DNA of 64,000 nt from Daucus carota subsp. sativus (taxonomy: Eukaryota; Streptophyta; Magnoliopsida; Apiales; Apiaceae): positions 31,174,527-31,238,526 of the forward strand of contig NC_030384.2 of the NCBI RefSeq assembly GCF_001625215.2, given 5' to 3'. This document shows, piece after piece, positions 1-64,000 of this stretch. Under the pieces are notes generated by a model. It was not told the DNA's origin. It saw only the letters and a list, made by a program, of their open reading frames with translations, and did not search any database. Positions within the stretch are counted from its first letter, which is position 1. Each line of letters opens with the position of its first letter. Made by a program: the position numbers and the translations under genes.

Positions 1-1550
1 GTGGGCGCGGTTGTGGTGTCGGTGAATTATCGGTTGAGCCCGGAACATCGCTATCCGGCTCAGTATGAAGATGGGTTTGATGTGCTCGAGTTTCTTGATG
101 GTGATCGGAAAGTGTTGCCGGAATGTGCTAATGTGTCGTGGTGTTTTCTTGCGGGGGATAGTGCTGGGGGAAACTTGGCTCACCATGTTGGAAAAAAGGC
201 TTGTGAGGCTAATTTTAGTCGAGTCAAGGTGTGGTCTCTTTCCAGACCCTCAACTTTGATTTTTTTTTTTTTTTTACTAATATGGCTTATAGCCTTACAA
301 AGTGAGTATCTGTTCTAAGATATTCTCGAGATGAGCCAGAGTCGAACCATGACCTGGGACAACAGAGGATAAGCCTTTTACCACTGGGCTATCCAATCGT
401 GCTCAACTTTGAATTATTTTAGTAACTTTGAATTTTGATTTTGTTTGCATAATTAATTCGTATGCTACATTTATCTCCAATGTATTTAGCAAAAGGATAT
501 GTTAGGTTTTAGAATTAATTTATGGTCTTCGCAAGAATGATACTTAAGGTGCTAAGGATCATATTATATAATATTCCACCACACTTAAGCCTACCTATTT
601 ATGGGTAGGAAATAGATCACGGACACTCGTCTTTGCGATATATTAATATTGTCGTTCGTGTCCATAATTAAATATGATAATAACGGGGTTACACGAACTT
701 CAATCTCCCTTGAGCCTAAGCTTTGATACCATATTAATAGACCAATCTCTTTTTTTTTTTTGAAACAAAATTGACCAATCTCTTATCTCCTAACATTTTA
801 TAAGGTGTTGGGACATTTTGTAAGGAGTTAAGAGGAGGGTTAAGGAGGATCATATTATATTTGAACACCTAAAAACTTAAAGGGGTAGGTTATAGGCTTA
901 TTGGCTTAAATTGATCATATTATATTTCATCAACTATCGATATTTTTAAAGTAAGATGCACAGTTTAAGAGATCAATATCTCATTCAGGATTTGTATTAC
1001 TAACTTTCTTAATCATCATAAACTAGAAGGTCATGTAAAAATCAAATATTCTTTTCACAATGTAGGCTATCTGAATGATGCTACAATGATCTGTAGTTAG
1101 CAATGACTGTGCTATGTTGTAACGTAGGTGGTTGGAGTAGTGGCAATACAGCCATTTTTCGGAGGCCAAGAACGGACTGAGAGTGAAAAGATGAAAAATC
1201 AGATTTTCATCACAACAAAACGAACAGATTGGGCGTGGAAAGCTTTCATGCCTGATGGGGACCGTGATCATGAGGTGATCAATGTTAGCGGTCCAAATGC
1301 AGCTGATATTACCAAAATTAAGGATTTTCCAGCAACTCTAGTGTTTGTGGGTGGTCTGGATATCTTACAAGATTGGCAGAGGAAGTATTATGAATGGCTC
1401 AAGAAGTCTGGAAAAGAAGCTTACTTGGTGGAATACCCAAATATGATTCATGCGTTTTATGTGTTTCCTGAGTTCCCGGAATCTACAATGCTAATTACTG
1501 AAGTTAGAGATTTTGTTCAGAAGCAGATACAGATTAAATCGTTGATGTAA
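1..1550 (+). CDS. Carboxylesterase, CXE18-like (3' part; 5' end outside window)
   Basis: Two exons are visible, 1-228 and 1128-1550, joined in phase 0 across intron 229-1127 (AAG|GTGTGG ... GTAG|GTG). The protein is an alpha/beta hydrolase of the plant carboxylesterase family, which hydrolyses ester substrates and is related to the gibberellin receptor GID1. The visible part contains the nucleophile motif GDSAGGN (about residue 52 of this fragment), the VVGVVAIQPFFGG segment typical of the CXE18 branch, the acid region GGLDILQDWQ and the catalytic histidine region MIHAFYVFPE. The oxyanion HGGG motif should lie upstream of base 1 and is missing only because of the window edge. The stop is TAA at 1548-1550. 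The substrate cannot be told from sequence. The intron carries a tRNA-derived SINE. Confidence 0.88.
260..401 (-). mobile_element. tRNA-derived SINE in the carboxylesterase intron
   Basis: Read on the minus strand, the element starts at 401, has a pol III A box (TAGCCCAGTGG, 381-391) and a B box (GTTCGACTC, 340-348) and ends in a poly(A) run, seen as poly(T) at 260-275. It is flanked by an exact 11-bp direct repeat, CTCAACTTTGA, at 249-259 and 402-412, which is the target-site duplication expected of LINE-mediated retroposition. At 142 bp it is short for a plant SINE. The internal promoter, tail and duplication together make a SINE much more likely than a tRNA gene. Confidence 0.85.
413..1127. 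other. Rest of the carboxylesterase intron
   Basis: A-T-rich intron sequence. The stretch 560-860 looks like an old dispersed repeat, but I could not find matching ends or a duplication. No coding potential was seen. Confidence 0.4.
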
Positions 1551-1999
1551 GTAGTCAAGAAGCTTGATGAGATAGCATTATTGTTTTTCAATGATTTATA
1601 AACAATTAATATTTATTTCTGTATAACTCTAAGGTTGCTTCTACAATATGTTATGGTTTTTATCTCTACTATATAGTTTATTGCATGGAATATATAGTTA
1701 TATAGTGGTATCAATTAACTGTAGTAACCTTTACGAAAATTAAGGGGAAAACTGAATACATCTGGACCTTTCGCATAGTGCCCAGAGATGATATAGTTCC
1801 CAGTTCCATGCAGGAGCCATGTGCAATGATGGTATGCGGGAAGACTTTATGCAATGGTGTTTATGCGGGAGCCTAGTTCAGTAATGGCATTTGAGAGCTC
1901 TGAGCTGCTGTATCAATAAATGAGGTAGGCTAGATCTTTTACCAAGTGAGTCTGTTGGGAAATTGAGTGTACTGTCTACCAGATTGATAACGCTGTGAT
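1551..1999. other. Convergent 3' gap between the carboxylesterase and NLR genes
   Basis: 449 bp between two converging stop codons. It should contain both 3' untranslated regions. No gene or repeat was recognised. Confidence 0.5.
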
Positions 2000-4669
2000 T
2001 TAAATCGGGAGTACTTGCTGAATTTTATACCAGTTCTCCCCTTGGCGATCCTGAACTTTAGATTTCATGTCAACTGGCATAAATCCCAATTTCAGTTCAC
2101 GAAGAGTAGTCACTGGCCTCAACCCTTTCGGAGAAATCTTCAATCGCTTGCACTCAACAATCTCTAGTTGTCTAAGATTGCTCAATGCTCCTTCCTCTAT
2201 CGTCCATGTCGTGAATGTCAGGAAACCAAATTTGAGATACTGAAGTTGTGGAAATCCTCCACTTGAGCAAACTAGTTCTTTACCCAGGAATGAAGTTTGC
2301 TTCATTTTTAGTACTCTCAAGCTCTGGAGCTTCTCCAGTATTGGCATTGGATCTTCTGCCAGGAATGAATCCTTCAAGGATAACTCTGTTAGGTTTGGAG
2401 GGAAATCTTTAATGTCCAGCATCTTGCTAATAATTCCTTCCAAATGCAGTTTGTAGAGACGAACATGACTAGAGAAAGACATCAATTTGGGAATGGCAGC
2501 ATTGCTGATGTAAGACAAGTTATTACTGGATTGAATCTTCAACTCTTCAAGATTCTTGTTTATATGAATCCACCTGGATACTTCCTCTTCTTGCAAGTGC
2601 AGATCTCCATATAGCCCTAACTCACGCAGGTTGACTATATTGTCCAGACCATTTTGTATACAGCCAGATTCACTTAGGCATATTCCTTTTAATGTATGCA
2701 AATTCGGAAGAGTTAACCTGTATGGTGGGCAGACAACCATGGCCTTGAACTTGCTGAAATATAGGTGACGCAACTGCTGAAGCTTCCATATAGCTAAAGG
2801 AATGGGTTCTATTAATGTGGATCTCAAGTCTAGAGTTTGTAGATTCGACAGACGGCCAACCGAAGATGGAAGATTCTTTAGCCAAGTTTCTTGTAGACCC
2901 AAGTATCTCAGATGTATGAGGTCTCCAACAGCAGAATCAAGCTGTGCTATTTGCACCCCCTCCAAGTCAAGAACCCGCAGTAGTTTAAATTTTGTAAGAT
3001 TTAGAGGCACACATTCAATAAGGTCAAAGCACAACAATGAGCGGATCTTTTGGGAATTTCTGGTAAATATAGGAACACCAGAATGAATTGCAAGACGACG
3101 AGCTCCTGAAATTGAACCAACTCTGTCACCTGCACAGATGACGTTAAATAATGCTTCTTCCTGGCCTCGAGCTAGGCATAGGTCTCTAAGAAGATCATGT
3201 ACCCTACACGCTTTAGTTCTTCCACTAGATTTTCTCTTTGCAACTTGAACCATGCTTCTTCCGATAAGCTCTTCCAAGTAATCTTCTGCAACATCTTCAA
3301 GGTGTTCTTCACCCCGTGGCTGCACTAATCCCTCAGCAACCCATAACAATGTTAACCTTCTAGCCGAAATTTCAAAGTCCTCTGGAAAAAGACCAAGATA
3401 AAGAAAACATGGTTTCAAATAGTAAGGCAAATCAGAGTAGCTCAATGCTAGTATTTCTTCACATTGTGTTGGCTCTTGTTTTAACTGCCAATGCACACTC
3501 TGCAAAACTTTTTGCCACTCGCTAAAAACCAGCCCCTTTCTTGATAGAAGTCCAGCTAATACAACAATAGCAAGAGGCAGACCTCCACATCTTTTTACAA
3601 TCTGTTTACCCAGATCTTCAGACCATGGAGGTAATCTCGAGCTAGAATCCCATTCTACACATAGTTTCCTCAAAAACAATTCCCAGCTACGATCATTGTT
3701 TAGAAAGCATAGTTCATGAGGAGGGTCTCTCACATTAGCATACAAAGCAACATCTTTAAAGCGAGTAGTTAGGATGATTCTGCTTCCATTGCTCATCTCA
3801 GGAAAGGCTGGTCTCAGATCATCCCAATGCTCATGCTTCCAGATGTCATCAAGAACAATCAAATACCTCTTGTCACTCAAGAATACACACAACGAATCCA
3901 GTAAATCCTCGCCATTCATCTTTTCCACACTTTCTTTGGTAAACCCCATTACCTTTTTACCTAGTTCAAGTAAAATGTCCCTTGCTCTATAATCTTGAGA
4001 TACATAAACCCAAGCACAACAATCAAAATGTTTATTGATGTCACAGTTAAGATACAGTTTCTTAGCAAGAGTAGTTTTTCCTAAACCTGCCATACCTATA
4101 ATTGAAATCACAGAACGTCGACAGTCTCCATGAATCAACCGAGACATCAGTGCCTCAATATCTTCCTCCAGACCAACAACATCATCTTCGTTATTGTAAG
4201 GAAATGATCGCCTCTTCTCATTAAGCCGATTACCACAAAAACTGATCATTTCATTTCCTATCTTCAAATTTTCAATTCCATAAGTTGATCTACTATCCTT
4301 AACATAAATTATTCTTTTCTTGATCTTATCAATATGCTTGTTGACTTTCCTCCGAAATAACACCTCATTATAAAAAGTAAACTTTTTCAAGAAATACAAG
4401 AATCCTGACCTCTGGTGTGACAGTTTGAGGATGCAAAAGTCTACCAGATCATCTGTATCATATGCAATATCCCTGATATCAGATACCCAATTTTTAACTC
4501 TTTCATCTCCATCTTGTTTCAGTTCTGCATCTCTAAGGAAACACTGCATGCGTCTCAGCTCTGCTTGGATCCATTCGACTTGAACATCGATTCTTGCAAA
4601 AGATCCAGCTTCCTCAATCAGGAAACCTGCAATCTTATCTAAAACAAAAGCAACTATATATTCCGCCAT
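2000..4669 (-). CDS. CC-NBS-LRR disease-resistance protein (intact, intronless)
   Basis: An 889-codon open frame gives a full-length coiled-coil NLR, an intracellular immune receptor that binds ADP/ATP and triggers defence. An Rx-type N-terminal domain occupies about residues 1-130, with an EDVID-like DIRDIAYDTDDLVDF near 64-78. The NB-ARC domain follows: P-loop GMAGLGKTT (192-200), kinase-2 LIVLDDIW (270-277), a RNBS-B segment GSRIILTTR (295-303), GLPL as CGGLPLAI (361-368), and a VHD at 490-492 in place of the usual MHD. Leucine-rich repeats run from about 540 to the C-terminus. All key nucleotide-binding residues are present and there is no frameshift, so the gene looks functional. It resembles the RPP8/RPP13 group. 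The pathogen recognised cannot be inferred. The start is the first ATG ahead of the conserved MAE-x-I-V-AFVLDKI opening. Confidence 0.95.
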   Translation of the reverse strand: MAEYIVAFVLDKIAGFLIEEAGSFARIDVQVEWIQAELRRMQCFLRDAELKQDGDERVKNWVSDIRDIAYDTDDLVDFCILKLSHQRSGFLYFLKKFTFYNEVLFRRKVNKHIDKIKKRIIYVKDSRSTYGIENLKIGNEMISFCGNRLNEKRRSFPYNNEDDVVGLEEDIEALMSRLIHGDCRRSVISIIGMAGLGKTTLAKKLYLNCDINKHFDCCAWVYVSQDYRARDILLELGKKVMGFTKESVEKMNGEDLLDSLCVFLSDKRYLIVLDDIWKHEHWDDLRPAFPEMSNGSRIILTTRFKDVALYANVRDPPHELCFLNNDRSWELFLRKLCVEWDSSSRLPPWSEDLGKQIVKRCGGLPLAIVVLAGLLSRKGLVFSEWQKVLQSVHWQLKQEPTQCEEILALSYSDLPYYLKPCFLYLGLFPEDFEISARRLTLLWVAEGLVQPRGEEHLEDVAEDYLEELIGRSMVQVAKRKSSGRTKACRVHDLLRDLCLARGQEEALFNVICAGDRVGSISGARRLAIHSGVPIFTRNSQKIRSLLCFDLIECVPLNLTKFKLLRVLDLEGVQIAQLDSAVGDLIHLRYLGLQETWLKNLPSSVGRLSNLQTLDLRSTLIEPIPLAIWKLQQLRHLYFSKFKAMVVCPPYRLTLPNLHTLKGICLSESGCIQNGLDNIVNLRELGLYGDLHLQEEEVSRWIHINKNLEELKIQSSNNLSYISNAAIPKLMSFSSHVRLYKLHLEGIISKMLDIKDFPPNLTELSLKDSFLAEDPMPILEKLQSLRVLKMKQTSFLGKELVCSSGGFPQLQYLKFGFLTFTTWTIEEGALSNLRQLEIVECKRLKISPKGLRPVTTLRELKLGFMPVDMKSKVQDRQGENWYKIQQVLPI

Positions 4670-5534
4670 GAGTAAACTACTTCTATAGATTCACACTATT
4701 TACATAATATAAACCAACGATAGTGACATTAGTCCAATGGACTAATTAATTCATACACTTAACGTGTTTTACAAGAGTCGACGACTTAATGGTAAACAAT
4801 ATGACATTGTCAAAGCTTTTATTAATTTTCCATTTCTTGGTCCATGCATATAGCAACCGGAAATAATTTTAATGCCATATCTATCAATGGCTGTTATCAA
4901 ATTTTTGCAGGTACACGAATCTAGTTGCTGCAGCTCAGCCATGCTCAACTCAAATTCATATACTTGGAAGTAGTACAGTATTCCTGAGAATATAATATGT
5001 AGCATAGGCATTTTGTAAGTTGACCTTACTTCTATTTACTCAAAAGAGTAGAGAAACTGTTTCCGGGAAAACGTTTCATTTTATAAACATACTCATTCTC
5101 ACAATTGTACTAGTAAATTGTACAAAACCTTAAGAAAACTGTACTACTAAACTGTACTAAGCCTCAAAGAATAAACAACCACTAGTCCTCCTCTACTGCA
5201 TGATAACAACATATATCTTGTGTTTTTAGGGACCCCTGATTCTCACCTTGAGCCCACACTCTCATAATCAAGTCAACTAATAAATAAAATGGTGTCAGTG
5301 GCTAGAAACTACTACACTGATCTGTAGGAAAAAGCTAATCTTTTGTCCTAACCTCTATCATTCCTCAAGCCTTACCTCATCTCACATATTTGTGTGGCCT
5401 CAATATCTTGTCACATTTCCACCTTATACTTAAGCAATGTAACATTTTGACATTCTTATCAGATTCTTTTTCTCTCTCTTATTAAATTTGTAGTGACCAA
5501 CTGACTGTTGGCAAGAGGCCATAGCATTATAGCA
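4670..5534. promoter_or_regulatory. Divergent promoter region between NLR and CAS
   Basis: 865 bp separates the start codons of the minus-strand NLR and the plus-strand CAS gene, so both promoters must lie here. I see no convincing coding sequence, transposon ends or unambiguous TATA box. A pyrimidine-rich stretch (TTTTTCTCTCTCTTATT) lies about 70 bp upstream of the CAS start. The regulatory role is inferred from position only. Confidence 0.45.
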
Positions 5535-8500
5535 ATGGCCTTGAGAGCTTCAGCCACTGCAAGACCACCCATTTCATCACCACCCAGAACTTCTTTACCT
5601 GCTAAAACAACACAAAGGCCACAAGTTTTTAAGCCCAAATCTGTCTCTGTCTCTACAACAAACACACTTTCTTTACTTGCTCTCTTCACTGCTCCACTTG
5701 ATGCTAAAGCTATTAGTCTACCCAAAGAACAAATTGTTTCATCCATCACTCAAGTGAGTAACTTTAATTTATCAATTGTTCAGTTTCTTGAATTTATGTG
5801 AAGGGTTGTTGGGCAACTCATTGTGATGATTTGGTTTTTCTTGACTGTTTTTGTAGGTTGAAGATACAATTGGTCAGGTTCAAGAAGTGGGTTCCAATGT
5901 TTTTGATGTTTTAGGCAAAGTTTTTGGAGCTGTGTCTCAAGCGGTGAAGCCGGGGGTTGATGCAGCATTGCCTATTTTGCAGAATGCTGGAGACCAGGCT
6001 GGGAAGATTGCTTTTCCTGCAATTTCAGAAGCTTCCAAGAACGCCCAAGAAGCAATAATGCAAAACTCTGGATTTAATATGGAAACTGCTGTTAAGGTTT
6101 TTTATTTTTCTTTCAGACTTGATATTGCATTTGGTTTTTGGTTAACTTAACATTGTGATACTTCAGATTTTGCTTCCAAATTTCATCGAGCTTGCTATAT
6201 CCTTAATGTTAGAAAGTCATACTTCACTGATTACATGGTGCTTTTATCTTGAAATATCCCTAGCAATATAGTACTAGTCTTGTGGGTATCCCTCTTCTAT
6301 TGGTAGTAACAAGAAGTTGAGTGTTCGAGCCTCTGTGGAGGTGTATGTTTTGGTAATTAGGGTAAGGGCCATGTAAAAACTCTGCTTGTCTTTCGAAAAC
6401 CACATTAAGTTGTATTTTTACAAACCTGATGTTGTTGATAAGTAAATTAGAAATTCTGGATTTAATCAAATGACATGTTTGGATAAATAAAAGAATATGG
6501 ATTTAGATTTCATATATATTATTGATATGAAGACATTCAAATACCAGTACAAACTTGAAAATTTGACATCACACAACTCGAATTATGTCATTTGAAATCC
6601 ACCGTCTAAATGAATTACATGTTCCCAAACAGTATTGTATTTGAGGATCTGTTAGAGCTTTTTGGTCAAGATTCATTGAATTAAACAGGCTGGAATGGGA
6701 TAAGCTACTCTAGTTAGTTGGTAGAAGCACATGTCAATACAACATCACCATGTATAAGTGTTGCTAAAACTTACCCAACTGACTTAAGATGGGTTTTGCA
6801 ATGAAAAATAAACTGATAGTATTATGAGTATTTCTTCGTACTTGATCCAGAGCAATTCTTCCTACTCTAGAGCAAGTCCAATAATGTCCTAAACCAAAAT
6901 TTAAGGCTTTTGGAACAAATGAGTGATCCAACAATGTCCGAATGTGTGCTCCAGCAATGTCCTAGTGGTGCCTTAAAACACTAAGACGCGCAACATGTGC
7001 CTTATTTTTATGGCACCAATATGCATGTCCTAAACCATTTTTATCACTAAACAAATTAGTTTCCCTCCATTTCAACACATCTCTCCTCTCATCTTTTCCC
7101 TTCCCTCTGATAGTAGTCAACCATATTATTATTTTTCCAGTAAGGTACAATTATAAGGCATGTTGTTGGAGTTCATATATCAAAATAATGTCCTAAATCA
7201 CTAGGACACAATTGTTTAATATATTTATAGGGCACTTGTAAGGACATTGTTGAAGTTAGATATCCCCGGAGTTAGATATGCTTGATATCCTACTGTAGAT
7301 GGTTTAGGATAAGAAATATTTCTCTTTACTCTATGGAGTAGGGTTAAGGTCTTTGTACAATACATGGCGCCCTTCCTATTTTAGGTTAATTTAGTATAAT
7401 ATATATTGTTAACTTAATTTATACATAACACTGAGATATTTTCAAATCTGGCGACAGCTATTTGCAGGAAAGTTTTTTAGATGTCATTATATTTCATATG
7501 CAGATATCCACGTAGGACCCAGAGAATTCTAACTATTTCTACTTTGTAGACAGTTGCTGATGCAGCTCAACAGACCACAAAGGCAATAGAAGTGGCCAAG
7601 CCTATAGCATCATCAACTGCTGAAACCATCATTTCAACCGACCCCGTGGTACTTGCTGGAACTGGCGGAGCATTATTCCTTGCATATTTGCTACTTCCTC
7701 CTGTCTTATCTGTTATTTCTTTTAACTTTCGTGGATACAAAGGTAAGCTGATACTTCTCCACTTCTTTTACCTTGATCATATAGTTCTCTTATTTTAGCA
7801 AAAAAAAAAAGATATGTTTTAGCTGGAAAAGTTAACTAATAGTGAAAAAACATATAGTAGCTGTCACTAAATCACAGCTGAATGAAAAGAACACTAGGGC
7901 ATTGTAGTGAGAGATTGAGAGTTATTTGTGTTTGACATGAACTGAAATTTGCTAAAACATAACTGTTCTTGAACAATATCGTCTGTGTTGTACTCAATTA
8001 CTGATTAAAATTGAATTGTACTTTCTAGGTGGGCTCACTCCTGCTCAAACTCTTGATCTCATATCTACAAAGAACTACATTTTAATTGACATCAGATCAG
8101 AGAAGGACAAGGACAAGGCTGGCATTCCACGTCTCCCTTCAAGTGCCAAGAACAAAATGATCTCAGTCCCGTAAGTGAACTTGATTCTGCAAATATGTTC
8201 TTCTAGACTTTAATCTGATTTCAAGAAATGTTGTTATTTGATCGTATAGGAATTTTGTCACATATTGGTACCGAATATTCCTTTACATGGAAATAGAAAA
8301 CTAGAGTAGCTCCTGTAAGATAGACTAACAAGTACAATACTAAAAAGTGGATCTTAATTCATGCTAAATAATTTCTAAATTGCAGCTTGACTCAGGGTCT
8401 TTACAACTACCTAACCAGTTTATTCCTTTTAACATCCAGTTTGGAAGAATTGCCCAGAGAACTTAGAGGCCTTGTGAGAGACTCGAAGAAGCTAGAAGCC

Positions 8501-8902
8501 GAATTAGCAGCTATCAAGGTTTCTTATCTCAAGAAAATTAGTAAAGGTTCCAACATTGTGATACTGGGCACGTACGTTCTTACAACTCCATCCTTCATCT
8601 TCTCATTATAATTTGTCAACACTTAGTTCTGAATTTCAAGTATGTTGTATGTGTACTAAGTAGTTTTTAAAACATCCAGCTACGCAGATTCAGCCAAAAT
8701 AGTTGCTAAAGTACTAACAAGTCTCGGCTTCAAGAACTCCTGGATAGTGGCTGATGGTTTCTCCGGAAGCAAAGGATGGTTGCAGAGTCGATTAGGAACA
8801 GATTCCTACAATCTATCTTTTGCACAGGTTCTATCACCATCTCGGATCATATCTGCAAGGCGATTAGGAACAACCAGTTCTACCAAGTTGCTCTCGGATT
8901 AA
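5535..8902 (+). CDS. CAS: Calcium-sensing receptor CAS, chloroplast thylakoid
   Basis: Six exons: 5535-5753, 5857-6096, 7550-7742, 8029-8170, 8440-8571 and 8680-8902; all junctions are GT/AG and in phase. CAS is a thylakoid membrane protein that links calcium signals to stomatal closure and photoacclimation. The N-terminus is a serine/threonine-rich chloroplast transit peptide. A stromal or lumenal helix-rich segment (VEDTIGQVQEVGSNVFD) follows, then one membrane helix (VLAGTGGALFLAYLLLPPVL) and a C-terminal rhodanese-like domain (GLTPAQTLDLISTKNYILID through ADGFSGSKGWLQSRLGTDSY). The domain has no catalytic cysteine at the usual loop, as is normal for CAS. I chose ATG 5535 (MALRASA) over the in-frame ATG at 5508 because its context is better and it opens the transit peptide directly. 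The gene looks intact. Confidence 0.93.
6870..7258. mobile_element. Degenerate Tourist-like MITE in CAS intron 2
   Basis: This begins with GAGCAAGTCCAA and contains the same internal words (AATGTCCTAGTG, CACTAGGACA) as the better-preserved copy at 42901-43276. The right end has decayed to TTGTTGAAGTTAGA instead of TTGGACTTGCTC. It is assigned to the PIF/Harbinger-type group by that similarity. Confidence 0.6.
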
Positions 8903-9901
8903 CAAACATTATGAAGGGCCCTTCATAATGTCAGATATTAAGGATCCCGAAGTACATTCTTTATTTAGATTAGAGTCTTGTTGTATTCCCGTCCTGAAAT
9001 TCTTTACCAAATGTTGGGAATGAGAAATACTATCATCATTAGTGTTTCTATATTTTTGAAAATTCTTCAGAGAAATTTGGGTCTTCAGCAACTGAAACCG
9101 ACAAGTAAGATTTCGAGATAGAATACTGTCCATCAACTGTTTTTTTTTCCTTCTGAAAATGTACAATGCTCCTGTAACTGGAAGAGGGTACAGTGAAATT
9201 AGAATTGGACTCAGATTTCAGAGGACATGCATTGTTTTATAACTATTAAACAACCAGCTCACACCTTCAATCCATCAAGAATTTTTTATTTGTTTGTTTG
9301 TTTATTCATTCACATGATGTAATCAATGGGAAAAATATAAATTTTTGTAAGGAACTTTGAAAATAAAATAGCCTGGTTTTTCTCTCCTGTTCTTTCAAGT
9401 TGTGAGAGCGTTTGGGGCAAGTATGGAAACTTTAGACGTCCTGATGACTCTCATGTGGATATCTCGAACTAGGAAAACTAGGAACCGGGGATTTTCTTAT
9501 CCGGGCTGAAAAAGGTTCAGCACGTGCTTATGTAGGAGTATTATTTACTTAATATTATTTATCTTTTATATAAACATAAATTCAAAGTTTATATATTTAA
9601 TATCAGTTATTTAATTTTATAAACATAAATACAAAGTGAATATAACAAAAAAAAGTAAATAGAGATAAAAATGTGTTTAGATATATATAGACTACTTATT
9701 TGTAACTTAAAATTTGAAAATGTTAAGTAAAAATAAATATTTGATCCAGAATTAATGATTTTTCTTGTCAGTCAACAAAAATTACACCCATAGGCCATAT
9801 CCAACCCATATCCAATAATTAAGCCCTGCATATACATACACTCTAATACTCTATTGTATGTATAGATAGACATTGATCACAGGAACAAAAAATTTTCAGA
9901 C
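8903..9901. other. Intergenic region between CAS and the acyl-activating enzyme gene
   Basis: About 1 kb of A-T-rich sequence holding the CAS 3' untranslated region on the left and the promoter of the acyl-activating enzyme on the right. No further gene or bounded element was recognised. Confidence 0.45.
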
Positions 9902-12900
9902 ATGGCTTACAAAGGTCTAGATTGTATCACCTTATCAGACATAGAAGCCACCGGAGTAACTTCACAACTTGCCCATGAAATTTACAACAAACTCATCAAA
10001 ATCATCCAAATTTACGGCCCTGCCACTCCTGCAACATGGCAGACCATTTCTACAACCATTCTTACACCCAAGTTACCTTTTTTACTTCATCAGATGATGT
10101 TTTATGGGTGCTACAAGGACTTTGGACCCGACCCACCTGCTTGGATACCCGACCCGTATGTGTTTCTTGATGCTTCTAGTTTCTTTTTATGTATGTGATT
10201 AAATTTTATAAAGATGGCTTCTTTTTTTTTAGTTGGGGTGTGTAGAAAATAAGTTGAATTTGTGTTTGTGTTGATATTTGTTGCTAGAAGTGTTGATTTT
10301 CTTGTGTAATGAATATATTTAACTGTGTTTTAAAAATCGCTAGATGAGCTTAGGCAACTAAAGTAAGTTTTAGCATTTAATCACATTTAGGCGAGTTCAG
10401 GTGGTAAACTAACATTTATCGATTTATCAAATTTGGTTTAATATAAATTTTGATGAAAAATTTCATTATATATTATCTCCATATACTCTAATTTCGCGAA
10501 GGATGATTCTTCTAGGCTTTCCGAAAGCGCCTAATGAAGATTTTTCCAAAATGGGATCTTATGATCACCACTTAGCTCTGCCTATTCTGTTTTTTTAGAA
10601 CAATGCTCTTCGAAAGAACTAATTTAGGAACAATGGAAAGGGAAGGTGGTGTAAAGTTATAAATAATTTGCAAGCTTCAAAATTGTTTGCATTCTCTATT
10701 GAACTATAAAGTTGTCATTATTATTTGACAAGCTGTCATTATTATTTGACAAGCTGTCATTATTATTTGACAATGCAAGCAAATTGGCTGATGGCTCTGA
10801 TTCCAGAGTCTTGTTTATCTAACTCCGTGGAATATGTGATGTATATTACACTTCCTTATGATGTTTTAAGTTCTACTACATAATAAAGTGGCAAGTAATA
10901 CAAAAAAGAATCCAAATGGAGCTTTAACTCTATTTAGTTTTTGTAGCCAATTGATTAATGTGATATGGTCGAATGCTAGATAAACCTAGGTGATCAGCGA
11001 AATTAAGTGGTAGCCTGGTAGGCAATCAGCTGATTAGGTTATTATTACTATTAATTCAGTTATATACTTATATATTACTTAGGGATGGTGCAATAATAAC
11101 GAATGTTGGGAAACTTCTTGAGAAACGTGGGGAGGAGTTTTTAGGATCAAGATATAAAGATCCTATATCAAGCTTCTCTGAGTTTCAGGAATTTTCGGTC
11201 TCTAACCCGGAGGTAATCTATAAAACAGAGATGTCGTTGTTTGATAAACTTCTATTTGGATTACTTAATTACATCAATAAATTTGCAGGATTATTGGAAA
11301 ACCGTTTTGGAAGAACTAGATATTTCATTCTCAGTGCTGCCTCAACGTATTTTGAAGGAGGAGCTTTGTACTGGAAGCGAGATTTGTCACCCAGGAGGTC
11401 AATGGCTTCCTGGAGCATTTTTAAATCCTGCAAAGAATTGCCTGTGTTTAAATAGTAACCGAACTTGGGATGATATAATGGTAGTATGGCGTAATGAAGG
11501 AAATGATGAAATGCCAGTTAACAAGTTGACCCGTAGGGAATTGTGCTCAGAAGTCTGGTATTTACTTTGTATCTCTTAGCTCTACTCTTTTGTTGACCAT
11601 GAATATAATTGAAATTACTGACGTTATTGCAGATATCGTAAAATTTTTGTCTCCAGCCACTAAATGTAGACCGTGTCCGAAAATTTTGTGCAATGTGTTG
11701 AGTACAATATGATCCAATTAAGGTCTCCTTCTAAGTTCCAACACCTTAAGGTTTTGGGACATTTGGTTACTTAAGATGGTGTGGTCTCGGGTTTGAACCC
11801 TCCCGCCCCTCTTATTATTATTATTTGTCTGTCGGTTTGGTGCTTTCTTTTGTCTGTTTGCCAACTTGTATGAGTGCGGTTGAGTGTTTAATAGTTAAAT
11901 ATAACATGTCCCAGTTGAGGTCTCCTTATAACACCTTAAGGTTTTGGGGGTGAGTTGTTTACCTAAAAGAATGATATGTCACGGACTTGTGTGCACTAGA
12001 GCATAAAGAATCGTTCGCTAATATTTGTATATTCTTTAGTCAAGAATGTTGGTTTGACTAATACGTAAAATCACATCATAACCTCATCTGTAGGCTAGTT
12101 GCACACGCGCTGGAAACTCTTGAATTGGAGAAAGGTTCTGCAATTGCAATTGATATGCCTATGGATGTTAATTCTGTGGTGATATACCTGGCTATAGTTC
12201 TGGCAGGCCATGTAGTAGTGTCAATAGCTGATAGTTTTGCTTCTACTGAGATAGCAACAAGGCTTAAGTTGTCCAAGGCGAAAGCAATTTTTACTCAGGT
12301 TAGTCTCCTTTCAGTAAGAGAGAATCATACATTTCAGGTATTTCCAGAACTAGAACCAAAACTTTTTGACAGTAAGCTGTTTGAATTATCTCCTTAGACC
12401 TCAGTACATGGGTCCAAATTACTTGTTTTTATATTTTTTTCATAAGAAAAATGTTTGGAATTCTCACGCTAAGGATGCTTTTTCTGCATTTATTTTAGCT
12501 CAACTTTTATCTGTCAGAATTAGAACTCCAGTCTTCCGTTTCTATTGGCTCTTCATTTTTTTCAGTAAAATTGTACTTCTAGTTCGGACCATGAGTAAAA
12601 ATTGCCTCAAAAGATTTGAAGTTGATCTTTTGCCATTATTTTAAAATGACTGCTTCGAAGAGGAAGCTGATGCTTTTAAAAATGAGTGTTACTTATTGGT
12701 GCCGCCAGATGTAAATATTTGAAGTTAATATTGGGTCATTAGCTTGACACCTGTACCTTCTTTTTTCTGGTTTTGTAAAATAATTCTAGTTCTCTTTTTC
12801 CCGTTGGTGTTTTTTGATCCATTCCATAAACTGAGTCCACTTCTCTTCTGAAATTGCTAAAGGGGAATGGGATTTAATGCTCCACTGATTATTAAATTTT

Positions 12901-15900
12901 TTCCTCAGGATTTTATTGTACGTGGTGATAGGCGACTACCCTTGTACAGGTGTATAAACATTTTGATCAGATATGTACCTTTCTCCACTACTATTGTTAA
13001 ATTTTATCTCACATATAGGTCCAAATTTGCAGTAGAGTTATTGATGCTCAATCGCCAACAGCAATTGTTATTCCAACAAAAGACTCCAGCTTTAGCACAA
13101 AGTTGCGCGAGGGTGACATTTCATGGCATGATTTTCTAGAACGGGTTCACAAATTGAAGTATGTGATATATTCTGTATGTAAATGTTCAATTCATATGAG
13201 TTTGTTAGTACTCAATTTTGTTTTATGTCATTTCATCTTAAAACACACTGCTCCAGCGCTCTGCTAGTCGTGGATGCAGAAATCTATAAGTTGATCAAGT
13301 TTCACATTAAATTCAACATTCATATATAATAGAACTGGATTTAGACACTAATTCATCTCTTTCCTCTCTTACAATATCATGAAATTACATGAGATGACCT
13401 GTAAAACAGTAAACTATTACTGGGGAAAACCGCACCGCCCGCACCGCGATCACCCCTACTGCACTGTCTTATAATATCTCTGGCCACAAGTCGTGGCTAC
13501 TCCCTCCATCTCATTTTTATAGTCTTGTTTGTAAATTTCACATATATTAAGAAATATTATATGTGATGTCTTGTTCTCATTTTCATTATTATAATTACAT
13601 TAATTACACACGAATATAACTAAATTTTCACCCATTTTATTAAATTTCATAGGCATTTGCATGATAATTTCATTGATAGTTGTTTTAGTAAAGAAGATAA
13701 CAAGTATTGTGGGAATTTTTTTTTGACAAACAAGACTATTAAAATGGAACGGAGGGAGTATCATCATGATGACGCATACCTTGTTTATTTTAAAAACCCA
13801 TCACATGTAAATCAGATTTACAGTTAAAAAATACTAGAATTATTTGATCACAAAGTTTGATTATCTATTTCTCATTATTAAGATCTGGAGGATATCTGAT
13901 TTTATTAGGTAAGGTTCGCTGCAACTCATCTGTGTGACATTCAAGTGTGGTAGTATCTGCATTAAAATCTCATTAATTTCTTGGATCGAAATAGTCACTT
14001 TGCTAGCTTTAGTTACTTCAAGTCCTTTAACAACTTTTTTTCATGCTATAGACTGGTGATGTAAAATTTAATTCATCCTGCAGAGAGGTTGAATTTTTTG
14101 CTGTGGAAAGACCAGTTGAATCTTTCACTAATATTCTATTCTCCTCGGGAACTACAGGTAGGTCAAAGGCTATGCATGACTACTTTAATCAATATACGAA
14201 TGTAGTTGCATTAGCTTACTAACTTTTTTTATATTTTTTTGCCTGACACGATAGTTATGTTCTTGTTTATCTTGAAAGCAGATACCTATTCATATAATAT
14301 CAATTGGCCTTGGGGCAAAAAAAGAGCCATATTTATTTGTCAAAGGCTTGTGATTTTCTATTAATCAATAATAAGAAAATTGGCCTTGGGGCAAAAAAAG
14401 AGCCAAAGTTATAAGGCTTCAGTAATAAGAATCGGTAAGGCTTCAATAATAAGAATCGATAAGCATTGTCTACAGATAATATCTAGGGCATTTGTTTATG
14501 GAAGTTACAGATAAGAATTTAATGACAGTTTGGATGAAAGGGATAATCTAATCTAGGTAGTAGGATCTTTTCTTGGATCGTGGTAGTGGGAGTTTTATAC
14601 CTTTTGTATAACACTTCCAAGTCTTGATCTAGAACATATGTTGAATGAGTTCCTTTACAACTAATTTGTGCCATTGATGTATTGGAGTTCCAGATATAAT
14701 GATCCTCTGAGGTCTCATTAGAGTAGGCTAATTTGCAGAATGTACTCTATGTTAAGACCAAAATTACGTAAAAATTAGAATGATGAAAGTACTAATTGAA
14801 AAAGGAAATATAATCTAAATAAGGTTGAATAGATGTATTTGTATATTATTTATATAACTTAGAAATTCAAAATATAATGTGAAAATCAAAAAATTAGGGT
14901 CTCTCACACTGGGCTCAACAATTCATTCAGGTCTGTTGTAATTGATGTACCACAAGTTCAGCTCTCAAGCTTCTCCTTAAACTTTTGTATCCTATCATTT
15001 TCATGATTTTCTCTCCTTGAGGGCCGATAAAGTCTTATAAGATCAAGCTGAATTGTATGTTGTGGCTTAGTTTCATATTAAATTATACAGTTGGTAGTTC
15101 TCACGTTATAAATAATTTAGGGTACAGAATCCTCTAGACCTTTACCAAATGTAAATTGTCTTGACAATTTGATCAAATAACATCAACTAAATCATAGAAG
15201 ATAATTAAGAGCTTGTTAATACGAGTAATGCATGATGCAGTTCTACATGTTTAATGCGTAGATGCATAGTTTAGCACAGTAATGACTAAGCTAATTGTAA
15301 TCTTTCTATAGGGGAGCCAAAGGCTATTCCTTGGACTCTTGCAACACCTTTAAAAGCTGCTGCAGATGGTTGGTGCCACATGGATATTCGCAAAGGGGAT
15401 GTCGTTGCTTGGCCCACTAATCTTGGTTGGATGATGGGTCCTTGGCTAGTCTATGCTCCTCTGCTGAATGGGGCTTCAATAGCGTTATATAATGGCGTTC
15501 CCCTGAGTTCTGGCTTTGCGAAGTTTGTTCAGGTGAAGACTCTTTTGACATTTCTGAATCTGATTAATATTTGTTGTATCTTAGAATTATGTGTTAAAGT
15601 GATATATTAGATAAAAAAAATATGATAGTTTCTCTTTCATGATGTTATTATAGTTCAGAGATTAAGACTGTCTTCGAAGATATGTGAAACTGAATTAAGA
15701 GCCACTTAAATTTGAATCTTAATAATGTTCCATAATTTTCTATTGCAGTGAAAAACATTGTAATTATCTTCTCGTGAGCTAAGTTCTTTTTGGAAAAATA
15801 GTAGGAATAATAATTTCCGAGTATTAAATCTTGTGGCAGAGCAAGCCACTGCTATTGAGTGTAGAGATATATTCAGAACATTAAATTTTAGAACGTAGCC

Positions 15901-18900
15901 TACTGGTAGATTAGTTGGAGCCTATCACCAGATATTGAGTATTATATTGCTCGTAACTGAATGCACTATTATATAACTTCTGATGCACTTTTAGGGGATT
16001 TCCAGTGCATGCAGTTTGAGTCCCCAGCCTAAGCTGGCTTCGTGGGAGACACAGTAAGAAATTTGGTTATCTGATATACCAAATGTTCTTTATTTAATCT
16101 TTATCCCAATAAGTATCTAATTCATGACATTGGATCAGAATTGATTCATAGTGAAGGTGACACTCGAAATTCTGTAAAGTTTAATTTGTATAAACACAAC
16201 ATGATAAGTATTTTTGATGAAATCCAAATACATGAGAATTCAGTACATGTTACATATTTAGTGATTATATCGGTCTTTTAACTAATATATATATAGGCAA
16301 ATGATCAAATATAAACAACTTAAATGGAAACTAAATAGAAATCAAAAGAAACCCTTACCCCATTAGACGACATCACCCACCCTCTTTATTTCATCACCCA
16401 CACAAGGCCTACCCCTGGCCCCACTCAATCGTCCGCAGTCTTGGTGTTGGTGAGGCTCTAGTGGGCCCAGGATGGATTGAGTGGGGCCGGGGGTGGGCTC
16501 TAGGTGGGTGATATTATATAGTAGGGGATAGGTGATGTCATATAGGGGTGTTTTTGTTGGTTTGTATTTAGTTCCTATATGAGTTGTTTCTAATTGATCG
16601 TTTGCATTTATATGTATGTATGTGTACACACACACACATATAGGGTCCTACTCAATAAAAACTAAATACAAATCAACGAGATTAAGTAGAATGGTAGGGG
16701 TTTTGGGACCGGGGATGGACCCCGTCACCCCGAGATGGGCCTAGACGGGGTCTAAGTGGGTCCTAATAGGGTCGGGGCGGGGCCTAGTGGGACCATGGTA
16801 GGGCCAAGTTTTGGTTCTTAAGGCTGTCTGAAGCCTGTCCAGGGCCTGTGCGGAGCCTTGGCGAAGCCCTAGCGGATCCGGGGTGGATTGAGTGGATGCG
16901 AGGGTGGGCCCTAGGTGGGTGATGACATATAGGAGGTGGGTGATGTCATTCAGTTATAGTTTCTCTTGGTTTGTATTTTAGTTTTTATTTAGTGGTTTGT
17001 ATTTGAGCAATTGCCTATATATATGGGGTAACACTCCATAGAATACCATGTTATATAGATTTTCGTAGCATGCCATTATAAAAATATATATAAACATATA
17101 TTTATCATTTTTTTATGAAATATAGGTACAACTTTTGATTAGTAAATCAAAAAACGAAATTATACAACTTTTTTGTTCTAAGAATCACCGAAAATTATGC
17201 ATATTCCAACATTATTATCCAATAAAATAATAGTTATCCGGAAATATTCCACGGAAGAACCAGTTTCAAAAATCAATTTTTTAAGTTTTATGGGGAACTC
17301 CTTAATTGGAGCACTTTTTAGGGTTAAATAGAGTAAATGACAAAGTGGTGGCCGTAGTTTTCCAAATTTTACAAAATGTTGGCTGTAGTTCAAAAACTAC
17401 ATATCGGTGGCTGGAGTTCACTTCCGCGTTTTAATAAGATGGCTGCCGTCAAGGTCCGTTAAATTTCCTCCGTTAAGTCCAAAAAAAAATAAAAAGGCAA
17501 GGGTAAAATAGTAAAATCACCCCAAAAGTCTTCCACCCATCTCTAATCACAAACCAAACCACTCCATCTTCTCTGATCTCAAAACCCTCTTAGAAATCAA
17601 TGGCAAATCGAACGAAAACAAGCCCTCAACACGTCACAACCACCCCTACCAGAGCCTCAACACCTCAATTCACAAGCTTTATGAGCTACCCACTCCGCCT
17701 GAATATCATCTTGCGAAGAAGCCGGGGATTGGCGAAAATTCCGGCGAGGAAACCCGAGCAACCGTCTCCGAATCGGTTTCGGATCGTACCCGGGAGAGAC
17801 AAACTCCCAGATGAAGCCGCCGTTCAACACCGTTGACTTCCCTGTTTTTCTCACATATGGCATCTTTCTTAAAACAGACAATAACTCACCTTTCTTTAAT
17901 GAATATAGGCTTGCGTGGGTGAGAATTTATTTGTTATGGAAAATTGGAAGATTATAGAGATATAAAATAGGGACGGCAAAAGGGGAAAGCGCGTGACTGC
18001 GTGAGGGAGTGGTTGTTTACTGTGTACACAACACCTCCTGATCGTTGTTTACCCATAACCCGTTTTACCCTTTTCTTTAATTATTTTTTTCGACTTAACG
18101 GTAAAATTTAACGGACGTTGACGGCAGCCATCTTATTAAAAGACGGAGGTAAAGTCTAACCACCAATCTATAGTTTTTGAACTCCAGCCAATATTTTGTA
18201 AAATTTGAGAAACTACGGCCACCACTTTGTCATTTACTCGGTTAAATATCAAGTAGGTGACTACTGCGTCCAAAAAAATTCAAGTAGATCATGCATTGCA
18301 AATTTGACTGAAATGTATCATTCATTTGAAAAATTTTATCAAAAATATCACTCTATCGTTAGGCGAAATTCTTAAAGTATTATATATTGAGTTTCGCACA
18401 TTTTTATGAATGATATTACATCCAAATGAAAGATTCTTAGTTCTAGTATTTTAGATAAAATTGGTTAGATTTTTAAAATTTTATTAACTATATATTTATA
18501 ATTTTTTTATTTTTTCTTATTTGATTTAAATAAGAAGAAATAGTAGATTAATTTCTAAAAATCTGAAAATATTATCTAAAATACTAGAACTCAAGATCTT
18601 TCATTTGGATCATACTTGTTAAGGCGTAAAGGCGAGGCTAGACGATAGTCCACCGCCTAACTGCCTAGGCGGTTAGGCGAGCGCCTAGGCGGTAATTAGA
18701 CGGATTATACGTTTAATAATATATTGATTATATTTTTTATATACATATATTTATATGTTATAATAAAATAGCATAGATTAACTATAATTAAATACCAAAA
18801 GTAAATATTATATAAAGTTAAGAGGAACAGGTCTAAAACATACAAATCTAGTAATTTCTACAAGAAAACTATGATAAACTAGATGATAAAATCATCAAGA

Positions 18901-21900
18901 AAAGGTTGTTCTTCATTTCCGGGTCGACTTTGAGTTGCACTCGGTATTTCCCCGTAATCATCATCAATATCTTCGTCATCATTTTCATTTGACAATATGT
19001 CATTGTCCTGGACTTCTTCTTCACTTTCAAAATCGTGCAAGTGAAAAGTACGTGAAGTGTGCGCACGAGAAGAACCTGCACCATTACGATGTCGATTATA
19101 TGTTAAAATCTCCCTGGTGTTTGTATTAGTTTCGCCACCTTTATCACGATTTCTATTACGAAGATTACGCACTGCACTTGCCGGACCAGCAGCTATAACA
19201 ACATGTTCCCATAGCAGATCTTCTCCAGGATGAACAGAATCACCATCTGCATTATTTACCCATTCACCACTCCAGTTAAAGTCTTCGAGCGCAATTGGAT
19301 CGAACTTATCTCCAAGCTCACGGCGCTTTTGGAATCGCTCTGCAATCTTTTCATTGTACTGGATATACACGAGATCATTCAGCCTCTTATGTTCCAAGCG
19401 ATTTCTTCTTTTAGTGTGAATCTATACAATATGCAAGGAAATAAAATGGTATAAATCGTAAATCTCCAACTGGTGCTAAGCAACTAATTTCTAAAATGTA
19501 AAATGAATGTTCTTACAAACTCAAAGGTGCTCCAATTTCGCTCACAGCCTAATGAAGAGCAGCAAAGGCCAACAATCCGTTTCGCTATCATTGCTAGGTC
19601 AGGTGCGGGACCCCCAAAAGCACTCCACCAGTCAACTAACATATTCGATATATAAAAAATTAAGTGACCTGCTCATAGTTATATTAAATGGAATACTGAA
19701 GTACTAGGTTTACTTACGAGGACTCTTCGTTTTTCTTTGATCAATTGCCATTTGTCTTGCAAAGTTCTCTCTCGTATGCTCGTAGTTATCACTTTGGTTA
19801 CTTAGCAAATTCCTAGTCTCAATATCAGGCACCATCTTCTCCAAAACATCATTGAAATCTTCCCGGAGTTTGCAAGCACTACGATAGTCTTTCTCTTGTA
19901 TGTCAAAGAACTTTCCAGGATTTAACAAACAAACCAGCAGCATGTATTTGAACCCCCATCTGCGTATCCCAGCGTTTCTCAATGATGTCAATAACAAATT
20001 TGCAAAGTGATGCATTGTTTTCAAAAGAATCTTTGATAGTTTTCTTGGCATGTTCCATAGCAACAACAAGTTCTGGCATTGCTGGTTGTTCATCAGCATC
20101 GACTACTCTCAAGGCAACAAGAAGCGGTTGTGCAGTCCTGATACAATTTGCAATATTATTCCATAGTGCAGTTGACATAATCAAGTCATAAACCTGTTTT
20201 CCAGCCTCTGTTTTAGCCAAACTTGACCTGCTCCAGTCCTCACTTACAAAGAGCTACCTCAATGCATCTTGGAATTTGAATAAACACTGCAGTGTGAGAA
20301 AAGATGTGGCAAATCTAGTCACTCCAGGTCTCACAAGTTCTCTGCCTCCTGTTTTAACCTTCATTGCATTATGAAGACGACCATGCCTATAAATAAATGT
20401 TGTTATCCTTTTTGCGTTCTTGATTGTGGCATCAAATACTTTGTAGCTACCGACATCCTCCAACATCAAATCTATGCAGTGAGCAGCGCAAGGAGTCCAG
20501 AACATTGGTGGGAATCTTTCCGTTGTTAGTAATTGACCTGCCTTCTTGTAGTTAGCACCATTATCAGTTACGATTTGAACCACATACTCCTTTCCAATCT
20601 CTTCAATTTTGGCTTGTAACAAGTCTGCCAACATCAAATGATCGTGTGACTCACTCGAAGCATCCATGGAACCCATAAAAAATGTTCCATCTGGGCTATT
20701 TGCAAGGAAATTAATCAGGTGCCTGCCTCTTCTATCTGTCCATCCATCTGACATGAGGGTACATCCATATTTTTTCCAAGCACTTTCATGTTTCAATCGT
20801 AGCTGGTCAGTTTGTTTCTTCACCTTTTCAAGCAAAGGGACTCTTAGTTGGTGATAAGATGGAGGAACTAAACCAGGTCTATATTGGCCCACTGACTCAA
20901 TCATCACTTCATAATGTCTCGAGTTTGCAGCATTAAACGGTATTCCACATGCGTAGAAGAACTTTGCAATGTGTATATGCACCCTTTCCTTTTCTTCAGG
21001 TGTCCTCCGAATATTGTCCAAAGTAGTTTGTTTTAAATCCTTGCGATGCCTATCCTGAACAACTTCTTCAGGAGTCTTCCTTAAGATAGATGCAATGGTT
21101 TTTGTAGGCTTTGGAGGTGGAGCTTGAGGTTTTGCAAACTCATAGAGAGTTCCTGCTCTTTTTCTTTTTGCAGAAGTCCCAGAACTTGGAACGGGAAAAA
21201 ATGCAGAGGCGCCGGTTGATTGAGTAGTATGGCCTGATATCTCTTGAACCTCGTCACTGCCTTCATCACCCTAGTCATCTAACATGACAGGTTGTTTCCT
21301 TTTCTTGCTTATCAACGCTTCTTGCATTTCTCTCCTGATTTCAGTTGTTGCATTCGGACACTTGCTTATATCGGCATAATTACCAGTCAAGTGTTGCTTG
21401 AGTCTATTGATCCCCTGTTTTACTTGTTTTCCACAAAGAATACATTCAATACAGCCTTTCACTTCTGGATCAGGCCAATATCCATACTTCCATCCGGGAT
21501 CAATTGACTTAGCCTTATGTTTAGGATCAGTTTTGGGATCAATTACTTCATTACTCTTTCCGGATTCAGCCATTACAAACACTATCAAAAATAGACATGC
21601 TTTATGTGTTATATATACAAGTGTATGATATGTATATAATTATGTGTTATAAATGTATACTTATGTACACACATATATGTTTCTACATACATATCTCATA
21701 AATATAATACATATATATACACAGGTATATACATATATATATCTATATATATGTAAGAGAACAAGGAAAAAAAGAATAGTGTGTGTGTGTAAGAGAAAAG
21801 AAGAAGAATCAAAGAAGAATTAAAGAAGAAAGAATACCTGATTGATTAATTTCTATCCAGTAGTCTCGTGTTTCTCTCTCTAGTTCGTTGAAAATTAGGG

Positions 21901-24490
21901 TTATGACGGCTGCTGTTATAACATATAAGTTATAAGATACACGTGTTGGGCTGGGCCTGGATAATTGGGCTGGACCGGGCCAAAAATTATTTGGGCTGGA
22001 CCGGGTCAGAAACTAAGACGAATTAGACGAGAAAAGGCGAGAAAGGCGTCGTCTTATCCGCCTAGGCGGCCCTGGGCGTCGCCTACCCACTAAAAATCAA
22101 GACGGGTCGGACGCCTTCACATTTTTTACCGCCTTGCCGCCTAGGCGACGCCTAGGCGACGCCTAGGCGACGTCTTAACAACTATGATTTGGATGTAATA
22201 CCATTCATAAAAAATGTGTGAAACTCATTATATAATACTTTAAGAATTTCGACTGACGATAGAGTGATATTTTTGATAAAAAATTTCATATGATTGACTC
22301 ATTGGAGTCAAATTTGCAATGAGTGACCTACTTGAATTTTTTGGACGCAGTCAGTCACCTACTTGATATTTAACCCGAAATTTTTGTAAGGGAACCGATA
22401 GCTATCCAAAGTTATATTTCAAAAGCCGTTTCGTAGAAGAAAACACAGGAAGAAACAAATATCATATTTTTTATTGAAAATACATTGGTTCTGTAAGTTA
22501 AAGCCCAAAAATGAGAAAAAAAATCATGCATTTACAAAAAAATTGTGACAAACTCCTTACAGAATGCGTGCATGTTATGTACAGAACATAGTAGTTCTAT
22601 AATGCGTGTTCTATAAAATTTATGACATTATTCATCAAGTTTTAATGTATTATGCAAATAAAAAGGTAATTACTAGATTGCGTTGTGTAATGATGCAGAA
22701 AATAGTGGAAAAATATTTATATAACACGTAAATGTGAGGTACAAAACATACTAGTTATCCTGGGAGCTACTTTCTCATTTGAGCCTCACTATATATACAT
22801 GCATGCATGCATGCATACATACAGACTTACATATATATATATATAGGGTCTTGCTCCAGTACAAACTCCTTACTGTACAAACGTACAAACCAGTGATTAT
22901 GACAATAATATTTAGTGATTAGCAGATTTTAATTTAACAAATACATACATACATCCATCACCATCGCCACCACAATCACCTCCAATCACCACCACCACGC
23001 ACGACCACCCCACCCACCACAACCACCACCACCACTACCAACCACCATCCACCACCAACCACCACTGCCCAACACCTCTCTCTCTCTCTCTTACCCACCA
23101 CCACCAACCACCACCACCACCACTACCAGTGGCTCTCTCTCTGTGGTTGTTCGCTCACCGATTAGTGCTATACACACACAAACACACACATTCACCACTT
23201 CTTTTCTCATCTCCCTCAATCGTGTTTCTAGCACTGCCCTCGCACCGGCGTCGCGGCTGCCGCCGGCCGCGCTGCACCACCACTCGGCTATGCCGCCCCA
23301 TAAGTGCTCCCCTCCCCTTATCTCTCCATCAGACCCCCTTGGTGGATTTAGTGATTCTGTTCAATCATTTAGTGATTCTTTTCAAGTCATTTAGTGATTG
23401 TTTGTACGTTTGTACACTAAGGAGTTTGTATTTGAGCACTTGCCTATATATATATATGGTGCTACTCTACTACAAACCTCTCTTAGAATAAAAACTAACA
23501 CCAAAATAAAAAACTTATAAATCACATCGAAATATATCAAATATGGTATGGAAACTGATTGTTGGGAGATTAAGAAAAATACGGTGAAGTCGGATTTCGA
23601 AAAAAGTTAAACGATTGACAGGAAAAATTAATTTAAAAATGGAGGGATTCCGTGGAATCATGTATAAGATGGTACAGGTTTATTGTGTGTGGTGAATTCT
23701 AGGGGGACATTAGATTAGATTGATCCAATGGCTTAAATTAGTTTGTAGTTTGTATTTTACTTTTGGTTTGTATTTGATCACTAGCCTATATATATATATA
23801 TATAGGCTAATGATCAAATAGAAACCAATTTTAAAATAAAAACTAGAAACCAATACAAGTTAGTGATATTCTCAGTACAATTTAGTGATTATCTCTTTAG
23901 GATTTAGTGATCTGTGCTGCAGAATTTAGTGAAAACTCAATCTCCAGATATTAACCAGCTTAGAATCTCCAGATCTGTTCATGTTTTCGATTCAGATGGT
24001 GGTGATAGTGGTGGAGATGGTGGAGGTGAAGGTGGAGATGGAGGAAAGATGATTGTAGCGGAGGTTTGGGCGGCTTGAAGTAGGGGGTTGGAGCGTTGCC
24101 GGAATAGTGGCGGCTCCGCCTTTGAAGTTGAGTCGAGGTGGAGAAAGAAGTATGAACGAATCTGAAGGAGGTTGAAGCGGCGATTAAGATGGGCCTGGTG
24201 AAGATGGAGGTGTGGAGGTTGTGTTGTTAAAGAAATAATGGAGGTGGAGGTGGAGATGGAGGTGGTGGTTATGGAGGGGGTGGGCGGCATAGAGGTGGTA
24301 GTGGTTATGAAGAGGCGACGACGGAGGTGGTGGTAGTGGAGGTGGGGTTGGTGAAGATGGAGGTGGGTTTGATGAAGATGGAGGTGGAGATGGGGTTGTT
24401 TAAAAATTTAGTGGTATTTGCTTTAGGATTTAGTGATATTTCAGTTTGGTTTTTAGTTTCTAGGATAAGGAGGTTTCTATTGGAGTAAAA

Positions 24491-24542
<52 letters not shown>

Positions 24543-27500
24543 TACTCCCTCCGTCCCTCTCATTTCTTTACACTTTTTTTTTTGCATTGCTCGACACGCA
24601 TTTTGAGGCGCATATAAAACATAGTTCCATAACTTTGTTTTGAAAATTTTCTTTTTTGTATAAAAGCTTAGATAGTAAGTTTTTATTCAGAAGAAAAAAA
24701 GTTCAAAGTAATTTATCAAACTATATCTATTAGAGCATTAGAATGCGTGCCGAGCCCCCGTCCCCCAATGTAAATAGTTGAGAGGGATGAGGGAGTGGTA
24801 TTCCACATTAGAATCACATATTGTATATATTCTATAACAGAATTTATAATAAAACTAATAATTTGTGATGATGTACTACGAAACTCTGTATAAGAGGGAT
24901 GTCTCTAGAATGTTGGCGTGTATATGTGTGTGTGTCTGTGAAGTGTTGAGATAGTTAACCCTTTACTCATACTACACAGTGGCACTTTCTAGTTTCTAAA
25001 TCTGCAACTTTGCCTAGGATGCTGAAGTGACAATGCTTGGTGTGATTCCAAGTATTGTAAGGACATGGAAAACTACTAATTGTACAGATAGCTATGATTG
25101 GTCGGCCATTCGGTAAGTGAATGTTTTGTGTTTCACTTGACAAGTATCAGATTATGACAGTTTTGTATAATAGAGAAATAGCTCGACATGTTGTGTCCAG
25201 CTTTGTACATAGTTCCCTTCGTATATATTGCTGAAATAATTTTTTTCAAATGAAGTTGCTTTGGATCCACTGGTGAAGCATCAAACGTAGATGAGTATCT
25301 TTGGCTAATGGGAAGAGCTAATTACAAGCCTGTTATCGAGTATTGTGGTGGTACTGAGATTGGAGGTGGATTTGTAACTGGATCGCTACTGCAGCGTCAA
25401 TCTCTAGCAGCCTTTAGCACACCTGCTATGGGGTGTAGTCTCTTTATTATTGGCAATGATGGAATTCCTATAGTAAGCATTTTTATGTTCTTGCACCCAT
25501 GAAATAATAGATCTATTTGTCATTAAAAATTTGAAAACTGGAGTTAACATGTGCAGGTAACACAATTGCTTAACTTTTATACTTTATCTTCCCTTAAAAA
25601 TACTATATTTAGAATCCGAGTAAGTTCCCATGTCAATAACTTCTTGTTTCAATAGTAAAGACATTTGTTTGAACCATAAACTTCGTTTCAACCAAACAAG
25701 ACTATTCGTCAAAGGAGGCAAACTGGTAATATTGTTAAACTGATAATGGCTTGATACACAAAAAGTATGCATTTTAGCCATGCCATTAAAGTTTTTCATA
25801 AAATAAACTTGAACGAAAGTGTTAGATTCATGTCTATCTTTCTTGATGGGGTAGTAGCCTTCGAATGGAATTACATTAAGAGTTCCTCACAGGAGATTTA
25901 CTTGATAACTGTAGATGATAGAAAACCTAGTCTGGTTTCATCTTTTCTTGAAGAGTTGGATATTTAATCAATGACAGGATTAATCGATTTATAGAATAAA
26001 ATCAGACACCCTCAAAGAATGCAAACAGCAAATACGTTTATGGTTTATTCAAAGGTCAAAGTCGAATACATTCAACATCTTTTTTGTATAAATTTTAAAT
26101 AATCTTTATATATACCATCTGTGCTGCCTTAGGTTATTGATAATCATGTCAAATGCTTGTAGTTATTTGATGTTATTATTTTCCATCTTGTTTGTCTCAT
26201 GTCATTAATCTGAGCTTACATCTATTACAGTTGTAAAGTATCCTCATTTTATTTGACGTTTTTTTTTAATGTTTGAGAGCTGTAGAAGAGCATGCTACTT
26301 AATATATAATATTAAATTCGTTTCTAAAACATTTAAACTGATCTATTGTGCCTCAATATAGCCACCAAAAGTTCCTGGAATTGGTGAATTGGCACTTTAT
26401 CCCTTCATATTCGGCTCATCAAGCATACTACTAAATGGGAATCACTATAATGTCTACTTTAAAGATATGCCTTCATGGCATGGAAAGGTAGGTAAATTGT
26501 TCCTTCATGTTTGAATGGTTTATAGCTTTTAATGGATATCAACTCATTTCTGGTCCTCTTCTAGATGCTAAGAAGACATGGGGACATGTTTGAGCTTACT
26601 TCAAATGGATACTATCATGCGCATGGTCGTGCAGATGATACAATGAATCTTGGTGGTATCAAGGTCTAAATCTTGCCTGTAGGAAGCTTTATGACGATAT
26701 TTTATAAGTGTGCGTTCCGTGCAGATTTCAAAGTCACAACTTATTAATAAGAATACCCACATATAAGCATTTCAATATTATTGGTAAAATACATGCTTTC
26801 TTTCAGATTCAATTTTATGACTAAATTTTGGGTATCTATTACAATATTAGTTCCACAGAAGCCAAGTCATTTTATTATATATTTAGACCTTTATGCTTCA
26901 CTCTCGTGACCCTCAGATACTTGTGCTGTCTGTAGTTTATTGATGTTGAGCATAAATAAAATAATTAATTCTTAATGACTAAACAAGAAATAATTAATTT
27001 CTGATTGATTTAATGTTATGATTTTAAAATAAACTTGGTTGTAATCTGTTATGACGTCTGATCATATTGGGTAAGTTTGGCACCTAAGTTGGGTTTCGGG
27101 ATGAATCTAGTGTCTTAATGAATCTCATTGCTTCAACTCTGATAAAAAGAAAGTATCCTTATAAATATATAATAGGTCATTGCTCCATAAAGAATACCTT
27201 TATATAAACAATAATAAACAACACTATACAATCTAACCTAAAATTTCATATAAATTCTAGTTTTAAATTAGTTAGCCTTTTATTGTGAATAATAATAATT
27301 GAATCTAACATGAATTTATCAACAAATTAAAATAAATGTAACATGATTTTATGTAAATTTATTATTCAAGCAACGTATATAAGATTCTATACAAGATTCT
27401 ATAACATTTGAATTTTGAAATTTTGATGAGATTCTATATGTCAAGCTTAATTATTGTTAAACTTAGTGATTCTAAACTTAACAAATCATTTTATTATGAA

Positions 27501-28093
27501 AAATGAAGTGTTATGATAGTGTTCTTTATTGTTTCCTTATTTGATGGTGTTCTTTGTGGAGTGCAACCTATATATGTATTACTACGGAAGAGAGGAATTT
27601 GGTAGTTATTGTCAACTGACTTTATGCCTAGCATAACTAAAAAGTTAAATACTTCATCCTGTGTGCAGGTAAGCTCGGTTGAGATAGAGCGTATTACTAA
27701 TGCGGTTGATGACTCTGTCCATGAGACAGCAGCCATAGGGGTGCCACCACAGGGAGGTGGACCCGAGAGATTGGTTATTGCTGTTGTTTTTAAAGATTCA
27801 AATGTGTCCACACCGGATTTAGACAAGTTGAGGGTATCTTTGAATTCCGCACTGCAGAAGAAATTGAACCCACTGTTTAAGGTATTACCCACCGTCATTA
27901 AACTAGCCACTTTTATATAAAACATTTTCGAGTATATAAGATATATTTTCTGAACCTTGTTCCATTTATATTGTTTTTTTAGGTGTCTCATATTGTTCCC
28001 GTCTCATCTCTTCCCAGAACAGCAACAAATAAGGTTATGAGACGAATTTTGCGACAGCAGTTCACCAAAATTGACCAAAACTCTAAGCTGTGA
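9902..28093 (+). CDS. AAE18: Peroxisomal acyl-activating enzyme, AAE17/AAE18 type
   Basis: Fourteen exons: 9902-10155, 11083-11212, 11289-11557, 12094-12298, 12909-12949, 13033-13158, 14084-14157, 15312-15532, 25018-25112, 25256-25472, 26362-26487, 26565-26663, 27669-27881 and 27983-28093. The joined frame is 726 codons plus stop with no interruption, close to the usual length of this plant family. It is an AMP-forming ligase that turns a carboxylic acid into its CoA ester via an acyl-adenylate. Core motifs are visible: [14 protein letters not shown] (P-loop, split by intron 7), [17 protein letters not shown] and the C-terminal lysine region [11 protein letters not shown]. The last residues are S-K-L, a canonical type 1 peroxisomal targeting signal. 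The Arabidopsis homologue activates auxin-like phenoxybutyrates; the natural substrate here is unknown. Intron 8 (15533-25017) is full of nested transposons, yet the flanking exons stay in frame. Confidence 0.93.
10713..10772. repeat. Tandem array, about three copies of a 21-bp unit
   Basis: The unit TGTCATTATTATTTGACAAGC is repeated about 2.9 times head to tail in intron 1 of the AAE gene. Each unit carries the short inverted pair TGTCA...TGACA. Confidence 0.85.
11700..11990. repeat. Dispersed-repeat fragments with B-box-like motif in AAE intron 3
   Basis: Two related blocks (AAGGTCTCCTT ... ACACCTTAAGGTTTTGGG) lie about 220 bp apart, the first followed by GGTTTGAACCC, which resembles a pol III B box. 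This could be a SINE relic or a microduplication. No tail or target duplication was found. Confidence 0.35.
13428..13460. mobile_element. Solo end of a hAT MITE in AAE intron 6
   Basis: The stretch AACCGCACCGCCCGCACCGC followed by GATCACCCCTA matches the right end of the complete element at 29977-30833. No left partner was found nearby, so this is a truncated copy. Confidence 0.55.
13500..13758. mobile_element. Stowaway-like MITE in AAE intron 6
   Basis: 259 bp with long matching inverted ends (left CTCCCTCCATCTCATTTTTA, right its near-complement ending GGAACGGAGGGAG) and TA at both flanks, the Tc1/mariner-type signature. Confidence 0.85.
14306..14409. repeat. Direct repeat pair in AAE intron 7
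   Basis: The 26-base word that begins TTGGCCTTGGGGCAAAAAAA occurs at about 14306 and again at about 14381. A second repeated phrase (AATAAGAATCG) follows at 14425-14460. Likely a local duplication. Confidence 0.6.
16296..16605. mobile_element. Microsatellite-bounded element A (AAE intron 8)
   Basis: The left end GGCAAATGATCAAATA and the right end (complement GCAAACGATCAATTAG) form an imperfect inverted repeat of about 45 bp. The element is preceded by (TA)n and followed by TATGTATGTATG and (CA)n. The interior is a G+C-rich block with GGCCCCACTCAAT and related words shared with elements B and F. Confidence 0.65.
16643..17015. mobile_element. Microsatellite-bounded element B (AAE intron 8)
   Basis: It starts GGGTCCTACTCAATAAAAAC directly after a (CA)n/TA tract and ends GTATTTGAGCAATTGCC directly before TATATATAT. 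The G+C-rich interior (ATGGGCCTAGACGGGGTC, GGTGGGCCC) is related to A and F. Ends are of two types: a CTCCAATAAAAAC-like end and a TTTGAGCAATTGCC-like end. Confidence 0.65.
17331..18239. mobile_element. Mutator-like (possible Pack-MULE) element with 9-bp duplication
   Basis: The terminal inverted repeats are over 100 bp and begin GAGTAAATGACAAAGTGG at both ends. An exact 9-bp direct repeat GGTTAAATA flanks it (17322-17330 and 18240-18248), the hallmark of Mutator-type transposition. The non-repeat interior (about 17500-18090) is more G+C-rich than its surroundings and has gene-like composition, with short open frames on both strands (17600-17836 plus, 17657-17881 minus). Neither gives a protein I recognise. 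Captured host sequence is possible but unproven. Confidence 0.85.
18611..22186 (-). mobile_element. hAT transposon, 3,576 bp, with 8-bp target duplication
   Basis: The ends are CATACTTGTTAAGGCG and, on the other strand, CATAGTTGTTAAGACG, a 14 of 16 inverted match. An exact 8-bp direct repeat ATTTGGAT flanks it (18603-18610 and 22187-22194). Just inside both ends are clusters of the palindromic word GCCTAGGC(G), probably transposase-binding sites. It sits inside the right arm of the hairpin element 17321-22376, so it arrived later. It encodes a minus-strand transposase that is now broken. Confidence 0.93.
18879..21588 (-). pseudogene. hAT transposase with BED finger and dimerisation domain, disabled
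   Basis: From the 5' side on the minus strand there is a BED-type zinc finger ([19 protein letters not shown]) encoded near 21480, a central DUF659/RNase-H-like region (21021-19903, including [18 protein letters not shown] and [17 protein letters not shown]), and a hAT C-terminal dimerisation region ([19 protein letters not shown]) near 19560. Three or more exons are implied: 21588 to about 19715, about 19639-19518, and about 19424 to 18879, with plausible GT/AG sites. Three lesions are visible: an in-frame TAG at 21271-21273, another at 20254-20256, and a shift of frame near 19930. The C-terminal tail is acidic. The copy is therefore unlikely to make active enzyme, though its ends might still be mobilised by a relative. 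Confidence 0.85.
22846..23444. mobile_element. Microsatellite-bounded element C (AAE intron 8)
   Basis: Bounded by ATATATATATA on the left and TATATATATAT on the right. The left end GGGTCTTGCTCCAGTACAAA and the complement of the right end GGCAAGTGCTCAAATACAAA share an inverted repeat continuing through CTCCTTA-x-TGTACAAACG. The interior has long (CCA)n/(ACC)n triplet runs with several CT-dinucleotide runs. Confidence 0.7.
23458..23786. mobile_element. Microsatellite-bounded element D (AAE intron 8)
   Basis: It starts GGTGCTACTCTACTACAAAC just after the TA tract that ends element C and finishes TTTGATCACTAGCC just before another TA tract. The end types match those of B, C and F. Confidence 0.65.
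23805..24493. mobile_element. Microsatellite-bounded element E (AAE intron 8)
   Basis: It opens GGCTAATGATCAAATAGAAA after (TA)n and closes with GGAGTAAAACTC before a 47-base (TA)n tract (24494-24540). The interior is a purine-rich (GGTGGA)n-like triplet repeat. Short open frames across it (for example 23979-24290) are products of that repeat, not genes. Confidence 0.65.
24494..24540. repeat. (TA)n microsatellite
   Basis: About 47 bases of uninterrupted TA dinucleotides at the junction of element E and a Stowaway-like MITE. Confidence 0.9.
24545..24796. mobile_element. Stowaway-like MITE (AAE intron 8)
   Basis: The left end CTCCCTCCGTCCCTCTCATT and the right end GAGAGGGATGAGGGAGTG are inverted partners. 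The right flank has mutated from TA. Confidence 0.7.
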
Positions 28094-28695
28094 GCTTCAT
28101 TAATCTCAAAACGTGTTTCAACTCCTTTTTATGTTCATAACAAGTATATAGTGGTACTTCTGTAGCTTAGTGATCCATTGATTTGGAATATATAGTATAT
28201 ATGTAACTATAGGTTACCATCATAGATATCGTATATAGAACCTTAGGATAATCTGTCATTCGGTTTACTATTAGGAAGATACAATCAATATTGATAATTG
28301 AAATTGTACTTGTATTTATGAATTTGAATCTCAGTTGTAATAAATCAAGTAAATCCATGACTATCCTGTTAGAGCATCTCCAACCCTCTAAAAAAACCCT
28401 TAGTTTTAAATGGATAAATGATACCGTAAATAAAATTATAAAGAACATTTAAAAAAATATTGCATTCCCCTTGTCTAAAAATTTAGCCAACCCGGTGATG
28501 TTGGTTATATATATCAAAGCCCAAGACACCCGTAGCAAGATTCCATTATCTATTAACATAATAAAATAATATATTGTATTTATAACAACTTGAAATAATA
28601 ATAACATACTATGTTTAAAATATAGCCAATACATCAGAGGACAAAACCTTATGGTTTCAACAAATTTACAAATTTTACATAATCAATATTTTATA

Positions 28696-28944
28696 CTCCC
28701 TCCGTCGCTCCCATTGTTTACTAATGGTTGAGCGTGGAGATTAAGAAAATGTATAAAGTAGTGGGAAAGAGAAAGAGAAGTGGGTAAATTTGTGAGACCA
28801 ATTGATATTTAATGTATAAAGTGAGTATAGCGGAGGAAAGTAGTGGATGTATTTAATTTTATATTATAAATTTTCTATTTTTGACAGGTTTTGAAATGTA
28901 AAAAATAGAATGGATATCCTGAAAAATGGTTGGGATAGAGGGAA
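28696..28944. mobile_element. Stowaway-like MITE, intergenic
   Basis: Left end CTCCCTCCGTCGCTCCCATT after TA; right end AATGGTTGGGATAGAGGGA. The ends are inverted but diverged. Confidence 0.65.
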
Positions 28945-29976
28945 TATTATTTTAGCCAGCATGCCCTTATATCAAAACTAAGTTTAAAATTTAAAAAAAA
29001 AAAACAACTAAGTTTTGCAAAAATATTAATCCCAAATCTTAGTGAGTCATCAAAGTAGGATCTTGTACATGTAGTTAATATAGATGTAAACTTCAACTAT
29101 CAATCAATATTTTTCAATTAAATCGAAACTAATATCAGGAGCTACAAGTAAAATGGTATCTCTATATTTTTTTAAGGAAAGGGTATGTTATCATAAAGAT
29201 GAATTTAGCAATCTTGCTTTCTTGCACTTTTTGTTGGGAATTAATTGGCTCCAAGCAATAGTTTATTTATATGTACTCATGTAATATTTCATTATTGATT
29301 AAAGTTGAAATGAATAAGATCTCAGGATTTATTGTGTGTTTTTTGCCAATTCTTTGTGGAGATAGGTATTTACCCTTGTTTTTAACATGTCCTGCATATG
29401 ATATAATATGATATCAGAGTCACCGTTCCTCCCTCCAAACACTGCCTTCATACATACTCCCACAACCTTCACCTTTACCAAACACGTTGCCTAATGCCTA
29501 CAATTAAAAAAAGAAATGACAGCCACCAGAAACCTCCGACCAAAGCCTAGAGCCATCACTAGCAAAGTGCCTTGTTCCTGCAGTTTTAAAATATACACAA
29601 CAGCCAGTCCCTGATTAACATGAGATGATTAGCCAGGTGACTTGTAGCTTGAGACAAAAACCTTTACCCGAAATTACCAATCAACTCCTTCCTCAATTTG
29701 TTGAAACTTGCATTATATCAATAAAGATTGCCGGACATTTTTTTAACAATAGTAGGGTTTAAACCAGGTCGATACATGCTAACCAAGGTACTTTTATCAT
29801 GATTAAAATCTAAACGAGCGGACAAGTGACAAAACTTACTAGTATAAATAATCTATACCAAATGTGATGACCTAAATCTCCAAGACAATTTTCCAACTCA
29901 TCACATGCCTTTTGCTCTATACAATCATCTAATTATAACCATGAGGAGGGCACTCTTCTTCCCCTTTAACAAATGT

Positions 29977-30833
29977 TAGGGGTGATCAAAAAACCGCCCA
30001 AACCGCACCGCAAAACGCGGTTTTAAAACTTTGTGGTGCGGTTGCGGTTTGAATTTTTCCCAAACCGCGCGGTGTGGTGCGGGTTGCGGTTTGACATATT
30101 ACTAGTGCGGTTCAAACTGCACCGCACCACAATGTTGTAATATATATAAATATATTAGTGATTGTCGAATAAAATTTTATTATATACATATATATTATTT
30201 ATAATTATGTTATATATATTTGTTAAATCTTTTCAAATAATAGTTAATTATTATTTTATTAATCTCAAGTTACTATTATACCATATTTGTATGAAATGAT
30301 TATATTATTATAATATGTCTCTTAGTACTCATATTTATTATTATATTTACATTTTTGTTTGCATTATTTTAGTAGTTGTAACTCTGAAATGATAAATATC
30401 ATATAAATTCATTACAAGAAAAGATTTTAGTTATTGTATATTTAAAGGGAATTGATAAATAAGCTCCAAAATTTACTATTTAAGCTCCAATTCAATTTTT
30501 TTAGTTATCCAAGTCTCACTATCACCACTAATATGGATGAAATATGTGGAGAAGGCATGGGTAAATATGATATAAAATTTGGATTTGGAGCTTAAATAGT
30601 AAACTGTGGAGCTTATTTATCAATTCTCTATTTAAATTTTATTTCTAACTTCAACTAAAAATATTTATTCCTAAGCATGCAAACCGCACAAACCGCACCG
30701 TACTGCATTTTTGCGGTGCGGTTTACGCGGTTTTTATGCTAGCGCTGTGCGGTTGCGGTTTGAGTTTTCAACCAAACCGCATACGCTGTTTGGTATGCGG
30801 TTTTAAAGAAAAACCACACCGCGATCACCCCTA
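29977..30833. mobile_element. Non-autonomous hAT element, AACCGCACCGC type
   Basis: 857 bp with inverted ends TAGGGGTGATC and an exact 8-bp direct repeat ACAAATGT at 29969-29976 and 30834-30841. Both subterminal regions are packed with AACCGCACCGC, GCGGTTTG and GTGCGGTT words in both orientations. No open frame of note. A second small MITE is inserted in the interior. Confidence 0.92.
30448..30628. mobile_element. Small hairpin MITE nested in the hAT element
   Basis: 181 bp. The ends GGGAATTGATAAATAAGCTC and its inverted partner (one mismatch) extend for about 40 bp each. An 8-bp direct repeat TATTTAAA flanks it at 30440-30447 and 30629-30636. Confidence 0.85.
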
Positions 30834-33800
30834 ACAAATGTTACCCTTTTAACCGAGTTCGGTGTTTTGGGTTAAAGACATTTAAAAGTATTTATGACAT
30901 GTCTCTTGGCAGTTAAAGCACATTTGACCCCAATCATAGTGAATTTTTTTGATTTTGATTCCAAGCACCACAAACTTCAGCCACCACCATTAGCCGCCAG
31001 TATCCACACTAGCAGCTAGTAGCCATCTTCCACCATGACAACCCTTGAGTTTAGTTGCTACATGCATTATTTTCAACATGTTAATACATTAAAGTACAAA
31101 TTCCAAAATACTAAGGACTTTTGACTTTTGGAATTTGAACTTAAAGCACAAGGAGAAGCTTTTCAATGAACCTTTGGCACGATAATAGACTAATTCAGTA
31201 GTCGGTAATAGTTAAAACTACTAAAGGAAGAAGAAAGCGGTACTTTGTCAGAATGACTACAATAGCTTGGAAGCAGAGATCAGGAATAAGTACAAATGAA
31301 AAGAGGCTAGGTGAAGGATAACTAGAGGCAGAAGGGAATGAGGGAGATAAGAAAAGATAATATAATAGTGGAAGAAGATAAATCTTGGATGGGTGGTGTA
31401 AAATAAAATGACTTTACTCACCTAAAATAAAATGAATAATGTGACATATTTGATGGAATGTAGTAAAGTTGATAATATATATGTTTCATAAATCTCAACC
31501 AGTGACCTTAGAGCTCATTCCATTCTTCCACCCAAACACAACTTAATAGTCTTACATTGTACAAGAGTCTCCGTCCCTCCCTTTAGCCATAAAAATTGTC
31601 CCAGTCATTCTGTTCATACTTCTGCACTTGTTATTTTGTTATGTATGTTGGCATATTACCTATTTATATCTTCGATCTCCTTGAGTTTAGTTGCTAAAAT
31701 CCCTAGATTGATAAATAGTTCCATATGATTGTCCTTTGTAACCTCAGCTGTTCCTAAAATCAGTTCAGGTATGTTGCTATTTTCTGGTCCTAGTGATTAT
31801 GATTTCACCTTTGACTGGCATTTGCTATTGACATATTATATTACAATGAATTTTTGAATTCCATCTGGAGCAATAGTTTCAAATAATTGGTGATAAAAGT
31901 TAGTATTTAGTCATGTATTAATTCTTGATATTTGTATTTTTGTTTGGTATATGCTTATGTAATTATTTATGATTACTAGCTGCATGTATCTAGTAACTAC
32001 AAAGTATCCGGTATTTTACAATGAATCATATTTATCTCTATTTCGAGCCAATAAAGTTCTTATAAACATTTCTGATATAACTTTGTACAGCAATTGAATT
32101 TTTTTCTTTTTTTTTTCCTACTTTTTAGTGCTTAAGATTATCAGTTGTTATAATCTCAGATTATAATGCTGCCGCCTTTTGTTAACGTGTAATCACTTCT
32201 TGGCACATTGTTTTTCATTCTCCATTAGTAATCCTAGGGTACTCTGGCATTCTTTTAGGATAATCTTAGTATGACAGTAACAGTCTCTGTAATATCAGTA
32301 GATATAAACAAGGAGCATAGCACCCGCTGTGATGCAGCAAGATGGAAAACCACTAATTAATGATGAAGAAGCAGATGATAGTGAATAATGTACGAAAAAA
32401 GAAGATGAAGGCTGCAGAGGAGAAGAAGATGAAGAAGCAAGAAGTACTGTTGACGAAATAATTTGATTCTCAATTGCAGTCTGGTAATCAGTTTTAAAGT
32501 ACTGTTCCGCGGACACAGGGAGAGGCATTTAAAACAATTTTATATACATTTTTTTTTGAAAATTCAGCGGGGTTGAGAGCTTTTTCCTTTGTGAGGATAT
32601 AGTCACATCTATGTTTTAACAGACAATCGAGGCTCGTTAGTGGTATAACAACTTCTGCAGTTCATTTCAATTGTTAGAATTATACAGAGTTCATCTGCTT
32701 TCAAAGTATTGTTAAGTAAACTAGGAGGGAATCCCCTCGTTCTTTATTAAAAGGCTGGAGGTTCGATGATGCACGTCGCCAAACAGTAAATTGTTGGTGT
32801 TATGGTGTAGGGTGTTGGTGCCATTTTGAGCGCTTGTTCTGTGAGCTTGCAGGATCACTCTACTGCACTCATTGTTGGGTCATGGGTGCTGGGGGTGGTC
32901 TGAACGCTCGTGGAGTGATGTCGGAGATTGGCCGGTGACGCTCATGCTTACAAATAATAACTTTTATTTCAAGAATTAATACTAAGCGAGAAGTTACTAA
33001 ATTATTTTTTAGTTAAATTATCTTTAAAATTGATTCTGTAAAAATAAAATTACAGCGAAGTCGCAAATGATCCGTCGGGTTTTGATTCGGGTTGGGGGTT
33101 AATTCGGGTCTAATTTGATATTTGAATACTTAATAAAATAAAATTAAATAAAAATTAAAAATTATATACTCATAAAAAATATGATGATTATTTTCTTAAA
33201 TTTTAGGAATATAAAAAAGGAGTTTCACATGTTTTATTTAGTACAATAAACACGTGAAACATGCCAATTTAATTGTTTATAATCATTCAACTTATTATTT
33301 ATATTTTTATTATATTTTGATTATTTAATGCACAATAATTAAGGATAATGCAGTATTGGTGAAATGAATGTAAATTCTGTATCGCGCATGTAAACATAAG
33401 TAAAATGTTAATATGCATAATTAATAATATTTCAATATATATACTATACATTTAAAACACACACATATATAATATTGGGTTTCAGGTGAGGTCTGTGTTC
33501 GGAATACATAAGATTCAGATCCAAACTTTTTCGAGTCTAAAATAAGATCCATATCCAGATCCAAATTCAAAAATATCAGGCTCGGGTAAATTCAATCCGC
33601 TCGGAACGGGTCCGGTAAAAAGCAGGATGCCTGATCGTTAGCCACTTGAAACGATTATACATAATGATTTTCAAAGCTTACACAACTCAAAACAAAACAA
33701 AACAAAACATGATTAGGAAGAAACAATGTCGCTTATTCAACATGCAGCGCTCATGAGTCATGACTCATTAGCAGCACCAGCGACAGCTCACAAACCTTTC

Positions 33801-33844
33801 GAATTTCCAACACACTTGAAAACATTAACATAAACCTTTCGAAT

Positions 33845-36800
33845 TTAGACAAGTTGTGGCATTGATATCGGGATGGGATGAACCAGCACTGGGGTCATAA
33901 TTTCTTTGGTCTTGGTTTCCGAGGTAGTGAACCCATCGTTGTTCTGATACAGAATGTATGACACTCTTGTCATATTGAAACTTATTGTCAGAAGAGGCAT
34001 CGGAACAACCGTTGGGCGGAAAAACTCGGCGTTTATGTCTTTCCATGCACACACAAGTTGCTTGTTAAACTCAGCAAATGCGCATTCCTTTGAAGCATTG
34101 TGCTGCTTCATGTAACATTCCACAGCAGATGCCGCGTCCACGGTCTCCTTCTCCCCCTTGAAATCAATCAATTATTTACACAATCATTACAGAAACATAT
34201 ATTACAAGTGTAGTGTATTGTTCATGCATACCTCAAATTCCACCATGTCATCAAGAAGTCTACATATCAAGGATCCAGCCTTGATAAATAGCGGGTTATT
34301 AGAGATCCAATCAAGGGATTGTTTGGTAACCAAGTCCCCTGTTATTCCTACAAAGGAACTGGTTCCGAAATATATCAAAGCTGCAGTTATCAGTGCATGG
34401 TCCATATACTCTTCCACGGTCGGAACATAACCTTTGTAAAAACACTTTGCTTCATAATGGTATGATCTGGTCAATTGTTTCATCTGAAATTGTATTAAAC
34501 CCAAATGTGAAATTTATCAGGTATTATATCAAAGTGCCCGTCAGGTGCCATTCTCATAAAACACTATCAAGTGATCACCAGATCTCCAAGGGGACTCGTT
34601 TAAGTCCATATATATAATCATTATATATATCACTCTTTTAAAACTTGAAAAAAGATTAATGAAAAAGTTAACAAAGTGATGATGTTGCTACAATCTTTTT
34701 TTATTTCTTTGTAATCTTCGATTCTAGTTCTTTTTTATAATCCAGGTGGTCACAAATCATATGCTGAGTATGATTCCATTAAGTTCTCTGTTAATTATTT
34801 TTTAAGATTTACATAGTGATTCTAGTTGCTAAAATGAGTTCCTGTGGAGATCGGTAGTCACTTAGATATTTTTTGGCGAGAATGGTGGAACTTTAATATA
34901 GAACTTAAAATTTATCTGGTAAAAAAGTATCTCAAATATGATTTCAGAAGCTGATTAGCAACTCACCACTTTTTTCGCATAGTCTACACGATAGAGGGGT
35001 ATGCCTGCCTTCTTCAGGTCTTCTTCGATTTCAGTAAAAGTATCCAAAAGGACTCCATAAAAATACCTCATGTATTCTGGTAGCTGATCTGCAGCACTGA
35101 GATCCCACCTGAACTTGCAATGTCATGTTAATTTGTATACCGGTGAAAATAATTAATGGGATCATTTGTTCTATAAATCCAGATGATAATAATATTAATA
35201 ACCTCTCAATTGCATCTGTAAAGATTACAAGTTCTTCAACAGTACCATAGACATCATATATGTCATCAAGAGTTATCATGAATGCAAATATCTGATTTAG
35301 TATTTTTCTGGCTAGGGAGTGTTGGGGCTCGAAATATAGCCCCAACACCCAGAAGTAGCATTCCACCATTCTGTCTCTTGCAAATGGCAATTTCTCAGTG
35401 AAGTTAATTTTTCTCCACCACCTGAAAATTAAAAAACTTTCATACCAACAATGTAACGACGATTGCATAATATCTCCTGAGACTTCTGGTTTAACACACT
35501 TGAAGATGCCATAATTACGTACCTGGTTATCGTGACAAGCTCTCCCTGATAGACTTTCTGCAAGAGATTAAAGTCCAAAATGGCAAAATTCAGCAGTGTC
35601 TCATTATGTGAATCTTCTAGAGCATACACAGAAATGTAGCGCCTGGCCTCTACCCTATTCATGTTCCACCAGACTGGGGTCTCAAGCGCATAGATGACCT
35701 TTTTTGCTTGGAGTTCATTCTTCAATTGAGTTTTGAGACGTTCAAGATGAGATGTGGTGAAAGCCAATGCCTCTTCTAGTATATCTTCTCCATGAACCCT
35801 GAGGTGGGCAGCTTCGTACAAGCTTAACAGTCCTTCAACATCCTTGCTTAAATCCTCGTTAAAGATGCCAAGGCCATCCTTGAATTTGTTGAACACGTCT
35901 GTTGATCAAGACAACATAATGAGTATCTGTAAACTAAATATTTTTCGCGTGATTATATTATCACTTTATTTCCTTAACTTATCGACAAGAAGGGCAGAGA
36001 GATCTACTAACCAGCAGGGACGTTAAAACCATGCTGTCTGAGCAGACGAAAACAGAGAGCGACCATGAAAAGGCCATCTTGTGAACCACAGACCTCATGG
36101 TAAATATTGTAAAATTCGCTTAGTGCAGCCTCAATCTCAGCTTCGAAATGATAAGCAACACCAAGTCTCTGAATATCATTAATTAACTTAAGCTGTCGCC
36201 GAGGCTCATGAGCTGCTGCCAGTAGCATCTTCGTCACTTGTTCTTTCAGTTCCTCTGCTTTTTCTTCTGTGTCACGATCAGTCCTCTGCAAACACAAGTT
36301 ATAAAGCATCAAGCAGGGATTCTTCACTCAGCGTCGCACCGGGCACTCAATTCTTGGGAATATATTTTCAATACTCGGGGATTCTTGTTAATGACTAATT
36401 CTGTGATTAGTTGAATACTCTGTCACTTAACTACCTTATGATGTAATAATTGTGTTACTAAATAATTATATTGTAAACTGTTAAGGATATTGAACTTATT
36501 TATTCAATTATTTGGCTTAAATATAAATATAACTATTCATATACATGTTTATATATTTCCATAAATTAATATTTGCCGAATTCTCCCGCGTCCAAATTCC
36601 CATATTTTTAAATTTGTCGAACTCTCGTATTCCCGTACCATGCGCTCCGCACCTGCACTCTGCTTCTTAGCTAGTAAAGCATACAGGCATGCAAATAGAA
36701 ATGTGCATGCGGGTCTCTCCACAACAATCCAAAAAGAAGATTAATTATCATGAAATAGCAGCTATGAGCAACTGTGATTAAGCTTATATGATGGAGATAA

Positions 36801-36933
36801 TTACCCTGTGATCGACGGTATCATAGGCAAGAAAAAAGTCTCCCCAAACACTGGGATGATAACTCGCAGAGCGTCGAAGAATCTGAGGCACCCCAGCATT
36901 TTGTTCCGGAACAGAACCTGCTGAAGCCGACAT
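33845..36933 (-). CDS. Terpene synthase, sesquiterpene (TPS-a) type
   Basis: Seven exons on the minus strand: 36805-36933, 36012-36285, 35523-35898, 35203-35421, 34967-35108, 34232-34483 and 33845-34156. The 567-codon product is the usual length for a cytosolic sesquiterpene synthase. It cyclises a prenyl diphosphate (probably farnesyl diphosphate) by metal-assisted ionisation. The N-terminal [11 protein letters not shown] is the RR-x8-W motif. Exon 4 carries the metal-binding DDIYD (in [12 protein letters not shown]), and exon 6 ends with [10 protein letters not shown], the position of the second metal site. There is no plastid transit peptide before the RR motif, which argues for the cytosol. 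The seven-exon layout is that of class III plant TPS genes. No stop or frameshift was seen. The product skeleton cannot be predicted from sequence. Confidence 0.93.
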
Positions 36934-39331
36934 AATAATCTTACTCACTCAACTACTCAGACTGATTATACTATATTAGTGAAATTCGGGACGCCTTTGT
37001 TTTATAGACTATATTAGAACACCAATGCAGATATTTACGCCAATTATTTAACGAATTAAGCTATTTATGTTTGTTCTTAGCCAGCCGAGTCCACAAACAT
37101 GGGCGATACATGACTTATTCGTATTTTTAGATAAAACATAATTAATTTTCCAAGCCACAAAATGGTAGTAGAGTTTGATGACCCCAAATTAATATTTAGA
37201 TAGTTATTCAAAATTAATATATATTTTTAATATAAAATTAGGAAGTGAATTATAATTTTAGTACAAAAATATCCTGACCCATCATCAAAAATTTGACAGA
37301 TGAGATAGAACCCATCAAACATAATAAACCTTGTTGATCCACGCAAACAAATTCTGATTGTATATCAGTGTACAACAGGTCTTTGCATGTTTGTTCAAGG
37401 CACTCATGCAGCAATACTAATTTAGTCCTCTTTCGATTAATTTGCATGACTTAATTTAGTCCTCTTTCAAGTTATTGAGATTTTTATCTGTTAAAAAGTT
37501 TCTTGAAACGAGGACAAATTTAATTATAAATTTTGAGAACTTAATAAAACTTGTAACAGGGACGGTTTGCACTAATTTTATTTGAACTTTGTTCAAAATT
37601 AGTGATATAAGCTTCAAAAGTGTCCAGATGTTACATGGATTTTATGAGAAAATACTAATTTAGTGAAAAAATTGATTAAAATGGTGGGATCAATTCATAT
37701 GTATAAAATGAATACAGTGGTTGAAAGTAATGAACGTAGTTAAATTTTTTTATTCAGTATGAGTAGTGTCTCAAAAACCTCCTCTTTGACTGCTCACAGG
37801 AGCTGATCCATCAGGCCTCAACAACGATCAAAACCACATCCTTCAGATAAGTCCATTGAAGTCATTCAAGAGATTGGATTGTATTACAAGACGAAAACTT
37901 ACCGGGAAGTCACATGTCCTAATACAATTCTTCTCAAGCACGCTTAATTTTGGAATTTTGATAGATCCGGTGCATCGGTGCATTAGTGCAGATATGATCG
38001 CACTCGTCAGATGAACGCAAATAAATTGTAAATAAATTGTATATATATATTAAAATGTATTATTTTGTTTATTAAATATAACAATAATAGTAGTAAAAAA
38101 AAAAAAGAAGAAATTAATAAATGATAGTGAAGATAATTTAAAGGAAAGTTTAGAGTCTTTAGACAAGAATATTGAAATTTATTATTTAAAAAAAGTTGGT
38201 TTAAAAAAATTGGAAAAGAAAAAAAATCAAATGGGTTAATTTCTTCTCTCCGCACATTACTTTCTCCATCCGGTGTAGGTGATTCCTTTCTTCATAATCT
38301 ACAGAGAAGTATGTCTTGTCCCCGTCCGTCAGAGTGTGACTCGGAGTCCGGTTGGTCCCCCATGCCTTTTCCCGTCAGGGCTTTTGACTTAACCTGGGAT
38401 GTGTTCCTTCTCGGTCTTGCTTTTCTTTCTCCTTTTTCTTGGACTTCAAAGCCATCTCCTCCCTCCATTTCATGAGAATCAACTGTTGTTCTTCAGAAAT
38501 CGGCATAAGCTCTTCACCTGTACTTTCTTCGAAATCTAACCGAACCAGAATGACATTAGTGGCACGGGAGGTCGTCGGCTTGCTAGGTTTGAGGGGTGAT
38601 TCATTATCCGGTGTAGGCCTGATCGATTTAGTGTTTAAATTTTTAGTCTTTTAACAGAGTTTGCTTACAGTTCCCACATATGACGCCAAATGTTGGAATC
38701 AGTTTTCTTGTCGTCCGATCATTTTGCAGAGAAAATAATGCAAAGGAGTTCCCGATGCACCTCCGGTTTGAGAATAAATAACTGGTATTGATAGTGAGTT
38801 GTAGAATAAGCAATTAATTGCGAGCGGCGTACGTCTTTCTCGGTCGTGGTCGAAGAGATTGGAAAATGGGAGGAAAAGTTTCACAAAATCAGGGAAGGAA
38901 CGTTAGAGCCTACCGTCCCGATCAGCTGTACGTGACCCTCTCGTATTCAGAAAATATATTTCGACTGGATCCGAGTTGATTGGACTTCGGTCCGGTCCAA
39001 TGTCCGTAGTCGGGATCGGTCCTTACGGCCCTGTAACACATAATATTTTGAAGAAATTTGTACGTTTCCGACATATATCACAACAGAAAACTCAGAATAT
39101 TCGTAGAATGCACCTCACTGCATAATGAGGCCACTCATGAAATCGTCTCAAATCATATCCCAGCACAAAGTAATAATTTCTTGACTTTTATTTCTAGTTG
39201 GGAAACCAATACAAATTTGACCCAGAAATATTGTTTACGGCACCAATTAATTTGGAAATTCTATATGATTTTATAAGAGCTCTATAGTTCTTATTTAGCA
39301 CCCCCTCTGTTATTGCAGCTGATTGCAGTTC
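36934..39331. other. Intergenic region upstream of the terpene synthase
   Basis: 2.4 kb. A TATA-like element (CTATAAAAC on the minus strand, about 37008-37016) lies about 80 bp upstream of the terpene synthase start and may be its promoter core. The stretch 38270-39030 is more G+C-rich and contains ACGCCAAATGTTGGAATC near 38680, wording I associate with large non-coding retroelement relics in plants. I could not define its ends. No gene was recognised. Confidence 0.4.
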
Positions 39332-40873
39332 CTACAGCTTGTACACACCTACATACGGAGTTGACGTTGATCCCACATATAATTTCCCAGCTTTCTCCTC
39401 AACACCAGTCACAAACTGTTCCGAGTATTTGCTACTCAAATCCACAACATGCATGTCTTTTCCTGTATGATCCATTTTAATACACAGAGGTGAGGTGGTC
39501 TTCTGATCCCCATTCATCTGGTTCATTGTCACCCAAAAATGACCTTCTGGAGTGGACTTGATACCGGTTGGAAATCCATCCAACGTCCTAAAATGCTCGA
39601 CGGTGTTTGCTTTAGGACCTTTTACCCAATGTTTCACGATTCTTTTCCCCATTAGTTCTGTGACAAGCACGAATGATCCGTCTTTGCTAGGCACACATCC
39701 AGCCGCGCCATTTAGGTTATCCGCCAGCACTTTGGTTTGCTTTGTGTTAATGTTGTATGTCATAAGCCGTCCTGTTGAGTCTTTAGTATTACCAAGCGAG
39801 GAAAAAGCATTTCTGCAGACAAATAATGCACTTATCAGTGTTTTCCAGATTATTGACAACATTATCAATTAGTAAATCTATTTTATCCGCCCTCTGGCTA
39901 GTATTTCTTATGATATGAACATACTTTATGTTGTAGTTTTTACTGTAGTCCGTGAAGTATATTTCGCCATTGGGGCCTCCAGTAGAAATAGAGCTTGGAA
40001 AGGAAAGCGGAGCGCCACCTACAGAGGAGCACACAGGCTGAGCAACGCCTCCACCACCACTTTTTACACGCTGAAGTCCATATATAGCATCCACATAGTA
40101 CATGTCTCCTGATTTCTGGTCAAACGAAAATCCCAGAGGCCTGCCGCAAGCAGTTGGCACCTTAGTAAAGTCTACTGCGTCACAACTCTTCCTTGACCTG
40201 AACAAACACAAGGGACAGTGAGCTCAGAGTACAAGTATAACTTGAAATTAGTGTGTATATGCTATTAGTTGACTATATACTGTTCTATATGTAAGGTATT
40301 CAGCAAATTAGCAGTTTATATCTGTTGAAATATAGCCTAAGATCCATTTGGAGCATTCTTCTGACATCTTAAGGTTTTAGATGGACTGGTTCTCAACAAT
40401 ATCGCCTCAAGTGCTTAATTATCAAGTTCAAAACTGGCACTTAAGCGGTTCAAACAGTATCACAGTTATGGTCTCGTTTAAACATTTAACTCAATTTAAA
40501 AACCTGGCTGATGTATGCATTACGACCCTTAAAAAGACATATTTAGAAATTAATTCAGAATCCAGAACTCAAAAACTTGACAGGACAGTATACGATACCT
40601 ATGTGAGTTACCAACACAATACTCTTTGAATTGAGTGGTTTCAGCATCATATTTGAAAATCCTGCCATCTGCAGAGCCGGTGTAAGGTCCTTCGCCCTTG
40701 TGATCGAATGTGACGGCTGATGGACCATAGCATCCTGTTGGTAGTTGGAGTTGAGAGAATGTAGCATCTAAGGTATGATTAGCACAGGACTGGGCCTGTG
40801 GGAGAGAGTGTAAAATTAAAAAAACCAAGACCACCACATGAAAGTAGCTTCCTGGAGAAACATTTGAGGCCAT
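39332..40873 (-). CDS. Strictosidine synthase-like (SSL) protein, secreted
   Basis: Three exons on the minus strand: 40599-40873, 39925-40197 and 39332-39812, all in phase, giving 342 codons. The protein is a six-bladed beta-propeller of the strictosidine-synthase-like family. A signal peptide is clear (hydrophobic VVVLVFLILHSLPQAQS at about residues 14-30). Family landmarks are visible: LPTGCYGPSAVTFDHKGEGP, YYVDAIYGLQRV, GEIYFTDYSKNY and GKLYVGSTSTPYVGVYKL at the C-terminus. True strictosidine synthase couples tryptamine and secologanin, but most family members lack that activity and their reaction is unknown, so no alkaloid role should be read from the name. A TATA-like CATAAATAG lies about 45 bp before the start. 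Confidence 0.9.
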
Positions 40874-42688
40874 TTTTGTAAGTGGCTGGGTTGCTCAAAA
40901 CAATAACATCTCCTCACTATTTATGGGAAACAAATTAACCCCTTTTACTGCAGTAAGAAAAACAAAATTTACCATCACACATCAGGGAAAAAAATGAGCC
41001 ATAATTTAACTTAATTTGACTTGTGTAGGAGGAGCTCAATAAATTTGACTTGGGAGGAGGAGACAAGGAATAAAAGCTTACAAAAATCTTGGCCACTACT
41101 TTGGATTTTTTATTCACTCATTTACAAAATAAATCGACATATTTAGACAATTTTACGATTTATACATGAAAAAAATAGAAAAACTGAGTTTCAGTCAATT
41201 TAGAATATGGAGACCTATCTTAAAGTGATGGATAACGTGCTTCTTGGGAATATGATGTGAAGACTATGATGTGAAGACGATGATAGTTCATTCCAGATTT
41301 TCCATATGACCTAAGAAATCTCAGTCTATGTTCTTGATGAAAAATTGCAGCAAGTACAATTTAGAAGATTTTTGTGAATTCTATGATGTCCTACTAGAGT
41401 GTGTTTATCGCATACTAAGCTCCCTAATACAACATCTCTGAACTCCAGGCTCCTGCATATGTAGCGTATAAGAACATTGAAGCTTCTACTTTCAGCATGT
41501 AATTATAACTCCAATCTTAAGTATGCTCTTATTTTGGAAAAGAAAGTAGATTTCGTTCATAAGTTTTAGAATTTAAACAAACCTATATAAAGAAAGTGTG
41601 TGCATAGCAGGTTTTGTTTAGGCTTCCACTCATGCTAATCTTGAAAATTAGTAGATTTCTTTCCGGTTATGTTCTGTCCTTAAAAGTTAAGAGATTTTTT
41701 CATTTGACATTCGGCTGATTTTGAATGATCACCAAAAATTTATTGTTTTGATTTTAATCATGATTCTTTTGAATTTGTGGTTTGGTGGTTTGTGAAATAA
41801 CAAAAACACATGTTTCAGTTGCAGGAAAAAATAATTTAGCATCCATCCTTTACTGCCGAGCTAAAAAAAGAAAAAAACAAGAAATCACAGTGACAAAACT
41901 CCTCACAGCTAGCACGGCCGTTGAACAATCAGATTCTAAGATCACCTTGTTCCAAGTTTCTCTTTTATCCAACTCGACCAACCGCGGAGCTACCTATGGA
42001 CTAGTGAGGACTATGGCTCCTACTAGACTGGAAAAGAGTATACACGAGTACATCATACAAATTTCTTTTAGCCCTCACTGCGATGAAAACTTATTAAGGA
42101 TATATTAGCTTAAAAACTTTTCTATTTAGCCTCTATGAAAACAATTTTCTGGCTCTGCTACTAAGGTCCACGTCTTCCTAAATGATAGCTGCATGATTGT
42201 GAACCAGGAATCCATACCCAAAGCGGCCTTCACTATATTAATATTGATGCTTAATATTTATTTATGTTTTTGTAATTACAAAAGAGGAAATCGGTTATGG
42301 AAACTAATCCCCAATAAGTCTTGTAAGCATAGGTTTATAGTTTATAAAATATGGTTCTTTAACACAGGTTAATATAGTCCTACAAATGTTGTCATCAGTC
42401 TGCAGCTGGAAGTAATCTATGTCAAAACTTTTAAATATCCTTTAAGCTATCCAAAGTGTTGTACATATATATATGAAAGGGTCCGGATCCGGTGCATATA
42501 GCAAATATTTGTTATTTAAGTCTTATCTAACCAATAACTCCAGATGTTGGATTAGAAAATAAACGACCTCGATTTTAGAGGAGCAAAAAAACGAACCCTG
42601 TCACATGAGCCGCACTTTTTCTCCGCGGCTCGTGAGAATCCAGTTTCAAAAAGATATAAGATATATCAGAATTTATCACACTGACAAG

Positions 42689-43773
42689 TAGGGCTGCACA
42701 TGGGCTGGGTTGGGTTGGGTTTAACCATTTAGGTAACCCAACCCATTTAGTTCGGGTCACAAAAAATTAACCCATTAATATCAAAAATATCCTACAACCC
42801 AACCCTACTACTTATGTGATGGGTTGGGTCGGGTTGGTTTGGGTTGAATGGGTTGAGCAAGCAAAAAAGTTTCCATAACAATTATATTTTCACAAGCTAA
42901 GAGCAAGTCCAACAGCTGCCCTATTTGTTGTCCTAAGTCATAATATAGGGCATTTGATGAAAAAACTTGCTCCAACAATGTCCTAGTGATGCCCTATATC
43001 ACTAGGACAATCCATTCAAGCCCTATTTTTGAGGCACTCTCTCTCCTTGCCCTATCCCATATTTTATAATAAATTTTTACTAACACTCTCTTTCTCTCTC
43101 TATTTTATATTATGTTTTAATGATGAAAGTGAACTTTTAATAGTAAAATATTAAACATATAGTGAAAATAAGGCACATTGTTGGAGTTGAAGCTAGTAGA
43201 ATATGTCCTAAACTACTAGGACATAATTTTTTATATTATATTTAGGGCTCCAACTAGGACACTGTTGGACTTGCTCTAAGTAGTTAACATTGACTATAGG
43301 TGTAATAAAGTCTAACAAGTTAAAGAAAAGAGAAAGTCCATACTACAAGTTAAAAGAAAGAAGTGTTGCTAATGACTGGTATGAGTAGTTTGTTAATCAA
43401 ATGTCTCAATATGAAAGTTATATCTGAATGTGCTATACTAGAAGAGTGACCATATTATTTATATGGATTGTTTATCACAGTTAATAACGGATTTTATTAA
43501 CTTCCTAGCTAGATTGGAGTTTAACAAACCAATTAGATGCAAGACTTAATACTACTACTATATATTAATTTACTCTTTTATAATAGTTAGATCGGGTTGG
43601 GTTGGGTTGGGTTAGGGTTTTAAATAGGTAAATTCTGACCCAACCCAATATAAACGGGTTAATTGAAAATTAACCCAACTAACCCATGGGTTTGGATGGT
43701 TCGGTTTGGACGGCCTAATTAAGGGTTGGGTTGGGTCGGTTTATGCGGGTTCGCTGACCCATGAGCAACCCTA
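42689..43773. mobile_element. Non-autonomous hAT element, GGGTTGGGTT type
   Basis: 1,085 bp. The ends TAGGGCTGCACATGGG and (complement) TAGGGTTGCTCATGGG match at 14 of 16, with an exact 8-bp direct repeat CTGACAAG at 42681-42688 and 43774-43781. Subterminal regions hold repeated GGGTTGGGTT and AACCCAACCC words. A Tourist MITE is inserted inside. Confidence 0.92.
42901..43276. mobile_element. Tourist-like (PIF/Harbinger-type) MITE nested in the hAT element
   Basis: 376 bp with inverted ends GAGCAAGTCCAACA and TGTTGGACTTGCTC and a TAA direct repeat on both sides (42898-42900 and 43277-43279). Confidence 0.88.
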
Positions 43774-43801
43774 CTGACAAGCATCGGAGGATAAAAATAT
43801 A

Positions 43802-44065
43802 CTCCCTCCATCTCATATTATATGTCTTGTTTTGAGTATTGATGAGTCAAATTGACTAGATTTTGACCGCAAAGTACACATATTATCCGACTTCAAAAAA
43901 TTTAAAAACTTACTTATTAGAAAATATATTTAATCTCCTTCAAAATCCATTTTTTAGATTTTTAAAATAATCAGAGTAATAAATTTTCTTTAATTGATGG
44001 TCAAAGTTTGGTCAAATTGATCATCCAACAGTCAAAAGAAACCACATAATATGACAGGGAGAGAT
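43802..44065. mobile_element. Stowaway-like MITE
   Basis: Left end CTCCCTCCATCTCATATTAT after TA; right end ATAATATGACAGGGAGAG, an imperfect inverted partner. Confidence 0.65.
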
Positions 44066-44750
44066 TACCTTGTCAAAGTTTCTCAAAAGTATCTACTCGA
44101 CGTGGAACCCATCCCTTTATAGATTCACCAGCGACTCCAGCAAGCCAAGAAGGCAAACCAGCTGCAATCAATTCTTCTTCGTAGCATTAACAATACTTCT
44201 GGGATCAACAAGTTGAGACTTTTTCTTCAGTGTTCATCAGGCACCCTCGAATTGTTACTTCTCGTATTATCAACCGAACCAACTCTCGCATCACCATTAA
44301 CCTTCCTATTTTTAGCTCTATAACTCTCCATCCCGAGCCGCAGGCAAAAAAAAAAAACAGAGACGGACTGTGTTTTTTTTTTGGCCGCTCTTTTAAAATC
44401 CATGCCATTTATTTTCTAATCCAACGATTCCGGAAATAATTTGTTAGATAAGATTTAAGTAGCAAATATATGCACACGCCATTTATTTTCTAATCCAACG
44501 ATTCTGGAAGTCATTTGTTCATTTGTTGAATAAGACTTAAGTAACATATATTTGCACCCGATCTGGACCGATACAAGCTTCTAACTATCAAGGCCCCCCA
44601 TACAAACATGCTTCTAAACTATCAAGTCTTTAATCTGAAAGTAATGCAAACGGACTGAAAATGAGCTTGCATGGATTCATTTGAGCTATTTCTGACTCGT
44701 CTCCTAAGTGCGAACGATATTTAACGCCCTATTTCAAGTGAGATTTGTTA

Positions 44751-44973
44751 CTCCCTCCGTCCCCTGAGTTGTATACGAACGGCACGCACTTTAATGTTTT
44801 TATAGAATATAGTTCTATTATAGAACTTCTATAACTTAATTTTAGAAAATTTTCTCCTGAAAATTTTATTCAGAAAAAAAAATCATAAAAATAAGTTAAA
44901 GAACCATATTTTATAAAAGCATTAAAATACATGCCAAATAGTGAACGTACGGAATTCAGAGGGATGGAGGGAG
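44751..44973. mobile_element. Stowaway-like MITE
   Basis: 223 bp. Left end CTCCCTCCGTCCCCTGAGTT and right end GAGGGATGGAGGGAG, TA on both flanks. Confidence 0.82.
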
Positions 44974-45365
44974 TATAAAATGTACAATATTTTGTAAGTT
45001 AAATTTTATGGGCTCAAAATAGAAAGGAAACATGAGAGTTTGACTGCCTGTGGATTTTGCAACTTTAGCAGGAATAGATTGATGGTATAAATGACATAAA
45101 ATACAGTTCGGAAACAGGGTAAGATCCCCCTAAACGAGACAGTTTACATCGTTCGACGACAACAAAAGATACAAGCATGTAACAATAGTGTACCAACTTC
45201 CTATTTGACCTTTAAGACGAGCACATCGTATTAAGCCGATTGGATTACCCATAGAGATCTCTATTTTTCCTAAACAATTTGGTACGCCTTCAGGGACTTG
45301 TGGAAGATTGTAAGCCTGATTCAGTACTTATTTGAATTGAAAACCATGTAAAGCTTTCTTTTGTC

Positions 45366-48300
45366 TTAAGGTGATCTGAATGCTTCACCTGCATAACGAA
45401 CATTTCCAAGTTCCTCTTCAATGCGTAGTAGCTGCAACACGTGGGTTTTGAACAGCAGGTTAGCTACTACTTGCAATATATACAGACATGCAAAATGAAA
45501 TAAGTAGAATTACAGCAAGAAGCAAGATAGTCTTGCCACAAACTGCATAAATTTTTTAAGTCATTACGGGCCAAAACTCAAATTTTAGCTTAAGAGGCAT
45601 ATATTGATTTTAAAACAAATTGAAAACAAATAGTTTTAATATTCAATTTCAATCTTTACCTGATTATACTTGGCCAACCGCTCACTCCGGCAGGGAGCAC
45701 CAGTTTTGATCTAACAAGAAAAAGAAAAATGTCAGTAGAAGGATTTTCTAAAATCCTAGCAACTCACGTGTATCACAAGGATACATATTTATCATACCTG
45801 TCCACTAGCTAATCCAACAGACAGATCAGCAATGAAATTATCCTCTGTTTCACCGCTCCGATGGCTTACCATCACACCCCACCCAGCAGCTTTGGAATCG
45901 AGAGCAGCTTGAATTGATTCAGTTACTGTGCCTATCTGGTTAACCTGCATTTTGTGTGAGGGTCAAAATGATCCTATGGTGCAACTTCAGCATCTAAAAT
46001 TGCAAACTTGCTCAAATATGAAACATACAGGCAATGTGATACATCTACCAGAAGGACAAATTAACAAATTTAAGTATGGACAAAAAGGTAAAAAAGACGC
46101 CTACACAAGAATCTCAGAAGATGCAGAAAGGTATCAATGAGGTCTAAATCAACAAGTGAATATGGTAATTTCCCTATCGCTAGGAATATTATCTAGAGTA
46201 TAGGCATATGTACTTGAATAGAAGGCTATACTTCAAGCTGGTTTGTGGAAAGAGGCATCAAATGGTACAGATAGGTATGTGGAATGAGGCATCAGATGAT
46301 ACAGAGAAACTAAGTAAATGCACATCAACAAGACGACGCCCATGAAAAACTCCAAATGTACATATAATTCATCTGTAAAGCTCAACTTCATAGTCACCTT
46401 TAGTAGCAAACCGTTGCATGCTTTTTTCTGTATAGCTTCGGCAATTTTCTTTGGATTTGTTACCAACAAGTCATCACCTACTATCTGGATATCAACTGAT
46501 GACTGCAAAGAAGACCATGAGCTCCAATCATCTTGGTCAAAAGGATCTTCAATGGACACTATTGGAAATTCTTTAACGAAATCTTTGTAAAGATCACATA
46601 GACTTTGAGCTGCAAGCACATGAGCACCATCATTTGGTTGTTTCTTGAAATTTAGATCATATTTCGCATCTTTTGTCAAAAACTCTGAGGCTGCCACATC
46701 CATTCCAATCTTGATCTGCATAGTATTGCAAAATCTAAATGAGAAACCAAATCACAAATGTGATTGCACAGGACATCAATCTGTGGCATACCTTGCCAGT
46801 ATAACCAGCCTTCTCAATTGCATCAACAAGCAATAGAAGTCCTTCCCTATTATCCTGAACATTGGGTGCAAAACCTCCTTCATCTCCAACATTGCAGGCA
46901 TCCTGTCCATATTTTGCCTTGATGATGCCTTTCAGTATGTGATATACTGTACAAGTTTCCGATAGCCAAACGTTATAATAAATTGCTCAACACGTTAAAC
47001 AAGACTCAAAAACACGAAGGATTTCAATTCAATTATACGATTAGGGGTTTAAAGAGTCAAACATGTATCTACATGTTTACAGAACTCTGACAAGCTGACT
47101 TGATAGTTGGTAGTAGGAATGGTCGGAGAATATATCCAACAACAGCATCTAGGAATTAGGATAATATACAAGGAATAAGTGGCCTGCTAACCTTCACTAC
47201 CCATGCGGAGTGCCTCAGCAAATGAGCTTGCTCCTACTGGTAGTATCATGAATTCTTGCATGGCCAAGTTGTTTCCAGCATGGCTACCTCCATTAATCAC
47301 ATTGAATGCTGGAACTGGCATCACAAGTTCTTTGGTTCCAGAAATCTCTTGAATGTGCTTGTACAAAGGTATTCCCTTGGCTCCTGCACCAGCTCTACAT
47401 ACACTTAAGGATACTCCAAGTATGGCATTAGCCCCTAGCTTTGACTTATTAGGAGTTCCATCAATCTCCAACATAATGGCATCGAAATCAGCTTGATTCC
47501 TATACATGGACAGAGGAGAGTTCCAGATATTAAGGGTACATCTTCTTAACCCGAAATGGCTGGGCCAATTAACAATATTCCCAAGGGTCTGTCGTGGGCG
47601 TAATTGTAAGAAAAACTTCTATCATTATATCAAAATATCTTTTATATTAAAAACTTTTTCTGCAGAATTCGCCAGGATATATCTAATTTTTCTTATTCAT
47701 ATATGGCTGCAAGTATATCACACAAACTTGTTTCTAAATATTATTGCCACTGCTTATTCGTAGAGGCAAATGAGCAAAGGAGAAGACTATAATTTAGATG
47801 TTAAAAAAAAACGAGAATGTGATAACTTGTAAGCTTCTAAGTTGAGATCCTAATCAATTAGCCACCGAAGAAACAACATCTAGTAAACTCTTGCCACAAA
47901 CAAGAATAATGCATGTTTATTTAAAGCTAATATATATCTCAGATGTATCATACTTCAATTTGATCCACAACAAACCTAAGCTCACATCATTATTGCCAAC
48001 CTTAAGGATATTTCTCTACAGTTCTCTGCCAATTATTTGTCCGATGAGAACAAACTAACAAGTGAAATTAAACACTATAGGCATTAAAACAATAAATAAA
48101 GCAATGATTTAACAATAAAAGCACAGCTCTGTAAAATGTAAATCAGCAAGTAAAAGAAGAAAAGAAAGAAATAGAGACCTGACATCAACGCCAAGAAGCT
48201 TGGGACCCAAGATTTCATTAATATTTCTAACAGCATTAAGCACCCCTTTGCCACCATAAACACTATGATCACCATCTCTCAGCTCCAAAGCCTCATAAAT

Positions 48301-48579
48301 CCCCGTGGAGGCCCCACTGGGAACAGCTGATCTGTAGAGCTCATCAGTCACCAAATCAACTTCCACCGTTGGATTACCCCTACTGTCTATAATCTGCCTC
48401 GCCTTGACTGATTTCACCTTCGACCCTTTAGTCAACGCGGCATTGGCCGGAGCCGCAACGCCGGAGACGGAGCTCCGGACGATCAAGGGGCGGGATTTGA
48501 GGGTGGGGAGGGAGGGAGATCGGAGGTTGTGGGAAGTGGAGAAGATGGGTTTGATCAAAGATGGAGAAGCCATTGACAT
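45366..48579 (-). CDS. ENO1: Enolase, plastid form
   Basis: Seven exons on the minus strand: 48179-48579, 47192-47499, 46792-46946, 46398-46715, 45798-45944, 45660-45710 and 45366-45431, giving 481 codons. Enolase interconverts 2-phosphoglycerate and phosphoenolpyruvate in glycolysis. The first 45 or so residues are serine-rich and basic with no acidic residues, a chloroplast transit peptide, and distinguish this from cytosolic enolase. Catalytic landmarks are intact: [36 protein letters not shown], the metal ligands in [37 protein letters not shown], and [10 protein letters not shown] near the end. Start 48579 (MSM) and 48573 (MASPS) are both possible; the first ATG was taken. In the family this form supplies PEP inside plastids for the shikimate and fatty-acid pathways. 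Confidence 0.94.
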
Positions 48580-50594
48580 TGTTAGATCAAAAATAAATGA
48601 TGATGAGGTTGTGTGTAGAAATTATAGAGGGGTGAGGGGTTTAGACATAAATAACAAGGGAGGAGGGTCTATGGGAAAATCCGCCGGGTGAAGAAAGCGC
48701 GAGAGTGTGTTTGTTTTTACTTTACTTTTCATGTCCTAGGTCTCCGCGTGTGTCAATGTGCTCGCCAACTTTCACAAATTATATCATTATAAAAAGATAT
48801 TATTGCGGTTTGTAACCCTTAACTTTGACTCATTGATAAAGGGGTATTTATACTCCAAATTCGTAATGTTAAGCAATTTCTTTTTTACTGCCACTTACGG
48901 TTAGTCCATCTCATTCATTTCTTTATCATTTTTTGAATTTTTTTTCAATTTTTTGTTTCAAAATCTTTTATAAACAATTCAATTTTAAGATATAAAAGAC
49001 TAATATTACCTATTACTTTTTTTTTCACTTTTTTACAATCTATTAAATAATAATATGTCTGGAAAAACTGTTCAAAACTGTTGTGATGTCCGGAAATTTT
49101 TTTTGCAAAAAGATGTTATCACATAAATCATATTAGTGTTCGGTAATTATCTAATAGCTTCCTGCAAGAACGTGCTTATCTATATCATCAGTTCACATGC
49201 AATAAAAATTAGGGAAAGTAATCGTGGTAAAGAAAAACTAGGTATGAGCAAACCAGTTTGTCGAATTTGAATCCATGTCTCGATATGCGAAGAGAAACAA
49301 CATTTCCAAAATCTGAGCAAGTAATGATAGTCATTCTCCCTTCCATTCTACAAATGTCTCAATTTAAATGTTTTTTTTGCTTTTTGAAGAGTGAAATTGA
49401 CTAATTTTTGACTAACTATTAGTAAATCTAGTCTATTTTAATATGTAACTTTTTATTTCCTAAAGTAATAAATAAATATTTTTTAATAGTTGGTCAAAAA
49501 TTAGTCAATTTGACTACTCGAAAAGCAAAAGAAACATGTAAATTGAGACGTAGGAAGTATTTTAACAAAATTTAACGAAGTGGAATGCGTATCTTTCTTG
49601 AAATGTAAAAGAGGTGCTATTTGAGTTTCCAAAAATATGAATACTGGGCACAATATCGTTTTTGAACTAAAGTCAGGGCGGTCAAAATTGCAATTACCTT
49701 TTAAAAGTATCAACTGTTTACTTTCGTTTCCATGTATATATCACTTTGAGCAACCTTGACTAGAGAACTGCTCTAGGAACAACTCTAAAAGTTGTCTAAA
49801 TAATCCCCACATACTAAAAGAATATATTTTAAAACTTTAGAAAGTGAACTAATTTTTTTAATTAAAAATAAAAATAATGTAGTATAGTACATTGCCCTCA
49901 AACAAAAATGTGTAACCTTTTGAACCTAAAAGAATATACCTCAATCATTTGAGCAAAATCTGCAAAAAGTTGACAAACTATTTGAGAAAGTATCAAAACA
50001 TATGGACACTCTTGCATCTCCGATGAAAAGACAACCAAGATTGCTAAAGATGTTGGCAACCTCGTCACCCTATTCAAACAATAATCCACTTCATATTTGT
50101 CCATTGGATGCTATTGTAAGCTTGTCCAAATTACAGTGAGGAGATTTTCTATTCTTAGACTCATGACCAGCAAAAAACTTTATATTAGGATTGAAAAGCT
50201 TGGTTCTGTAGCAGTGAAATATTTACACTAGATCTATATTAGGGTTTGTGTAAGAAAGTATCCTACATCAATCACTTCCTAATATAACCTATTCCTTTTG
50301 GGTGACTTTTGTATACCAAATTCCGGAGAAACTGAAATCAATTCAGAAAGAAGTTCAATTTGTCAATAAACACTTATCAGCAAAGGAACAGGCTGCAGTG
50401 TGCTTATTTATCTGTTTTTCCAAAGAGCAGCAATTTTTGGTACGACAGAGAATATGCATTCAACTTTTTGGTACGACAGCCAGTATGTGTTACTCAACTT
50501 TTTCCTATATATTTGGATGAAGACCATGACAAAGTGATGCTGGTACTTCTGCTGGTATGTTGCGTCAAGGAACTACTTTCTGGTGTAGCAAGCT
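48580..50594. other. Intergenic region between ENO1 and the TTM-type gene
   Basis: 2.0 kb containing the ENO1 promoter on the left and, on the right, the 3' region of the TTM-type gene. A diverged Stowaway-like inverted pair at about 49335-49560 (TCTCCCTTCCATTCTACAAA, CGTAGGAAGTA) is the only repeat I recognise. No gene. Confidence 0.45.
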
Positions 50595-53500
50595 TTACTT
50601 GTGTGATGCCATACTCCTGTACAATAAGACACCAAAAACCCCGATCACCAAACCAAGAACTGCAGGAATGCCAATTGATTCGACATATGTGATGTTGCCT
50701 GTGCTGTCTGTTCTTCCTTGGCGAGACCTCTCATCAGAGTATTCCCTCAGGATGTTATTCATATTATCAATTTGATGAATGATCTGGCGTTGGCTCCTTC
50801 CAATGAGCAAAATCTGTTCACATAACAACAGTTCTTTGAATCAGATGTGAACACAAAAGTTGAGTGAAATTAAGCTCAGGGTTCATGATAAGATATATAA
50901 AAATAGCTAATGCGAGTTCATGAAAAGATTATGTCCCTTGAGCACACACATATGCCCGGGTATGTATATACAAAACTATGAACTGCGGTCTTAATGTAAA
51001 CTTCAAACCACCCATGGTATCAAAGGTATATTTTCCCACATCATCCGACGTGTACAACCTAAACAAAGTTTTTCCTGAATCTGCGCTTATGCATGGGAAA
51101 AAGTAAATGAAAGAATATTACGAAATCTGTGAACACAATATTATCAGAGCTGAATTAAATAATTGAAATCTGAACTTTAGCATAACATAATCATTTGATT
51201 AATCTTCTGAAAATTTAGCTTGATTTAAAAACAAATAAAATGCCATGTAACTGGTCGCAAAGAAGAATAAGAATCTTGCACATGAGATAACCACAACTTC
51301 ATTGGAGTGCTTATTCAGTTAATATACTACTAAAAACTTTATGTACTGCCACTTGTTTTCTGAAACAAATGAAAGAGAATGGATTTGCATTTCGTACCTC
51401 TTCCATAATTGGTGATTCCCTTGCTAATTGAGAAGAGGACGCAGAACTAGGAAGTAGTGTACCATTCATTGCACCATTGCCAGCCATGAACAGGGCAGGT
51501 TGTGCGGTACCATTGCAGCTTTCAGCATGCACAGCCAAATTTTGTTGGCTAGAGGATGCATTTGTGGCTGAGATTTTGAAATTTATCTCCTCGATACGGG
51601 AAGTAAACTCATCCATTCTTTCAGTTAGTGTAGTAATTTGTTCCGAGAGTTGAGTGATCACACCCTGTAACAATCAGAAGTTCAAGCTTATAAGCAGAGT
51701 TAATGATGTGCAACCCAAAGAAAGGGAGATGCACTAGTAGAGTATTGGGAGCAAATAGCTTTAGAAAATAGGTTGCAGGTTTGAGTATCTGATTATGCAA
51801 GCAGCAATATGTACTGATATGAAATCGAAAAGAATCCAATACAGATATAGGAAGAAATTCTGTAGTCTAGTTCTCAAGTCATGCTGTAATTAGCATCTTT
51901 GAATTACTGTCTGATAACACTAGGTGGGGTACCTTTATTGACATGTTTTATATTGGAAGTGAGGCCTTCATTGCCTCTGGTAATTGCACATTTTAATGAA
52001 GGAGATGAGAATACCTGCTTCGGAAGTGCAGCTGGTGATTCCGGGGTTCTGTCATCAAATCTTCTGCTATTTACATCAAGTTTTGTCAGCCTGGGTAGTT
52101 TCTTGTCACGTGCTGACAGAGAGTGTGATCTGCACAAATTTATCATAGCGCCAAATTATAATACCATAGAACATCCCCATCTAGTGTATGCATCCACATA
52201 CTTAAGGCACCAAAGAAGTAAAAAATACCGATTGAGATATCTGCTTCTTTGATCTGCAGAGGCCCGGGATAAGGCTTCTTTCGGGCTTGTAATGTCATCG
52301 TCTATGCTAAGCTTTGTCTTCAAATCATCAGGCAACGCCTAGAAAGAGGTTGTCTAGTCATGAATAAGAATATTGAAAGAAGTGCCTAGGCAGTATAAAG
52401 TATCATACCATAACATCATCAACAAGCTTTTCCAGCTGAATTTGTTCTATGTAGGTGCGAGAAACATATGAACCATCCAAGCCTAGCTGGTCTGCTACAA
52501 ATTTGACATGTGCACGATCTCTTCCTTGTACCTTCTCACCAAGAGCCAGATATACAAGTCATAAATTCGATTACTGTAAAATGATAGGAGTTCACATGGT
52601 ATAAAATATTTAGCCCGCCGCCGCTGCACATCCGGACCAAAACAATTCATGAAAACTGACAGAGCTAAATGATATTATGACCACAAGAACCTTGCATTAG
52701 TATACATAGAAAGGCATGGCAACAATTAAATTAAAGTGAAAAGGGGGAAGAAAGAATAATATGCATTGTTCAAGCTTTCATTGCAAAACAGGTACTTATC
52801 CAATATCAACAGAACAACATGAGGTTGCTCATTAGCTTACAAATTATTTGTAGTAAGTAGCTTATATTTTAATTGGGTCAGAAACTTTTACCATATCAGT
52901 AACAACGGGATGAAAAGAAAAGCTAGAAGATTCTACTACTGGACATTCTAATTTTCACGGAAGTATCAAATGGGAGAAAAAAAATGATTTTTCATGCAAC
53001 CAAATGTGATAGCGACATAACCTGCAATAATTCTATTACACGAATACGGAACTGATTCACATCTTTTAAGAATATAATATACCGGTGTCATGAAAAATAC
53101 ATTCATAGAACCAACTCAAATTTTGAAAATGTCCTATTGCAAGTGTTATATATTATATAACAAATTACTTTCACCGAAGTACAGCCATTAAACCTCCATC
53201 AGGTGGAAAGAAAATGCAGAGTAAGAAGAGTAAAATTCAATCAAAGATTATGAAACATAGTTTAATTGTATTTAGTGTGAATATTTAATCATCTTACCTG
53301 AACATACTTTCGGTTTATCTGCTCCAACCAATCTGTTTTTACACACACCCTGTCATCGGAAAATATATGGCTGCTTCTTTTCAGGATGGTTGCAATGGTG
53401 TACCCTAATGCCATTAGCCCACCCAAAAGGCGTACACTTACTTCAAAAGTAATTCTAGGTGATATGATGAATGGACTATCGGTAACCCATTCCTGAAAGA

Positions 53501-56500
53501 TACAAGTTGAATAGATCAGTCAATGGTAATTTTAGTAACAGATCAACAAGCTAAAATATGTTTTTATGTAGAAGAGCCCAATAGTTAATTCGGCCTATAG
53601 CAAATTAATTAATTAATTAGTAAAGCCGGAGTCAATATCTTTCGAACTCCCATTCTAGTCAGGGATTATCTACTTCCAGATGATATTAGAAGATAAACTA
53701 GACAATATCACTTAAAAGTTATAAGTTATAGACAATATCATTTCTAACAAATACTATAAAACTGTGCACAATAATGGAAACCTTGAACATCTAAACAGAG
53801 TTTGGCAATTGAAATTCAGCTTAGCGATCACAAATGAATTTTCTTTTAACGAATGTGCACTTTTCTACTTGAATGTCAGAGCCAGCATAGTTTTAGCGCC
53901 CCTACTTTTATGAAACACAAAGAAGCCCTGATTTTGGTCAAATATCAGATTGTTCATCGAAGTGGAGACCAAATATCACTTTGTTCACCAATTTCAACAG
54001 ACTATATTTCATTCACTTAAGTTGATATAGATATCAATTTTGCAAGTTCTGAATTAAAAACTGAGTAAAAATAAACTTAAAATTATTAAAATTTGAAAAA
54101 AATAACGGAGAACCAAATCATAGATAAAGTTTTGTTTCTCGGATGTATCGTGCAAAAAAAAAAATCTAGAGTTTTTCTATATTTGATATTTTTTAAAATT
54201 ATATCAATCATAATATTTAAAACAAATAGTAAATACATTTATTTAAATCTAAAAATATAATCTGAGATGCTAGAATTCGCAACTTTTCATTTGGTTGTGG
54301 TAGCATACAAAAAAATGCAGAGAACTCGATAAAATACTAGTTTTACTTCCTGAACACATATTTGGATGCACATGTTGATATTTATTATGACTTTAAAAAT
54401 TCAAATGATACCCAATTGAGATCGACGAACAAATTTATATCTGGTCTTCACTTTAGTGACCAATTTGATATTTAACCTCTTGATTTTGTCCCATCAATGC
54501 TTAATTTAGATCAGTAATCAGCAATAAACATGATATCTAAAATACAAGTACATGAATATATGGTTTTTAAATATAAGACAAGAGAACACAACTAACACCT
54601 CAAACATATATCTAAAATATGCCAAGCACGTACCTCAAACATAAGTTTGTATTTTCCATCCCTGTTCCTCATTCTAAGATATGACTGGCATGCTTCAGGA
54701 TCCTCACCAGGTGGTAAAAGATATATATCATACGTTTCCTCGGTACGTTCTTTGTACTCGTCAGATATAACTTCTTTAATTTTATCTTCAGTCACTGCCT
54801 TTGTTGACTAGAATAACAAACAGCAATGACTCAGTGGCAAGATGTAGTGCAGGAAGTAGTAGAAAGAATCTACCTGATATAACTAAGATATTTTGACAAT
54901 ATGTGAAAATAATATAACCTTCAATATATATGTAGGATTCTGAAAACCAGAAAAAGGGTTGAACTTGTTGATGATTTTTATATGTGCTGTCTGTAGATCC
55001 GGCTCTATAAAAGCTTTGTACATGGGATATACCTGTGAAAAAGAATGTTAAGGAATAAAACTAAAAATATGTAATCTATAAGTAAATAACAAAAAAGGTA
55101 TATAACTTGACGATACATAAAACTAAATATACAAAATTAATAATCTAAACAGATATAATAAAAAAAAAACCGTTTCTGAAATCTGATGAATTATCTCTTC
55201 AGGCTCTTGTCCAGCGCGTTGAATGTCTCTGAAAACCCGTTTCACAAGGTCAAAGTGTACTCCACCAGTAACAGAAACACGGAGATCCAGAAAAGGCCGA
55301 AGTTTGTCACTCAAGGCATATATACCTTCAACGACAACAATGCGGGAGCTAGGGACTTCAATTGTCCTGTTATATGTTATATGATGAGGTTGGTGATGAT
55401 AAAAAAAAATAATTCAACACCATTATATATTTATATATTGAAACTTTTATACATATGGACTTTTAGATTTAAAAACAGGATTGTATAATAATTTTTTTTT
55501 TGTGTGTGTGTGTAGAGAGAGAGAGAGATGGTGCTCATTTTATTTTAATAACTTTATATACTTTTATTTTGTTTATTGAACATAACTAGACTGTACTGCA
55601 TGTGCAATTTATGGCACTTCAGTATATATGCGACCAACAGTATACAACACAAAGTACATTTAGCTTTTTCCCCATAATAAAAGCCGATATAAGTTTAGAA
55701 GGGAAATCAACCCCTACTTTCTTTTTTTATTCATTATTTCTAATTTTTTTTCTACTAATTGAGTGGCAGAGCCTCAGAAGAGTGTAAACTACCTTGAGGC
55801 CCCAATAACCACTAATTCTACCCATGGAAGATAGAGTAGTAAGTTGCTAAATTGAAAGGAGAGACTATCAACCTGTATCCTACACGAGAGCTAGATTTAA
55901 AATCATATATAGGAGCTTGAACAGGATTCCCTTCTTGCAGACCACGGATATTTTGTAGTAAAGTATCATAATCAGTCAGGCGTGGATCTGCCAAAGGCCC
56001 AAAACAAAGACATCCATCAATATTTGACAAAGATCATCTACATTTTGACTATATTTAATCAAATAATTAGGTTTTGAAGTAATAGAATGTAAGCAGCCAT
56101 AAAGGTGTTTGACAGTGCAGACAAAAAAACAGTATCAGCATAGGTAAGATCACGTCACGTTTTATCATTACTCTTGGCAACAATTGAGGACAGATACCTT
56201 TTTCAAAAAATCACAGGTATGATGGATGATATTAATTAGAGATCGCGTCAACTGAAAAGTAGATACAGATGGAATCATGACTCATTTGAATATATTTTTG
56301 AGACAATATTTATTTAACAAGCAGTGCTGTCAAGAAGACGCACATTGTCACATTCTACCGCTAGGAACAGATTTACTTGTCCCCTTAAACAATTAAAATC
56401 GCCATCTTGCCCATTTACTCTCACTCATATGAACATTAGAGTTCTACACACACACACACACTCACACAGGCAAATGATCAAATAGAAACCAAGAAAAAAC

Positions 56501-56865
56501 CCCTATGACATAACCCACCACCTTATTTGACATCACTCGCCCCTAATATGACATCATCCATCTTAGGCCCATCCCCAGTCCCACTAAATCCACCTTGAGC
56601 TCACTAGAGCCTCACCAAGACTTCCAACACGCCTCTGACAATCTCCGGACAGGCCCAAGAGCCCCCACTAGGCCCCACCCACTACTCTCACCCCAGCATT
56701 ACTGGCCTCACCAAGGCCCACCTCAAGGTTTATCACCGGGTCCCACAACCCTTCCCACTGCATTTATTTCTATTTGGTTTCTATTTAACTGGTTTTTATT
56801 GGAGTAGAACCATATATGTGTGTGTGTCTGTATATGTATATATATATATACACATGTATATGTTT

Positions 56866-56897
<32 letters not shown>

Positions 56898-57962
56898 TAC
56901 ATGTATGTTTTGAACGGGGTCCAGCTACAAAAAACTTAAGTACTCAACACACACATTTGTCTCCACTATTTTACCAAGGCTGAGGGGTATCCACTAATCT
57001 AGAAATCTTTCTCAATGCATTCAATTCATTCTGAGACTATTCTGTCTCTCAAATATATGCTTATGTGATAAAATTGGGGGAAATTTTCAATGGTACCCTT
57101 TTGTTTTGGGCGTTTTCAAGTAGTGTCATTTCGCATTTCTGAGTTATTAGCTATACCCTTATATTTTCAGTTTCATATATAACATACCATTCTATCACCC
57201 AAACGATCGTATAAAGGTACCACGTAGTAGATGTCAAAAAAATAAAGGTATTTGTTTAAGAAGTTGATTGGACAAGTGTATCATAAAGAATATTTTTTCA
57301 AACACTTTTCAAAGTTTTAAACTATGTTTTGTTCAAATATTTTGATGATGATATTTTTTACAGGTGTTGACTGACTGTGCAGCAAAAATAAAGTTTAATG
57401 GGCTAATTCGGTCATTTACTTAAATTTTAGTATTTAGTTAACTGAATGGCATGATATACGCATAATTTAAAATACAAGGGTACCAATCGTAAGTTAGAAA
57501 TAAGAAAGACACCATCTGGAAAAGTGAAAATAGAAGGTACCATTGTGAATATCCCTTATATTAATGACCAAAAACAACTATACACGGATAAGCACAAAGC
57601 TGAAGATATGACAATACAAACTTACCGTCAAAGTTTCCATCAACAATACGACTGGCATCGTTGTAGTTGTCCATGGTTATGACCGAAATGCTGGGCATGA
57701 AGTTGAGAACCTTTTCAGTGAACACAGTCTTTCCAGCCCCTGAAGGTCCTGCTACCCCAACAAATATTATACCATCATTCTTCTGAGCCAACAACTGGCA
57801 TGCACGAATCACTATAAAGAACCCCTTTTCAAAGGACAAAGGATCCTGAATTCGAACAATCTCATAACGATCAGAATTCTTCCTTTTAACTACTTGAACC
57901 TGGTCCCTTAGTAGGCCAGAGCGTCGCCTGGGTGAGTCACTATGAGAATCAGCTTCAGACAT
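50595..57962 (-). CDS. TTM1/TTM2-type protein: uridine-kinase-like P-loop plus CYTH domain, tail-anchored
   Basis: Eleven exons on the minus strand: 57626-57962, 55873-55987, 55171-55366, 54919-55032, 54634-54807, 53298-53492, 52409-52531, 52229-52338, 52015-52129, 51398-51664 and 50595-50813, joining to 654 codons. The N-terminal half is a uridine-kinase-like P-loop domain (GPSGAGKT at 72-79, then TMDNYNDASR and VVVEGIYALSDKLRPFLDLR). A CYTH/triphosphate-tunnel domain follows at about 245-410 (ETYDIYLLPPGEDPEACQSY, RMRNRDGKYKLMFEEW). A coiled coil (TQLSEQITTLTERMDEF) precedes a single C-terminal membrane helix (AVLGLVIGVFGVLLY) and a short basic tail, a tail-anchor layout. Arabidopsis relatives are pyrophosphatases acting in senescence (TTM1) and as negative regulators of immunity (TTM2); I cannot decide between them. 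Exon 7 has an acceptor (GAGAAG|GTA) without a pyrimidine tract. Confidence 0.9.
53936..54480. mobile_element. Hairpin MITE in TTM-type gene intron 5
   Basis: Left arm GGTCAAATATCAGATTGTTC and right arm (complement GGTTAAATATCAAATTGGTC) are inverted over at least 35 bp. The ends resemble those of the hairpin element 17321-22376, as does the interior word TTTTCATTTGG. TGATTTT occurs on both flanks, a possible decayed target duplication. Confidence 0.6.
56469..56811. mobile_element. Microsatellite-bounded element F (TTM-type gene intron 1)
   Basis: It starts GGCAAATGATCAAATAGAAA right after (CA)n and ends TTATTGGAGTAGAACC right before ATATATGTGTGTGTG. The interior (GGCCCATCCCCAGTCCCACT, AGGCCCCACC) is related to elements A and B. 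This is the best-preserved member: both end types are clean. Confidence 0.7.
57076..57555. mobile_element. Hairpin MITE in TTM-type gene intron 1
   Basis: The left end GGGGAAATTTTCAATGGTAC and the right end (complement GGGATATTCACAATGGTACC) are inverted partners about 480 bp apart. A target duplication was not evident. Confidence 0.55.
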
Positions 57963-59614
57963 CCTTAGTATGGAAAAACTTTCTTATGCTGCAGAAAGTA
58001 AAGTTGAGAAGGTGTTACAAGAATGAAAAAGCTGCATCACAATGTTTCAACAATTCTGTAGCAAACAAGGTGAACAAATAAAAACACTTATGCAAGTAGA
58101 TATAGTTTTATTTAATGGGAAATTAGAATTAATATAGGACTCAAACATATCTATAACCTCCCTTCTCTTTTTTTTTTTTTTTGAACAAGTGATGCAAGAA
58201 TAAGACTTACCCAAATACCAAAATAATTAATCATATGATCACATCTACTTATCCCCTTTTACAACTAGCTAAAAATGCAGCGGAAGAACTTACATTGAGC
58301 ATGCTATATGTTACTTCACTGGAAACTTTCTGTCTTCCATCCACAAGACTTGTATGTGTGAACAAAACTTAACTTACAGATATTTTCCTCGTTACATAAC
58401 TTTTCATGTAATATCTCAAAAACATTAGTAAGAGTAGTCGTGAATCGTGCTTCCACTTTCAATTACCACCAACTAGATACAAAAATGATCGTAGCTTGCG
58501 GTGTGAATATCTTGGAGATCACACCAACCAATATATCAAATAAAAGAAGCACACTTGATGTTGGCTTTTCAAGAGTTAAGACCGAGGTTAACAGATAAAT
58601 TTGGTCAATCACGGAGAAGTATGCCATGATAGAATGACACAGTTCTTTTAACAATTCGTCAACGAATTAGCTATGACAAAGTTCTCTATTTCCTATTCTT
58701 TCAACAACAATGTTACCATAATATGTCAAAGTCAGTGTTTAAGGCTCATGGTAGTTAAAGTATGTTGTTTCCTTCTGTTTCATGCGCAACTTCCATGCAC
58801 AGGCACTCATCAATGTAACAGATAGCTATCGAATCACTTAAATTCTTTCCAACCATGCAACCGAGAGTGAAAATAAATAGTATAATACACTAATATGGAA
58901 ACGCATATGAATTCAACTTCAATTTTGTTCAAAATCCAAATTCAAATTATCTCCTAATCCTACTCAGTATCTCTACGTTCTGGTTAAAAAGTTTACCCAC
59001 TTGCAATATAAAAAACTAATCAATTAAATTAATTAAAAGATAACAACAAATAAATCTAAACACAAATACCTCCAATAAAAACCACTTAACCAAAGGAACA
59101 AGCTGCTCATATATAAAACCAATAACCAAAATTCCTTACAAAATAATACAAACTCATAAAAAGATATAGCTGAACAAAATGATCAATAACCCATCATTGA
59201 AATACAAAATCACATGAAAAATAATAATAATCAGAGGTTAAGAAGTTAAGAAAGTACTGGAGATTAAACCTTTTATAGTAGAGTATCTTGGATAGTCTGT
59301 GATTTGTGAGCTTCAAAGATGAAATAGAATCAAAATGGGGTATTGAGAAAAAGGCGCAGAGTCTGATTAAAATGGTGGAAATGGGGTGGAGCGAGAGACA
59401 CCCGGAGAGAATCGAAGAGAGTAGAAAAAGGGTACGTGGTGAAACAAACGGTGGGGGGCGACTGTGATGTGGGCTGCGACCTACTTTGTTTACACTTCTA
59501 GTCTCTTCCATATGCCCATTGTGGCATTTTATTGCGGTGCGAGGCCACGGATCGGGTCGGATGCAAGCCGGTTTTATAAAATTTGAACCGATCTTGCTAA
59601 AGTCGGGGTTGGAT

Positions 59615-60260
59615 TAGGGACAGGCACGGGGCACTTCGGGGACGGGGAGTGTTATCCCCGACCTCGAACCCCGAGTTGAATACACATCCCCGACTCCGCT
59701 CCGAACTCCGAACGGGGATTATTTCCCTCCCCGATCGCTGCCCCGAATGTGGAATGGGGATCCCGCGGGGATTCGGGTAATTTTAGTTTTTAAGAAATAA
59801 TTATAGATTTATGAGATATAATATACTTTTTAATAAACAAACAAACTAGTAACTCCTAATATATTAATAAAATATTATTTTTTTTATTTTTAATATCAAA
59901 TCATATTAAAATTGATTTATGATATAAATAAACGACATTATAAAATATATTATATTACAATATATTTATAATCAATCAATAAAAATAAAGATCATTTTCT
60001 AATTTTTATTATATTATCTATTTTTAATAATATATTTAGTATAATATATATAAATATATTATTATTTATATATATACACAATCGGGGTCGGGGATCGGGG
60101 CCGGGAGACATCAATCCCCGACCCCCGACCCGATCCCCGAATTTTTTTTAAAACTTTCCCCGATCCCGGCCCCGCCCCCGAAAAATTCCCCGAATCCCCG
60201 ACCCGAACGGGACGGGGATCGGATCGGGGTCGAGCGGGGCGGGGCGAATGCCCATCTCTA
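59615..60260. mobile_element. Non-autonomous hAT element, CGGGGATCGGGG type
   Basis: 646 bp with ends TAGGGACAGGCAC and (complement) TAGAGATGGGCAT and an exact 8-bp direct repeat GGTTGGAT at 59607-59614 and 60261-60268. The two ends are extremely rich in CCCCGA/TCGGGG words in both orientations, around an A-T-only core (59780-60080). Confidence 0.9.
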
Positions 60261-60349
60261 GGTTGGATTAGTTGACTATAAAATAGAGTAAAATTTATTG
60301 TAACATATAGTGTATTTGTTCTTCAGTGATAAAATAACTATTACGTGCA

Positions 60350-61600
60350 ACTTAATGTAGTGTGTAATTAGAAAAAATAGATTATTTTGTCACTCAACTT
60401 ATTGTTTATTTAGAAATTTACCATTAAACTATTTTTTTTTTCTTTTAGTCACTAATGTTAAGTTCAGATTTTTTTGTCACTGATGTTAGTTTCAGATTTG
60501 ATTATAAGCATTATGTTAATTTTTTAGCATTATTAAAACAAAGTTATAGTCTGCAATATATTATATATGGTGATTAAATATATGTCTATATCTTTATATA
60601 TAGTACTTCATATGTCCCCTGTGTAGTTTACCTTGGAGGACGAGAGTTTGACACGGATTTTAAGAGACCTAAAAGATTTAGTTTCATAAATTATTTTAAT
60701 TTTTTTTCTGAATAAAAATTACGATTGTCTATTGTCTATATTATATATTATTTCATAAAAATCAAGGTTAGATGTCATTTATAATTATTTATACTATTGT
60801 ACAATAATAACGACGAATACTATAAAAAGAAAAATAGACAATGGATAATTATAGAATTTCTTAACCTTGATTTGAGGTTTATATGATATCTAAATTGGTG
60901 GTTGAACTCCACAAAAATATAGTATCAATTGACTCGGTTTTACCTGAGAATTGGTTGTAGATGATAAATTGTTTGAATTCATTGATTCCAGATTGATGAT
61001 TTAATGAATTTTTAGAATTCTAATTTATAATTCTTCTCGATTTCACCGCTCATTTATGTTATTATTACTCCCTCAGTCTTTCTCATTTTTTATAGTTCTT
61101 TTCCACTGCTCGACATGTATTTTAAGGTTCCTACTTCTTATAAAACATAATTCCATAACTTAATTTTGAGATTTTCTTTTTGAGTGTAGAAATTCAAACG
61201 TTAAATTTTTATTCAGAAAAAAAATTAAAATAATTTATAAAACTAAATCTTCGAGGAGCCTTAAAATGCGTATCAAACTCTCGTCCTCCAAGATAAATAC
61301 CTAGGGCTCATGTGGAGTACTACATATAAAGATATAGACACACATCAGATCACCATAATATTGCGGACTGCCATTATGTTTCAATAATGCTAAAAAGAGT
61401 AATATAATGCCAAGGATCAAATCCGAACCTGACTTTAGTGACAAAAAAAATCCGAAACTAACATTAGTGACAAAAAGGGAAAAATTTATAGTTCAATGGC
61501 AAATTTCTAAATACACAATAAGTTGGGTGACGGAAAAATTTATTTTTCCTATGTATAATTATACAATTCATCACCACATATGCACATCATAATACACTAC
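60350..61600. repeat. Long inverted-repeat element, about 1.25 kb
   Basis: The left arm (about 60372-60725) pairs with the right arm (about 61200-61545) along most of its length. Anchor words are CACTCAACTTATTG with CAATAAGTTGGGTG, and TTGGAGGACGAGAGTTTGA with TCAAACTCTCGTCCTCCAA. A Stowaway-like end (CTCCCTCAGTCTTTCTCATT, near 61068) lies in the centre. No open frame of note and no certain target duplication. Confidence 0.7.
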
Positions 61601-62044
61601 AATCTAAAAAACTATATTATATTACACATAAATAAAATTCACAATTTCAGTATGTAACATATTAAATCTGAATAATCTTAACTTTTAAGTTAATTTATAA
61701 TTTAGATATTTTTGAAAAAAAACATCTTTGAAATATAAGGATTTCTTTTCTTGGTATATTAAACCAACCAAACATATTCATCGTTCTATTTATTCAAAAA
61801 AAAAAATCATCAAACTTAATTAACATATACATTAATCCAAACTCACCTATTATTTATTTACTAACCTTTTTCTTTATATCAACATATATTTGTGAAGCAA
61901 GATTAAACTAAAATATATTAAATTATTAAAAAATTGTAAGTCACTCCTGTGCCGCATATATTACTATAAGATAATATCTTAAGTAGAACTTTGTTATCTC
62001 CTTTCATCGGCAGACAAACAAAACGAGGGCGTTGGTTGAGTGTA

Positions 62045-64000
<1,956 letters not shown>

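Follow-up and report, generated by a model that had tools for sequence, protein, structure and literature searches.

A carrot family of small microsatellite-flanked elements with paired L and R ends: probable non-autonomous Mutator-type transposons

Small non-autonomous elements associated with microsatellites have been described in several plants. SaTar elements, which occur in guayule, rice, sorghum and citrus, resemble the carrot elements in being small, non-coding and mostly microsatellite-flanked with imperfect inverted repeats, in including, within several families, a minority of copies that bear 9-10-bp duplications, and in forming linear non-nested chains (PMC5907723). They differ in that autonomous relatives are reported for SaTar and none was found for the carrot family among the candidates compared below, and in that the fixed pair of outer ends of the carrot family (termed L and R) is a point we did not find made for SaTar in the available text (PMC5907723). 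Linkage involves about 30% of SaTar (PMC5907723), compared with 14 close pairs within one carrot family. The rice Micron element (rSaTar2 in PMC5907723), which the initial annotation of this locus had cited as a precedent for targeting (TA)n tracts, holds as a precedent and is itself placed among Mutator-like elements (MULEs); it is likewise a small element in (TA)n, although the available part of PMC5907723 gives no duplication-bearing members, as against four in the carrot family. MuTAnT of Medicago shares with the carrot family insertion into TA microsatellites, G-rich tips in which the number of Gs varies, and a minority outside perfect TA tracts (14/218 in Medicago; PMC4486113). Its 9-nt duplications, 292-bp element and 144-bp inverted repeats (mean 47 bp) compare with 9-10-bp duplications and imperfect repeats in carrot, and its Jittery-like autonomous element, AutoMuTAnT (PMC4486113), is without a partner found on the carrot side in the same comparison. 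The pineapple Ac-mMITEs likewise have TA flanks and occur in clusters; a minority show 9/10-bp duplications, GA/TC runs arise from their terminal bases, and no autonomous element was found for them. They comprise two families, in contrast to the many interiors on one end pair in carrot (PMC8449440). Carrot MiMs are similar by description, being MITEs in TA stretches whose relatives were sought among Mutator transposases, and their movement is called unclear (PMC8227079). On the features tested, the family described here matches the known microsatellite-associated non-autonomous MULEs; the fixed L/R pairing across unrelated interiors was not found stressed in the available parts of the SaTar, MuTAnT and Ac-mMITE accounts.

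The window (the whole stretch of carrot DNA analyzed, 64,000 nucleotides) contains six elements, A to F, which together with their adjoining tracts are as follows.

16296-16606, no strand: element A, 311 bp, R-type end on both sides, the whole element an imperfect foldback
16607-16643, no strand: TATATGTATG/TG/CA microsatellite separating A from B
16644-17015 (start 16643 in the tract count), forward strand: element B, 372 bp, L to R
17016-17024, no strand: TA tract right of B
22831-22845, no strand: TA tract left of C
22846-23444, forward strand: element C, 599 bp, L to R, CCA-rich interior
23445-23457, no strand: TA tract between C and D, 12-13 bp
23458-23786, forward strand: element D, 329 bp, L to R
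23787-23804, no strand: (TA)9 tract between D and E, 18 bp
23805-24493, reverse strand: element E, 689 bp, R then L, GGTGGA-rich interior
24494-24540, no strand: (TA)23 tract right of E
56469-56811, reverse strand: element F, 343 bp, R then L

Elements A-E lay in a single intron of an AMP-binding-enzyme gene, at about 15.5-25.0 kb and ~9.5 kb long (edges approximate). Exon pieces extended from 15290 to about 15.5 kb, from 25018 and from 25254, and their joined peptides gave one continuous AMP-binding match in Pfam (profile 175-357), so that one intron holds all five members, as the initial annotation had claimed. Pfam itself says AMP-binding only; we take the gene to resemble the plant acyl-activating enzyme AAE17/18. 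The interiors of A, B and F were alike (68-78% over 104-161 bp), the GC-rich interior of B being common to all three. Element A matched its own inverse at 65% over 312, with 68-nt arms at 79%, and was palindromic over its whole length.

The genome (441,086,747 bp in 11 contigs of a single assembly) was searched with both end sequences. The R pattern, at up to two mismatches, was found at 914 places compared with 0 for the reversed control, and the L pattern at 987 compared with 24, which confirmed that the proposed family is real. Analysis was continued on the first 70 of 100 R loci listed from the 914 places, which carried 0-1 mismatch and came mostly from contigs 1-3, a sample that favours well-kept R ends. 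An inverted L partner was assigned by script in 59 of the 70 (including locus L004, which is element F itself); the remaining 11 were left out of the 59, and three of them (L003, L020 and L040) have an L-type end by eye. Over 69 loci and the window, 78 copies were delimited by script, with A, C, D, E and F included and B missed and read by eye. Clustering of the delimited copies with hand-added B-E produced a group of 32 (median 575 bp) and a group of 21 (median 689 bp), C, D and E being present twice so that group sizes are one too high where they fall. The same clustering gave groups of 5 holding D and B, with D grouped with copies in L043, L044 and L067, and other copies stood alone. Copy lengths were 236-411, 543-600, 641-736 and 898-1211 bp. 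There are thus several subfamilies, mainly of about 575 and 690 bp, with two ends in common, and E matches the ~690-bp subfamily in length and R-end type. The varied interiors, which had been read as a possible sign of a distinct family, do differ, but they mark subfamilies under one end pair.

The R end is GGCAAATGATCAAATAGAAAC, and the L end is GGGTCCTACTCCAATARAAAC and variants. Majority strings of the two large length classes start GGCAAGTGATCAAATAGAAACTA / GGGGCTTACTCCACTAGAAACTA and GGCTAATGATCAAATAGAAACC / GAGTTTTACTCCAATAGAAACC; in these the outer ~14 bases of L and R were unlike and the bases inside were common to both. Terminal inverted repeats were present but imperfect, as demonstrated by the palindromic A and by C, in which an inner inverted repeat of 39 bp at 92% lies at equal distance from both ends. 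The two different end types proposed at the outset are therefore real but not unrelated, since imperfect inverted repeats lie inside the outermost ~14 bases. Of the 78 script-delimited copies, 77 carried a single L together with a single R end (74 called L/R, and 3 called L/L by the program that proved L/R on reading), with the R/R arrangement in A alone.

With respect to flanks in the window, a perfect dinucleotide tract no shorter than 8 bp directly adjoined 8 of the 12 ends. At B-left, F-left and F-right the perfect dinucleotide tract was 4-7 bp away, and A-right touched an irregular TATATGTATGTATGTG stretch only. The initial claim that the elements stop exactly where a tract stops thus holds for A-left, B-right, C, D and E, and is approximate for the others. 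Eleven of the 12 ends lay within 8 bp of a dinucleotide tract, compared with a mean of 0.09 and a maximum of 5 when the six lengths were placed at random 20,000 times, a null that is generous because the six elements were chosen for their tracts; the genome-wide counts are the better test. Where the script had assigned a partner (59 loci), dinucleotide tracts reaching 8 bp or more flanked 44 copies on both sides, 7 on one side and 8 on neither, so that a microsatellite flank is the rule for the majority but not invariable. Element F had a CA tract on its left and AT then TG on its right. CA/TG flanks were inverted around F and L020, more weakly around L003 and L007, and direct around L033. Inverted flanks are not the outcome of one insertion into uniform CA repeats; as a rule, which F had suggested, they were rejected on these five usable cases (4 inverted, two of them weak, and 1 direct).

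The junctions of the two ends were not alike in phase. Distinct R ends followed TATATATA directly in 61 of 82 cases, ATATATAT in none and other sequence in 21, while the phases of C/G-bounded (TA)11 tracts genome-wide were about equal (7,150 versus 7,447 for the reversed control). The L-end scan gave 103 matches, some of which are R ends: 55 came after TATATATA, 13 after ATATATAT, and 35 had neither within 9 bases. The L-end phase was accordingly mixed (TATATATA in 55 and ATATATAT in 13 of 68 tract-flanked matches), a point against the Mutator-type reading given below, in whose favour the one-phase R junctions count.

Tract coordinates confirmed the chaining first noticed in this intron, with TA tracts 12-13 bp and 18 bp long linking C to D and D to E, and a TG/CA stretch linking A to B. 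Counting only members of the L/R-ended carrot family, 14 neighbouring pairs stood no more than 100 bp apart, and no nested arrangement of such members was found among 222 recognised ends in the 69 loci and the window. Runs seeded by the terminal bases were also observed. (CT)n runs stood between element and TA tract at L ends finishing CTC in L011, L029, L031 and L062, and in L040 and L020 the same position held a CA run. The GG of the L043 R end was marked by a G run. Slippage is the likely source of the L-end CT and CA runs. Growth at microsatellites, one part of the earlier suggestion, thus does take place from the element's own terminal bases, although the GA/TC form of such growth is already known from pineapple (PMC8449440).

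An exact non-dinucleotide direct repeat of 9-10 bp across the element was found in 4 of 59 loci compared with 0 of 3,422 swapped flank pairs. The duplications are TATATTTTGT in L041 and ATAATAAATT in L044; those of L050 and L070 were scored as 9 and read by eye as 10. All four copies were in AT-rich DNA, and in L041, L044 and L070 no tract of 8 bp was present on either side. In 41 of the 59 loci, matches across the element were dinucleotide-only and uninformative for duplication. No duplication was seen in 5 of the 8 tract-free copies by the same flank comparison over the 59 loci, nor a clear 10-bp duplication at A, B or F (best 8, 8 and 5 of 10). Copies in non-repetitive DNA with a conventional target duplication, which the initial annotation had named as evidence against its own proposal, therefore exist as a minority (4/59, three of them without a tract).

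Non-autonomous Mutator-like elements have target site duplications of 8-11 bp, and the 9-10 bp seen here fall in that range. Together with the inverted, mostly GG-starting ends, the TA preference, the fact that no coding sequence was recognised in A-F (long frames of C and E compared with Pfam), the non-nested chains and the terminal slippage, their length matches the published microsatellite-associated non-autonomous MULEs, and we consider with a probability of roughly 85% that A-F are non-autonomous MULEs of the microsatellite-targeting kind (SaTar/MiM). The proposal of a mechanistically distinct kind of element is weakened, as the 9-10-bp duplications and imperfect inverted ends point to the Mutator type. 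We infer the order of insertion and growth as follows. A MULE transposase, itself presumed, would be supplied in trans and bind the imperfect inverted terminal region, and the element would be excised and reinserted by a 9-10-bp staggered cut, preferentially at sites that are TA-rich or (TA)n. Slippage would then lengthen or mutate both the TA tracts and the terminal CTC/GG bases of the element, giving (TA)n, (CT)n, (CA)n or G runs. With TA target left on either side of each insertion, later elements could land alongside, yielding non-nested chains.

The flanks themselves raise two other explanations. In the model of PMC5907723, circular intermediates with microsatellite filler undergo homologous recombination, so that the flank travels and pairs with other microsatellites. 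Such copying of flanks would also be expected to give the constant R-end phase, and it could accommodate the microsatellite flanks that are unlike a direct duplication in F and L020 and, more weakly, in L003 and L007. At L059, copia coding sequence runs directly into a TA-rich tract of ~80 bp and an R end; two other copia copies have no TA tract there, and of the 40 matches listed (from 1,314 candidates) 39 break off at the junction base. No L end was found within 2.5 kb of this junction and no right half of the copia nearby, and the left copia match covers 48 bp only, so the locus may be a rearrangement and was dropped as an empty-site proof; no empty allele was seen in the single assembly. 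Recombination is nevertheless unlikely, given four copies with exact 9-10-bp non-dinucleotide duplications and given that slippage explains the CA/CT runs that separate the L end from the TA tract. That the family is distinct and makes its microsatellites, which would be part of the element rather than its target, is also improbable. The runs seeded by terminal bases fit such an origin, as do the window tracts of (TA)6 or longer, 6 of 8 of which are in contact with C-F or at most 55 bp away; but three copies have clean duplications with no 8-bp tract on either side, and among the 7,150 C/G-bounded (TA)11 starts exact L ends number at least 251 (L ends only, and a lower bound because matching was exact with zero mismatch allowed), a small share if the element made such tracts.

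The consistently different outer ends (L/R in 77/78) would in turn suit a rolling-circle element of the Helitron2/Helentron type with asymmetric ends. TC...CTRR ends are the criterion for Helitrons and lack of a target duplication that for Helitron2/Helentron. No TC...CTRR ends were recognised by eye, target duplications of 9-10 bp were present in 4/59, the 39-bp inner inverted repeat is equidistant from the ends of C, and A is an R/R foldback; although there are papers that mention Helentrons along with microsatellites, we regard this explanation as very improbable. Returning to the Mutator-type reading, a more specific form of it would be a microsatellite-targeting MULE lineage with functionally different ends, in which the L side slips and grows and the transposition complex is oriented. 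Its base is the fixed L/R pairing across unrelated interiors and the one-phase R junctions, and we offer it tentatively, as a doubtful though specific proposal. If it is true, two-R foldbacks such as A would be rare or dead. Two features are singled out for follow-up: the fixed pairing, and the single TA phase at the R-end junction.

For an autonomous partner, 150 of 813 candidates with a PF10551 (MULE) domain were scored and compared by eye with about 100 of the 987 L and 100 of the 914 R places. No autonomous element with L and R ends was found among these candidates and the listed end places. Two MULE matches, C3 and C4, had an exact L end 3-6 kb upstream; in both cases this end is part of an ordinary copy of ~580 bp, which has an R end and a TA tract of its own, and the link was dropped. 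Unpaired R loci L006, L014 and L021 were read by eye for a coding interior and no MULE was recognised.

The family provides a well-populated case of mini-transposons and microsatellites shaping each other in a 441-Mb genome. With many interiors on one end pair and some copies outside microsatellites, finding TA tracts versus making them becomes testable across accessions, and TA-rich tracts used as markers in carrot can be transposon edges. With regard to the remaining sequence of the window, a long frame in C and another in E were each without a match in Pfam. Just past the (TA)23 tract right of E lies what is presumably a Stowaway-like CTCCCTCCGTCCC end. The words TTAGTGAT/ATCACTAA occurred 4 times in C and 4 times in E, and 0 times in A, B, D and F.

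At one of the loci fetched from the carrot genome, L059, the sequence at positions 2374-2530 belongs to a copia family whose members share 99-100% identity among the 40 matches listed. The copia copy at this locus was interrupted at base 2421, where it was followed by a TA-rich tract and then by an R end, one of the two terminus types of the element family.

With respect to the flanks of F, the sixth element of the family in the window (56469-56811), the CA tract on the left (56445-56461) is an inverted copy of the TG tract on the right (56817-56832). The same inverted CA/TG arrangement was observed at L020 and, more weakly, at L003 and L007, while it was absent from the flanks of L033.

The intron which carries elements A-E also contains a hAT-like transposon (window 18250-22370), bounded by similar end sequences in inverted orientation and encoding zf-BED and DUF659 domains, each in a different frame. 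A further element with inverted ends, AGTAAATGACAAAGTGGTGGCCGTAGTTT, was recognized by eye at window 17330-18260, a few hundred bases past B.

Matches to the Mutator-like transposase domain were adjoined at L071 (302-2401) by a fragment of an AMP-binding (acyl-CoA synthetase-like) gene, duplicated in inverted orientation, and at L073 (2-870) by frames for an Ulp1 protease (Peptidase_C48). At L057 (27-1193) an open frame with a plant mobile domain (PMD) was found approximately 0.75 kb away from an L end, the other terminus type.

Near one end of contig C1 of the host assembly (G000), starts of (TA)11 tracts at 3784-33290 were spaced mostly ~1.7-2.6 kb apart, a periodicity resembling that of a subtelomeric tandem array.
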